A stretch of DNA of 43,580 bases from Cyanobium sp. PLM2.Bin73. Lineage in GTDB: Bacteria; Cyanobacteriota; Cyanobacteriia; PCC-6307; Cyanobiaceae. This document shows positions 1 to 43,580 of this stretch, in pieces. Position numbers and translations under genes: made by a program. The DNA is taken from positions 1 through 43,580 of the forward strand of contig REEV01000102.1 in assembly GCA_007694915.1 (NCBI GenBank). Direction: 5' to 3'. The notes under the pieces are model-generated. The model searched no databases. It had not been told where the DNA came from and saw only the letters and a program-made list of their open reading frames with translations. Numbering within the stretch: position 1 is the stretch's first letter; each line of letters opens with the position of its first letter.

Positions 1-1
1 G

Positions 2-991
2 CAGCTGGTGGGTGACACGGTCACCTACGTGGTGAACCGCAACCTCAACGTCTCCAACCACTGCGTGCAGCACTGCTCCTTCTGCGCCTTCCGCCGCGAT
101 CCCGGCGAGGCCGGGGCCTACTGGCTGGAGCTTCCCGACCTGCAGGAGCGCGCCCACCAGGCCCAGCAGGACGGGGCCACCGAGCTCTGCCTGCAGGGCG
201 GCCTCAATCCCGCCGCCCGCCTGGACGGCAGCCAGCTGGCCTATGCCGAGCAGCTGCTGCGGGCCCTGCACCAGGCCGCCCCCGGCATCCACCTGCACGC
301 CTTCTCCCCCCAGGAGCTGGTGTTCTTCGCTGAACAGGACGGCATCCCCCTGGCGGCGGTGCTGGAGCGGCTGCAGGCTGCGGGACTGGGCTCGGTGCCC
401 GGCACCGCCGCCGAGGTGCTCTCCGAGCGGGTGCGGCGGCGCCTCTGCCCGGAAAAGCTCTCGGCCCGCGCCTGGGTGGCGGCCGTGCTGGAGATCCATG
501 CCAGCGGCCTGGCCTCCACCTGCACCCTGATGGCCGGCCACATCGAGGCTCCGGCCGATCTGGCGGCCCACCTGCTCACCCTCGTGGCGGTGCAGGTTGA
601 GGCCCGGCGCAGGGGTGTGGCGGGCTTCAGTGAATTCGTGCTGCTGCCCTTCGTGGGCGAGGCGGCCCCCGCTCCCCTGCGGGCGCGGGTGGGCCGCGAC
701 CAGCCCGACCGCGCCGCCATGCTGCGCCTCACGGCCCAGGCCCGCCTGCTGCTGGGGGGCTGGATCAGCGCCCACCAACCCAGCTGGGTGAAGCTCACCC
801 TGCCCGGGGCCACCGAAGCCCTGCGCTGGGGCTGCAACGACCTGGGCGGCACCCTAATGGAGGAGCACATCACCACAATGGCCGGTGCCCGGGGCGGCAC
901 CAGCCAGCGGCCTGAGGATCTGGTGGCGGCCGCTGCCAGTCTGGGCCGGCCGGCGCGTCAGCGCACCACCCTCTACGGCCCGCTGCCATGA
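2..991 (+). CDS. cofH: CofH, 7,8-didemethyl-8-hydroxy-5-deazariboflavin (F0) synthase subunit 2, 5'-partial
   Basis: Radical SAM enzyme that, with CofG, makes the deazaflavin F0 (8-HDF), the antenna chromophore of some cyanobacterial photolyases and the F420 precursor. The reading frame is open from base 2, so the true start lies before the window; a GTG at 8 is probably internal, because the family normally has some 50 more residues upstream. Visible motifs are the [4Fe-4S] cluster signature CVQHCSFC (CX3CX2C, bases about 62-85), the glycine-rich stretch LCLQGGLNP, and the C-terminal NDLGGTLMEEHI block typical of CofH. The last bases overlap the next start (ATGA at 988-991), so the two genes are probably translated together. 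Annotation is confident; only the N-terminus is missing. Confidence 0.93.
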   Translation, partial: QLVGDTVTYVVNRNLNVSNHCVQHCSFCAFRRDPGEAGAYWLELPDLQERAHQAQQDGATELCLQGGLNPAARLDGSQLAYAEQLLRALHQAAPGIHLHAFSPQELVFFAEQDGIPLAAVLERLQAAGLGSVPGTAAEVLSERVRRRLCPEKLSARAWVAAVLEIHASGLASTCTLMAGHIEAPADLAAHLLTLVAVQVEARRRGVAGFSEFVLLPFVGEAAPAPLRARVGRDQPDRAAMLRLTAQARLLLGGWISAHQPSWVKLTLPGATEALRWGCNDLGGTLMEEHITTMAGARGGTSQRPEDLVAAAASLGRPARQRTTLYGPLP

Positions 992-2697
992 CCAGGCCCT
1001 TGCCCCGCCTGCGCCTGCCCTCCCTGCGTCTGCCGGCCCTGCCCGGGACGCTCAAGGCTCCGCCGCTCACCGTCACAGCGCTGGTCACGCTGCTGCTGCT
1101 GGCCGTGCCCACGGCGGTGCTGCTGCGCATGCCCCGCCCCCGGGCCGAGGGTCTGGGGCGGCTGCTTCCCCATGCCGGCCTGCTGCAGAGCTTCCCCGCC
1201 GCCCCGGAGCGGGAGCCGCCGGCGCTGTGGCGCCAGCGCCTCGATGAGGCCACCGCCGATCTGCTCTGGCGTCAGCAGCGCCAGCTGTGGTGGCAGTTCT
1301 GGAGCCATGACCAGGCCGGCGGTGCCTACCTGGTGATGCCCCTGCCGCGCCAGATCCGCGTCGGTGCCCTGAATCCCCCCCCCCACAGCCTGCAGATCGA
1401 CGGGCTGCTGGTGGTGTCCTCCGGCCCCCTGGCCCAGCGCTTTCTGGAGGACCAGCTGGTGCAGGCCAGCCGCCGCCAGCAGGGCCTCCAGCAGCGCTGC
1501 CTGGCGATGCTGGAGCGCGAGCCGGCGGCCTACTGGAGCAGCCAGGGGCTGGAGGCGATGGCCGGCCCCCTGGCTCCCCTGCTTCAGGCCCTGCAGGAGG
1601 GCTGCCTGGCCCTGGAACTGGTGCCCGGCGAGCTGCTGGTGAGTGGCGAGGCCGCCTCCGCCAGCGCCGCCCGTGCCGCCGAGCCGGCCATCACGCCCGA
1701 AGCCCTGGAACCCGAAGCCCTCGACCCCCAGGCCCTGGAGCCGGCGCTCCTGGAGCACGCCCCTGACACCGTCGGCCCTGACACCGCTGCCCCCGACTCC
1801 GCTGACCCCGACTCCGCTGACCCCGACACCGCTGGCCCTGACACCGCCGCGCCTGAGCCCCAGCTCAGCAAGCTCCCGCCCGCCGAGGATCCACTGCCGG
1901 ACGATGCGCCATTGCCAGACGACGCTCCACCGCCAGCCGGGGCGCTGGCGCTGCCGGAGCCCATCGGCGAGGGACTGCTGCTGCGCCTGGCGGGCCGCTC
2001 CCTCGATCCGCTGCTGGCGGGTCTGCTCAGCAGGCCGGAGGTGCGCGAGGCCACCCGCACGGTGTATGGCCTCGGCGATGCCGAACTGGCGCTGCTGCAG
2101 GGCACACCCTTCGAGCTGCGCCTGCGGCCCCAGCTGGCGGGTCCCTTCCAGGCCGGTCTGGAGCTGGCCCTGCCGCTCACCGACGACCCGGCGGCCTGGG
2201 TGGCCCTCCTCGAGGCCCTCGGCGAGCGGCTGCGCGCCCGGGGTCTGATGGACGATGCGCTGCCGCCCGGCCCCGATGGGCTGGTGTCGATCACCTGGCG
2301 CGATGAGCAGGCCCGGGAAGTGGGCGGCTGGCGCTGGCAGCGCTTCCCGAATCAACCCCTGCAGCTGCTGCTGTTCCTTGGTCCTGAACCGGATCTGGAG
2401 CTCGAACCCGGCGCTGATCCCGATGGTCCAGGCCCGATCGCCACGGCCGACCTGCCGATGCTCAGCCTCCAGGCCAGGCCCCGCGACCTGGCCGCCCTCA
2501 ACCTGTTGCCCGGCCAGTTGCCCCTTCCCATGCTGCAGGCCCGTCAGCTGCTGGTGGTGGCCGATGGGGGCGCGGCCGGAGGCAGGGTCAGTCGGCTGCT
2601 GGGGCGTCTGCAGCTGGGGGAGCTGCTGCCGCCCCAGCCGGCGGTTCCGCCGCCGACTGAGGAGTCGCTTCCGGAGCTGCCGGATCCGGAGCCGTGA
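988..2697 (+). CDS. Membrane-anchored protein of unknown function with a PDxAx repeat linker
   Basis: A 569-residue protein I do not recognise with certainty. Residues about 25-47 form one hydrophobic segment after a basic start, consistent with an uncleaved signal anchor and a large domain outside the cytoplasm. An N-terminal region (about 50-230) and a C-terminal region (about 320-530) are joined by a Pro/Asp/Ala-rich linker holding six 15-bp units (1762-1851) encoding PDTVG, PDTAA, PDSAD, PDSAD, PDTAG and PDTAA. The C-terminal part (LRLRPQLAGPFQAGLELALPL) vaguely recalls the large cyanobacterial DUF3352-type proteins, but I would not assign it. It starts inside the cofH stop codon. Its last 110 bp run antiparallel through the end of thf1, and both proteins have low-complexity tails there. 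Confidence 0.75.
   Translation: MTRPLPRLRLPSLRLPALPGTLKAPPLTVTALVTLLLLAVPTAVLLRMPRPRAEGLGRLLPHAGLLQSFPAAPEREPPALWRQRLDEATADLLWRQQRQLWWQFWSHDQAGGAYLVMPLPRQIRVGALNPPPHSLQIDGLLVVSSGPLAQRFLEDQLVQASRRQQGLQQRCLAMLEREPAAYWSSQGLEAMAGPLAPLLQALQEGCLALELVPGELLVSGEAASASAARAAEPAITPEALEPEALDPQALEPALLEHAPDTVGPDTAAPDSADPDSADPDTAGPDTAAPEPQLSKLPPAEDPLPDDAPLPDDAPPPAGALALPEPIGEGLLLRLAGRSLDPLLAGLLSRPEVREATRTVYGLGDAELALLQGTPFELRLRPQLAGPFQAGLELALPLTDDPAAWVALLEALGERLRARGLMDDALPPGPDGLVSITWRDEQAREVGGWRWQRFPNQPLQLLLFLGPEPDLELEPGADPDGPGPIATADLPMLSLQARPRDLAALNLLPGQLPLPMLQARQLLVVADGGAAGGRVSRLLGRLQLGELLPPQPAVPPPTEESLPELPDPEP
1762..1851 (+). repeat. Six tandem 15-bp units (PDxAx linker)
   Basis: Six consecutive in-frame 15-bp units close to CCCGACTCCGCTGAC. 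Units three and four (1792-1806 and 1807-1821) are identical; the others differ by a few bases. The encoded pentapeptides are Pro-Asp-Thr/Ser-Val/Ala-X. The array forms a flexible acidic linker inside the 569-residue protein and is probably variable in length between strains (inference). Confidence 0.9.
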
Positions 2698-3361
2698 CCT
2701 CGGCCTGCTTGCGCTCGCGCTTGCGGCGCTCGGCCGCCACGGTTTCCTCCATCAGCTCCACCGCCTGGGCCAGCTTCTCGAGGTTGCCCACGTAGAGGGT
2801 GAGATCCTTGTCCACCCGGTCCCGCAGCAGGCCCAGGGCCTCGGCGAGGTCGTGGGCCGACTGGCGCAGGGCGGCGGCGTCCTTGGTGTCGGCCCCCTGT
2901 GCCTTCTCCAGCAGGCTGAGCAGGCCCACCGCCACCAGGCGGGAGTAGTGGAAATCGGGCCGGCGCACATTGGCCAGGGCGGTGGCCACGGGTTCCGGGG
3001 CCCCCTGGCCCTGCTGGGCGATCCACTCGGTCACCTCATTCACGCTGTGGTGACCCATGGCGGCCATGGCCGTGTCCCGCTGGGCGCGCAGGTCGGCGGC
3101 ATCGAAGCCGGAGGCGCTGCAGAGGGCGTCGAGCAGCGGCTCGCGTTGTTCGGCGGGGCGGTAGCCGCGGGAGAAGCTGTCGAACACCTGGATCAGGCCG
3201 CAGGCAAACAGGGCGTCGCCCTGAAAACCCCGTTGACGGCTGAGCAGATGGAGCTCCACCAGCAGCTCATCCACCATCCGCCGATACACCGGCGCGATCA
3301 CGTGGGGGAAGGCGCGATGGAAGGCGCGTTTGCTGTCGGAGACGGTGAGGGCTTCGCTCAC
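2588..3361 (-). CDS. thf1: Thylakoid formation / photosystem II biogenesis protein Thf1 (Psb29)
   Basis: Thf1/Psb29 is a cyanobacterial and chloroplast protein needed for normal FtsH complex levels and photosystem II repair. The family signature is clear: TVSDSKRAFHRAF, then YRRMVDELLVELHLL, the FDSFSRGYRP block, and a helical NLEKLAQAVELMEETVAAERRKRE region before an Ala/Pro-rich tail. I chose the GTG at 3361-3359, giving 257 residues starting VSEALTVSDSK. The frame is open back to 3487, but that would run into clpP and add 42 unconserved residues. The gene diverges from clpP with 74 bp between starts, and its end overlaps the upstream rightward gene by 110 bp. A minus-strand TAGGGT near 3390-3385 could be a -10 element (weak). 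Confidence 0.92.
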   Translation of the reverse strand: MSEALTVSDSKRAFHRAFPHVIAPVYRRMVDELLVELHLLSRQRGFQGDALFACGLIQVFDSFSRGYRPAEQREPLLDALCSASGFDAADLRAQRDTAMAAMGHHSVNEVTEWIAQQGQGAPEPVATALANVRRPDFHYSRLVAVGLLSLLEKAQGADTKDAAALRQSAHDLAEALGLLRDRVDKDLTLYVGNLEKLAQAVELMEETVAAERRKRERKQAEVTAPDPAAPEATPQSAAEPPAGAAAAPPAADAPAAD

Positions 3362-3435
3362 GCTGCTCGGCGGTTGGTGGATCGACCCTAGCCGCCCGAG
3401 CTCAGTAGGATCGAGCTTGCGATCTCCAGAGGCCT

Positions 3436-4035
3436 GTGACGACGATTCCGATTGTGATTGAGGAGTCGGGCCGGGGAGAGCGGGCATTCGACATCTACTC
3501 CCGTCTGTTGCGGGAGCGGATCGTGTTTCTCGGCGAACAGGTGACGGCCGAATCCGCCAACCGCATCGTGGCCCAGCTGCTGTTCCTGGAAGCGGAAGAT
3601 CCAGACAAGGACATCTACCTCTACATCAATTCCCCGGGTGGCTCCGTCTATGACGGCCTCGGCATCTTCGACACGATGCAGCACATCAAGCCCGATGTGC
3701 ACACTGTCTGCGTGGGCCTGGCCGCCTCCATGGGGGCCTTCCTGCTCTGCGCCGGCACCAGGGGCAAGCGCAGCAGCCTCGCCCACTCGCGGATCATGAT
3801 CCACCAGCCCCTCGGCGGTGCCCGCGGCCAGGCCAGCGACATCCGCATTCAGGCCGACGAGATTCTCTACCTCAAGAAGAAGCTCAACCAGGAACTGGCC
3901 GACCGCACCGGCCAGCCCCTCAGCCGTATCGAGGAAGACACCGATCGCGACTTCTTCATGTCGCCGGCCGAATGCGTGGCCTATGGCCTGATCGACAAGG
4001 TGATCGACAAGCGCCCGGCCGTTCACTCCGTCTGA
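3436..4035 (+). CDS. clpP: ATP-dependent Clp protease proteolytic subunit ClpP
   Basis: Serine peptidase that forms the proteolytic barrel of Clp and works with ClpX or ClpC unfoldases in the cytoplasm. The 199 residues match normal length. The catalytic triad is complete: Ser98 in GLAASMGAF, His123 in RIMIHQP and Asp172 in TDRDFF. So this is an active ClpP and not the inactive ClpR paralogue of cyanobacteria, although I cannot say which numbered ClpP it is. Translation starts at GTG 3436. A TAGGAT at 3406-3411 is a reasonable -10, giving a leader of under 20 nt. It lies between thf1 (divergent) and ftsH (convergent) and ends at a strong bidirectional terminator. Confidence 0.96.
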
Positions 4036-4046
4036 TTCAGCAGAAG

Positions 4047-4074
4047 AAAAGCCCGCCGGTTGGCGGGCTTTTTT
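4047..4074. terminator. Bidirectional intrinsic terminator between clpP and ftsH
   Basis: GCCCGCC, a 4-base loop GGTT, then GGCGGGC, flanked by AAAA on the left and TTTTTT on the right. The hairpin has a T-tract in both directions (the A run reads as T on the minus strand), so it can end both clpP and the converging ftsH transcript. Confidence 0.92.
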
Positions 4075-4100
4075 GATGCCTGGCCTGGTTGCTGGCCTGC

Positions 4101-6050
<1,950 letters not shown>

Positions 6051-6088
6051 AGCTGAGACACTTTCTTACCGACTGTAACGGCGCTCAG

Positions 6089-6379
6089 CTAGCGGGCGGT
6101 CACCCAGCTCTCCAGTAGGTCGTCCTGGTGGCTGCCGGATCCCTGGGGCTGCTGATCGGCCGGCTCGAGGGTGAGCTGCTGCACGGGGATGCGCTCCAGC
6201 AGTTCGGGACCGCCGAGGCCGTGGGTCCAGATCTCCAGTTCGGTTTCATCGGGGGACTGGAAGCTCAGCAGCTCGAACGGGAACACCACCCGCTCGAGAA
6301 AGAAGGCCTCCGGCCCCACGCAGCGCACGATCACCATGCGATCGGTGCCGTTGCGGTAACCGCATGTCAGCAGGTCCAA
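6089..6379 (-). CDS. DUF1830 domain protein
   Basis: A 96-residue cyanobacterial protein of unknown function. It resembles DUF1830 through the stretch ERVVFPFELLSFQSPDETELEIWT (residues about 29-52), where the family has a conserved RVVFPG...LEI pattern. An N-terminal Cys-Gly-Tyr and central RCVGPEAFFLE precede it, and the last third is Gln/Gly/Ser-rich and probably disordered. No signal peptide or membrane segment is visible. It sits 38 bp upstream of ftsH in the same direction, so it may share its transcript; no functional link is established. Confidence 0.7.
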   Translation of the reverse strand: MDLLTCGYRNGTDRMVIVRCVGPEAFFLERVVFPFELLSFQSPDETELEIWTHGLGGPELLERIPVQQLTLEPADQQPQGSGSHQDDLLESWVTAR

Positions 6380-6459
6380 GCATTCCCCCAGAATCCATCG
6401 CCCCCACTAAGCCATCCCCGGCACGGCTGGAACGGTGCTGATAGCCACTGTTTCAGGTG

Positions 6460-6477
6460 TTGAAGCGCCGACTTCAA
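6460..6477. promoter_or_regulatory. Perfect inverted repeat TTGAAG-N6-CTTCAA upstream of the DUF1830 gene
   Basis: TTGAAG, six bases, CTTCAA: a perfect 6-bp inverted repeat in the 152-bp gap between the DUF1830 gene start and the permease end. On the plus strand it is followed by GTTTTCTTT, so it could act as a weak rightward terminator. It could also be an operator about 80 bp upstream of the leftward DUF1830-ftsH unit. No regulator can be named. The rest of the gap shows no convincing gene. Confidence 0.35.
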
Positions 6478-6531
6478 GTTTTCTTTGGTTTTGTGTGGCC
6501 ATTGGTGGCGCCGCCTCCCCAGGGGCTCCCC

Positions 6532-7761
6532 CTAGAGGCTGCGCAGGGCCACGATCGGATCCAGCTGGGAGGCCCGCCGGGCCGGCACCACGCCGAAGAA
6601 CAGCCCGATCGATCCGGAAAGCCCCACCGTGAGCAGCACCATGCCCGTGCCGATCGTGGCCGGCAGCGGCGTCACCATTGCCGCCAGGGTCACGGTGCCG
6701 ATGCCCACCGCCGTGCCGATCACCCCGCCCAGGCTGGCCAGCACCAGCGATTCCACCAGAAACTGCTTGAGCACATCGCCGCTGCGGGCACCGAGAGCCT
6801 TGCGCAGCCCGATCTCGGCGGTGCGCTCGCTCACCGACACCAGCATGATGTTCATGATGCCGATGCCGCCCACCAGCAGCGACACGCCGCCGATCGCTCC
6901 CAGCATCAGCGTCAGGCCGCCGGTGATCGTGCCGACGATCGTGAGCGCGTCCTGCTGGGAGCGCACCGCGAAGTCGTCCTCGCGCAGGATGTTGTGCCGC
7001 TGGCGCAGCAGGTTGGTGATCTGGAAGGCGGCGGCGTTGATGCTGTCGGCGTCGCGGGCCTCCACGCTGATGAAGTTGAGGCTGACGCCAAATCGGCGAC
7101 TCCGGCCCGAGAGCCGGTTCACCATCGTGCTCAGGGGGATGTAGGCGTTCTCGTCCTGGTTCTGGCCGAACACGGCGCCCTTGGGCTCCAGCACGCCGAT
7201 CACCTCGAAGGGCTGGTTGCGGATGCGCAGCACCTGGCCCACGGCGGCCCCGAAGGGAAACATCCGGGTGGCCAGATCGGGGCCGATCACGGCCACGCTG
7301 CGCCCGCCGCTGATGTCGCTGGCCGAGAAGAAACGTCCCTGGGCCACCTCGAACTGGCGCACCGGCAGGAACTCGGGCGTGACCCCGAACACGGAGGTGG
7401 AGCTGCTCAGCCCGCCGCTCTGCACCACCTCGCTGAGGGTGATCTGGGGCGCCACCCTGCTCACGCTCGGCACCTGCTCGGCGATCGCTTCGGCGTCCTC
7501 CAGCACCAGCGTGCGGGGGAAGTCGATCCCCTGGCGCCGGGTGTCGTTGTTGCCCGGAACCACGAACAGCACGTTGGCGCCGAGGTTGTCGAGCTGGCCA
7601 GCGGCCAGGTTCTGGGCGCCGCGACCCACCCCCACCAGGGTGATCACCGAGGCGTTGCCGATCACGATGCCCAGCATGGTGAGAAGGCTGCGCAGGCGGT
7701 TGGCGCGCAGGGTGGCCAGCGCCATACCCACGGTTTCACCCAGCGGCAGCCTGGAGGCCAT
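6532..7761 (-). CDS. ABC transporter permease, MacB/FtsX type
   Basis: A 409-residue inner-membrane permease of the MacB-like class. The order is typical: one N-terminal membrane helix (ANRLRSLLTMLGIVIG..., about 18-45), a large periplasmic MacB_PCD domain (about 50-270) with VFGVTPEFLPVRQFEVAQGRFF, then three FtsX-type helices with the conserved block GGIGIMNIMLVSVSERTAEIGLRKALGA. These proteins couple ATP hydrolysis to export or envelope mechanics rather than substrate uptake. No partner ATPase or membrane-fusion protein is adjacent, so the substrate is unknown. It starts 17 bp after the pyruvate kinase stop in the same direction, suggesting a shared transcript. Confidence 0.9.
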   Translation of the reverse strand: MASRLPLGETVGMALATLRANRLRSLLTMLGIVIGNASVITLVGVGRGAQNLAAGQLDNLGANVLFVVPGNNDTRRQGIDFPRTLVLEDAEAIAEQVPSVSRVAPQITLSEVVQSGGLSSSTSVFGVTPEFLPVRQFEVAQGRFFSASDISGGRSVAVIGPDLATRMFPFGAAVGQVLRIRNQPFEVIGVLEPKGAVFGQNQDENAYIPLSTMVNRLSGRSRRFGVSLNFISVEARDADSINAAAFQITNLLRQRHNILREDDFAVRSQQDALTIVGTITGGLTLMLGAIGGVSLLVGGIGIMNIMLVSVSERTAEIGLRKALGARSGDVLKQFLVESLVLASLGGVIGTAVGIGTVTLAAMVTPLPATIGTGMVLLTVGLSGSIGLFFGVVPARRASQLDPIVALRSL

Positions 7762-7778
7762 GGCGTTGCGGCAACTGT

Positions 7779-9563
7779 CTAGAGGATGGCGCCGAATGCT
7801 TCAGGACTGTGGCTGCGGGCCACGCGGTGCACCTCGCCGCGCTGCAGATCGAGGGTGACGATCTCTCCCTGCTCCAGATCCGCGAGGGCGTTCACCACCC
7901 CCACGATCGCCGGGATGCCTGCGCTCTGGGCCATAAGGGCGGCGTGGCTGTTGCTGCCACCCACCTCGGTGATCACTGCCTTGGCCTTGCGGATCGCCTC
8001 CACGTAGGCGGAGGTGGTTTCGCGCACCACCAGGATCTCGCCGGTCTGAATGGCGACGGCGGCCTCGGGGTTCTGCACCAGCCGCACCCGGCCGCTCACC
8101 GAGCCGCTGCCGATCGGTTCCCCGCGGGAGAGCACCGCCGACACCAGCCCCACCTTGATGAAATCGGTGGCACCGCTCACACCGGTGAGGGTGCCGGCGG
8201 TCTGCACCACCAGGTCGCCGTCCTCCAGGAAACCCAGCTCACGAGCCAGCCCCATGGCAATGCTGAAGGTGCCGGTGGAGGAGTTCTGGTCTTTCACCAG
8301 CAGCGGGCTCACCCCCCAGCTCAGCTGCAGCTGGCGGGCCACGCGCTCCTCGCCGGTGATCGCCAGGATCGGCGTGCTGGGCCGGAACTTGCTCACGTTG
8401 CGGGCCGTGGCGCCGCTTTCGGTGAGGGTGAGGATCGCCGCCGCGTTGAGGTTGCGGGCAATGGTGCTCACCGCCTGGCAGATGGCGTTGGGGATCGTGC
8501 TGGCCATGCGGCTGTCGATCACCCGCTGGGGGTAGTCGCGCTCGATGCGGCAGGCGATCGTGGCCATCGTGGCCACCGCCTCCACCGGGAAGTCGCCCAC
8601 CGCGCTCTCATTGGAGAGCATCACCGCGTCGGTGCCGTCGAGGATGGCGTTGGCCACATCGCTCACCTCGGCGCGGGTGGGGCGGGGGCAGCTCACCATC
8701 GAATCGAGCATCTGGGTGGCGGTGATCACCGGGATGCCGAGGCTGTTGGCCTTGCGGATCAGTTCCTTCTGCAGCAGCGGCACCTCCTCTGCCGGCATCT
8801 CCACCCCCAGGTCGCCGCGCGCCACCATCACCCCGTCGCAGAGCAGCAGGATGTCGTCGATCTGGTCGATGGCCTCGAACTTCTCGATCTTGGCCACCAC
8901 CGGGGTGCGGTAGCCGTGCTTGGCGATCAGCTCCTTGATCTCCCGCAGGTCGGAGGGGTTGCGCACGAAGCTCAGCGCCACCCAGTCGACCTTCTGCTCG
9001 AGGCCGAAGGCCAGGTCGATGCGGTCCTTTTCGGTGAGGGCCCGGATCGAGAGCTGCACGTCGGGGAAGTTCACCCCCTTGTTGTTGGACAGCACCCCGC
9101 CCACCGTCACCCGGCACTGCAGGGTCTGGCTGGCCTGGTCCATCCCCTCCACCACCATCTCCACGCGGCCGTCATCCAGCAGGATGCGGCTGCCCTCGGG
9201 CACCTCCTCGGCCAGACCCTCGTAGGTAACTGTGGCAATGGTGTGGTCGCAGCTCACCGTGCGCGAGGTGAGCTGGAAGCTGTCGCCGTTGTGCAGGGTG
9301 ATCGGGCCGTCGGCGAAGCGTCCGAGGCGGATCTTGGGCCCCTGCAGGTCCTGGAGGATGCCCACGTGCACCCCCAGCTCGGTGGAGACCTGGCGGATGG
9401 TGGCGATGCGGGCCGCGTGCTCGCTGTGGTCGCCGTGGGAGAAGTTGAGCCGGAAGGTGCTGGCACCGGCCGCGATCAGCTCCCGCAGCCGTTCGGGGGA
9501 TTCGGTGGCGGGCCCGATGGTGGCCACGATCTTGGTGCGACGCATGAGATCGCGGTGATGCAT
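7779..9563 (-). CDS. pyk: Pyruvate kinase with C-terminal PEP-utiliser domain
   Basis: Converts phosphoenolpyruvate and ADP to pyruvate and ATP at the end of glycolysis. The 594 residues start with the canonical RRTKIVATIGPAT. The substrate and metal region VMVARGDLGVEMP and the DAVMLSNESAVGDFPVEAV block are present; the usual MLSGETA reads MLSNESA here. After the alpha/beta domain (about 360-470) comes an extra PEP-utiliser-type mobile domain (about 490-580; ITEVGGSNSHAALMAQSAGIPAIVG), the long form found in many cyanobacteria and bacilli. The normally phosphorylated His of that domain sits in SNSHAAL. Start: ATG 9563 is used; an ATG six codons later (MRRTK) is equally good. It is divergent from the MazG-like gene. 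Confidence 0.96.
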   Translation of the reverse strand: MHHRDLMRRTKIVATIGPATESPERLRELIAAGASTFRLNFSHGDHSEHAARIATIRQVSTELGVHVGILQDLQGPKIRLGRFADGPITLHNGDSFQLTSRTVSCDHTIATVTYEGLAEEVPEGSRILLDDGRVEMVVEGMDQASQTLQCRVTVGGVLSNNKGVNFPDVQLSIRALTEKDRIDLAFGLEQKVDWVALSFVRNPSDLREIKELIAKHGYRTPVVAKIEKFEAIDQIDDILLLCDGVMVARGDLGVEMPAEEVPLLQKELIRKANSLGIPVITATQMLDSMVSCPRPTRAEVSDVANAILDGTDAVMLSNESAVGDFPVEAVATMATIACRIERDYPQRVIDSRMASTIPNAICQAVSTIARNLNAAAILTLTESGATARNVSKFRPSTPILAITGEERVARQLQLSWGVSPLLVKDQNSSTGTFSIAMGLARELGFLEDGDLVVQTAGTLTGVSGATDFIKVGLVSAVLSRGEPIGSGSVSGRVRLVQNPEAAVAIQTGEILVVRETTSAYVEAIRKAKAVITEVGGSNSHAALMAQSAGIPAIVGVVNALADLEQGEIVTLDLQRGEVHRVARSHSPEAFGAIL

Positions 9564-9619
9564 CGGTGCTCCACGAGCCCGGTGAAACTACCATCGGCCC
9601 CCCGTTTTGACGCCCCTGC

Positions 9620-9949
9620 GTGGATCTGCACACCTACCAGCGCCAGTCGCGGCACACCGCCCGCTACCCCGGTGCCGGCAGCAACCCCATCTACCCCACC
9701 CTGGGGCTCTGCGGCGAAGCCGGCGAGGTGGCCGACAAGGTCAAGAAGGTGATCCGCGACCGCGGCGGCGCCTTCACCCCCGAGGTGATCCGCTCCCTGG
9801 AGCTGGAGCTGGGGGACGTGCTCTGGTACGTGGCCCAGCTGGCCACCGAGCTGGGTCTCGAGCTCGAGCAGGTGGCCCAGGCCAACCTCGACAAGCTGGC
9901 CAGCCGGGCTGCCCGTAACGTGATCTCCGGAGAGGGAGACCTGCGGTGA
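9620..9949 (+). CDS. MazG-like nucleotide pyrophosphohydrolase
   Basis: A 109-residue all-alpha NTP pyrophosphatase of the MazG / phosphoribosyl-ATP pyrophosphatase superfamily, likely to hydrolyse (d)NTPs to monophosphates as house-cleaning. The metal-binding motifs are visible as E33xxE36 in GEAGEVADK and E63xxD66 in LELGDVLWY. This is a single-domain form, not full-length MazG. The start is GTG 9620, 56 bp from the divergent pyruvate kinase start. The stop overlaps the next GTG start (GTGA at 9946-9949). The substrate cannot be told from sequence. Confidence 0.88.
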   Translation: MDLHTYQRQSRHTARYPGAGSNPIYPTLGLCGEAGEVADKVKKVIRDRGGAFTPEVIRSLELELGDVLWYVAQLATELGLELEQVAQANLDKLASRAARNVISGEGDLR

Positions 9950-10440
9950 GGCGTCTGCTGCCACTCAGGCTGCTGCCACTCAGGCTGGTGCTGCCGCTGC
10001 TGCTGCTGCTTGCGCTGTTGCTGGCCCCCGCGCCGGCCTGGGCTGCGGATCTGGCCGTGTCGGAGGTGACGCTGGAGCCCTGCCCGGCCGAGGACGTCGC
10101 CTCCCAGCCCGAACTGGCCAGGCCCACCGGCGCCCGCTGCTACGCCCTGCGCGGGCTGGTGGAAAACGCCGGGCGGCGGCCGGTGTTCGACACCGACGTG
10201 TACGCCCGCATCCTCGATGCCAGCGGTGAGCCGGTGCTGCAGAACCGGACCCGGGTGGGCTCGATCGGCGATGTGCCCCCAGGCCGCTCGACCTTCGGCC
10301 TGCGGCTGGCGGTGCCCGCCGGCACCCCCGGCCCCCTCAGCTTCCGCAGCGTGCGCGCCCGGGGCTTCTCAGCGCCGGTGCGCACCCGGGCCGGGGAGGG
10401 CGATGAGCTGCTGCCCCTCGAGCAGGCCCTTGCCGACTGA
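9946..10440 (+). CDS. Secreted protein with FxLYD-like fold, function unknown
   Basis: A 164-residue exported protein. Residues 1-32 form a clear signal peptide: basic start, long leucine core, and a PAPAWA-A cleavage site near 33. The mature part (YALRGLVENAGRRPVFDTDVYARILDASGEPVLQNRT...VPPGRSTFGLRLAV) has the spacing of FxLYD-type beta-sandwich domains, which describe a polypeptide change on modification of a parent compound and occur in secreted proteins without known enzyme activity. It has two cysteines in the mature N-terminal region (in EPCPAED and ARCYAL) that could form a disulphide. It is translationally coupled to the MazG-like gene, but no shared role is evident. Confidence 0.72.
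   Translation: MRRLLPLRLLPLRLVLPLLLLLALLLAPAPAWAADLAVSEVTLEPCPAEDVASQPELARPTGARCYALRGLVENAGRRPVFDTDVYARILDASGEPVLQNRTRVGSIGDVPPGRSTFGLRLAVPAGTPGPLSFRSVRARGFSAPVRTRAGEGDELLPLEQALAD
9955..9984 (+). repeat. Two tandem 15-bp units in a signal peptide
   Basis: CTGCTGCCACTCAGG occurs twice without a gap, encoding Leu-Leu-Pro-Leu-Arg twice in the n/h-region of the secreted 164-residue protein. The copies are identical, so the duplication looks recent. Confidence 0.93.
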
Positions 10441-10471
10441 CCGGACCGGCAGCGGCATTCAGACCGTGTGT

Positions 10472-10759
10472 TCAGAAGCCGCCCGCAAGCACGCTCATGC
10501 TCAGGCTGCCGAGGATTTGCTGGCCGAAGCTCAGAGCCAGGAAGGCCAGGAGCGCGGAGAGATCCAGACCGCCGATCGGAGGGATCAGCCCGCGGAAGAT
10601 GCCCAGGTAGGGATCGGTGATCGAGCTCACCGTGCTCAGCACCGGATTGCTCCAGTCGAGGTTGGGAAACCAGCTCAGCAGCACCCGCACCAGCAGGATC
10701 AGGGAATAGATCTGCAGGGTGTTGGCAACCACCAGCAGCAGCTGGGCGAGAACTTCCAT
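10472..10759 (-). CDS. YggT / Ycf19 family membrane protein
   Basis: A 95-residue integral membrane protein with two hydrophobic segments (about 5-30 and 62-90) around the family core LLVRVLLSWFPNLDW...ITDPYLGIFRGLIPPIGGLDLSALLAFL. Ycf19/YlmG homologues in plastids and cyanobacteria are linked to thylakoid organisation and cytochrome b6f maturation (CCB3 is a plant relative); bacterial YggT proteins are otherwise poorly understood. It follows scpB on the same strand with a 40-bp gap, so the two may share a transcript. The 31-bp space towards the convergent secreted-protein gene holds no visible terminator. Confidence 0.9.
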   Translation of the reverse strand: MEVLAQLLLVVANTLQIYSLILLVRVLLSWFPNLDWSNPVLSTVSSITDPYLGIFRGLIPPIGGLDLSALLAFLALSFGQQILGSLSMSVLAGGF

Positions 10760-10799
10760 GGCGTGGCGGGTCGGGACCGGAGGTGGATCAGCCTGAACT

Positions 10800-11360
10800 C
10801 TATGCAGCCTGCGATGGCTGCGACTGCGCCTCCTCGGTTCGGATGGCGAAGGTGCGGTGGAACTTCTCGCTCAGGCTCAGCCAGTAGGAGCGGCCTTCAC
10901 TCTGACGCCGGCGCTCGATGAAGTTCTGGGCCAGCAGCTCCTTGATGTGCTCGTAGGCCCCGGAGCCACGCAGCTCCACCAGCTCCGACTGCAGGATGCG
11001 CTTGCGCAGGGCGATGGTGGCGAGGGTGCGCAGGGTGGCGGTGGAGAGGTCCACCGGCAGCAGGTTCTGCACCAGCCCGGCCAGGCCGTCGCGCAGCTGC
11101 AGGCTGTAGCGACGGCCCTCCTGGCGCACCTCCAGGGCGGTGTCGCGGTGGGCGTAGTCGGCCATCAGCGTGATCAGCCCCAGCTCCGCGGCGTCGCGAT
11201 CCACCCCGGCCAGCTCCGCCAGTTCCCCCAGGCTCAGGGGCCGGCCCTTGAGGTAGAGGATCGCCTCCAGCCGGGCCGGCAGCGACAGGCCGTCCGCCGC
11301 GCCGCCGGAGGGGCCGCTGCTGATCGGGTCGCCGGGGGAATTGCTCAAGGACCTGTGCAT
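10800..11360 (-). CDS. scpB: Segregation and condensation protein ScpB
   Basis: ScpB binds ScpA and SMC to form the bacterial condensin that organises the nucleoid. The 186 residues show two winged-helix domains: LPARLEAILYLKGRPLSLGELAELAGVDR and, after the linker, TLRTLATIALRKRILQSELVELRGSGAYEHIKELLAQNFIERR. The first 25 residues are Gly/Ser-rich and probably disordered. The stop is a TAG at 10802-10800. The gene lies 67 bp downstream of ilvA on the same strand and upstream of the YggT-like gene; scpA and smc are not in the window. Confidence 0.93.
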   Translation of the reverse strand: MHRSLSNSPGDPISSGPSGGAADGLSLPARLEAILYLKGRPLSLGELAELAGVDRDAAELGLITLMADYAHRDTALEVRQEGRRYSLQLRDGLAGLVQNLLPVDLSTATLRTLATIALRKRILQSELVELRGSGAYEHIKELLAQNFIERRRQSEGRSYWLSLSEKFHRTFAIRTEEAQSQPSQAA

Positions 11361-11427
11361 CGGGGCGAGCCGGAGCTCAGCGTCAGATAAGCAGTCCGCC
11401 GCCCGCCCTTCAACCCGGGCGCGGCCT

Positions 11428-13005
11428 TCAACCGAGGAACAGCCGGTAGGCGGGATTGGCGCTCTCCTCCCAGTGCCGGTAGCCCAGGCCCCCCAGGAAT
11501 GCCTGCCAATGCTGGCGTTCCGCCGCCGGCACCTGCACCCCCACCACGATCCGGCCCACGTCGGCGCCGTGGTTGCGGTAGTGGAAGATGCTGATGTTCC
11601 AACTCGACTGCAGGGCGTTCACAAAGGCCATCAGGGCCCCGGGCTTCTCCGGGAACTCGAAGCGGTAGAGCAGTTCCTCCCCCTGCTGGAGCGCCGGGCC
11701 GGCGCTTGCCGGCAGCCGCCCGCCAACCATGTGGCGCAGGTGCAGCTTGGCCAGTTCGTTGGCGGTCAGGTCGAGGCAGGGGAAGCCGGCGCTCTCCAGG
11801 CTGGCGAGGAGGGTCTCGGTATCATGGCGGTCGCGGATCTGCACCCCCACGAAGATGTGGGCCTGCTGCGGATCGGCGAGGCGGTAGCTGAATTCGGTGA
11901 GGCTGCGCTCCCCCAGCAGTGCGCAGAAGCGGCGCAGGCTGCCTGGCCGCTCCGGAATCTCCACCGCCAGCATGGCCTCGCGTGCCTCCCCCAGCTCGGC
12001 CCGCTCGGCCACGAAGCGCAGCCGGTCGAAGTTCATGTTGGCGCCGCAGGCCACCGCCACCAGGCAGCGATCCCGCAGGCCCCGGCTGGCCACATCGGCC
12101 TTCATGCCGGCCACCGCCAGGGCGCCGGCGGGCTCGAGGATCGAGCGGGTGTCCTCGAACACGTCCTTGATGGCGGCGCAGATCTCATCGGTGGTCACGG
12201 TCACCATGCGGTCCACGTGGCGCTGGGCCAGGGCGAAGGTGTGCACCCCCACCTGGTGCACGGCCACCCCATCGGCGAACAGGCCCACCTGCTCCAGCCG
12301 CACCCGCTCGCCGCAGGCCAGGGAGCGGGCCATGGCGTCGGCATCGGCCGGCTCCACGCCGATGATCTCCACCTGGGGCCAGAGGGCCTTCACGTAGGCG
12401 GCGATGCCGGCGATCAGGCCGCCGCCGCCCACCGCCACGTAGATGGCGTCGGGGGGAGTGGAGCACTGGCGCAGGATCTCCAGGGCGATGGTGCCCTGGC
12501 CGGCGATCACCTCCGGATCGTCGAAGGGATGGATGAAGGTGAGCCCGCGTTCACGGCCCAGGCGGGTGGCCTCGGTGCAGGCGGCGTCGTAGGTGTCGCC
12601 GTGCAGCACCACCTCCGCCCCCCGGGCCGCCACCGCCTTCACCTTCATCTCGGGTGTGGTCACGGGCATCACGATCACCGCCCGGCAGCCCAGCCGCTGG
12701 GCCCCCAGGGCCACACCCTGGGCGTGGTTGCCGGCGCTGGCGGCGATCACCCCCCGCTCCAGCTCCGCCGGGCTGAGGCCGGCCATCTTGTTGTAGGCGC
12801 CACGCAGCTTGAAGCTGAACACCGGCTGCAGGTCTTCCCGTTTGAGCAGCACCCGGTTGTGCAGTCGGGCCGAGAGGATGGGCGCCGGATCGAGGGGCGA
12901 CTCGATCGCCACGTCGTAGACCCGGGCCCGCAGGATCCGCTGCAGGTAGCCGTCGCTGGCGTGGCCGTCGCTGGCGTGGCAGTTGCTGGCGGAAGGTTCA
13001 CCCAT
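11428..13005 (-). CDS. ilvA: Biosynthetic threonine ammonia-lyase IlvA
   Basis: PLP enzyme that converts threonine to 2-oxobutanoate, the first committed step of isoleucine synthesis. From ATG 13005 it has 525 residues: a catalytic domain (about 1-330) with the PLP lysine in SFKLRGA (about residue 66) and the phosphate-binding VGGGGLIAG loop, then two ACT-like regulatory domains ([15 protein letters not shown] and [15 protein letters not shown]) that bind isoleucine and valine in this class. So it is the long, feedback-regulated form and not the catabolic one. The N-terminal [10 protein letters not shown] is produced by a 15-bp tandem repeat. It is divergent from dxs, with 73 bp between starts. 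Confidence 0.96.
12946..12990 (-). repeat. Three tandem 15-bp units in the ilvA 5' end
   Basis: Plus-strand units are GTAGCCGTCGCTGGC, GTGGCCGTCGCTGGC and GTGGCAGTTGCTGGC at 12946, 12961 and 12976. They lie in frame at codons about 6-20 of ilvA and encode repeats of Ala-Ser-Asp-Gly/Asn-His type. The segment precedes the conserved enzyme core, so length change should be tolerated (inference). Confidence 0.92.
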
Positions 13006-13078
13006 GGGGCCCAGTGTCGCAATCGGCACCGGCCCTCAGGAAGCACCCCCTAGATTGCACATCACTACAAGGGTCGGA

Positions 13079-15001
13079 ATGCATCTCAGCGAGCTGAGCC
13101 ACCCCAACCAACTGCACGGCCTCAGCGTCACCGAACTCGAAGCGATCGCCCGCCAGATCCGCGAGCGCCACCTGGAGGTGGTGAGCAACAGCGGCGGCCA
13201 CCTGGGGCCTGGCCTGGGGGTGGTGGAACTCACCCTCGCCCTCTACCAGACCCTCGACCTCGACCACGACAAGGTGGTGTGGGACGTGGGCCACCAGGCC
13301 TACCCCCACAAGCTGATCACCGGCCGTTACCACAGCTTCAACACCCTCCGCCAGCAGGGCGGGGTGGCCGGCTACCTCAAGCGCCGCGAGAGCCGCTTCG
13401 ACCACTTTGGCGCCGGCCACGCCAGCACCTCCATCTCCGCCGCCCTGGGCATGGCCCTGGCCCGCGACCGCCGCGGTGAAGACTTCAAATGTGTGGCGGT
13501 GATCGGCGATGGCGCCCTCACCGGGGGCATGGCCCTGGAGGCCATCAACCATGCCGGCCACCTGCCCCACACCCGCCTGCTGGTGGTGCTGAACGACAAC
13601 GACATGTCGATCAGTCCGCCGGTGGGGGCCCTCTCCACCCACCTCAACCGCATGCGGCACAGCCCGCCGCTGCAGTTCCTGCAGGACAACGCCGAGGAGG
13701 CGATCAAGCATCTGCCGTTCATGCACGGTGAGCTGCCGCCGGAGCTCAAGAACCTCAAGGAGAGCCTCAAGAGGCTGTCTGTGCCCAAGCTCGGGGCCGT
13801 GTTCGAGGAGCTGGGCTTCACCTACATGGGCCCGGTGGACGGCCACGACATCGCCGGCATGGTGAAGGTGTTCGAGCAGGCCCACGCCCACGACGGTCCG
13901 GTGCTGGTGCACGTGGCCACCACCAAGGGCAAGGGCTACCCCTACGCCGAAGCCGACCAGGTGGGCTACCACGCTCAGGGCGCCTTCGATCTCACCACCG
14001 GCAAGGCCCATCCCTCCAGCAAGCCCAAGCCTCCCAGCTACAGCAAGGTGTTCGGCCAGACGCTGGTGAAGCTCTGCGACCAGGACCCCGCCGTGGTGGG
14101 CATCACCGCGGCCATGGCCACCGGCACCGGCCTCGACCTGCTGGAGAAGGCCCTGCCCGATCAGTACTTCGATGTGGGCATCGCCGAGCAGCACGCCGTG
14201 ACCATGGCCGCTGGCATGGCCTGTGAGGGCCTCAAGCCGGTGGTGGCGATCTACAGCACCTTCCTGCAGCGCGCCTACGACCAGCTCATCCACGATGTGG
14301 GCATCCAGAAGCTGCCGGTGACGTTTGTGCTCGACAGGGCCGGCATCGTCGGTGCCGATGGCCCCACCCACCAGGGCCAGTACGACATCAGCTACCTGCG
14401 CGCCGTGCCCAACTTCACGGTGATGGCGCCCAAGGACGAGGCCGAACTGCAGCGCATGCTGGTGACGGCCGTCCAACACGACGGCCCCTGTGCCCTGCGC
14501 ATCCCCCGTGGCGAGGGCGAGGGCGTGCCCCTGGCCGAGGAGGGCTTCGAGCCGGTGCAGATCGGCCGCGGCGAGCTGCTCACCGATGGCGATGACCTGC
14601 TGATCGTGGCCTATGGGGCCATGGTGCATCCGGCCCTGGCCACCGCCGGCCTGCTGCAGGAGCAGGGCGTGCGGGCCGCGGTGATCAACGCCCGCTTCCT
14701 GCGCCCCCTCGATGAGACCCTGATCCTGCCGATGGCCCGCCGCATCGGCCGGGTGGTGACCATGGAGGAAGGAGCCCTGCCCGGCGGCTTCGGCGCCGCC
14801 GTGGTGGAGAGCCTCAGCGACCACGGCGTGGCCGTGCCGGTGCTTCGGATCGGCATCCCCGACCAGCTGGTGGACCACGCCAGCCCCGCCCAGAGCAAGC
14901 AGGCCCTCGGCCTCACCCCACCCCAGATGGCCAACCGCATCAGCGCCCACTTCGCCGAGGCCCTGCGCTCACCGGCGCCCGCCGCGGCCGTGGGGGTCTG
15001 A
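13079..15001 (+). CDS. dxs: 1-deoxy-D-xylulose-5-phosphate synthase
   Basis: Thiamine-diphosphate enzyme joining pyruvate and glyceraldehyde-3-phosphate, the entry and main control point of the MEP isoprenoid pathway that feeds chlorophyll phytol, carotenoids and quinones. From ATG 13079 it has 640 residues. The ThDP motif [18 protein letters not shown] starts near residue 143; the catalytic Glu is residue 370 in [13 protein letters not shown]; the transketolase pyrimidine domain ([13 protein letters not shown]) and C-terminal domain follow. The start was chosen because conservation begins with [15 protein letters not shown] and AAGGG lies just upstream; the open frame extends to 12983 but into ilvA. 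TAGATT at 13051-13056 is a plausible -10. Confidence 0.97.
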
Positions 15002-15024
15002 ACGCCCTGAGCTCCTGAACACGG

Positions 15025-15054
15025 AAAAACCGCCGGATGCTTCCATCCGGCGGT
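15025..15054 (-). terminator. Intrinsic terminator for the leftward psaK transcript
   Basis: An 11-bp perfect stem ACCGCCGGATG / CATCCGGCGGT with loop CTTC. The T-tract (TTTTT) follows the hairpin only when read on the minus strand, so it mainly ends psaK transcription, about 100 bp past the psaK stop. Read rightward after dxs the hairpin is followed by CCTGC, so it may stabilise or weakly end the dxs message. Confidence 0.88.
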
Positions 15055-15118
15055 CCTGCGGGCTTGGTTTCTGAGAGCGGCTTGTGCGAGCAGCGGCCCG
15101 ATAAGCCGTGCTCCAGGT

Positions 15119-15136
15119 CCGGGCCGCTTGGCCCGG
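15119..15136. other. GC-rich perfect hairpin in the psaK 3' untranslated region
   Basis: CCGGGCC, loop GCTT, GGCCCGG: a 7-bp perfect stem with no T-tract on either side. It lies between the psaK stop and the terminator at 15025-15054, so it would be in the psaK 3' UTR as a second stem-loop, possibly protecting the message (inference). Nothing else is seen between 15055 and 15139. Confidence 0.5.
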
Positions 15137-15139
15137 GGC

Positions 15140-15169
15140 GTCAGACCACGCCGCGTCAGACCACGCCGC
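15140..15169 (-). repeat. 15-bp duplication across the psaK stop codon
   Basis: GTCAGACCACGCCGC occurs twice without a gap at 15140 and 15155. On the coding strand each copy reads Arg-Gly-Val-Val-stop in the same frame, so the last four codons and the TGA of psaK are duplicated exactly. Readthrough of the first stop would add five residues ending in the same RGVV. Confidence 0.93.
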
Positions 15170-15425
15170 GGGAGGCCAGGCCGAGGATGGCGCCCATGCC
15201 GAGGATGTGGCCCAGGCTCAGGGTGCCGAGCATGGCGCCGTGGCTGAGGCCACCGAACAGGGGGGAACTGGGCAGCTGCAGGCCCACGTTGGGCTGCTTG
15301 ATCGTGGCCTTGCCGATGGCGATGGCGATCACGTTGCACACGATCATCACCAGGGCCACCTTCGGCGACCAGGTGAGGGTGGCGGGGGCCATGGCCAGGG
15401 GTTGAACCAGGAGGGGGGCGAGCAT
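15156..15425 (-). CDS. psaK: Photosystem I reaction center subunit PsaK
   Basis: Small peripheral photosystem I subunit that binds chlorophyll at the edge of the complex and is a docking side for antenna. The 89 residues contain two membrane helices (about 18-40 and 60-85) and family-typical stretches WSPKVALVMIVCNVIAIAIGKATI and FGGLSHGAMLGTLSLGHILGMGAILGL. I start at ATG 15425, which gives normal length; the frame is open further upstream but would run through the neighbouring gene. It is the last gene of a leftward DUF2499-DUF3593-psaK group, 67 bp after DUF3593. A perfect palindrome GGGTCGCGACCC (15470-15481) lies in that 67-bp gap and may be an operator. Confidence 0.95.
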   Translation of the reverse strand: MLAPLLVQPLAMAPATLTWSPKVALVMIVCNVIAIAIGKATIKQPNVGLQLPSSPLFGGLSHGAMLGTLSLGHILGMGAILGLASRGVV

Positions 15426-15469
15426 GAAGCACAAGCCGGGGCCCCATCTTCCCGGCAGGGCCGACCCCT

Positions 15470-15481
15470 GGGTCGCGACCC
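15470..15481. promoter_or_regulatory. Perfect 12-bp palindrome upstream of psaK
   Basis: GGGTCGCGACCC is self-complementary over 12 bp and lies about 45-56 bp upstream of the psaK start, in the short space after DUF3593. Position suits an operator or the foot of a leader structure, but no known regulator site (for instance the HLR1 direct repeats of RpaB) matches it. Confidence 0.35.
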
Positions 15482-15492
15482 GTAAGAGTTGT

Positions 15493-15828
15493 TCACCGCC
15501 GGCGCTGCTCGAGCAGGGCGCGGCTGAACCCGATGGCCACCAGCAGGTTGGCCAGGGTGAGAAAGGCCTCCGCCCCGCCGTGCAGCACATCCACATCGGC
15601 GAGCTGGCGGCCCGTGGTCTGCAGGGCCAGGATCGAGGCGCCGATGGTGACGGCCACGAACAGCAGGGTGAGCTGGAAGCCACGCCGGGCGAGCACCGGA
15701 AAGCCCTCGATCCGCCCCGCCAGCCACAGAAAGGCCAGGTAGGGCAGTAGGGAGAGCACGAAGAAGGGACCCGGGTCGATGCCCCCTAGCCAGCTCAGCA
15801 GCCCCAGGCCGAAGCCGCCATCAGCCAC
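15493..15828 (-). CDS. DUF3593 membrane protein
   Basis: A 111-residue protein with three probable membrane segments (about 20-37, 50-70 and 85-103). The sequence GIDPGPFFVLSLLPYLAFLWLAGRI and the later GRQLADVDVLHGGAEAFLTLANLLVAIGFSRAL fit DUF3593, a family of cyanobacteria and plastid-bearing eukaryotes with no settled function. Its start overlaps the end of the DUF2499 gene by 8 bp, and psaK follows 67 bp downstream, so it sits in the middle of a likely photosynthesis-related operon. Family assignment is from recall of the pattern and not from a search. Confidence 0.78.
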   Translation of the reverse strand: MADGGFGLGLLSWLGGIDPGPFFVLSLLPYLAFLWLAGRIEGFPVLARRGFQLTLLFVAVTIGASILALQTTGRQLADVDVLHGGAEAFLTLANLLVAIGFSRALLEQRRR

Positions 15829-16138
15829 CGCGCACCTCGGCGGCGGCCCGCTGGCGGCGCAGGATCTGCCAGGCGGCCAGGGCCAGGGCGCCGTTGCCGG
15901 CAGTGGTGAGGCCCGCCTGCAGCACCACCAGGCCCCGCAGTTCGGCGGCGTTGTCGAACAGGTGCCAGGTGCAGGCGCACATGGCGCTCACCAGGGCCGG
16001 CAGCATCGCCAGGGCCAGCCAGCGCCAGGCCCCTTCCCCACGCACACCCGCCAGGCGTTGAACGGCGGCCATCGCCACCAGCCACTCCAGCACCGAGGTG
16101 ATGTGGATCCACCAGGTGGGCAGCGACAGGGCGTGCAT
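15821..16138 (-). CDS. DUF2499 (possibly Ycf49-like) membrane protein
   Basis: A 105-residue integral membrane protein starting MHALSLPTWWIHITSVLEWLVAMAAV, with three hydrophobic segments (about 10-28, 38-58 and 66-92) and the characteristic MCACTWHLFDN stretch. This matches DUF2499, found in cyanobacteria, algae and plants; I believe it corresponds to Ycf49-like proteins, less certainly. ATG 16138 was chosen because the family begins there; the longer open frame upstream has no conservation and crosses the divergent ABC gene. It overlaps DUF3593 by 8 bp, so the pair is coupled. The start is 42 bp from the divergent exporter ATPase. Confidence 0.78.
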   Translation of the reverse strand: MHALSLPTWWIHITSVLEWLVAMAAVQRLAGVRGEGAWRWLALAMLPALVSAMCACTWHLFDNAAELRGLVVLQAGLTTAGNGALALAAWQILRRQRAAAEVRGG

Positions 16139-16180
16139 GGGGCGAATCCGGGGAGTCAACTCTATGGATAGGGTGCGGCG

Positions 16181-17167
16181 ATGGCGATCGTGATGGCCCG
16201 GGGTCTGCGCAAGACCTTCCGCGTGGCCGACAAGCAGCCCGGCCTGATGGGCACGCTCCGCCACCTGGTGCGCCGCCGCTGGCGCTCCGTGGAGGCCGTG
16301 CGCGACGTGAGCTTCAGCATCGAGCCCGGGGAGGTGGTGGGGTTCCTCGGACCCAACGGCGCCGGCAAGACCACCACCCTCAAGCTGCTCAGCGGCCTGA
16401 TCCATCCCAGCGCCGGCGAGGTGATGGTGGCGGGCCACCGTCCCTTCCGGCGCCGGCGCCCGTTCCTGGAGTCCATCACCCTGGTGATGGGGCAGAAGCA
16501 GCAGCTGATCTGGGATCTGCCGCCGCTTGATTCCCTGCGCGTCAACGCCGCCGTGTACGGCATCGACGACCTGGAGGCCCGCCGGCGGGTGGCGGAGCTG
16601 GCCGAGATGCTTGAGCTGGGCGAGGAGCTCACCCGGCCGGTGCGCAAGCTGTCGCTGGGCCAGCGGATGAAGGCGGAACTGCTGGCGGCGCTGCTGCACC
16701 GTCCCCGGGTGCTGTTCCTCGATGAGCCCACATTGGGGCTGGACGTGAACGCCCAGGCGCGGGTGCGCCAGTTCCTGGCCGACTACAACCGCCGCACCGG
16801 CGCCACGGTGCTGCTCACCAGCCACTACATGGCCGACATCACCGCCCTCTGCCCGCGGGTGCTGCTGATCCACCAGGGTGCCCTGTTCCACGACGGTGGG
16901 CTGGCCGAGCTGAGTGAGCGGCTGGCCCCCTGGCGCCAGGTGCGCCTGGAGCTGGGGGCCGTGTTGCCGGCCGAGCAGCTGGCGGCCTACGGGGAGATCG
17001 AGAGCCTGGAGGGCCGTGAGGTGCGGTTGCTGATTCCCCGCGAGCGCCTCACCGCCACGGTGAGCCGCCTGCTGACGCAGCTGCCGGTGCTCGACCTGGA
17101 GGTGAGCGATCCGCCGATCGAGGAGCTGATCGGCCGCCTGTTCCGCCAGGGGACAGTGGAGCCATGA
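16181..17167 (+). CDS. ABC-2 type exporter, ATP-binding protein
   Basis: Cytoplasmic ATPase of an ABC exporter, 328 residues. Walker A is GPNGAGKTT (about residues 59-67), the Q-loop follows in VMGQKQQLIWDLP, the signature is LSLGQRMKAELLAAL, Walker B is RVLFLDEPTLGLD, and the H-loop is LLTSHY. The QLIWDLPP stretch and the adjacent pair of six-helix permeases place it in the subgroup often labelled daunorubicin/multidrug type; the substrate is unknown. The C-terminal 90 residues form a regulatory extension. Its stop overlaps the next start (ATGA, 17164-17167). Confidence 0.93.
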   Translation: MAIVMARGLRKTFRVADKQPGLMGTLRHLVRRRWRSVEAVRDVSFSIEPGEVVGFLGPNGAGKTTTLKLLSGLIHPSAGEVMVAGHRPFRRRRPFLESITLVMGQKQQLIWDLPPLDSLRVNAAVYGIDDLEARRRVAELAEMLELGEELTRPVRKLSLGQRMKAELLAALLHRPRVLFLDEPTLGLDVNAQARVRQFLADYNRRTGATVLLTSHYMADITALCPRVLLIHQGALFHDGGLAELSERLAPWRQVRLELGAVLPAEQLAAYGEIESLEGREVRLLIPRERLTATVSRLLTQLPVLDLEVSDPPIEELIGRLFRQGTVEP

Positions 17168-17970
17168 GATGGCGGCTGGCCCGCACCCTGTGGCTGGTGC
17201 AGTTCGCCTACATGGCCGAATACCGGGCCGAGATCGCGCTCTGGGCCCTCTCGGGGGTGCTGCCGTTCATCATGCTCGGCCTCTGGAGCGCTGCCGGCAA
17301 CGGCACCGGCCTGGAGCTGGGGCTCAGCCCGGCGGAGCTGGGCCGCTACTTCCTGTGCGTGTTCGTGGTGCGCCAGTTCAGCGTCGTGTGGGTGGTGTGG
17401 CAGTTCGAGGAGGACGCCCTGCAGGGCCGCCTGTCGCCCTACCTGCTGCAGCCGCTGCACCCGCTCTGGCGCTACGTGGCCGCCCACCAGGCCGAGCAGG
17501 CCACGCGCCTGCCCTTCGTGCTGCTGATCGCCTCGCTGTTCTTTGCGCTCCAGCCCCAGGCCTTCGCCTGGCCGGGGCCGGCCGGGGTGCTGCTGGGGGT
17601 GCTGGCGGTGGGCCTGGCCTTCGCGATCAACTTCCTGCTCCAGAGCCTGATCGCCACCCTCTGCTTCTGGAGCGAGCGGGCCAGCGCCCTGGAGCGGCTG
17701 CTGTATGTGCCCACCGTGTTCCTCTCCGGCCTGGTGGCGCCCCTGCAGGCCTTTCCGCCGGAGCTGCGCCGCCTTGCCCTGCACACCCCCTTCCCCTACC
17801 TGATCGGCTTCCCCGCCCAGGTGCTGGCCGGCAACCCCATGGGAGAGGGCCAGACCTTTGATCTGGCGGCCGGCTTCGCCGCCATGGCCCTGTGGATCGC
17901 CCTGCTGCTGCCGCTGCTGGCGCTGCTCTGGGGGGCCGGGGTGCGGCGCTACTCGGCGATGGGCGCCTGA
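17164..17970 (+). CDS. ABC-2 type exporter, membrane subunit 1
   Basis: A 268-residue membrane protein with about six hydrophobic helices. It begins MRWRLARTLWLVQFAYMAEYRAEIALWALSG and carries the conserved region FEEDALQGRLSPYLLQPLHPLWRYV, typical of ABC-2 permeases that come in unlike pairs (ABC2_membrane_6-like). It overlaps the ATPase gene by 4 bp and the second permease by 1 bp (TGATG), so three proteins are made from one message and probably form one transporter. Confidence 0.9.
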   Translation: MRWRLARTLWLVQFAYMAEYRAEIALWALSGVLPFIMLGLWSAAGNGTGLELGLSPAELGRYFLCVFVVRQFSVVWVVWQFEEDALQGRLSPYLLQPLHPLWRYVAAHQAEQATRLPFVLLIASLFFALQPQAFAWPGPAGVLLGVLAVGLAFAINFLLQSLIATLCFWSERASALERLLYVPTVFLSGLVAPLQAFPPELRRLALHTPFPYLIGFPAQVLAGNPMGEGQTFDLAAGFAAMALWIALLLPLLALLWGAGVRRYSAMGA

Positions 17971-18767
17971 TGGAGCTGCCCATGCGCTATCTGATCAGCC
18001 TGCGGCGCTTCTGGGGCACGGCTCTGGCCACCCAGCTGGAATACCAGCTCAACGCCCTGATCGAGCTGCTGGCGATGGCGGGCAACCTGGCCGGCAGCCT
18101 GCTGGTGCTCTGGCTGTTCTACCGCCAGGGGGTGGCGCTGGGCGGCTGGAGCTGGAACGCTGTGCTGGTGGTGCTGGGCGCCTACACCTGCCTCGACGGG
18201 CTCACCAGCACCCTGCTGCGGCCCAACCTCAGCCGCATCGTCAACCACGTGCAGGAGGGCACGCTGGATTTCGTGCTGCTCAAGCCGATCGACAGCCAGT
18301 TCTGGCTGTCGCTCCGCACCCTCAGCCCCGCCGGTCTGCCGGAGCTGGTGGTGGGGGTGGCGCTGATGCTCTGGGCCGGGCGGCGGGAACTGGGCACCTT
18401 GCCCCCCAGTGCCGTTGGCCTGGCGGCGCTGCTGCTGCTGGCGGCCGCAGTCACCCTCTACGCCCTCTGGTTTGTGCTGGCGGCCACCTCGATCTGGTTC
18501 GTGAAGACCTGGAACGCCACCGAGGTGCTGCGGGCGGCCCTCACCGCCGGCCGCTACCCGGTGAGTGCCTATCCCTCCGGACTGCGCACCCTGTTCACCC
18601 TGGTGCTGCCGGTGGCCTTCCTCACCACGGTGCCGGCCGAGGCGCTGCTGGGCCGGCTCAGCCTGGCCGGTGCCGTCACCAGCCTGCTGGTGGCCGGGGT
18701 GGCCCTGGCCATCAGCCGGGCCTTCTGGGGGTTCGCCCTGCGCTTCTACACCTCCGCCTCCAGCTGA
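17970..18767 (+). CDS. ABC-2 type exporter, membrane subunit 2
   Basis: A 265-residue membrane protein with about six helices, the second half of the permease pair. Diagnostic blocks are YLISLRRFWGTALATQLEYQLN, GAYTCLDGLTSTLLRPNLSRIVNHVQEGTLDFVLLKPIDSQFWLS, and the loop TWNATEVLRAALTAGRYPVSAYP. I start at ATG 17970, which overlaps the previous stop; ATG 17982 (MRYLIS) is an alternative. With subunit 1 and the ATPase it makes a complete exporter; no accessory outer-membrane or fusion protein is nearby. Confidence 0.9.
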   Translation: MELPMRYLISLRRFWGTALATQLEYQLNALIELLAMAGNLAGSLLVLWLFYRQGVALGGWSWNAVLVVLGAYTCLDGLTSTLLRPNLSRIVNHVQEGTLDFVLLKPIDSQFWLSLRTLSPAGLPELVVGVALMLWAGRRELGTLPPSAVGLAALLLLAAAVTLYALWFVLAATSIWFVKTWNATEVLRAALTAGRYPVSAYPSGLRTLFTLVLPVAFLTTVPAEALLGRLSLAGAVTSLLVAGVALAISRAFWGFALRFYTSASS

Positions 18768-18829
18768 GGGCGGTCGCCGTCTGAGGCTGTCGGCACGTTG
18801 GAATGGTCGTCAGCCGCCCGATGCACCCC

Positions 18830-19132
18830 ATGGCCTGTCCCCACTGCGGCAGCTGGTCGGTGAAGGCCGACCGGAGCCTGGCGGGCCGGCTGGTGTGTGG
18901 CCGCTGCGGCAAGCCCCTGGGGCCGGGTGCCGCCCGCCGCGCCCGCAGCTCCGGCCCCGGGGGCTCCCGGCCCAGGGGCCCCGGCGGCTTGGGCCGCCGC
19001 AGTCCCTGGCCCTGGCTGGCGGCGCTGGTGGCTGTATCGGCCGCTCTGGCCTGGATGGCGGAATCCACCCCCCAGCGCCCCCGGCGTGCGCCGGCGCCTT
19101 CCCCGGCCAGGATGTCTCAGCCCTGGCAATGA
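18830..19132 (+). CDS. Small zinc-ribbon membrane protein
   Basis: A 100-residue protein with an N-terminal zinc ribbon, CPHC (residues 3-6) and CGRC (24-27), an intermediate Arg/Gly/Pro-rich basic stretch, and one hydrophobic helix (about 61-78, WPWLAALVAVSAALAWM). The ribbon would lie in the cytoplasm. I start at MACPHCG (18830), where recognisable sequence begins; ATG 18803 would add nine residues. The function is not known to me. Its stop overlaps the next possible ATG (19129), and it sits between the exporter and a secreted DUF1499 protein. Confidence 0.68.
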   Translation: MACPHCGSWSVKADRSLAGRLVCGRCGKPLGPGAARRARSSGPGGSRPRGPGGLGRRSPWPWLAALVAVSAALAWMAESTPQRPRRAPAPSPARMSQPWQ

Positions 19133-19677
19133 CCGGCCATCCCCGCCGTGGGCCTGGTCCACTCCCCATGCCCCCCACCTCTGTCTCCATGTCCGCCTCC
19201 AACGCAGCGGCAGCGGCCCCATGCCGGTGCCTGACGCTGCTGCTCCCCCTCGCTCTGGTACTGCTGGTCCTGGCCTGGCCGCTGCCGGCTCAGGCCTCCC
19301 TGCTGCACCTGGAAGGTCCGCTGCCCGAGGGGCTGGGGGTGCGGGCCGGACGCCTGGCGGAGTGCCCCGCTCCCGACCACTGTGCCCGGGCCGACTGGCC
19401 CAGCGCCGATCCCGCCGCGGCCCTTGAGCAGCTGGCGCTGGTGCTCGAGGACACGCCGGGCATCAGCCTGCAGGAGCGCCGCGGGCCCTACCTGCACGCC
19501 ACCGCCACCAGCCGGATCTTCGGGTTCGTGGACGATCTTGAGCTGCTGGCCGATCCCGACCACGGCCTGCTGCAGGCCCGCTCGGTGTCGCGTCTGGGGG
19601 ATTCGGATCTGGGTGTCAACGGCCGCCGGCTGCAGCGGCTGCAGGAGGCGCTGGCCGCGGCCCAGGCCCCCGCTTGA
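19129..19677 (+). CDS. Secreted DUF1499 family protein
   Basis: A protein of up to 182 residues with a hydrophobic export signal (LTLLLPLALVLLVLAWPLPAQAS, cleavage near PAQA-S) and a C-terminal DUF1499-like domain: DHCARADWPSADPAAALEQLALVLEDTPG, then YLHATATSRIFGFVDDLELLADPDHGLLQARSVSRLGDSDLGVNGRRLQRL. DUF1499 proteins are widespread in cyanobacteria and proteobacteria without a known activity. The start is uncertain: ATG 19129 couples to the previous stop (ATGA), whereas ATG 19168 or 19189 gives a more normal signal peptide. The end overlaps the csaB-like gene start. Confidence 0.82.
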   Translation: MTGHPRRGPGPLPMPPTSVSMSASNAAAAAPCRCLTLLLPLALVLLVLAWPLPAQASLLHLEGPLPEGLGVRAGRLAECPAPDHCARADWPSADPAAALEQLALVLEDTPGISLQERRGPYLHATATSRIFGFVDDLELLADPDHGLLQARSVSRLGDSDLGVNGRRLQRLQEALAAAQAPA

Positions 19678-20771
19678 GCGCCCCGGTGCCCGGCTCGCTG
19701 CCCAGCCGACCCCTGCTGGTGGGCTACTACGGCGAGCACAACCTCGGCGACGACGCCCTGCTGGCGGTGTTGCTGGCCCAGTTGCCTGGCCACTGCCGCC
19801 CCACGGTGACCGCCCGCGACCAGGACGAGGTGCGCCAGCGCCACGGTGTGGCCACCGTGGACCGGCGCCGGCCCAAGGCGGTGCTGGCGGCCCTGACCCA
19901 CTGCGACGTGCTGGTGTTCGGCGGCGGCAGCCTGCTGCAGGACACCACCAGCTTCGCCAGCCTGCTGTACTACGCGGCCCTGGTGGCTGCCGCACGCCTG
20001 CGGGGCCGCCCCGTGCTGCTCTGGGCCCAGGGGCTGGGGCCCCTGCGCCGGCGCCGCAGCCGCCTGCTGGTGGCGGGCCTGCTGCGCCTCGTGCAGGGTT
20101 GCAGCTGGCGTGATGCCGAGTCGGCCGCCCTGGCCAGGGAGCTCGGCTGGCGGCCCCGGCGCCATCAGCTGGCCAGTGCCGGGGCCGGGGTGGGCAGTGA
20201 TCCGGTGTGGAGCCTGGAGGCGCCGGCCTGGAGCGGACCGGGGGGCCCGCTGGTGCTCTGTTTCCGGCCCACCGCCCAGCTGCAGGGCCAGGCCTGGCGG
20301 CCCTGGCTGGAGGCGCTGGAGCAGCTGGCGCCAGATCGGGAGCTGCTCTGGCTGCCGTTTCACCGCCATCAGGACCGGGGCCTGCTGGATCGGCTGCGCG
20401 CCGAGGGGCTGCTGGGCACGGCCCTGGCGGCCCGCAGCCGCGAACTGGCCCCCGAGCGGGTGGAGGATGCCCTGGCGGTGTGCGCCGGCAGCGGCCTGGT
20501 GCTGGCGATGCGGCTCCACGGGCTGATCCTGGCGGCGGTGAGCGGTGCCCCCGTCGCCGCGCTCAGCTACGACCCCAAGGTGGCCGCCGCCGCCCGCGCC
20601 CTCGCCTGCCCCCTGGCGCAGCTGGATCGCCCGCCGGACCCTGCCGGGCTGCTGGGCGACTGGCGCGCCGCCCTAGACCACCCACCGGATGCCGAGCGGC
20701 TGCAGCGGTTGCGCCAGGCCACGGCGGAGCACCGCCAGCTGCTGGCCGCCGCGTTCACCCCATCCGCCTGA
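19674..20771 (+). CDS. csaB: Polysaccharide pyruvyl transferase CsaB-like
   Basis: Belongs to the polysaccharide pyruvyl transferase family, which adds ketal-linked pyruvate from PEP to cell-wall or surface glycans; in Gram-positive bacteria CsaB modification anchors S-layer proteins. The 365 residues show the family motifs GYYGEHNLGDDALL, VFGGGSLLQDTTS, WAQGLGPL and the C-terminal MRLHGLILAAVSGAPVAALSYDPKV. The start could be TTG 19674 (overlapping the previous TGA) or GTG 19686; both leave the core intact. It is at the end of an overlapping chain that began with the ABC exporter, suggesting a cell-surface role for the whole group (inference). Confidence 0.9.
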   Translation: MSAPVPGSLPSRPLLVGYYGEHNLGDDALLAVLLAQLPGHCRPTVTARDQDEVRQRHGVATVDRRRPKAVLAALTHCDVLVFGGGSLLQDTTSFASLLYYAALVAAARLRGRPVLLWAQGLGPLRRRRSRLLVAGLLRLVQGCSWRDAESAALARELGWRPRRHQLASAGAGVGSDPVWSLEAPAWSGPGGPLVLCFRPTAQLQGQAWRPWLEALEQLAPDRELLWLPFHRHQDRGLLDRLRAEGLLGTALAARSRELAPERVEDALAVCAGSGLVLAMRLHGLILAAVSGAPVAALSYDPKVAAAARALACPLAQLDRPPDPAGLLGDWRAALDHPPDAERLQRLRQATAEHRQLLAAAFTPSA

Positions 20772-20776
20772 ATTCC

Positions 20777-21802
20777 ATGCGTGCCGTCGGCTTTCAGCTC
20801 CCCGCGGGCCTCGACGATCCCCACTACCTCCAGGATCTGGAGCTGCCCGATCCCGAGCCCGGTCCCCACGACCTGCTGGTGGCGGTGGAGGCCGTGGCGG
20901 TGAACCCGGTGGACCTCAAGGTGCGGGCCCGCGAGCAGCCGCCGGATGGGCAGTGGCGCCTGCTCGGCTGGGATGCCGCCGGCTCGGTGGTGGCCTGCGG
21001 CGCCGAGACGGAAGGCTTCCGGCCCGGCGACCGGGTGTGGTATGCCGGGGCCCTGCAGCGGCCGGGCTGCAACGCCCAGCTGCATGCCGTTGATGCCCGT
21101 CTGGCTGCCCGCGCCCCCGAACGCCTCACGCCGGCCGAGGCGGCAGCCATGCCGCTCACGGCGATCACGGCCTGGGAGCTGCTGTTCGAGCGGCTGGGGC
21201 TGGAGCGCGGGCCCGCGGCCGGCTCCGGATCAGTGCTACTGGTGAGCGGCGCGGCCGGCGGGGTGGGCTCGCTGCTGTTGCAGTTGGCCCGCCGCCTCAC
21301 CGGCCTCACCCTGGTGGGCACGGCCTCCAGGCCCGAGAGCCGGGAGTGGGCGCAGCGCTGCGGCGCCGACCACGTGATCGACCACCGCCAGCCCCTGCGC
21401 CCCCAGCTGGAGGCCCTCGGCATCCCGGCGGTGCAGCACGTGGCCAGCCTCACCCACACGGGCCAGCACTACGCGGCCCTGGTGGATCTGCTGGCGCCCC
21501 AGGGTCGCTTCGCCCTGATCGACGACCCCGATCCCGCGGCCGTGAACGTGCTGGCCCTCAAGCGCAAGAGCCTGTCGCTGCACTGGGAGCTGATGTTCAC
21601 CCGTTCGCTCTACGGCACGGCCGACATGGCCCGGCAGGGGGAGCTGCTCGCCGCCGTGGCCGAGCTGGTGGACCGGGGCGAGCTGTTCAGCAGCCTGCGG
21701 CAGCGTTCGGGTCCGATCTGTGCCGACGCCCTCCGCCAGGCGCACCGCCGCCAGGCCTCCGGCCGCTGCATCGGCAAGCAGGTGCTGGCGGGCTGGACCT
21801 GA
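20777..21802 (+). CDS. Quinone oxidoreductase-like medium-chain dehydrogenase
   Basis: A 341-residue NADPH-dependent oxidoreductase of the zinc-type alcohol dehydrogenase-like (TIGR02817-like) group. The N-terminal GroES-like domain has NPVDLKVR in place of the zinc-binding Cys-x-x-Asp of true alcohol dehydrogenases, so it is probably zinc-independent, as in quinone oxidoreductases. The Rossmann motif is VSGAAGGVGSLLLQLA. The C-terminal ALKRKSLSLHWELMFTRS and RQAHRRQASGRCIGKQVL blocks are typical of the subgroup. ATG 20777 follows the csaB stop by 5 bp. Substrate unknown; its link to the upstream surface genes may be only transcriptional. Confidence 0.9.
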   Translation: MRAVGFQLPAGLDDPHYLQDLELPDPEPGPHDLLVAVEAVAVNPVDLKVRAREQPPDGQWRLLGWDAAGSVVACGAETEGFRPGDRVWYAGALQRPGCNAQLHAVDARLAARAPERLTPAEAAAMPLTAITAWELLFERLGLERGPAAGSGSVLLVSGAAGGVGSLLLQLARRLTGLTLVGTASRPESREWAQRCGADHVIDHRQPLRPQLEALGIPAVQHVASLTHTGQHYAALVDLLAPQGRFALIDDPDPAAVNVLALKRKSLSLHWELMFTRSLYGTADMARQGELLAAVAELVDRGELFSSLRQRSGPICADALRQAHRRQASGRCIGKQVLAGWT

Positions 21803-21808
21803 CCGCGC

Positions 21809-22402
21809 TCAGGCCTGCAGCCGCTGCAGCTCATCGAGCACCTCGCGGCTGTGGCCGCTGGGCCGCACCGCCACCCAGCGGGAGCGGATCACCCCGTCGG
21901 GACCGATCAGGAAGGTGTGGCGCTGGGAGAAGGGGGCGATCCAGGAGCCGTAGCGCTGGCTCACCGTTCCCCCCGGATCGCTGAGCAGGGGGAAGGCCAG
22001 CCCCTCCTCACTGCAGAAGGAGGCGTGGGAGTCGGGGTCGTCGGCGCTGACGCCCACCACCGCCGCGCCGGCCCGCTGAAAGGCCTGCAGATCCCGCTGG
22101 AAGCCGCGTGCCTCCAGGGTGCAGCCCCCGGTGAAATCGCGCGGATAGAAGTAAAGCACCAGCCAATTGCCGGCGAAGTCGGCCAGCGCCAGCTCGGTGG
22201 CAACGGCTGTGGCGGCGCCGGAGGCATCCACGGCTGGCGCCACGCCGGCGAGGTGGAAGTAAGGCGCCGCCGTGTCCAGCTCCGGCAGGGTGCCGCCCAG
22301 GGCAACGGCCTCACGGGGGCGGGGCAGCAGCGAGAGAGCCGTGAGGCCAGCGACGCCGGTGGCTCCACGCAGAGCGGAGACAAGCAGCTGGCGGCGATGC
22401 AT
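21809..22402 (-). CDS. Peroxiredoxin (BCP/PrxQ-like) with probable Tat signal
   Basis: A 197-residue thiol peroxidase of the AhpC/TSA superfamily, BCP branch. The peroxidatic site PRDFTGGC (P87, T91, C94) is intact. The usual PrxQ resolving cysteine five residues later is Arg99; the only other cysteine is C130 in SHASFCSEEG. Residues 1-35 begin MHRRQLLVSALRGATGVAGLTALSLL, a twin-arginine-like export signal, so the protein probably acts in the lumen or periplasm. It converges on the oxidoreductase gene with a 6-bp gap and follows rpmB on its own strand. Peroxiredoxin assignment is firm; location and resolving mechanism are inferred. Confidence 0.9.
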   Translation of the reverse strand: MHRRQLLVSALRGATGVAGLTALSLLPRPREAVALGGTLPELDTAAPYFHLAGVAPAVDASGAATAVATELALADFAGNWLVLYFYPRDFTGGCTLEARGFQRDLQAFQRAGAAVVGVSADDPDSHASFCSEEGLAFPLLSDPGGTVSQRYGSWIAPFSQRHTFLIGPDGVIRSRWVAVRPSGHSREVLDELQRLQA

Positions 22403-22434
22403 GGGGGCCGGAATCGGGGTCCGGCAGTGCTAGC

Positions 22435-22671
22435 TCAGAGTCGGGCCAGGTTGATGCCCAGTTCGCGGGCATAGGCACCCAGACCCTTCTTCTGGATGGT
22501 CTTGAGGGCTCTGGTGGACACCCGCAGCTTCACGAAGCGGTTGCCTTCGGCCCACCACAGGCGCCGGTCCTGCAGGTTCACCTGCTGCAGTTTCTTGGTG
22601 CGCACGTGGGAGTGCGACACGGCCATGCCGTTGTTGGCGCGCTTGCCGGTGAGCTGGCAGACCCTGGACAT
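22435..22671 (-). CDS. rpmB: 50S ribosomal protein L28
   Basis: Ribosomal protein L28, 78 residues, normal length, starting [22 protein letters not shown]. The family core [27 protein letters not shown] is complete. ATG 22671 is preferred to the in-frame upstream codon at 22680, because conservation starts at MSRVCQ. It lies 113 bp downstream of htpG on the same strand. A minus-strand TAGTCT within GGTAGTCTTACC (about 22740-22729) could be its own -10. The peroxiredoxin gene starts 32 bp after its stop. Confidence 0.96.
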
Positions 22672-22742
22672 GAGCTTCAACCTGACGACTGACGACGACG
22701 CTGCTCAGGCGTGAGCACCCTCGCAGCTGGTAAGACTACCAA

Positions 22743-22770
22743 GCCACCTGCCACGACAGGTCTGGGTGGC
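22743..22770. other. Nested hairpin between htpG and rpmB
   Basis: Outer stem GCCACC / GGTGGC enclosing an inner CCTG / CAGG-type stem. No T-tract follows on either strand, so it is at best a weak end signal for htpG or an mRNA-stabilising structure. The remaining bases of this 113-bp gap show no gene. Confidence 0.4.
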
Positions 22771-22784
22771 GTTGGCCCGGGTCT

Positions 22785-24749
22785 CTATAGCCCCCGCTGC
22801 ATCAGCCGACCCATGAGCTCGGCGCTGCGCTGCTGGAAGCCCGAGAGCTGATTGGGCTCCAGCCCGCCCACGGCCAGCCGGGCCAGGTCGTAGACGTGGC
22901 GCGCCAGGTCGTCGGCCAGCTGCTGACTCGGGGAGGTACCGCCTGGGCCGGGGGTGGTGATCACGGCTCCGGCGGAGAGGCTCAGCAGTCCGGCCACCAG
23001 GGGATGGCGGCGGTTCACCAGCAGCACATGGTGCTCCGGCAGACCGGGCAGGCGCTGCTCCATCAGGGCGCCCATGTCGTTGATGCGGCGCATCTGTTCG
23101 GGCAGCAGGATCAGGGCCGCCGGTGCCTCCTCGCCCTTGAGGGCCTGTACCTGGAGCGTCACCTTGTCGTTGGCGAGTGCGGCCTTGAACAGCTCCCGCA
23201 GTTTCTCGGAGCTGTCCTTGCCGTCGGCATCCGCCAGCTCGCTCTCCTGCTCCTTGAGGGAGTCGTCGAGCTCGGCGTCCACCCGCTGGAAGGTGAGCTC
23301 CTCGTGGCGGTACTCCAGCCAGGGGATGAACTGGGTGTCGATGAAGGTGTCGGCCAGCAGCACCTCTGCCCCCTGGCTCTTCCACAGCGCCAGGGCACCG
23401 GCCTGGCCGGCCTCGTCGGTGCAGTAGAGGATGCGCTTGGCGTTGTCGGCCCCCAGGCGGCTGCGGTAGCTGGCCAGGGTGGTGTAGGCGCGGCCGTCCT
23501 GGCCGGGGATGGGATCGAGGCTGCCGGCCCCGGCTGCAGCGTCGCCCTCGCTGTCGCCTGCAGCGTCGCCGCTGCTGTCGCTGGCCGGGGCCGCGGTGGT
23601 GCCGAACAGCACCAGCTCGGCCACCTGATCGGCGAACTTCTCATCCTCCATGGCGCCGATCTTGATGAACGGAGCCAGGGATTCCCAGATCTCGGCGTAG
23701 CGCTTCGGCTCATCGCGGTGCAGCTGCTTGAGCCGGTCGGCCACCTTCTTGGCCACGAAGCCACCGATCGAGCGCACCCGCCGGTCGGTCTGCAGGGCCG
23801 AGCGGCTCACGTTCAGGGGGATGTCGGGCGAATCGATCACCCCGCGCAGCGGCAGCAGGTAGCGCGGCACCACCTCCTTGATCGAGTCGCTCACGAACAC
23901 ATGGTTGCAGTAGAGCTTGATCTCGCCCTTCTCCCAGTCGGCCCGGCCGCTGGACCTGGGAAAGAACAGGATGCCCTGCAGGTTGTAGGGATAGTCGGTG
24001 TTCAGGTGCACCCAGAGCAGGGGGTCGCCCTGGAAGGGATACAGGTAGCGGTAGAGCTCGGTGTAGTCGTTGTCGCTCAGGTCGCGGGGGCTCTTGCGCC
24101 AGGGAGCCTCGCGCTTGTTCACCGTTTCGCCCTCCAGCTGCACCGCCACCGGCAGGAAGTCGCAGTAGGTGCTGATCAGGGTGCGGATGCGGGCCGGCTC
24201 GATGTATTCGAGCTCCTCCTCCATCAGGTGCAGGATCACATCGGTGCCGGGCTCGCTGCGCTCGGCACTCTCAAGGCTGAAGCTGGGGGAGCCGTCACAG
24301 GTCCAGCGCACCGCTTCGCTGCCCTCCCGGGCGCTGAGGCTCACCAGTTCCACCTGGGACGCCACCATGAAACTGGAATAGAAGCCAAGACCGAAGTGGC
24401 CGATGATGGCATCGCCCTCGCTTTTGTACTTCTCGAGAAAGTCTTCGGCGCTGGAGAAGGCCACCTGGTTGATGTAGCGCTTCACCTCATCGGCGCTCAT
24501 GCCGATGCCGTTGTCGGAAATGGTGAGCGTCTTGTTCTCCCGGTCGATGCGGATCTGGATGGCGCCCTCCGGACCTTCGCTGCAGTCGCCGGCCATGGCG
24601 GCCATGCGCCGCTTGCTGATGGCGTCGACGCCGTTGCTCACCAGCTCCCGCAGAAAAACCTCGTGGCCGCTGTATACGGCCTTCTTGATGATCGGAAAGA
24701 TGTTCTCGGTGTGGATCTGAATCTGGCCCTTCTCTTCCAGCACCGGCAT
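22785..24749 (-). CDS. htpG: Molecular chaperone HtpG (Hsp90)
   Basis: Cytosolic Hsp90 chaperone; cyanobacterial HtpG aids heat tolerance, tetrapyrrole enzymes and phycobilisome linker stability. The 654 residues have the N-terminal GHKL ATPase domain (FLRELVSNGVDAISK, DNGIGM, GHFGLGFYSSFMV), the middle domain with the ATP-contact arginine region (PLNVSRSALQTDRRVRSI) and a C-terminal dimerisation domain. In the canonical box LVSNASDA the Ala-Ser reads Gly-Val, as seen in other picocyanobacterial HtpG (recall). An Ala/Gly/Asp/Ser-rich insert lies near residues 383-412. No CIRCE element is visible in the 109 bp upstream. Confidence 0.96.
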   Translation of the reverse strand: MPVLEEKGQIQIHTENIFPIIKKAVYSGHEVFLRELVSNGVDAISKRRMAAMAGDCSEGPEGAIQIRIDRENKTLTISDNGIGMSADEVKRYINQVAFSSAEDFLEKYKSEGDAIIGHFGLGFYSSFMVASQVELVSLSAREGSEAVRWTCDGSPSFSLESAERSEPGTDVILHLMEEELEYIEPARIRTLISTYCDFLPVAVQLEGETVNKREAPWRKSPRDLSDNDYTELYRYLYPFQGDPLLWVHLNTDYPYNLQGILFFPRSSGRADWEKGEIKLYCNHVFVSDSIKEVVPRYLLPLRGVIDSPDIPLNVSRSALQTDRRVRSIGGFVAKKVADRLKQLHRDEPKRYAEIWESLAPFIKIGAMEDEKFADQVAELVLFGTTAAPASDSSGDAAGDSEGDAAAGAGSLDPIPGQDGRAYTTLASYRSRLGADNAKRILYCTDEAGQAGALALWKSQGAEVLLADTFIDTQFIPWLEYRHEELTFQRVDAELDDSLKEQESELADADGKDSSEKLRELFKAALANDKVTLQVQALKGEEAPAALILLPEQMRRINDMGALMEQRLPGLPEHHVLLVNRRHPLVAGLLSLSAGAVITTPGPGGTSPSQQLADDLARHVYDLARLAVGGLEPNQLSGFQQRSAELMGRLMQRGL

Positions 24750-24858
24750 GGCGAATCACGGAACGGTGAGGGCACCGTAGGGGCGCCCCCCTGGGGTCCT
24801 CAATAGCCCGCGGGGAGGGGTGACCGAACCATGGGAAGCGACAGGCTGCGGAGCCGCT

Positions 24859-25083
24859 TCAGCCGGCGCGCTGCAGCTCGGGCTTCTCCTCGGGAAGGAT
24901 GGCACCCTGCACCGGGCAAACCTGCAGACAGATGCCGCAGTCGATGCAGGTGTCGAAGTCGATCCAGTAGAAGGCCGTGCCCTTGCTGTTGGCGCCCTGG
25001 CCGGGATGGATGCAGGCCACCGGACAGGCATCCACGCAGTCGGCCACCCCTTCGCAGACGTTGGTGACGATCGTGTGGGCCAT
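24859..25083 (-). CDS. Bacterial-type two-cluster ferredoxin
   Basis: A 74-residue electron carrier with eight cysteines: C10, C16, C20, C24 and C46, C49, C52, C56. The second group is a classical CX2CX2CX3C [4Fe-4S] set followed by Pro; the first, C-x5-C-x3-CP, departs from the classical spacing and may hold a [3Fe-4S] or [4Fe-4S] cluster. ADCVDACPVACIHPG and TCIDCGICLQVCPV are typical of a cyanobacterial ferredoxin family distinct from PsaC. It lies between htpG and hisZ on the same strand, 24 bp from the hisZ stop. Redox partner unknown. Confidence 0.92.
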   Translation of the reverse strand: MAHTIVTNVCEGVADCVDACPVACIHPGQGANSKGTAFYWIDFDTCIDCGICLQVCPVQGAILPEEKPELQRAG

Positions 25084-25107
25084 GGAGACCGGGATGCTTT
25101 AAGGATC

Positions 25108-26286
25108 CTAGGCAGGGATCCAGGTTGCCCGGCAGCAGCCGCGCTCCAGCGCCAGCCGGTCGGCATCGGCCTGGCTGGGCACCGGATGGCCCAGCAGCTC
25201 GGCGCACTGGCCCTGGCCATGGAGGCGTTCCAGGACATCGAGGGCCGCCGCCAGGGCCTGCTCGCCGCCGTAGCCCACCAGCACCGGCTGCCCGAGGTGG
25301 CTGGCGTCATGGGGCAGTCCCACCAGTTCGCGCACCGCCTCCACATCGAATCCGAAGCCCACGCCGGCCGCCTGCTCAGCACTGGCGCCGAAGCGCCCCA
25401 CCAGGGCGTCGTAACGGCCGCCGCTGGCGATCTCCACCGGGCCGTTGTCCTCCTGGCACACCAGCTTGAGCACCAGCCCGTCGTAGAGAGCGAAGTGGGG
25501 CTGAAATGTGGGATCGAGCCGCAGGGCCACCTGCTGCCGCGCCGCGGCCGGAGCCACCGCCGCCAGGGTCGCGGCCAGCTCGCCGAGCAGGGGGACGGGC
25601 CCGAGCCACTGCTCCAGGGCATAGAGCACCTGGGGCGGCTCACCGCGCAGGCGCATCACCGCCCCCAGCCGCTGGCGCTGGTGCTCGTGGAGCGGCAGCT
25701 GATCCAGGCTGAGGGCATCGAAGCTGGTGAGGGCGGACCGCACGGCCCCGCGCTGCGGCTCCGGCACCTCCGCCAGCAGGGCCGTGAGCAGGCCCTGGTG
25801 GCCCACCAGCAGCTGGGGGCGGTGCCCGGGTCCCAGGCCCAGACGGGCGGCGGCGGCCAGCAGCAGCCGCATCAGCTCCACATCGGCCGCCGCCGAACCC
25901 TCGCCCAGCAGTTCCACACCGCTCTGCCACTGCTCGTGGATGCGTTGGTGGCCGCTGTCTCCCGTGCTGCTGCGGAAGGTGGTGCCTTCGGCCCACAGGC
26001 GCAGGGGCCGGGGCCGTTCCGCCATGCGCGTGCAGGCGGCCCGGGCGATCGAGGCGGTGAGTTCCGGGCGCAGGCCGAGGGGCTCATCGGCGGCCAGGCG
26101 CACCAGTTCGCGGCCGTCGATGGCGCCACCGGCCTGCAGGGTGTCGAGGCGCTCGAAACTCGGCGGTGCCACCGCCTGGTAGCCCCACAGCCGGTACACC
26201 GCCGCGAGGGTGGCGCAGATGGCGCGGTTCTGTTCCACCTCGCGGGGATTGAGGTCCCTGGCGCCGGCGGCGGGTTGCAGGGCCAT
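25108..26286 (-). CDS. hisZ: ATP phosphoribosyltransferase regulatory subunit HisZ
   Basis: HisZ is a catalytically silent histidyl-tRNA synthetase paralogue that binds the short form of HisG and makes the first step of histidine synthesis responsive to histidine. The 392 residues resemble the class II synthetase core: GARDLNPREVEQNRAIC, motif 2-like RPLRLWAEGTTFRSSTGDSGHQRIHEQWQSGVELLG, and the C-terminal IASGGRYDALVGRFG. It lacks the anticodon-binding domain of HisS, which separates it from the tRNA ligase. The rightmost start is ATG 26286. It is 32 bp downstream of the inositol monophosphatase-like gene and 24 bp before the ferredoxin. Confidence 0.93.
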   Translation of the reverse strand: MALQPAAGARDLNPREVEQNRAICATLAAVYRLWGYQAVAPPSFERLDTLQAGGAIDGRELVRLAADEPLGLRPELTASIARAACTRMAERPRPLRLWAEGTTFRSSTGDSGHQRIHEQWQSGVELLGEGSAAADVELMRLLLAAAARLGLGPGHRPQLLVGHQGLLTALLAEVPEPQRGAVRSALTSFDALSLDQLPLHEHQRQRLGAVMRLRGEPPQVLYALEQWLGPVPLLGELAATLAAVAPAAARQQVALRLDPTFQPHFALYDGLVLKLVCQEDNGPVEIASGGRYDALVGRFGASAEQAAGVGFGFDVEAVRELVGLPHDASHLGQPVLVGYGGEQALAAALDVLERLHGQGQCAELLGHPVPSQADADRLALERGCCRATWIPA

Positions 26287-26318
26287 GGAACGGGCCGGGT
26301 GGGGCGACGGTGGGGATC

Positions 26319-27233
26319 CTATGGACCGGCGGTGGCGTCCAGCTCCGGGGCGCCGAAGCTGGCGCCGCTCAGGGGCCGGCAGGCCTGCAGCCCCGCCACC
26401 AGCTCCGGGTGCAGGTGGCGGCCGGCGGCCACCACCCGCCCGCTGCCCAGCTCCAGGGCGCTGCCGTCATAGGCGGACACCACCCCACCGGCCTGCTCCA
26501 CCAGCACCACCCCGGCGGCCAGGTCCCAGGGGGACAGGCCCCGCTCCCAGTAGCCATCCAGGCGCCCGGAGGCCACGAAGGCCAGGTCCACCGCCGCTGC
26601 GCCACCGCGCCGCACTCCGTGGGTGCGGTGGGTGAAGTAGGCGAACTCGGCGTAGTTGTTGTCCAGGCGGGTGTGGCGGTCGTAGGCGAACCCGGTGACC
26701 AGCAGGGCGTCGGGCAGCCGCTCACAGCCGCTCACCTGGACGCGGCGGCCATTGCACCAGGCCCCCAGCCCGGGCGCCGCCCAGTGCAGTTCCTCGAAGC
26801 TGGGGATGGCCAGGGCGCCCAGCAGGGGCACACCGCGCCAGCACAGCCCCACCGAGGTGCCGAAGAAGGGATAGCCGTGCGCGTAGTTGGTGGTGCCGTC
26901 GAGGGGATCGACGCACCACTCCAGATCGCCCTCGCGCTGCCGGCGGCCACTCTCCTCCGAGAGCACGCCGATCTCCGGGGTTTCCGCCTCCAGCAGGGCC
27001 AGCACGGCCGTCTCGGCGGCCAGGTCGGCCTCGGTCACGAGGTCGCCGCAGCGTCCCTTCTCGCGGATCTGCTCCAGGCGGCCGAAATGGGCACGCAGCT
27101 GCACCCCACCGGCTTCGGCGGCCCGCCGGGCCACGTCCACCAGGCGCTCGATGGCGCCGGTGGCCAGACCCGACTGGCGCAGGGCCCGTTCGCAGTGGGC
27201 CTCGGGGTGGGCTTCGGGGTGGCTGGCGGTCAT
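26319..27233 (-). CDS. Inositol monophosphatase family protein
   Basis: A 304-residue Mg2+-dependent phosphatase of the SuhB/IMPase fold. Metal ligands are visible: the Glu-Glu of VLSEESGRR, the WCVDPLDGTTNYAHGYP motif, and SPWDLAAGVVLVEQAGG near the C-terminus. Substrates in the family include inositol phosphates, fructose-1,6-bisphosphate, PAP and histidinol phosphate. The neighbouring hisZ makes a histidinol-phosphatase role thinkable, but the same fold does many jobs, so it stays unassigned. The N-terminal HPEAHPEAHC comes from a 12-bp repeat. Transcription is leftward from the 2Fe-2S ferredoxin gene, 38 bp away. Confidence 0.9.
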   Translation of the reverse strand: MTASHPEAHPEAHCERALRQSGLATGAIERLVDVARRAAEAGGVQLRAHFGRLEQIREKGRCGDLVTEADLAAETAVLALLEAETPEIGVLSEESGRRQREGDLEWCVDPLDGTTNYAHGYPFFGTSVGLCWRGVPLLGALAIPSFEELHWAAPGLGAWCNGRRVQVSGCERLPDALLVTGFAYDRHTRLDNNYAEFAYFTHRTHGVRRGGAAAVDLAFVASGRLDGYWERGLSPWDLAAGVVLVEQAGGVVSAYDGSALELGSGRVVAAGRHLHPELVAGLQACRPLSGASFGAPELDATAGP

Positions 27234-27255
27234 CGGCGAAGCGGGCGTGTTCGGA

Positions 27256-27283
27256 TCAGTCGTCTTCAGATTCAGTCGTCTTC
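27256..27283 (-). repeat. Near-tandem duplication across the stop codon of the 2Fe-2S ferredoxin gene
   Basis: TCAGTCGTCTTC occurs at 27256-27267 and 27272-27283. On the coding strand each copy reads Glu-Asp-Asp-stop. The copies are separated by 4 bp (period 16), so the second copy is out of frame with the gene. Confidence 0.9.
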
Positions 27284-27637
27284 GAGGGGCAGCCCCGGCC
27301 GTATCCGGCCCCGGCCGAAGTGGCGCCCGAACTGGAGCTCATAGACCTCATCCTCGTCCTGGGTCTCCACCTCCAGGGGGCCGATGGCCCGGGCTACGCA
27401 GAGCAGGCCGTAGCCGCGGCTGCGCAGCTCCTTCGACAGCCCGAGGGCCTCGCGTTGATCGATCGTGCCGCTCAGCACCCGCACCGCGCAGGTGGTGCAG
27501 CAGCCATTGCGGCAGCTGAATGGCAGTGGGTCGCCCTGCTGTTCGAAGCTGCGCAGGATGTAGTCACCCTCAGGCACCTCGCGACGGATCACACGACCGG
27601 TCTGGCGCCAGTGGACGGTGATCGGAAACGTGCGCAT
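27272..27637 (-). CDS. Plant-type 2Fe-2S ferredoxin
   Basis: A 121-residue [2Fe-2S] ferredoxin. Cluster ligands are C42, C47, C50 and C80 in SCRNGCCTTC and YGLLCVARA, the CX4CX2CX29C spacing of plant-type ferredoxins. GCCTTCAVRVLSGTIDQREALGLSKELRSRGYGLLCVA differs clearly from the photosynthetic PetF pattern, so this is one of the minor cyanobacterial ferredoxins with a C-terminal extension (about residues 100-121, GRHFGRGRIRPGLPLEDD). Partner unknown. The start at ATG 27637 is 55 bp from the divergent tRNA-Ser gene. Its stop region is duplicated. Confidence 0.93.
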   Translation of the reverse strand: MRTFPITVHWRQTGRVIRREVPEGDYILRSFEQQGDPLPFSCRNGCCTTCAVRVLSGTIDQREALGLSKELRSRGYGLLCVARAIGPLEVETQDEDEVYELQFGRHFGRGRIRPGLPLEDD

Positions 27638-27692
27638 GGGGCGGCGGGTGGTTGACTGCTACATTGCCATCTCGTTGCCCCATTTTGCCGCT

Positions 27693-27779
27693 GGAGAGGT
27701 GGCCGAGTGGTCGAAGGCGCAGCACTGGAAATGCTGTATAGGGGCAACTCTATCGAGGGTTCGAATCCCTCCCTCTCCG
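27693..27779 (+). tRNA. tRNA-Ser (anticodon GGA)
   Basis: 87-nt class II tRNA. The acceptor stem GGAGAGG pairs with CCTCTCC, the D arm is GCC...GGC, the anticodon stem CAGCA / TGCTG encloses loop CTGGAAA with anticodon GGA (serine UCC/UCU), a long variable arm follows (TATAGGGGCAACTCTAT), and the T arm is GAGGG TTCGAAT CCCTC. G is the discriminator base; CCA is not encoded. A TTGACT at 27652 could serve as -35, but no good -10 is placed for it. Confidence 0.96.
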
Positions 27780-27790
27780 CTGATCACACC

Positions 27791-27820
27791 AAAGCCGGCC
27801 CCCGGGCCGGCTTTTCTTTT
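27791..27820 (+). terminator. Intrinsic terminator after tRNA-Ser
   Basis: AAAGCCGGCC, loop CCCG, GGCCGGCTTTTCTTTT: a strong GC stem followed by a T-rich tract, 11 bp after the tRNA. Read leftward the T run is only three bases, so it is a poor terminator for pstB. Confidence 0.93.
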
Positions 27821-27865
27821 GCCCTGATTCGGATTGGCTGCGCCGAGATCTTGGAGGCGCTGAGA

Positions 27866-28678
27866 TCAGCCGAAGCGCCCGGTCACGTAGTCCTGGGTGG
27901 TCTGCTGTTTCGGGGCGTTGAAGATGCGCTCGGTTTCAGCAAATTCCACCAGGTAGCCCACCTTGCCGCTACCACCCTCCACGGCCTCAGCGTTGTAGAA
28001 GGCGGTCATGTCAGCCACGCGCACCGCCTGCTGCATGTTGTGGGTCACGATCACGATCGTGTAGCTGCGCTTGAGCTCGTGCATCGTTTCCTCGATCTTC
28101 AGGGTGGAGATCGGATCGAGGGCGGAGCAGGGTTCGTCCATCAGGATCACCTCCGGCTCGGTGGCGATGGCGCGGGCGATGCAGAGACGCTGCTGCTGGC
28201 CGCCGGAGAGGGCAAAGCCGCTCTCCTTGAGCTTGTCCTTGCATTCATCCCACACGGCGGCCTTGCGCAGGGAGCGTTCCACCAGTTCGTCCATGTCGCC
28301 CCGGTAGCCGTTGATCCGGGCACCGAAGGCGATGTTCTCGTAGATGCTCTTGGGGAAGGGGTTGGGCTTCTGGAACACCATGCCGATGCGGCGGCGCACC
28401 TCCACCGGATCCACGTTGGGGGCATAGATGTCCACGCCATCGAACACCACCCGCCCGCGCAGGCTGCAGCCGGGGATCAGATCGTTCATGCGGTTGAGCC
28501 CCCGCAGCACGGTGGACTTGCCACAGCCCGAGGGGCCGATCAAGGCCGTGACCTTGCCCTTGGGGATGTCCATGAAGACGTTCTTCACGGCCTCGAAGCT
28601 CCCGTAGGAGATGGTGACGTCCTGCAACGACATGCAGACGTCGGTGGCGGGGATCTGGGCGATGCTGGCGGCAGGCAT
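27866..28678 (-). CDS. pstB: Phosphate ABC transporter ATP-binding protein PstB
   Basis: ATPase of the high-affinity phosphate uptake system. The 270 residues contain Walker [10 protein letters not shown], the signature [14 protein letters not shown], Walker [14 protein letters not shown] and the H-loop [15 protein letters not shown], plus the PstB-type [16 protein letters not shown] stretch. ATG 28678 is used; a TTG two codons upstream is possible. It is the last gene of a leftward pstC-pstA-pstB operon, 61 bp after pstA. PhoU is not adjacent. Confidence 0.97.
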
Positions 28679-28739
28679 GATCAAGACGGGTGGAAGGTTC
28701 CTGTGGACTGGAGGTGAGGGCAGAGGAGAAGAACAGAAA

Positions 28740-29663
28740 TCAGGCGCGGGATACCTTGCTGATCCAGCGGGCGAGGAGATTGGCGGCGAGAATCATGATC
28801 ACCAGCACGAACGAGGCGGCCCAGGCCAATTCGTTCTGGGCCTCGTAGGGCATGATCGAGAAGTTGAAGATCAACACCGACATGGTGGCGATGGGGTTGA
28901 AGATCCCCTCGGGCCAGAAGGGGGAGAACAGGGCGGTGAAGATCAGGGGCGCGGTTTCGCCGGCGGCCCGGGCAATCGCCAGCACCACCCCGGTGGCGAT
29001 CGGTGTGAAGGCAGCCGGCAGGGTGATCCGCATCACGGTGACGAACTTGGAGGCGCCGATTCCATAGGAACCCCAGCGCAACTCCTGGGGCACCAGCTTG
29101 AGACCTTCATCGGTAGTTTTGATCACCGTGGGAAGCATCAGCACGGCCAGAGCGATGCCACCGGCCACGGCACTGAAACTCTGGTTGAAGAACAGCCGAG
29201 TCGATACGACGATGCCGTAGACGAACACACCCGTGATGATTGATGGCACGCCGGCCAGGATGTCGTTGCCGAAGCTGATGAACTGGGAGAACCAGCCACG
29301 GCTGGAATATTCATTGAGGAAGATGCCCCCACCCACGCCGATCGGGATGGCGATCACCGAGGCGATCAAGGTGACCAGGATCGTGCCGATGACGGCGTTG
29401 CCGATGCCGCCACCCTCCAGGCCGGGCGGAGGCGGCAGCTGGGTGAACAGGGTTGGGCTCAGCAAGCGGCCGCCCTGGAACAGCACGTAGAGCAACACCA
29501 GAAAAAGGGGCAACACCGCGAGGGCACCGAAGATCCCGGCGATGGTGGTGAGCACCCGGTTGATGCGGTTGCGCTTCAGCGCAGGATCAAAGGTCAGGGG
29601 GCGCCGGTCGAACAGATCACTCTGTTGATTGTCGGACCCGGAGCGGATGGTGGTGGTCGCCAT
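28740..29663 (-). CDS. pstA: Phosphate ABC transporter permease PstA
   Basis: Membrane subunit of the phosphate transporter, 307 residues, about six helices after a cytoplasmic N-terminus. The conserved region [16 protein letters not shown]...[18 protein letters not shown] and the EAA-like loop [45 protein letters not shown] match PstA. ATG 29663 (MATTTIRSG) is preferred; the frame is open to 29708 but would overlap pstC by 34 bp. The gap to the pstC stop is 11 bp. Confidence 0.96.
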
Positions 29664-29674
29664 GGTGGTGGTGT

Positions 29675-30640
29675 TCAGTAGCGGAGGCTGAGGCGACGCA
29701 CGATCCACTGTGCCAGCACATTCACCGTGAAGGTGAGGATCATCAGGATCACGGCGGCGTACATCAGGGCAGACACCTGGATGCCGTCAGCTTCCCCGAA
29801 CTGGTTGGCGAGCATGGAGGCGATCGTGTTGCCCGGGGCCAGCAGGGAGGTGTTGAAGTTGATGGCGTTGCCGATGATCATCGTCACAGCCATCGTTTCT
29901 CCCATGGCCCGACCCAGAGACAGCATCACGCCGCCGGTGATCGCGGACACGGCTGCTGGCAGGATCACGCTGAAGATCGCCCCCCAGCGGGTGGTGCCCA
30001 CCCCGTAGGCCCCTTGGCGCAACTCGATGGGCACCTGGTTGAGGGCGTCCCTGGAGATGGCGGTGATGATCGGCAGCACCATCACCACCAGGATGAGGAT
30101 GGCCGGGGCCATGCCCGGACCCTGGGCTGTGGTGTCGAAGAAGGGGCTCCAGCCGAACCAGGCGTGCAGGAGGTTGAGGGCCGGCCGGATCGCCGGTTCC
30201 ATCACGAAGATGGCCCAAAGGCCGAGCACCACCGAGGGGATGGCCGCCAGCAACTCCACCATCAGGCCCACCGCATCGCGGATCGCCCTGGGGAGCACAT
30301 CCTCGGTGATCAGGATCGCCGTGCCCACGCCCAGGGGCACCGCAATCATCAGCGACAGGATCGATGTGACCAGCGTCCCGTAGATGGCCACGAAAGCCCC
30401 GTACTGCTGATTCACCGGGTCCCAGCCGGAGGTGGTGAGAAAGGAGAGGCCGAACTCACCGATGGCGTCACGGGCCCCGGTGAACACCACCAGGAAGATG
30501 GAGATCAGCACGATGGCCACCATCGAGGCCATCACCAGCGAGAGCTGACGGAAGCCGGTGTCGAGCAGCTTTTCGCTGGGTGGCCGCCGGCGCAGGGTGT
30601 AGGCGTCGGCCTTGGTTGGGGCGAAGGAGTCCTTCTGCAT
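29675..30640 (-). CDS. pstC: Phosphate ABC transporter permease PstC
   Basis: Membrane subunit of the phosphate transporter, 321 residues, six helices. Typical blocks: FLTTSGWDPVNQQYGAFVAIYGTLVTSILSLMIAVPLGVGTAILI, VELLAAIPSVVLGLWAIFVM and the EAA-like RWGAIFSVILPAAVSAITGGVMLSLGRAMGETMAVTMIIGN. First gene of pstCAB. The substrate-binding protein PstS is not encoded next to it, so it must come from elsewhere, as in many picocyanobacteria. A Pho-box-like direct repeat sits 116-134 bp upstream of the ATG, pointing to PhoB control under phosphate starvation. Confidence 0.96.
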   Translation of the reverse strand: MQKDSFAPTKADAYTLRRRPPSEKLLDTGFRQLSLVMASMVAIVLISIFLVVFTGARDAIGEFGLSFLTTSGWDPVNQQYGAFVAIYGTLVTSILSLMIAVPLGVGTAILITEDVLPRAIRDAVGLMVELLAAIPSVVLGLWAIFVMEPAIRPALNLLHAWFGWSPFFDTTAQGPGMAPAILILVVMVLPIITAISRDALNQVPIELRQGAYGVGTTRWGAIFSVILPAAVSAITGGVMLSLGRAMGETMAVTMIIGNAINFNTSLLAPGNTIASMLANQFGEADGIQVSALMYAAVILMILTFTVNVLAQWIVRRLSLRY

Positions 30641-30730
30641 GCAGTGAAACGCTGAGCTGCGGCGTGAACAGGCCCCCTGGGGCGGCCCGTTTCGGTAACG
30701 CGCCCTGCGGAAAACAAAGGCGACCGCCGA

Positions 30731-30736
30731 AATGTA
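30731..30736 (-). promoter_or_regulatory. Possible -10 element of pstCAB
   Basis: Minus-strand TACATT, 19 bp downstream of the last Pho-box repeat. In PhoB-activated promoters the Pho box replaces the -35 element, so the spacing is reasonable. It would give a leader of about 85 nt before pstC. Prediction only. Confidence 0.4.
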
Positions 30737-30755
30737 CGGGCGTTCGCGCGAGGGC

Positions 30756-30774
30756 GGTTTAAGCGGTGATTAAC
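30756..30774 (-). promoter_or_regulatory. Pho-box-like tandem repeat upstream of pstC
   Basis: Read on the minus strand: GTTAATCA, spacer CCG, CTTAAACC. Two TTAA-centred octamers lie exactly 11 bp apart, the 8 + 3 architecture of cyanobacterial Pho boxes (consensus CTTAACCT). The downstream octamer is the better match. It lies between the divergent pstC and dnaK genes, 56-74 bp from the dnaK start. Two repeats only; a third is not visible. The rest of the 189-bp gap holds no gene. Confidence 0.65.
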
Positions 30775-30829
30775 GTCTGATCAGCCGGTACCTTGGGGTC
30801 GCCGGGCGGTTCAGGATTCCTCTTCCTCT

Positions 30830-33124
30830 ATGGGGCGCATCGTCGGCATCGACCTGGGCACCACCAATTCGGTGGTGGCGGTGCTGGAGGGCGGCCGCCC
30901 CGTGGTGATCGCCAGCGCCGAGGGCAGCCGCACCACCCCCTCGGTGGTGGGCTTCAGCCGCGACCAGGAGCTGCTGGTGGGTCAGCTGGCCCGGCGTCAG
31001 CTGGTGCTCAACCCCCGCAACACTTTCGCCAACCTCAAGCGCTTCGTGGGGCGCCAGTGGGACGAGCTCGATGAGGGCAGCCTGAGCGTGGCCTACACGG
31101 TGCGCGCCAACGACCAGGGCAACGTGCGCGTGGTGTGTCCCGCTACCGAGCGGGAATACGCCCCCGAGGAGCTGGTGGCCAGCATCCTGCGCAAACTCTG
31201 CGACGACGCCGCCACCTACCTCGGTGAGCCGGTGGAGGCCGCGGTGATCACCGTGCCCGCCTACTTCAACGACGCCCAGCGCCAGGCCACCCGGGATGCC
31301 GGCCGGCTGGCGGGCATCAGCGTGGAGCGCATCCTCAACGAACCCACGGCGGCGGCCCTGGCCTACGGCTTCGACCGCAGCGCCGCCAAGCGGGTGCTGG
31401 TGTTCGACCTCGGCGGCGGCACCTTTGATGTGTCGCTGCTGCGCATCGCCCAGGGGGTGTTCGACGTCAAGGCCACCAGCGGCGACACCCAGCTGGGGGG
31501 CAACGACTGGGACCGGCGCATCGTGGACTGGCTCGCCGACGCCTTCCAGGCCGAACACCAGGTTGATCTGCGCCGCGACCGCCAGGCCCTGCAGCGGCTC
31601 ACCGAGGCGGCCGAGAAGGCCAAGATGGAACTCAGCGGTGTGCAGAGCACGCCGATCTCGCTGCCGTTCATCAGCACCGGGCCCGACGGCCCCCTGCACA
31701 TCGAAACCACCCTCGAGCGCTTCGTGTTCGAGGGCCTCTGCCCCGATCTGCTCGACCGCCTGCTGCGCCCGGTCCAGCGCGCCCTGCGGGATGGGGCCCT
31801 GGCGGCCGACGACATCGACGATGTGGTGCTGGTGGGCGGCGCCACGCGCATGCCGATGGTGCAGGAGATGGTGCGCACCCTGATTCCCCGCGACCCCTGC
31901 CAGTCGGTGAACCCCGATGAGGTGGTGGCGATCGGCGCGGCGGTGCAGGCCGGCATCCTCACCGGCGAGCTGCGCGACCTGATGCTCAACGACGTCACCC
32001 CCCTGTCCCTGGGCCTGGAGACCATCGGCGGGGTGATGAAGGTGCTGATTCCACGCAACACGCCGATTCCGGTGCGCAAGAGCGATGTGTTCAGCACCTC
32101 CGAGGCCAACCAGAACTCCGTGGAGATCCACGTGCTCCAGGGAGAGCGCCAGATGGCCAGCGACAACAAGAGCCTGGGCCGCTTCCGGCTCTCGGGCATT
32201 CCCCCGGCCCCCCGCGGCGTGCCCCAGGTGCAGGTGTCCTTCGACATCGATGCCAACGGTCTGCTGCAGGTGTCGGCCATGGACCGCACCACTGGCCGCC
32301 AGCAGAGCGTGAGCATCCAGGGCGGCTCCAACCTCAGTGAGGAGGAGATCGCCCGGCTGATCGAGGAGGCCGAGCAGAAGGCCGCCGAAGACCGCCGCAA
32401 GCGCGCCGCCATCGACCGCCGCAACAAGTCGCTGACCCTGGTGGCCCAGGCGGAACGCCGGCTGCGGGATGCGGCCCTGGAACTCGGTCCCTACGGTGCT
32501 GAACGGCAGCAGCGGGCGGTGGAGATGGCCTTGCGCGATGTTCAGGACCTGCTCGCTCTCGAGGAGCGCGGTGAGAGCGATCCGGTGGAGCTGGACATGG
32601 CCACCAGCCAGCTGCAGGAGGCCCTGTTCGGCCTCAACCGCCGTCTGCTCAGCGAGCGGCGGGCGGAGCAGGGACCGTTGCAGGGCCTCAAGAACACCCT
32701 GGGCAGCCTCAAGGACGAGCTGTTTGCCGACGATGACGACTGGGACGACTGGAGCCGTCCCGGCCGCGACCCCTGGGCCGGTGGTTCGCCCCGCTCCGCC
32801 GGCCGCTATGGAGCGGAGGACCGCTACGCGCCCGACCGCTACGAGCCCGACACCGACGTGTCTCGCGGCTACCAGCCTGGGCGCGCTGACTCCGACCGCT
32901 ATGACCGCGACGCCTACAGCCGCGACGCCTACAGCCGCGACACCTACAGCCGCGACGCCTACGACCGCGATCCCTACGGCCGGGACCCTGATGACCGTGA
33001 TCGCTACGCGCCCGAGGATGAACAGCGCCTGCGCACCCCCGCTCGCCGCGGTCTGGACGAGCCCGCCCTGCCCCGGCGCCGGGTGCCCAACGACGATCCC
33101 TGGGACGACGGCAGGCTGCCGTGA
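30830..33124 (+). CDS. dnaK: DnaK-type Hsp70 chaperone with long repetitive tail (DnaK3-like)
   Basis: Hsp70 chaperone, 764 residues, longer than the usual 630-640. The nucleotide-binding domain (about 1-380) has [47 protein letters not shown] and [11 protein letters not shown]; the linker and substrate domain follow from [14 protein letters not shown] (about 387). From about residue 630 the tail is acidic, then rich in Arg-Asp-x-Tyr: six 15-bp units at 32906-32995 encode [25 protein letters not shown] and RDPDD. The long tail and the dnaJ gene directly after (GTGA overlap) fit cyanobacterial DnaK3, which is linked to thylakoid membranes; the number is my inference. It diverges from pstC. Confidence 0.93.
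32906..32995 (+). repeat. Six tandem 15-bp units in the dnaK tail
   Basis: In-frame units beginning with CGCGACGCCTACAGC, the first two identical (32906-32920 and 32921-32935), then progressively diverged. They encode Arg-Asp-x-Tyr-x pentapeptides; a partial related unit (Ser-Asp-Arg-Tyr-Asp) precedes at 32891. Confidence 0.92.
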
Positions 33125-34089
33125 CCTCCCGCATCGTCGCTGCCGGCGAGCCCGTGACTGATCACTGGGCGGTGCTGGGTCTGGATCCGGGCGCCGACGC
33201 CGATGCCCTCAAGCGCGCCTTCCGCCAGCAGGCCCGGCGCTGGCACCCCGATCTCAACGGCAACGACCCCGTTGCCGAGGAACGCTTCAAGCAGGTGAAC
33301 GAGGCCTACGCGGTGCTCTCAGACCCGCGCCGCCGGCGGGCCTGGGAGGGCGGCGAACCGGACGCCGGTGGGGACGGCCGCAGCAGCTCCCGCGACCCCT
33401 TCGCCAGCGGCTTCCCCAGTTTCGAGGCCTACCTGGAGGTGCTGTTCGGTCGTCGCCGCCGCGAACCCGCCGCCTCCGAGGGTGGTGATCCCCAGCGCGG
33501 TGATCCCCAGCCCGGTCCAGCCGCCCAGCCGCACGTGCCCGAAGCGGGCCCGGGTGGTGGAGTGACCGCCGCGCCCCCCTCGCCGCCACCGGTGACGGCG
33601 GCGGCGGACAGCGAGACCATCGTGGAGCTCAGCCCGGAGCAGGCCCTCGAGGGAGAGCGGGTGGAGCTCGAGCTCGCCGATGGCACCGTTGTGGAGGTGT
33701 GGACCCCGCCCCTGGCCGGCGATGGCTGGCGGCTGCGGCTGGCCGGCGTGACCCCGGGCGGCGGCGATCACTTCCTGCAGCTGCGTGTGCGCACCCCCGA
33801 GGGCCTGCGGGTGGATGGCCTGCGGGTGCTGTTCCAGCTGCCCCTCAGTCCGGCCGAGGCCGTGCTCGGCTGCCGTGTGGTGGTGCCCACCCTGCGCGGG
33901 CCGGTGCAGCTCACCGTGCCTCCCGGCTCCTCCAGTGGCCGCCTGCTGCGCCTGCGCGGCCGAGGCCTGGAGTGGGGGGAGCTGCGGGGCGACCAGCTGG
34001 TGGAGGTGCGCATCGTGGTGCCGGAGGAGTCCCGGGACGACGAGCTGGCCCTCTACCGCCGCCTGCTGGAGCTGGCCGAGGACGCCTGA
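33121..34089 (+). CDS. dnaJ: DnaJ-type cochaperone without zinc finger
   Basis: Hsp40 cochaperone for the adjacent DnaK, 322 residues. The J domain near residues 12-75 has the HPD motif in RRWHPDLNGNDPVAEERFKQVNEAYAVLSDP. A Pro/Gly/Ala-rich linker (about 80-160) includes two 15-bp units (33484-33513) encoding GDPQR and GDPQP. The C-terminal substrate domain (about 165-310) ends in typical DnaJ blocks: VLGCRVVVPTLRGPVQLTVPPGSSSGRLLRLRGRGL. There is one cysteine only, so no zinc finger: a class B/DnaJ3-like protein. Start GTG 33121 overlaps the dnaK stop; GTG 33154 (VTDHWAVLGL) is an alternative nearer the J domain. Confidence 0.93.
   Translation: MTSRIVAAGEPVTDHWAVLGLDPGADADALKRAFRQQARRWHPDLNGNDPVAEERFKQVNEAYAVLSDPRRRRAWEGGEPDAGGDGRSSSRDPFASGFPSFEAYLEVLFGRRRREPAASEGGDPQRGDPQPGPAAQPHVPEAGPGGGVTAAPPSPPPVTAAADSETIVELSPEQALEGERVELELADGTVVEVWTPPLAGDGWRLRLAGVTPGGGDHFLQLRVRTPEGLRVDGLRVLFQLPLSPAEAVLGCRVVVPTLRGPVQLTVPPGSSSGRLLRLRGRGLEWGELRGDQLVEVRIVVPEESRDDELALYRRLLELAEDA
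33484..33513 (+). repeat. Two tandem 15-bp units in the dnaJ linker
   Basis: GGTGATCCCCAGCGC followed by GGTGATCCCCAGCCC, in frame, encoding GDPQR and GDPQP (14 of 15 bases identical). Confidence 0.9.
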
Positions 34090-34141
34090 CCCCACCCACC
34101 AATGACACACTGAAGTGCCCTCCGCAGAGCTGTCTGGGTCG

Positions 34142-34555
34142 ATGTCCGTGCATGTGCTCCTCTTCGATGCCGGCTCCGAGCAGGAGGGCATCCATTCCCT
34201 CGAGATCAACGGCCGCACGGTGGTGCTGCTGTTTGAGGAGCGCGATGACGCCGAGCGCTACGCGGGGCTGCTGGAAGCCCAGGACTTCCCCGTGCCCACC
34301 GTCGAGTGCCTGGATCGGCGCGAGATGGAGGAGTTCTGCAGCCAGGCCGGCTACGAGGCCCGCTTCGTGCCCTCCGGCTTCGTGCCGGAGAACCCCGAGG
34401 ACCGGCTGCTGATCGCTCCCCCCGAGCGCAACATGGACGTGTCCACCTGGCAGGAGGGGGCGGAGCCCGGGGCTGCCGCCGAGGCGCCAGACCCCGCCGC
34501 CCCCGCCGATCCGGATCTGGAGGCCTTCCGCCGTCAGCTCGAGGGCCTGCTGTGA
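34142..34555 (+). CDS. DUF3110 domain protein
   Basis: A 137-residue protein of a cyanobacterial and plastid family without known function. The DUF3110-like core covers about residues 1-75: MSVHVLLFDAGSEQEGIHSLEINGRTVVLLFEERDDAERYAGLLEAQDFPVPTVECLDRREMEEFC. An Ala/Pro/Glu-rich tail follows. I start at ATG 34142 because conserved sequence begins there; an upstream start at 34115 is open but unconserved. It lies 52 bp after dnaJ and overlaps murQ by 4 bp (GTGA), so it is probably in the dnaK-dnaJ transcription unit. Confidence 0.82.
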   Translation: MSVHVLLFDAGSEQEGIHSLEINGRTVVLLFEERDDAERYAGLLEAQDFPVPTVECLDRREMEEFCSQAGYEARFVPSGFVPENPEDRLLIAPPERNMDVSTWQEGAEPGAAAEAPDPAAPADPDLEAFRRQLEGLL

Positions 34556-35481
34556 CCGCCGTGGACCGCGGCCATCTGCTCACCGAGCAGGCCAATCCGC
34601 TCAGCACCAACCTCGACCAGCTTCCCACCGACCAGCTGGTGGACCTCTTCTGCCGCAACGATCTGGAGCCCCAGCGGGCGGTGGCCGCCGCCGCGCCTGC
34701 CCTGGCGGCTGCGGTGGATGCCATCGCCGGGCGGCTGGCCGCCGGCGGCCGCCTGTTCTATCTGGGGGCCGGCACCTCCGGGCGGCTGGGGGTGCTCGAC
34801 GCCGCCGAATGTCCGCCCACCTTCTGCACCCCACCAGAGCTGGTGCAGGGGGTGCTGGCCGGCGGGGCACCGGCGCTGCTGCGCAGCTCCGAGGGATTGG
34901 AGGACCTGCGTGAGGCCGGCCGCGAGGACCTGCAGGAGCGGGGGTTCACCGCCTCCGACTGCCTGGTGGGGATCGCCGCCGGCGGCACCACCCCCTACGT
35001 GCTCGGCGGCCTGAGCCACGCCCGCCAGCTCGGCGGCCTGGCGATCGCCATGGCCTGCGTGCCTGCCGATCAGGTGCCCATGCCCTGTGACATCGACATC
35101 CGCCTGCTCACCGGTCCCGAGCTGCTCACCGGCTCCACGCGCCTGAAGGCGGGCACGGCCACCAAGATGGCGCTCAACATCCTCTCCACCGGCGTGATGG
35201 TGCGCCTGGGCAAGGTGTACGGCAACCGCATGGTGGATGTGGCCGTGACCAACAGCAAGCTCGAGGACCGGGCCCTGCGCATCCTGCGGGACCTGGCCGG
35301 TCTGGAGCGCTCCCAGGCCGCCGAGCTGCTGGGACGGGCGGGCGGTTCGGTGAAGCGGGCCCTGCTGATGGCCGCCAGCGGCCTGGAGCCGCAGGCGGCC
35401 GCCGACTGCCTGGAGCGCCAGGGCCAGGACCTGCGGCGGGCCCTGGCGGCCTGCGAAGCGACCCTCAGCCCTCGCCTGTGA
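34552..35481 (+). CDS. murQ: N-acetylmuramic acid 6-phosphate etherase MurQ
   Basis: Cleaves the lactyl ether of MurNAc-6-phosphate to give GlcNAc-6-phosphate and lactate in peptidoglycan recycling. The 309 residues form a SIS-domain protein with the family signature FYLGAGTSGRLGVLDAAECPPTF (catalytic Glu within AAECPPTF), GIAAGGTTPYVLGGL, and STRLKAGTATKMALNILSTGVMVRLGKVYGNRMVDV. GTG 34552 overlaps the DUF3110 stop; GTG 34561 is a near alternative. The C-terminus overlaps the convergent mtnP by 17 bp. An AmpD-like amidase lies 7 kb downstream. Confidence 0.95.
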   Translation: MTAVDRGHLLTEQANPLSTNLDQLPTDQLVDLFCRNDLEPQRAVAAAAPALAAAVDAIAGRLAAGGRLFYLGAGTSGRLGVLDAAECPPTFCTPPELVQGVLAGGAPALLRSSEGLEDLREAGREDLQERGFTASDCLVGIAAGGTTPYVLGGLSHARQLGGLAIAMACVPADQVPMPCDIDIRLLTGPELLTGSTRLKAGTATKMALNILSTGVMVRLGKVYGNRMVDVAVTNSKLEDRALRILRDLAGLERSQAAELLGRAGGSVKRALLMAASGLEPQAAADCLERQGQDLRRALAACEATLSPRL

Positions 35482-36397
35482 GCGCTCCCCAGTAGGGGGC
35501 CGTGAACAGATCCACCCGCCGGCGGGTATCCGCCGGCACCTGCTCCTTCGGGGTGATCAGGGCGTGGCGCAGGGCCCGGTGGGAGCCGCTGCCGGGGCGC
35601 TGGGCGCCGATGCGCTCGGCGGCCACACGCACGATCTGCTGGGCCAGGGTGGCATTGGCGCGCAGGTTGTCGAGCACCAGCTCCACGCTCACCGAGGCGT
35701 GCTCCTGGTGCCAGCAGTCGTAGTCGGTGACCATCGCCAGGGTGGCGTAGGCCATCTCCGCTTCCCGCGCCAGCCGCGCTTCGGTGTGGTTGGTCATGCC
35801 GATCACGCCGCAGCCCCAGCTGCGGTAGAGCTCGGATTCGGCCCGGGTGGAGAAGGCCGGCCCCTCCATGCACAGGTAGGTGCCGCCCCGGTGCAGCTGC
35901 CGGCCCGCCGGCATCAGGCTCTCGCCCACATCGGCCAGCAGCCGGCTGAGGGCGGGGCAGAAGGGGTCGGCGTGGGTGACGTGGGCCACCACGCCGTCGC
36001 CGAAGAACGTGAGCGGCCGCTGGTGGGTGCGATCGATGAACTGATCCGGCACCATCATGTCGAGGGGGCGGAACTGCTCCTGCAGCGAGCCCACCGCCGA
36101 CACCGACAGGATCCAGCGCACCCCCAGGCTGCGCAGGGCCCAGAGGTTGGCCCGGTAGGGCACCTCGCTGGGGGTGTAGCTGTGGTGGCGGCCATGGCGG
36201 GCCAGGAACACCACCTCCAGATCGCCGATGCGGCCAAGGCGCAGGGCATCGGACGGGGTGCCGAAGGGGGTCTCCACGGCCAGCTCGCGCACGTCCTCGA
36301 GGCCCTCCATGGCGTACAGGCCGCTGCCGCCGAGCACCCCCAGCCGGGCCTGCTCGAGGTGGAGGCCGGCAACGGCGCCGGGCTGATCAGTGCTCAT
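35465..36397 (-). CDS. mtnP: S-methyl-5'-thioadenosine phosphorylase
   Basis: Phosphorolyses methylthioadenosine, the by-product of polyamine synthesis, to adenine and methylthioribose-1-phosphate for methionine salvage. The 310 residues show the PNP-family motifs: VLGGSGLY, LARHGRHHSYTPSEVPYRANLWALRSLGV, the phosphate-binding VSAVGSLQEQFRPLDMMVPDQFID, and YLCMEGPAFSTRAESELYRSWGCGVIGMTNHTEARLAREAEM with the specificity-determining TNHTEA region and the catalytic Asp in VTDYDCW. Starts at ATG 36397. Converges on murQ with a 17-bp overlap and is divergent from the cyclophilin gene. Confidence 0.95.
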   Translation of the reverse strand: MSTDQPGAVAGLHLEQARLGVLGGSGLYAMEGLEDVRELAVETPFGTPSDALRLGRIGDLEVVFLARHGRHHSYTPSEVPYRANLWALRSLGVRWILSVSAVGSLQEQFRPLDMMVPDQFIDRTHQRPLTFFGDGVVAHVTHADPFCPALSRLLADVGESLMPAGRQLHRGGTYLCMEGPAFSTRAESELYRSWGCGVIGMTNHTEARLAREAEMAYATLAMVTDYDCWHQEHASVSVELVLDNLRANATLAQQIVRVAAERIGAQRPGSGSHRALRHALITPKEQVPADTRRRVDLFTAPYWGALTGEG

Positions 36398-36514
36398 GGT
36401 GCGCGACTGGGAGTGCGGAGGTCATGGTGCAGGACTGCGGGCGGCCGGGAGGGTGCTTCGTGGTCTCAATTGTGAGCGCGGACCCATACAGTCGAGCTTT
36501 CTCCCCCCAACGCC

Positions 36515-36955
36515 ATGACCCGTGCCGTGATGGACACCGACGCCGGCCGGATCGAACTGGAACTGTTCGATGCTGACGCGCCCAACACCGTGGCCAACTT
36601 CGTGAAGCTGGCCAAGGACGGCTTCTACGACGGCCTGGCCTTTCATCGCGTCATCCCCGGCTTCATGGCCCAGGGAGGCTGCCCTAACAGCCGGGAGGGA
36701 GCCCCGGGCATGGCCGGCACAGGTGGCCCTGGCTACACGATCGACTGCGAGATCAACGGCCAGAAGCACCAGGCCGGCACCCTGGCCATGGCCCACGCAG
36801 GCCGCAACACCGGTGGCTCTCAATTCTACATCTGCCATGGCGCCCAGCCCCACCTCGACGGGGTGCACACCGTGTTCGGTCTCACCGGCAACATGGACGT
36901 GGTGCTGGCCCTCAAGAACCGCAGCCGCATCAATACGGTCACCATCGAGGACTGA
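36515..36955 (+). CDS. Cyclophilin-type peptidyl-prolyl cis-trans isomerase
   Basis: A 146-residue cytoplasmic cyclophilin that speeds proline isomerisation during folding. The active-site pattern is intact: [13 protein letters not shown] (Arg and Phe contacts), [16 protein letters not shown] and [13 protein letters not shown]. No signal peptide is present, unlike the lumenal TLP40/AnaPPIase class. The tryptophan of cyclosporin-binding cyclophilins is replaced (the region reads [10 protein letters not shown]). ATG 36515 is 117 bp from the divergent mtnP start. The stop codon lies in the first of four 14-bp repeats. Confidence 0.95.
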
Positions 36956-37004
36956 CCATCCAGGCCTGACCTTCCAGGCCTGACCTTCCAGGACTGACCT
37001 TCCA
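36949..37004 (+). repeat. Four tandem 14-bp units spanning the cyclophilin stop codon
   Basis: Units GGACTGACCATCCA, GGCCTGACCTTCCA, GGCCTGACCTTCCA and GGACTGACCTTCCA; the second and third are identical, and a degenerate fifth (GACCTGAGG) follows. Each full unit contains TGA; the first TGA is the gene's stop. The array fills the space up to the converging ribBA stop at 37015. Confidence 0.93.
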
Positions 37005-37014
37005 GACCTGAGGC

Positions 37015-38670
37015 TCAGCGCCAGATCACCAGAACTCCGGCGTCCAGCCGCGGCCCGTGGCCACGGGGCTCGAGCAGCTCCGCCAGGGGACGCTGCTGGG
37101 CCTCCAGAGACGCGCTGGGATGGTTGATCCGCTGGGGTTCCGGACTCAGCAGCAGCCCCACCCGGCAGCAGCCCGGCGCTGAAGCCAGCAACTCAAGGGC
37201 ACGCCGCAGCAGCGGGGGATCCAGGGCAGCTCCCGCACCGCTGCTCAGCAGCAGGGCCAGCTGGGGCTGGTTGAGCAGGGCCAGCAGCCTGGGATCCTCC
37301 TCCGGCTCGGCCAGCAGGCCCTGCTCCAGAGCCCAGGCCTGCAGCCGCTCCACCAGCTCCAGGGCCAAACCGGCTTCGGGGTGGCCCTGCCAGGCCACCA
37401 CGGCGGTGGGCCCGGCCACCGGGCAGGTGGGTCCCTCTCCCATCAGGTGGCCCAGCTTGCTGCGCTTCACGGCCAGGTAGGCGGCGTTGTGGACGCCGGG
37501 ATCCATCACCAGCGGCACCCGGTCCACCACCTGCAGGCCGTAGCCCCCCAGGCCGGCGATCTTGCGGGGGTTGTTGGTGATCAGACGCAGCCGCTGCACC
37601 CCCAGGTCGCTGAGGATCTGGGCGCCCACCCCGTAGTTGCGCAGATCGGCCGGGAAACCCAGCCGTTCGTTGGCCTCCACCGTGTCCAGGCCGCTGTCCT
37701 GGAGGGAGTAGGCCCGCAGCTTGTTGATCAGGCCGATGCCGCGCCCTTCCTGGCGCAGATACACCACCACGCCCTCGCCGGCCGCCTCGATCATGCGCAG
37801 GGCGGCCTCCAGCTGGGGACGGCAGTCGCAGCGCAACGACCCGAAGGCATCGCCGGTGAGGCACTCGCTGTGCACGCGTACCAGCACCGGCCCAGTGGCC
37901 TGCTCCGGGCGGCCCTTCACGATCGCCACGTGCTCGCTGCCATCGAGTTCGTTGCGGAAGCCGATCGCCCGGAACATGCCGAAGGCGCTGGGCAGGCTGG
38001 CCTCCGCCAGGCGGCGCACGAAGCGTTCCGTATCCAGGCGGTAGCTGATCAGGTCGGCGATCGAGATCAGCCGCAGCCCGTGGCGGCGGGCGTAGGCGGC
38101 CAGCTGGGGCAGGCGGGCCATTGAGCCGTCCGGATTCTGGATCTCGCAGATCACGCCGGCTGGATAGAGCCCGGCCAGCCGTGCCAGGTCCACTGCCGCC
38201 TCGGTGTGGCCGGCACGCTTGAGCACCCCGCCCTGGCGGGCGCGCAGGGGAAACACGTGGCCGGGGCGGCGCAGATCGGCGGGCCGGGTCTGGGGATGGA
38301 TCGCCACCTGGATGGTGCGGGCCCGGTCCTCCGCCGAGATGCCCGTACTCACCCCGTTCTCCGGCCCCGCATCCACGCTCACGGTGAAGGCGGTCTGGTT
38401 GGCGTCAGTGTTGTGGTTCACCATCAGCGGCAGATCCAGCGCGTCCAGGCGCTCCGGCTCCATCGCCAGGCAGATCAGACCGCGGGCCTCGGTGGCCATG
38501 AAATTGATCTGCTCGGGGGTGGCGAACTGGGCCGCGCAGATCAGATCGCCCTCGTTCTCACGGTTCTCGTCATCCACCACCACGATGGCGTCGCCGTTGC
38601 GGATCGCCGCCAGGGCATCGGCGATGGCGTCAAAACGGATGGCGGTGCTGCTGCTGGGCGCAGAACTCAT
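37015..38670 (-). CDS. ribBA: Bifunctional 3,4-dihydroxy-2-butanone-4-phosphate synthase / GTP cyclohydrolase II
   Basis: Supplies both precursors of riboflavin. The 551 residues start at ATG 38670. The RibB domain (about 1-205) shows [27 protein letters not shown] and [34 protein letters not shown]; the RibA domain (about 206-410) has the zinc cysteines in [15 protein letters not shown] and the catalytic [17 protein letters not shown] further 140-residue C-terminal extension ([25 protein letters not shown]...VLVIWR) has no motif I recognise; long RibBA forms are common in cyanobacteria. No FMN riboswitch fits in the 81 bp upstream. Divergent from argC. Confidence 0.97.
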
Positions 38671-38751
38671 GGCAGGCGCCTCTGGCGGGCGACGCGGGCG
38701 CAATCGTCATTTATAAAGCCCTGTTCCTCGCCGCGAGAAGGGTTCCGCGCC

Positions 38752-39855
38752 ATGGCCAGCTCGCTCCCCGCCCGTCCCGCCCGTCCCACCGCCGCCGGTC
38801 AGCGGGTGGCGGTGATCGGTGCCAGCGGCTACGGCGGGCTGCAGACCCTGCGCCTGCTGCACGACCATCCGGCCCTGACGGTGACCTTTCTCGGCGGCGA
38901 GCGCAGCAGCGGCCGGCGCTGGAGCGAGATCAACCCCTTCCTGCCGCTGCCGGGGGATCCGCTGGTGCAGAGCCCCGATCCCGATGCGATCGCGGCCGCG
39001 GCCGACTTCGCCGTGCTCAGCCTGCCCAACGGCCTGGCGGCCCAGCTGGTGCCCCCCCTGCTGGAGCGGGGCGTGCGGGTGGTGGACCTCTCCGCCGACT
39101 ACCGCTACCGCTCCCTGGCCCGCTGGCAGGAGGTGTACGCCACCGAGGCCCGCCAGGTGCCCCGCCAGGACGCCGACCTCTGCGCCGAGGCCGTCTACGG
39201 CCTGCCCGAATGGCACGGGGAGCGCATCCGCACGGCACGGCTGGTGGCCGCCCCGGGCTGTTTCCCCACCGCCTCCCTGCTGGGCCTGCTGCCCCTGCTC
39301 AAGCAGGGCCTGATCGACACCGGCGGCATCGTGATCGATGCCAAGACCGGCACCAGCGGCGGCGGCCGGGCGGCGAAGGAGCACCTGCTGCTGGCGGAGG
39401 CGGCCGAGGCGGTGGCCCCCTACGGCGTGGTGGGGCATCGCCACACCAGCGAGATCGAACAGATCGCCGGCCAGGTGGCCGGACGGGAGATCCAGCTGCA
39501 GTTCACCCCCCACCTGATGCCGATGGTGCGCGGCCTGCTGGCCACGGTCTACTGCCGGCTGCGGGATCCGGGCCTCACCGCCGACGACTGCAGCACCGTG
39601 CTGCGCTCGGCCTACCGCGATGCCCCGGCGGTGACGGTGCTGCCGGTGGGCACCTACCCCTCCACCAAGTGGGTGCGCCAGACCAGCCGGGCGCTGCTTT
39701 CGGTGCAGGCCGACAGCCGCACCGGCCAGCTGATCGTGATGGGGGCCATCGACAACCTGGTGAAGGGCCAGGCCGGCCAGGGGGTGCAGTGCCTCAACCT
39801 GATGGCTGGACTGTCGGAGTGCCTCGGCTTGCCCCTGCTGCCGTTCTATCCCTGA
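38752..39855 (+). CDS. argC: N-acetyl-gamma-glutamyl-phosphate reductase
   Basis: NADPH-dependent reductase of the third step of arginine synthesis. From ATG 38752 it has 367 residues: the Rossmann motif VAVIGASGYGGLQTLRLL, the active-site cysteine in VAAPGCFPTASLLGLLPLLKQGLI, and the substrate-binding stretch HRHTSEIEQIAG with the catalytic histidine region and FTPHLMPMVRGLLATVY. The 81 bp shared with divergent ribBA include TTATAAA (38711-38717), a candidate -10 for argC. Its last 62 bp overlap the end of purN on the other strand. Confidence 0.96.
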   Translation: MASSLPARPARPTAAGQRVAVIGASGYGGLQTLRLLHDHPALTVTFLGGERSSGRRWSEINPFLPLPGDPLVQSPDPDAIAAAADFAVLSLPNGLAAQLVPPLLERGVRVVDLSADYRYRSLARWQEVYATEARQVPRQDADLCAEAVYGLPEWHGERIRTARLVAAPGCFPTASLLGLLPLLKQGLIDTGGIVIDAKTGTSGGGRAAKEHLLLAEAAEAVAPYGVVGHRHTSEIEQIAGQVAGREIQLQFTPHLMPMVRGLLATVYCRLRDPGLTADDCSTVLRSAYRDAPAVTVLPVGTYPSTKWVRQTSRALLSVQADSRTGQLIVMGAIDNLVKGQAGQGVQCLNLMAGLSECLGLPLLPFYP

Positions 39856-40444
39856 GCCGCTGGGCCGCCAGCCCCACCGCTAACGGCAGGATGCAGTGCT
39901 CCTGGCCCTGGATGCGCGCCGCCAGGCTGGCGTGGTCGTCGTGGGCGTGCACCGGCACCGCCGCCTGCACGAGGATTTCCCCGGCATCCACCTCCTCGTT
40001 CACCAGATGGGCGGTGCAGCCGGCCAGCGTCACCCCGGCGGCCAGGGCCTGCCCCACCGCGTCCAGGCCCCGGAAGCTGGGCAGCAGGGAGGGGTGGATG
40101 TTCACCAACCGCCCGGGAAAGGCGGTCACCAGCCGGGGGCTGACGATGCGCATCCAGCCGGCCATCACCACCAGGTCGACGGCCGCTTCCGTGAAGGCCT
40201 CGATCAGGGCGTCGTCCAGGGCCTCCCGGCTGGGGTGGTCGCGGTGGTCGACCAGCCGGCAGGGCACCGCCAGCCGCCCCGCCCGCTCCCGGGCCCGGCA
40301 GCCGGGGTTGTTCACCACCAGCAGCACCACATCGGCGGGGGGCTGATCGGCCCGGCAGGCCAGGGTGAGGGCCTCGAAGTTGCTGCCCTCCCCCGAGGCC
40401 ATCACGCCCAACCGCAGCCGCCTGCCTGCCCCGATCAGCCCCAT
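39794..40444 (-). CDS. purN: Phosphoribosylglycinamide formyltransferase PurN
   Basis: Transfers formyl from 10-formyl-tetrahydrofolate to GAR, the third step of purine synthesis. From ATG 40444 it has 216 residues. The family motifs are visible: LGVMASGEGSNFEAL, VVMAGWMRIVSPRLV, and NIHPSLLPSFRG with the catalytic His, followed by the AHLVNEEVDAGEIL aspartate region. The longer open frame upstream (to 40930) is not conserved and crosses the divergent DUF1257 gene. The gene ends inside argC (62-bp convergent overlap); those last residues (RTAAGASRGTPTVQPSG) look unstructured. Confidence 0.95.
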   Translation of the reverse strand: MGLIGAGRRLRLGVMASGEGSNFEALTLACRADQPPADVVLLVVNNPGCRARERAGRLAVPCRLVDHRDHPSREALDDALIEAFTEAAVDLVVMAGWMRIVSPRLVTAFPGRLVNIHPSLLPSFRGLDAVGQALAAGVTLAGCTAHLVNEEVDAGEILVQAAVPVHAHDDHASLAARIQGQEHCILPLAVGLAAQRLRDRTAAGASRGTPTVQPSG

Positions 40445-40525
40445 CGGGCCTCCGGGCGGTGGCAACGGCCACTGGATCCCCCCCTGCTCCTGGCTAGGGT
40501 CTGGGTCAGCGGGCAGTTCGATCTC

Positions 40526-40870
40526 ATGTCCCATCTCTCCATCCTGCCCACGGTGCTGCGCGATGCCGATCGCCTCGCCGCCAGCCTGGTGGCCGCCGGG
40601 CTCGAGCCCCGCCGGGGTGGCCGCCTGGAGGGCTTCGCCGGAGAGCAGCAGCCGGTGGATCTGCAGGTGCGGCTCGCCGACGGCCAGCGGCTGGGCTGGG
40701 CCCGCCAGGCCGACGGCTCCCTGGCGCTGGTGGGTGACCTGCAGCGCATCAGCCGCAGCACCCGGCTGCAGGCTCTGATCTCGGCCATCACCCGCCGTTA
40801 CGCCGCCGAGAAGGCCCTGGCCGACGCCGCCCGCCAGCTGGGCAACGCCCAGGTGAGCGTGAGCTCCTGA
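40526..40870 (+). CDS. DUF1257 (Ycf35-like) protein
   Basis: A 114-residue protein starting MSHLSILPTVLRDADRLAASLVAAGLEP, which matches the DUF1257/Ycf35 family of cyanobacteria and red-lineage plastids. Residues about 40-90 (FAGEQQPVDLQVRLADGQRLGWARQADGSLALVGDL) complete the domain. No membrane segment or catalytic motif is visible; function unknown. ATG 40526 is 81 bp from the divergent purN start. The M61 protease gene begins 13 bp after its stop, so the two may be co-transcribed. Confidence 0.85.
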   Translation: MSHLSILPTVLRDADRLAASLVAAGLEPRRGGRLEGFAGEQQPVDLQVRLADGQRLGWARQADGSLALVGDLQRISRSTRLQALISAITRRYAAEKALADAARQLGNAQVSVSS

Positions 40871-40883
40871 GCGGCGGCCTGCG

Positions 40884-42689
40884 GTGATCTCCGGCCCCGC
40901 CGCTTCCGTTCCCCCTGACCCCGGGACCACCGCCGATTCCCTCAGTGCCCCGGACGGCAGCGGAGCGGGGCCGCTGGTGTCCCTGGATCTGCGCGCCTGC
41001 AGCGCCCATCTGGTGGCGGTGACCCTGGAGCTGCAACCCGAGCAGCTCGGGCTGGCCTTCGCCCTGCCGGCCTGGACTCCCGGCTCCTACCTGATCCGCG
41101 ACTACGTGCGCCAGCTGGAGGCCCTGGAGGTGCTCCAGGACAACGTGCCCCTCCCCGTGCACCGCACGGGCGTCGCCGCCTGGTGCGTGACCCTGCCCCG
41201 CCTGGCGCCGGTGCGCCTGCGCTACCGCATCCTGGCCACCGAGCTCACGGTGCGCACCTGCCACCTCAGCGCCGAGCACGGCTTTCTGGCCCTGGCAGCC
41301 GTGGTGCTGCAGGTGGCCGGCCAGCGCTGGCGGCCCCACCACCTGCGCCTGCGCCTGCCCGCCGGCTGGCGGGCCTTCGTGCCCCTGCCGGATCAGGCCG
41401 GCGGCGCCTGGCTGGCCCGGGATTTCGATCAGCTCGTGGACACGCCTGTGGAGGCCGGCCCCCACCCCTGCCACAGCTTCAGCGTGGCCGGCGTCCCCCA
41501 CCGCTGGGTGAGCTGGGGCACCACCCTGGCCGGTGCCGATCTGACCGCCGCCGACCCCCGCTGGCTGGCCGACGTGGAGCGGGTGTGCCTGGCCTGCTGT
41601 CGGTTGATGGGGGTGGAGCGGCCGGCGGCGGAGCACTACCTGTTCGTGCTCCACCTCACCGACAACGGCTACGGCGGCCTCGAGCACGACCTCAGCACCG
41701 TGCTGCAGTACGGCCGCCGGCGCCTGGCGGAGGCCGACGGCCGCCGCAAGCTGCTGCAGCTGGTGGCCCACGAATACCTGCACCAGTGGAACGTGCGCCG
41801 GCTGCGGCCCGCCGAACTCAGTCCCTACGACTACGACCGTCCGGTGGTGGTGCCCAGCCTGTGGTTCGCGGAGGGCATCACCAGCTACGTGGATCAGCTG
41901 CTGCCCCATGCCGCCGGCCTCTGCAGCGAAGCGGAGGTGCTGAGCGACCTGGGCGCCGACCTCAGCCGCTACCGGCTCACCCCGGGCCGGGCGGTGCAGA
42001 GCCTGCGCCTGAGCAGCCAGGAGGCCTGGATCAAGCTCTACAAGGCCGACGCCTATGCCGCCGACAGCCAGGTGAGCTACTACCTCAAGGGGGCGGTGCT
42101 GGCGCTGGTGCTGGATCTGCACCTGCGGCGCCACGGCAGCGGTCTGCCGGCAGTGCTGCGCCGTCTCTGGCGCAGCCATGGCCGCCAGGGCCGGGGCTAC
42201 CGACAGCACGATCTGCTCGAGGCCTTCGGCGCCTTCGCCCCCGACCTGGCCAGCCTGCTTCCCCACTGGCTCGATGGCCTCGATGACCCGCCCCTGGATG
42301 GCTACCTGGCGGATGTGGGCTTGGCCCTGCAGCCCGAGACCAGCGAGGAACCCTGGCTGGGCTGGCATCTGCAGGCCGCCACCGAGGGCTTGACGACCAG
42401 GCGGGTCCTGCGGGACTCTCCAGCCGAACAGGCCGGAGTGATGGTCGGAGATGAACTGATCGCCCTGGCCGGCCAGCGTCTGCGCCGCCCCGAGGATGTG
42501 GCCACCGTTCTCAAGGCGGCCCCGGCCGATTCCCTGGAGCTGCTGCTGGCTCGTGACGGCCGGCTGATCGCCACCGCGGTGGCGCCGGCATCCGCCCGGC
42601 CCCAGGCCTGGACACTGGCGATCCAGGGCGATGCTCCGGCCGAGAGCGCCGAGCGGCGCCGCCGCTGGCTGGTCCTGGAGTCGCCGTGA
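40884..42689 (+). CDS. M61 family metallopeptidase with PDZ domain
   Basis: A 601-residue zinc protease of the M61 (glycyl aminopeptidase) family. The N-terminal beta domain carries PAWTPGSYLIRDYVRQLE. The catalytic domain has NGYGGLEHDLST and the zinc site H296-E-Y-L-H300 with the third ligand E330 in LWFAEGITSYVDQLL. A PDZ-like domain at about 485-575 (RRVLRDSPAEQAGVMVGDELIALAGQRL) follows. No signal peptide is visible, so a cytoplasmic location is likely. The start is GTG 40884. Its stop overlaps the amidase start (GTGA at 42686-42689). The physiological substrate is unknown. Confidence 0.94.
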   Translation: MISGPAASVPPDPGTTADSLSAPDGSGAGPLVSLDLRACSAHLVAVTLELQPEQLGLAFALPAWTPGSYLIRDYVRQLEALEVLQDNVPLPVHRTGVAAWCVTLPRLAPVRLRYRILATELTVRTCHLSAEHGFLALAAVVLQVAGQRWRPHHLRLRLPAGWRAFVPLPDQAGGAWLARDFDQLVDTPVEAGPHPCHSFSVAGVPHRWVSWGTTLAGADLTAADPRWLADVERVCLACCRLMGVERPAAEHYLFVLHLTDNGYGGLEHDLSTVLQYGRRRLAEADGRRKLLQLVAHEYLHQWNVRRLRPAELSPYDYDRPVVVPSLWFAEGITSYVDQLLPHAAGLCSEAEVLSDLGADLSRYRLTPGRAVQSLRLSSQEAWIKLYKADAYAADSQVSYYLKGAVLALVLDLHLRRHGSGLPAVLRRLWRSHGRQGRGYRQHDLLEAFGAFAPDLASLLPHWLDGLDDPPLDGYLADVGLALQPETSEEPWLGWHLQAATEGLTTRRVLRDSPAEQAGVMVGDELIALAGQRLRRPEDVATVLKAAPADSLELLLARDGRLIATAVAPASARPQAWTLAIQGDAPAESAERRRRWLVLESP

Positions 42690-43555
42690 CCCGCCGCCGC
42701 CAGGCCCTGATCCTGGCAGCGGTGGCTGCGGCCGGTATCGGTCTTGGTGGTCTGGGATGGCTGGCCCGTGATGGGTCCGTCCAGCTGGCCGGTGCCAGCG
42801 GCCGCCGCTCCCTGCTCGATCTGCTCGAGGAGGCCCGTCAGCCATCCGGGCCGCGGCCGCAGGCCACTGAACCGCCGCCGCCGCCTCCCCATCCCAACTG
42901 GACGTCCCCCCTGCGCGGCAGCTGCCGCCCGCTCGACAGCCCCCGCCGCCAGCAGCTGCTGGCCCTGGCCAGCCGGCTGCGCACGGCACCGGAGCGGATC
43001 GCCATCGATCCCAGCAACTACGGCCAGCGCCACAGCCGGGACGCCTACGGCAATCCCCTCGACCCCACGCCCCGCCTGGTGGTGCTGCACGAGACCGTGT
43101 TCAGCATGGAGTCGGCCATCAATACCTTCCGCACCCCCCACCCGCGGGATGAAGACCAGGTGAGCTACCACGCCGTGATCGGCCTTGACGGCCGGGTGGT
43201 GAAGCTGGTGGATCCCAGCCGCCGGGCCTATGGCGCCGGCAATTCCGCCTTCCGCGGTGAGTGGGCGGTCACCAATCCCGCGGTGCGGGGGTCGGTGAAC
43301 AATTTCGCCCTGCATGTGAGCCTGGAAACCCCGGCTGACGGCGAGCACACCGGCCCCGTGCACAGCGGCTACAGCGCCGCCCAGTACGACGGCCTGGCCG
43401 CCCTGCTGGCGGTGTGGATGGAGCGCTTTCCCATCCCCGCCGACCAGATCACCACCCACCGGGCCGTGGATCTGTGGGGCGACCGCGCCGATCCGCGCAG
43501 TTTCGACTGGGACGCCCTGCTGGTGCGGCTTGAGTCCCTGGGAGTGTTCTGCTGA
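42686..43555 (+). CDS. N-acetylmuramoyl-L-alanine amidase, AmpD/Amidase_2 type
   Basis: A 289-residue zinc amidase that cuts the bond between MurNAc and L-alanine in peptidoglycan. The N-terminus TRRRQALILAAVAAAGIGLGGLGWLA resembles a Tat or anchored export signal, so the enzyme probably works in the periplasm. A Pro-rich linker (PPPPPPHP, about 70-77) leads to the catalytic domain (about 125-285), with H135 in VVLHETV and H258 and the nearby Asp in TTHRAVDLWGDRADP as zinc ligands; VSYHAVIGLDGRVVKLVDPSRRAYGAG is also typical. GTG 42686 overlaps the protease stop. Together with MurQ it suggests wall recycling. Confidence 0.92.
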   Translation: MTRRRQALILAAVAAAGIGLGGLGWLARDGSVQLAGASGRRSLLDLLEEARQPSGPRPQATEPPPPPPHPNWTSPLRGSCRPLDSPRRQQLLALASRLRTAPERIAIDPSNYGQRHSRDAYGNPLDPTPRLVVLHETVFSMESAINTFRTPHPRDEDQVSYHAVIGLDGRVVKLVDPSRRAYGAGNSAFRGEWAVTNPAVRGSVNNFALHVSLETPADGEHTGPVHSGYSAAQYDGLAALLAVWMERFPIPADQITTHRAVDLWGDRADPRSFDWDALLVRLESLGVFC

Positions 43556-43580
43556 TCAGATCAGCGGTGTCTCAGATCAG

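Follow-up and report, generated by a model that had tools for sequence, protein, structure and literature searches.

In the cyanobacterial genomes compared, the DUF2499 (Ycf49) and DUF3593 genes are coupled to each other and share the fate of photosystem I (PSI), being kept in reduced symbiont genomes that retain PSI and broken or missing in those that have lost it. We hypothesise that the two proteins are halves of one six-helix membrane module that helps in PSI biogenesis, most likely by delivering chlorophyll to PsaA/PsaB, a reading to which we assign a probability of roughly 0.4. The two proteins, encoded together, would act together as a membrane module of predicted six-helix fold. This module would be a helper rather than a permanent subunit, and would most likely assist chlorophyll in reaching, or settling into, the PsaA/PsaB core while PSI is being assembled. 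How this chlorophyll-laden complex is put together is little understood, and ycf49 is among the conserved frames of plastids; the pair provides candidate helpers in building PSI.

The window (the whole stretch of DNA analysed, 43,580 nucleotides from Cyanobium sp. PLM2.Bin73) carries the two genes in a leftward cluster with psaK, all on the minus strand. The DUF2499 gene (15821..16138) encodes 105 residues with three helices predicted from hydropathy, and matches PF10693 with E 1.1e-35 (122.2 bits against a curated cut-off of 22.1). The DUF3593 gene (15493..15828) has a GTG start and encodes 111 residues, again with three predicted helices, matching PF12159 with E 1.2e-30 (105.7 bits, cut-off 25). 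The two genes overlap by 8 bp (15821..15828), compared to 4 bp in many relatives. After a gap of 67 bp comes psaK (15156..15425), whose 89-residue product is PsaK1-like: it matches PF01241 (E 6.7e-14) and the equivalog TIGR03049 (E 7.2e-34, 116 bits, cut-off 67.95), and its best match in the PDB is 6nwa_k, PsaK 1. About 100 bp downstream of psaK is an intrinsic terminator on the same strand (15025..15053), consisting of a 10-bp stem (15030-15053) followed by TTTTT (15025-15029). It folds with -25 kcal/mol (z -4.85), and none of 200 shuffled sequences did as well or better. The cluster, its 8 bp overlap and its dedicated terminator had all been called in the original prediction, and profile matches, coordinates and folding bear them out. 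A simple scan of 14900-16300 did not list the terminator, perhaps because part of the T run can pair as an extension of the stem, and the same scan found no sigma-70-like promoter; the spacer between DUF3593 and psaK folds no better than shuffled sequence (z 0.68). The cluster is flanked by dxs, convergent with psaK, and on the other side by a divergent ABC-2 exporter. The latter (16181-18767) consists of a single ATPase gene plus two permease genes of PF06182, and occupies the position at which many relatives carry a csaB-like gene. Gene names such as csaB, devC, truB and GluQ are our own attributions; in profile searches the csaB-like gene corresponds to PF04230 and the GluQ-like gene to PF00749.

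The core unit of the cluster is the pair of DUF genes. Of 145 genomes sampled from the class, 142 have DUF2499 and 141 have DUF3593. Across the phylum the counts cover DUF2499, which is found in all 21 genomes sampled from the class and in none of 38 from other classes. The two genes are adjacent on the same strand, DUF2499 first, in 99 of the 140 class genomes that have both; in two they are 1.7 and 8.5 kb apart, and in the remaining 39 they lie further apart or on separate contigs, which counts against coupling. Both occur in 76 of 80 named loci, mostly from Nostocales. In one family, 12 of the 42 genomes searched have a natural fusion that joins both in one open frame, and wherever a class genome has two DUF3593 places (six genomes), it carries two adjacent pairs. 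Another genome with a duplication, G066, has two DUF2499 places only (G066:C9:853122-855902), 2.5 kb apart and with equal scores, and its one DUF3593 gene is elsewhere. The pair is thus often inherited, fused and duplicated together, and it is on this adjacency, fusion and paired duplication that we base its status as a unit. A few genomes have DUF2499 without a DUF3593 match. They include G084, a single contig of 2,696,255 bp with PsaK and PSII genes, which we take to be Synechococcus elongatus PCC 6301; the control genome Synechococcus elongatus; and three drafts from the family of the symbionts discussed below (G517, G525, G534). The DUF3593 half is therefore dispensable in G084 and in the control, which counts against our reading. 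A search of viral contigs with the DUF3593 protein of the window found no carriage by viruses, and DUF2499, DUF3593 and PsaK had no match in PHROGs. At3g61870 is presumably a DUF3593 protein, an assignment that a literature search did not confirm. The ycf4 gene is a PSI assembly gene. That both families occur in plastid-bearing lineages, as had been stated in the original prediction, is supported by the available parts of the papers cited here, which document them in plants and in a number of algae. The available part of PMC3478156 lists a protein from a diatom that carries both domains, and ycf49 adjoins ycf4 in cyanidiophyte and eustigmatophyte plastid genomes, as far as the accessible part of PMC4603697 goes.

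Evidence on function comes from a natural test provided by two symbiont lineages, whose reduced genomes belong to one family together with their congeners G476, G545 and G546, in which the pair and the photosystem genes are all kept. Two of the reduced genomes, G513 and G514 (1.5 and 1.4 Mb), each have two full-length PsaA/PsaB genes. Neither has a full-length CP47/CP43 gene: there is one IsiA/Pcb-sized frame in G514, and a broken fragment in G513. In both, DUF2499 and DUF3593 are stop-free and adjacent. The other four (G482, G509, G547 and G548) are single contigs of 2.5-3.1 Mb. Here PsaA/PsaB are absent (G482, G548) or stop-ridden (G509, G547), and the PSII antenna genes are broken or absent in all four. 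The DUF3593 gene is riddled with stops in G482 and G509; G547 has a truncated copy containing a stop, and G548 has no match. For DUF2499 there is no match in either G482 or G548, and the copies in G547 and G509 are broken. We take G514 (1,443,806 bp) to be UCYN-A and G482 (2,794,318 bp) the endosymbiont of Epithemia turgida; more generally, G513 and G514 look like UCYN-A, and the other four like endosymbionts of Epithemia and Rhopalodia. The genome sizes reported for these groups in the accessible part of PMC12903740 are 1.4 Mb and 2.5-3.1 Mb, respectively. Part of another paper describes UCYN-A as having kept PSI and lost PSII, RuBisCO and the TCA cycle (PMC6315102), and the endosymbiont of an Epithemia diatom has thylakoids and respiration but no photosystems, according to the available text of PMC11070190.

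The pair is thus intact where PSI is the only photosystem, and decayed where there is none, and so its fate goes with PSI and not with PSII, carbon fixation, respiration or thylakoids per se. A function in PSII, antenna or carbon fixation is disfavoured because the pair is intact in G513 and G514, which have no full-length CP47/CP43. A general thylakoid or respiratory function is disfavoured because the Epithemia endosymbiont keeps both without photosystems (PMC11070190, as far as available). The role in PSI assembly suggested in the original prediction is therefore supported by retention in two PSI-only genomes and by decay in four genomes without intact photosystem genes, these six representing two lineages. 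This is the pattern expected of a PSI biogenesis factor, present with PSI and lost with it, as seen in few lineages and with G084 lacking DUF3593. Because the UCYN-A-like genomes keep other functions as well, the same pattern would also fit chlorophyll synthesis or another process that depends on PSI.

The structure of the module was predicted with AlphaFold2 using the natural fusion (218 residues, 118-row alignment), giving a confident model (pLDDT 91.8, pTM 0.86). In this prediction the three DUF2499 helices are followed by a short linker helix and then the three DUF3593 helices, forming what is predicted to be a single six-helix bundle. Foldseek with this model returned nothing at E <= 0.001. 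The best VIA match was mGlu3 (Z 11.0, rmsd 4.2, 198 aligned), which, in comparisons with 7-helix receptor or rhodopsin-like bundles, is in the tool's range for a common helical arrangement. We also considered whether the two proteins are halves of one duplication, for which a profile comparison gave no support (probability 1.5). A sequence search of the PDB, which holds many PSI structures, found no chain matching DUF2499 or DUF3593 at E <= 1, compared to 32 distinct chains for PsaK. Neither protein is therefore a known permanent PSI subunit, as would be expected of a biogenesis factor. Among the residues invariant in 23 or 24 aligned sequences are H12, E18, H59, D62, N63, Q74 and N82 of DUF2499 and D80, H83 and E87 of DUF3593, which could line a polar or cofactor site.

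A further handle on function, independent of the first, is provided by a second, paralogous pair. The bchE gene encodes the oxygen-independent (anaerobic) chlorophyll cyclase, and in three genomes (G185, G162 and G125) a second DUF2499-DUF3593 pair lies directly upstream of it. These loci are L333:7438-10188, L334:9355-12086 and L335:4811-7596, with bchE matching TIGR02026 above cut-off; no bchE was detected close to the pair at the other loci examined. Further second pairs are seen in L330, L331 and L332 (around 8600-11700), the last with a psbA copy nearby. The second pair is preceded by an ArsR-type regulator in G122, by an ArsR-type regulator and a nitronate-monooxygenase-like gene in G072, and by a nitronate-monooxygenase-like gene in G126, where a pentapeptide-repeat gene follows. 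There are psbA copies among its neighbours too, further downstream in G185 and about 2 kb away in G072, which counts against the PSI reading. The five second DUF2499 copies that were fully read all have VCTWH in place of the usual ACTWH, and so look like one type of paralogue. It is the location beside bchE that leads us to consider chlorophyll as the cargo. By analogy with ChlAII, HO2, HemN and D1', the second pair may represent an isoform for low oxygen; parts of a review (PMC4500134) describe micro-oxic isoforms both of D1 and of chlorophyll enzymes.

The position of psaK needs to be considered separately. The family of the window was searched in 121 genomes, of which 109 have DUF3593 and 110 PsaK; completeness does not exceed 81% in the 12 that lack DUF3593. 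Of the 109 family genomes with both, 108 have psaK downstream of DUF3593 on the same strand, within 300 bp in 102 genomes and at 1.2-1.7 kb in six, the sole exception being G226, in which the two are on different contigs. The linkage is therefore beyond chance. Two of the six wider gaps were opened, and each contains a long frame (L113:1291-2487 and L115:1065-2420), in L115 encoding a solute-binding-protein-like product (PF00497). When flanks of 1.5 kb were examined in the 30 family loci with the best scores, 29 contained psaK, 21 a FAD-oxidoreductase-like gene and 18 the csaB-like gene (counted with the csaB query only), making the trio more constant than the genes on either side of it. The gene order, whose conservation had been proposed as a check in the original prediction, is conserved at two levels: DUF3593-psaK throughout the family, and DUF2499-DUF3593 through much of the class. 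Outside the family, among the matches listed, DUF3593 and psaK are tightly linked only in G036, where DUF2499 is elsewhere. G036 has two PsaK matches and G084, from the same family, has one. The synteny of these genomes ends at a devC-like gene (L319:4771-6896 in G084); at this point G036 continues with psaK, DUF3593 and a GluQ-like gene, a cassette missing from the 400 kb of G084 covered, where another frame follows. In four genomes of family f42, psaK is 11-15 kb from DUF3593 among the matches listed, and these were counted as unlinked. At the 80 named loci, psaK is absent throughout from the stored flank (up to 5 kb, shorter in some). The psaK gene is thus a lineage-bound neighbour and would be a passenger rather than the sole client of the pair; in the lineage of the window it is probably on the same transcript.

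On this basis, a module dedicated to PsaK, serving its insertion or antenna docking at the PsaK side of PSI as originally suggested, is very unlikely. In its favour are the family-wide linkage, its recurrence in G036 of another family, and the single PsaK match in G084, which lacks DUF3593, compared to two in G036. However, 13 class genomes have no PsaK match, and 12 of these keep both DUF2499 and DUF3593, the exception being G141, which is 62% complete. All 12 have PsaA/PsaB (contig ends truncate DUF3593 in G160 and one PsaA/PsaB gene in each of G093 and G160). Two of them, G070 and G098, with chromosomes of 4,659,019 and 4,724,791 bp, we take to be Gloeobacter violaceus and Gloeobacter kilaueensis. 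Gloeobacter is not known to have thylakoids. If this identification is correct, the pair is older than PsaK and perhaps older than thylakoids. Gloeobacter PSI and the Gloeobacter genome both lack PsaK, as stated in the available part of PMC9000952. In addition, psaK is remote from the pair in the PSI-only G514 and missing from the stored flanks of the 80 named loci, and part of a review states that PSAK is able to enter PSI-LHCI spontaneously in vitro (PMC11449065). On the genomes without a PsaK match we reject a PsaK-specific function, and the proposed role in PsaK insertion is not supported. A different neighbour raises the possibility that the pair has a cell-envelope function together with the divergent pyruvyl-transferase gene (PF04230, csaB-like). 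This linkage is wider than that of psaK: among L001-L071, 40 of 56 distinct genomes have the csaB-like gene divergent from DUF2499, and 70 of the 80 named loci contain it, as do 18 of the 30 family loci. An example is the polysaccharide pyruvyl transferase at L053:1-1184. The csaB-like gene is however not beside the pair in the window, in G514 (where it is located elsewhere), in G476 or in two Gloeobacter-like genomes; moreover, the DUF families persist in plastids and the pair decays with the photosystems, and we consider an envelope function highly improbable.

A better competitor, though one we still regard as rather unlikely, is that the pair serves chlorophyll synthesis or transport for all chlorophyll proteins rather than PSI assembly, the pair beside bchE being its low-oxygen isoform. 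The location of the second pair in G185, G162 and G125 fits this, as does the existence of micro-oxic isoforms of chlorophyll enzymes and D1 (PMC4500134, in the part available), and PSI-only genomes need chlorophyll too. Against an early step in the pathway, three diatom endosymbionts without photosystems keep most of the path to chlorophyllide (accessible part of PMC12903740), whereas the pair is broken or absent in all four such genomes analysed here, which may include those three. The neighbours of the first copy also point to PSI, namely psaK and, in plastids, ycf4. Returning to PSI biogenesis as the preferred reading, a more speculative extension, which we would consider doubtful as a whole, is that Ycf49 and DUF3593 constitute an ancient two-part chlorophyll-handling module that loads PSI, older than PsaK and perhaps than thylakoids, with a standard form and a low-oxygen form beside bchE.

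The literature on these families and on PSI assembly, in which the Ycf49 literature was partly covered, assigns no function to DUF2499/Ycf49 or DUF3593, and a 2024 review of how PSI is assembled (PMC11449065) makes no mention of Ycf49 in the available portion of its main text. Both families had already been named; if our reading holds, the pair is a new PSI biogenesis factor. The natural test, in which the pair is kept with PSI, lost with PSI and indifferent to PSII and PsaK, turns a hint from gene neighbours into a specific claim.

Ycf4 and Ycf3 are plastid-encoded PSI assembly factors. The pair resembles them in consisting of auxiliary conserved frames, and ycf49 adjoins ycf4 in some plastid genomes (available part of PMC4603697), but the unit here is made up of two 3-helix proteins. 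There is also a parallel with Ycf54, a conserved ycf frame that acts with the chlorophyll cyclase ChlA, and the second pair likewise adjoins a cyclase gene, bchE; Ycf54 has been shown to bind ChlA (PMC4500134, in part), whereas the pair is linked to a cyclase by gene neighbourhood. Ycf51 (Sll1702), a cyanobacterial PSI assembly factor, was likewise a conserved, PSI-linked ycf frame of once unknown function (PMC11062422). It was singled out when 12 ycf genes, which may have included ycf49, were knocked out in Synechocystis (PMC11062422). Ycf51 binds Ycf3 and PsaC in experiments (PMC11062422), whereas the pair is a candidate identified from sequence; unlike Ycf51, the pair is also found in plants and several algae, as documented in the available parts of the papers cited.
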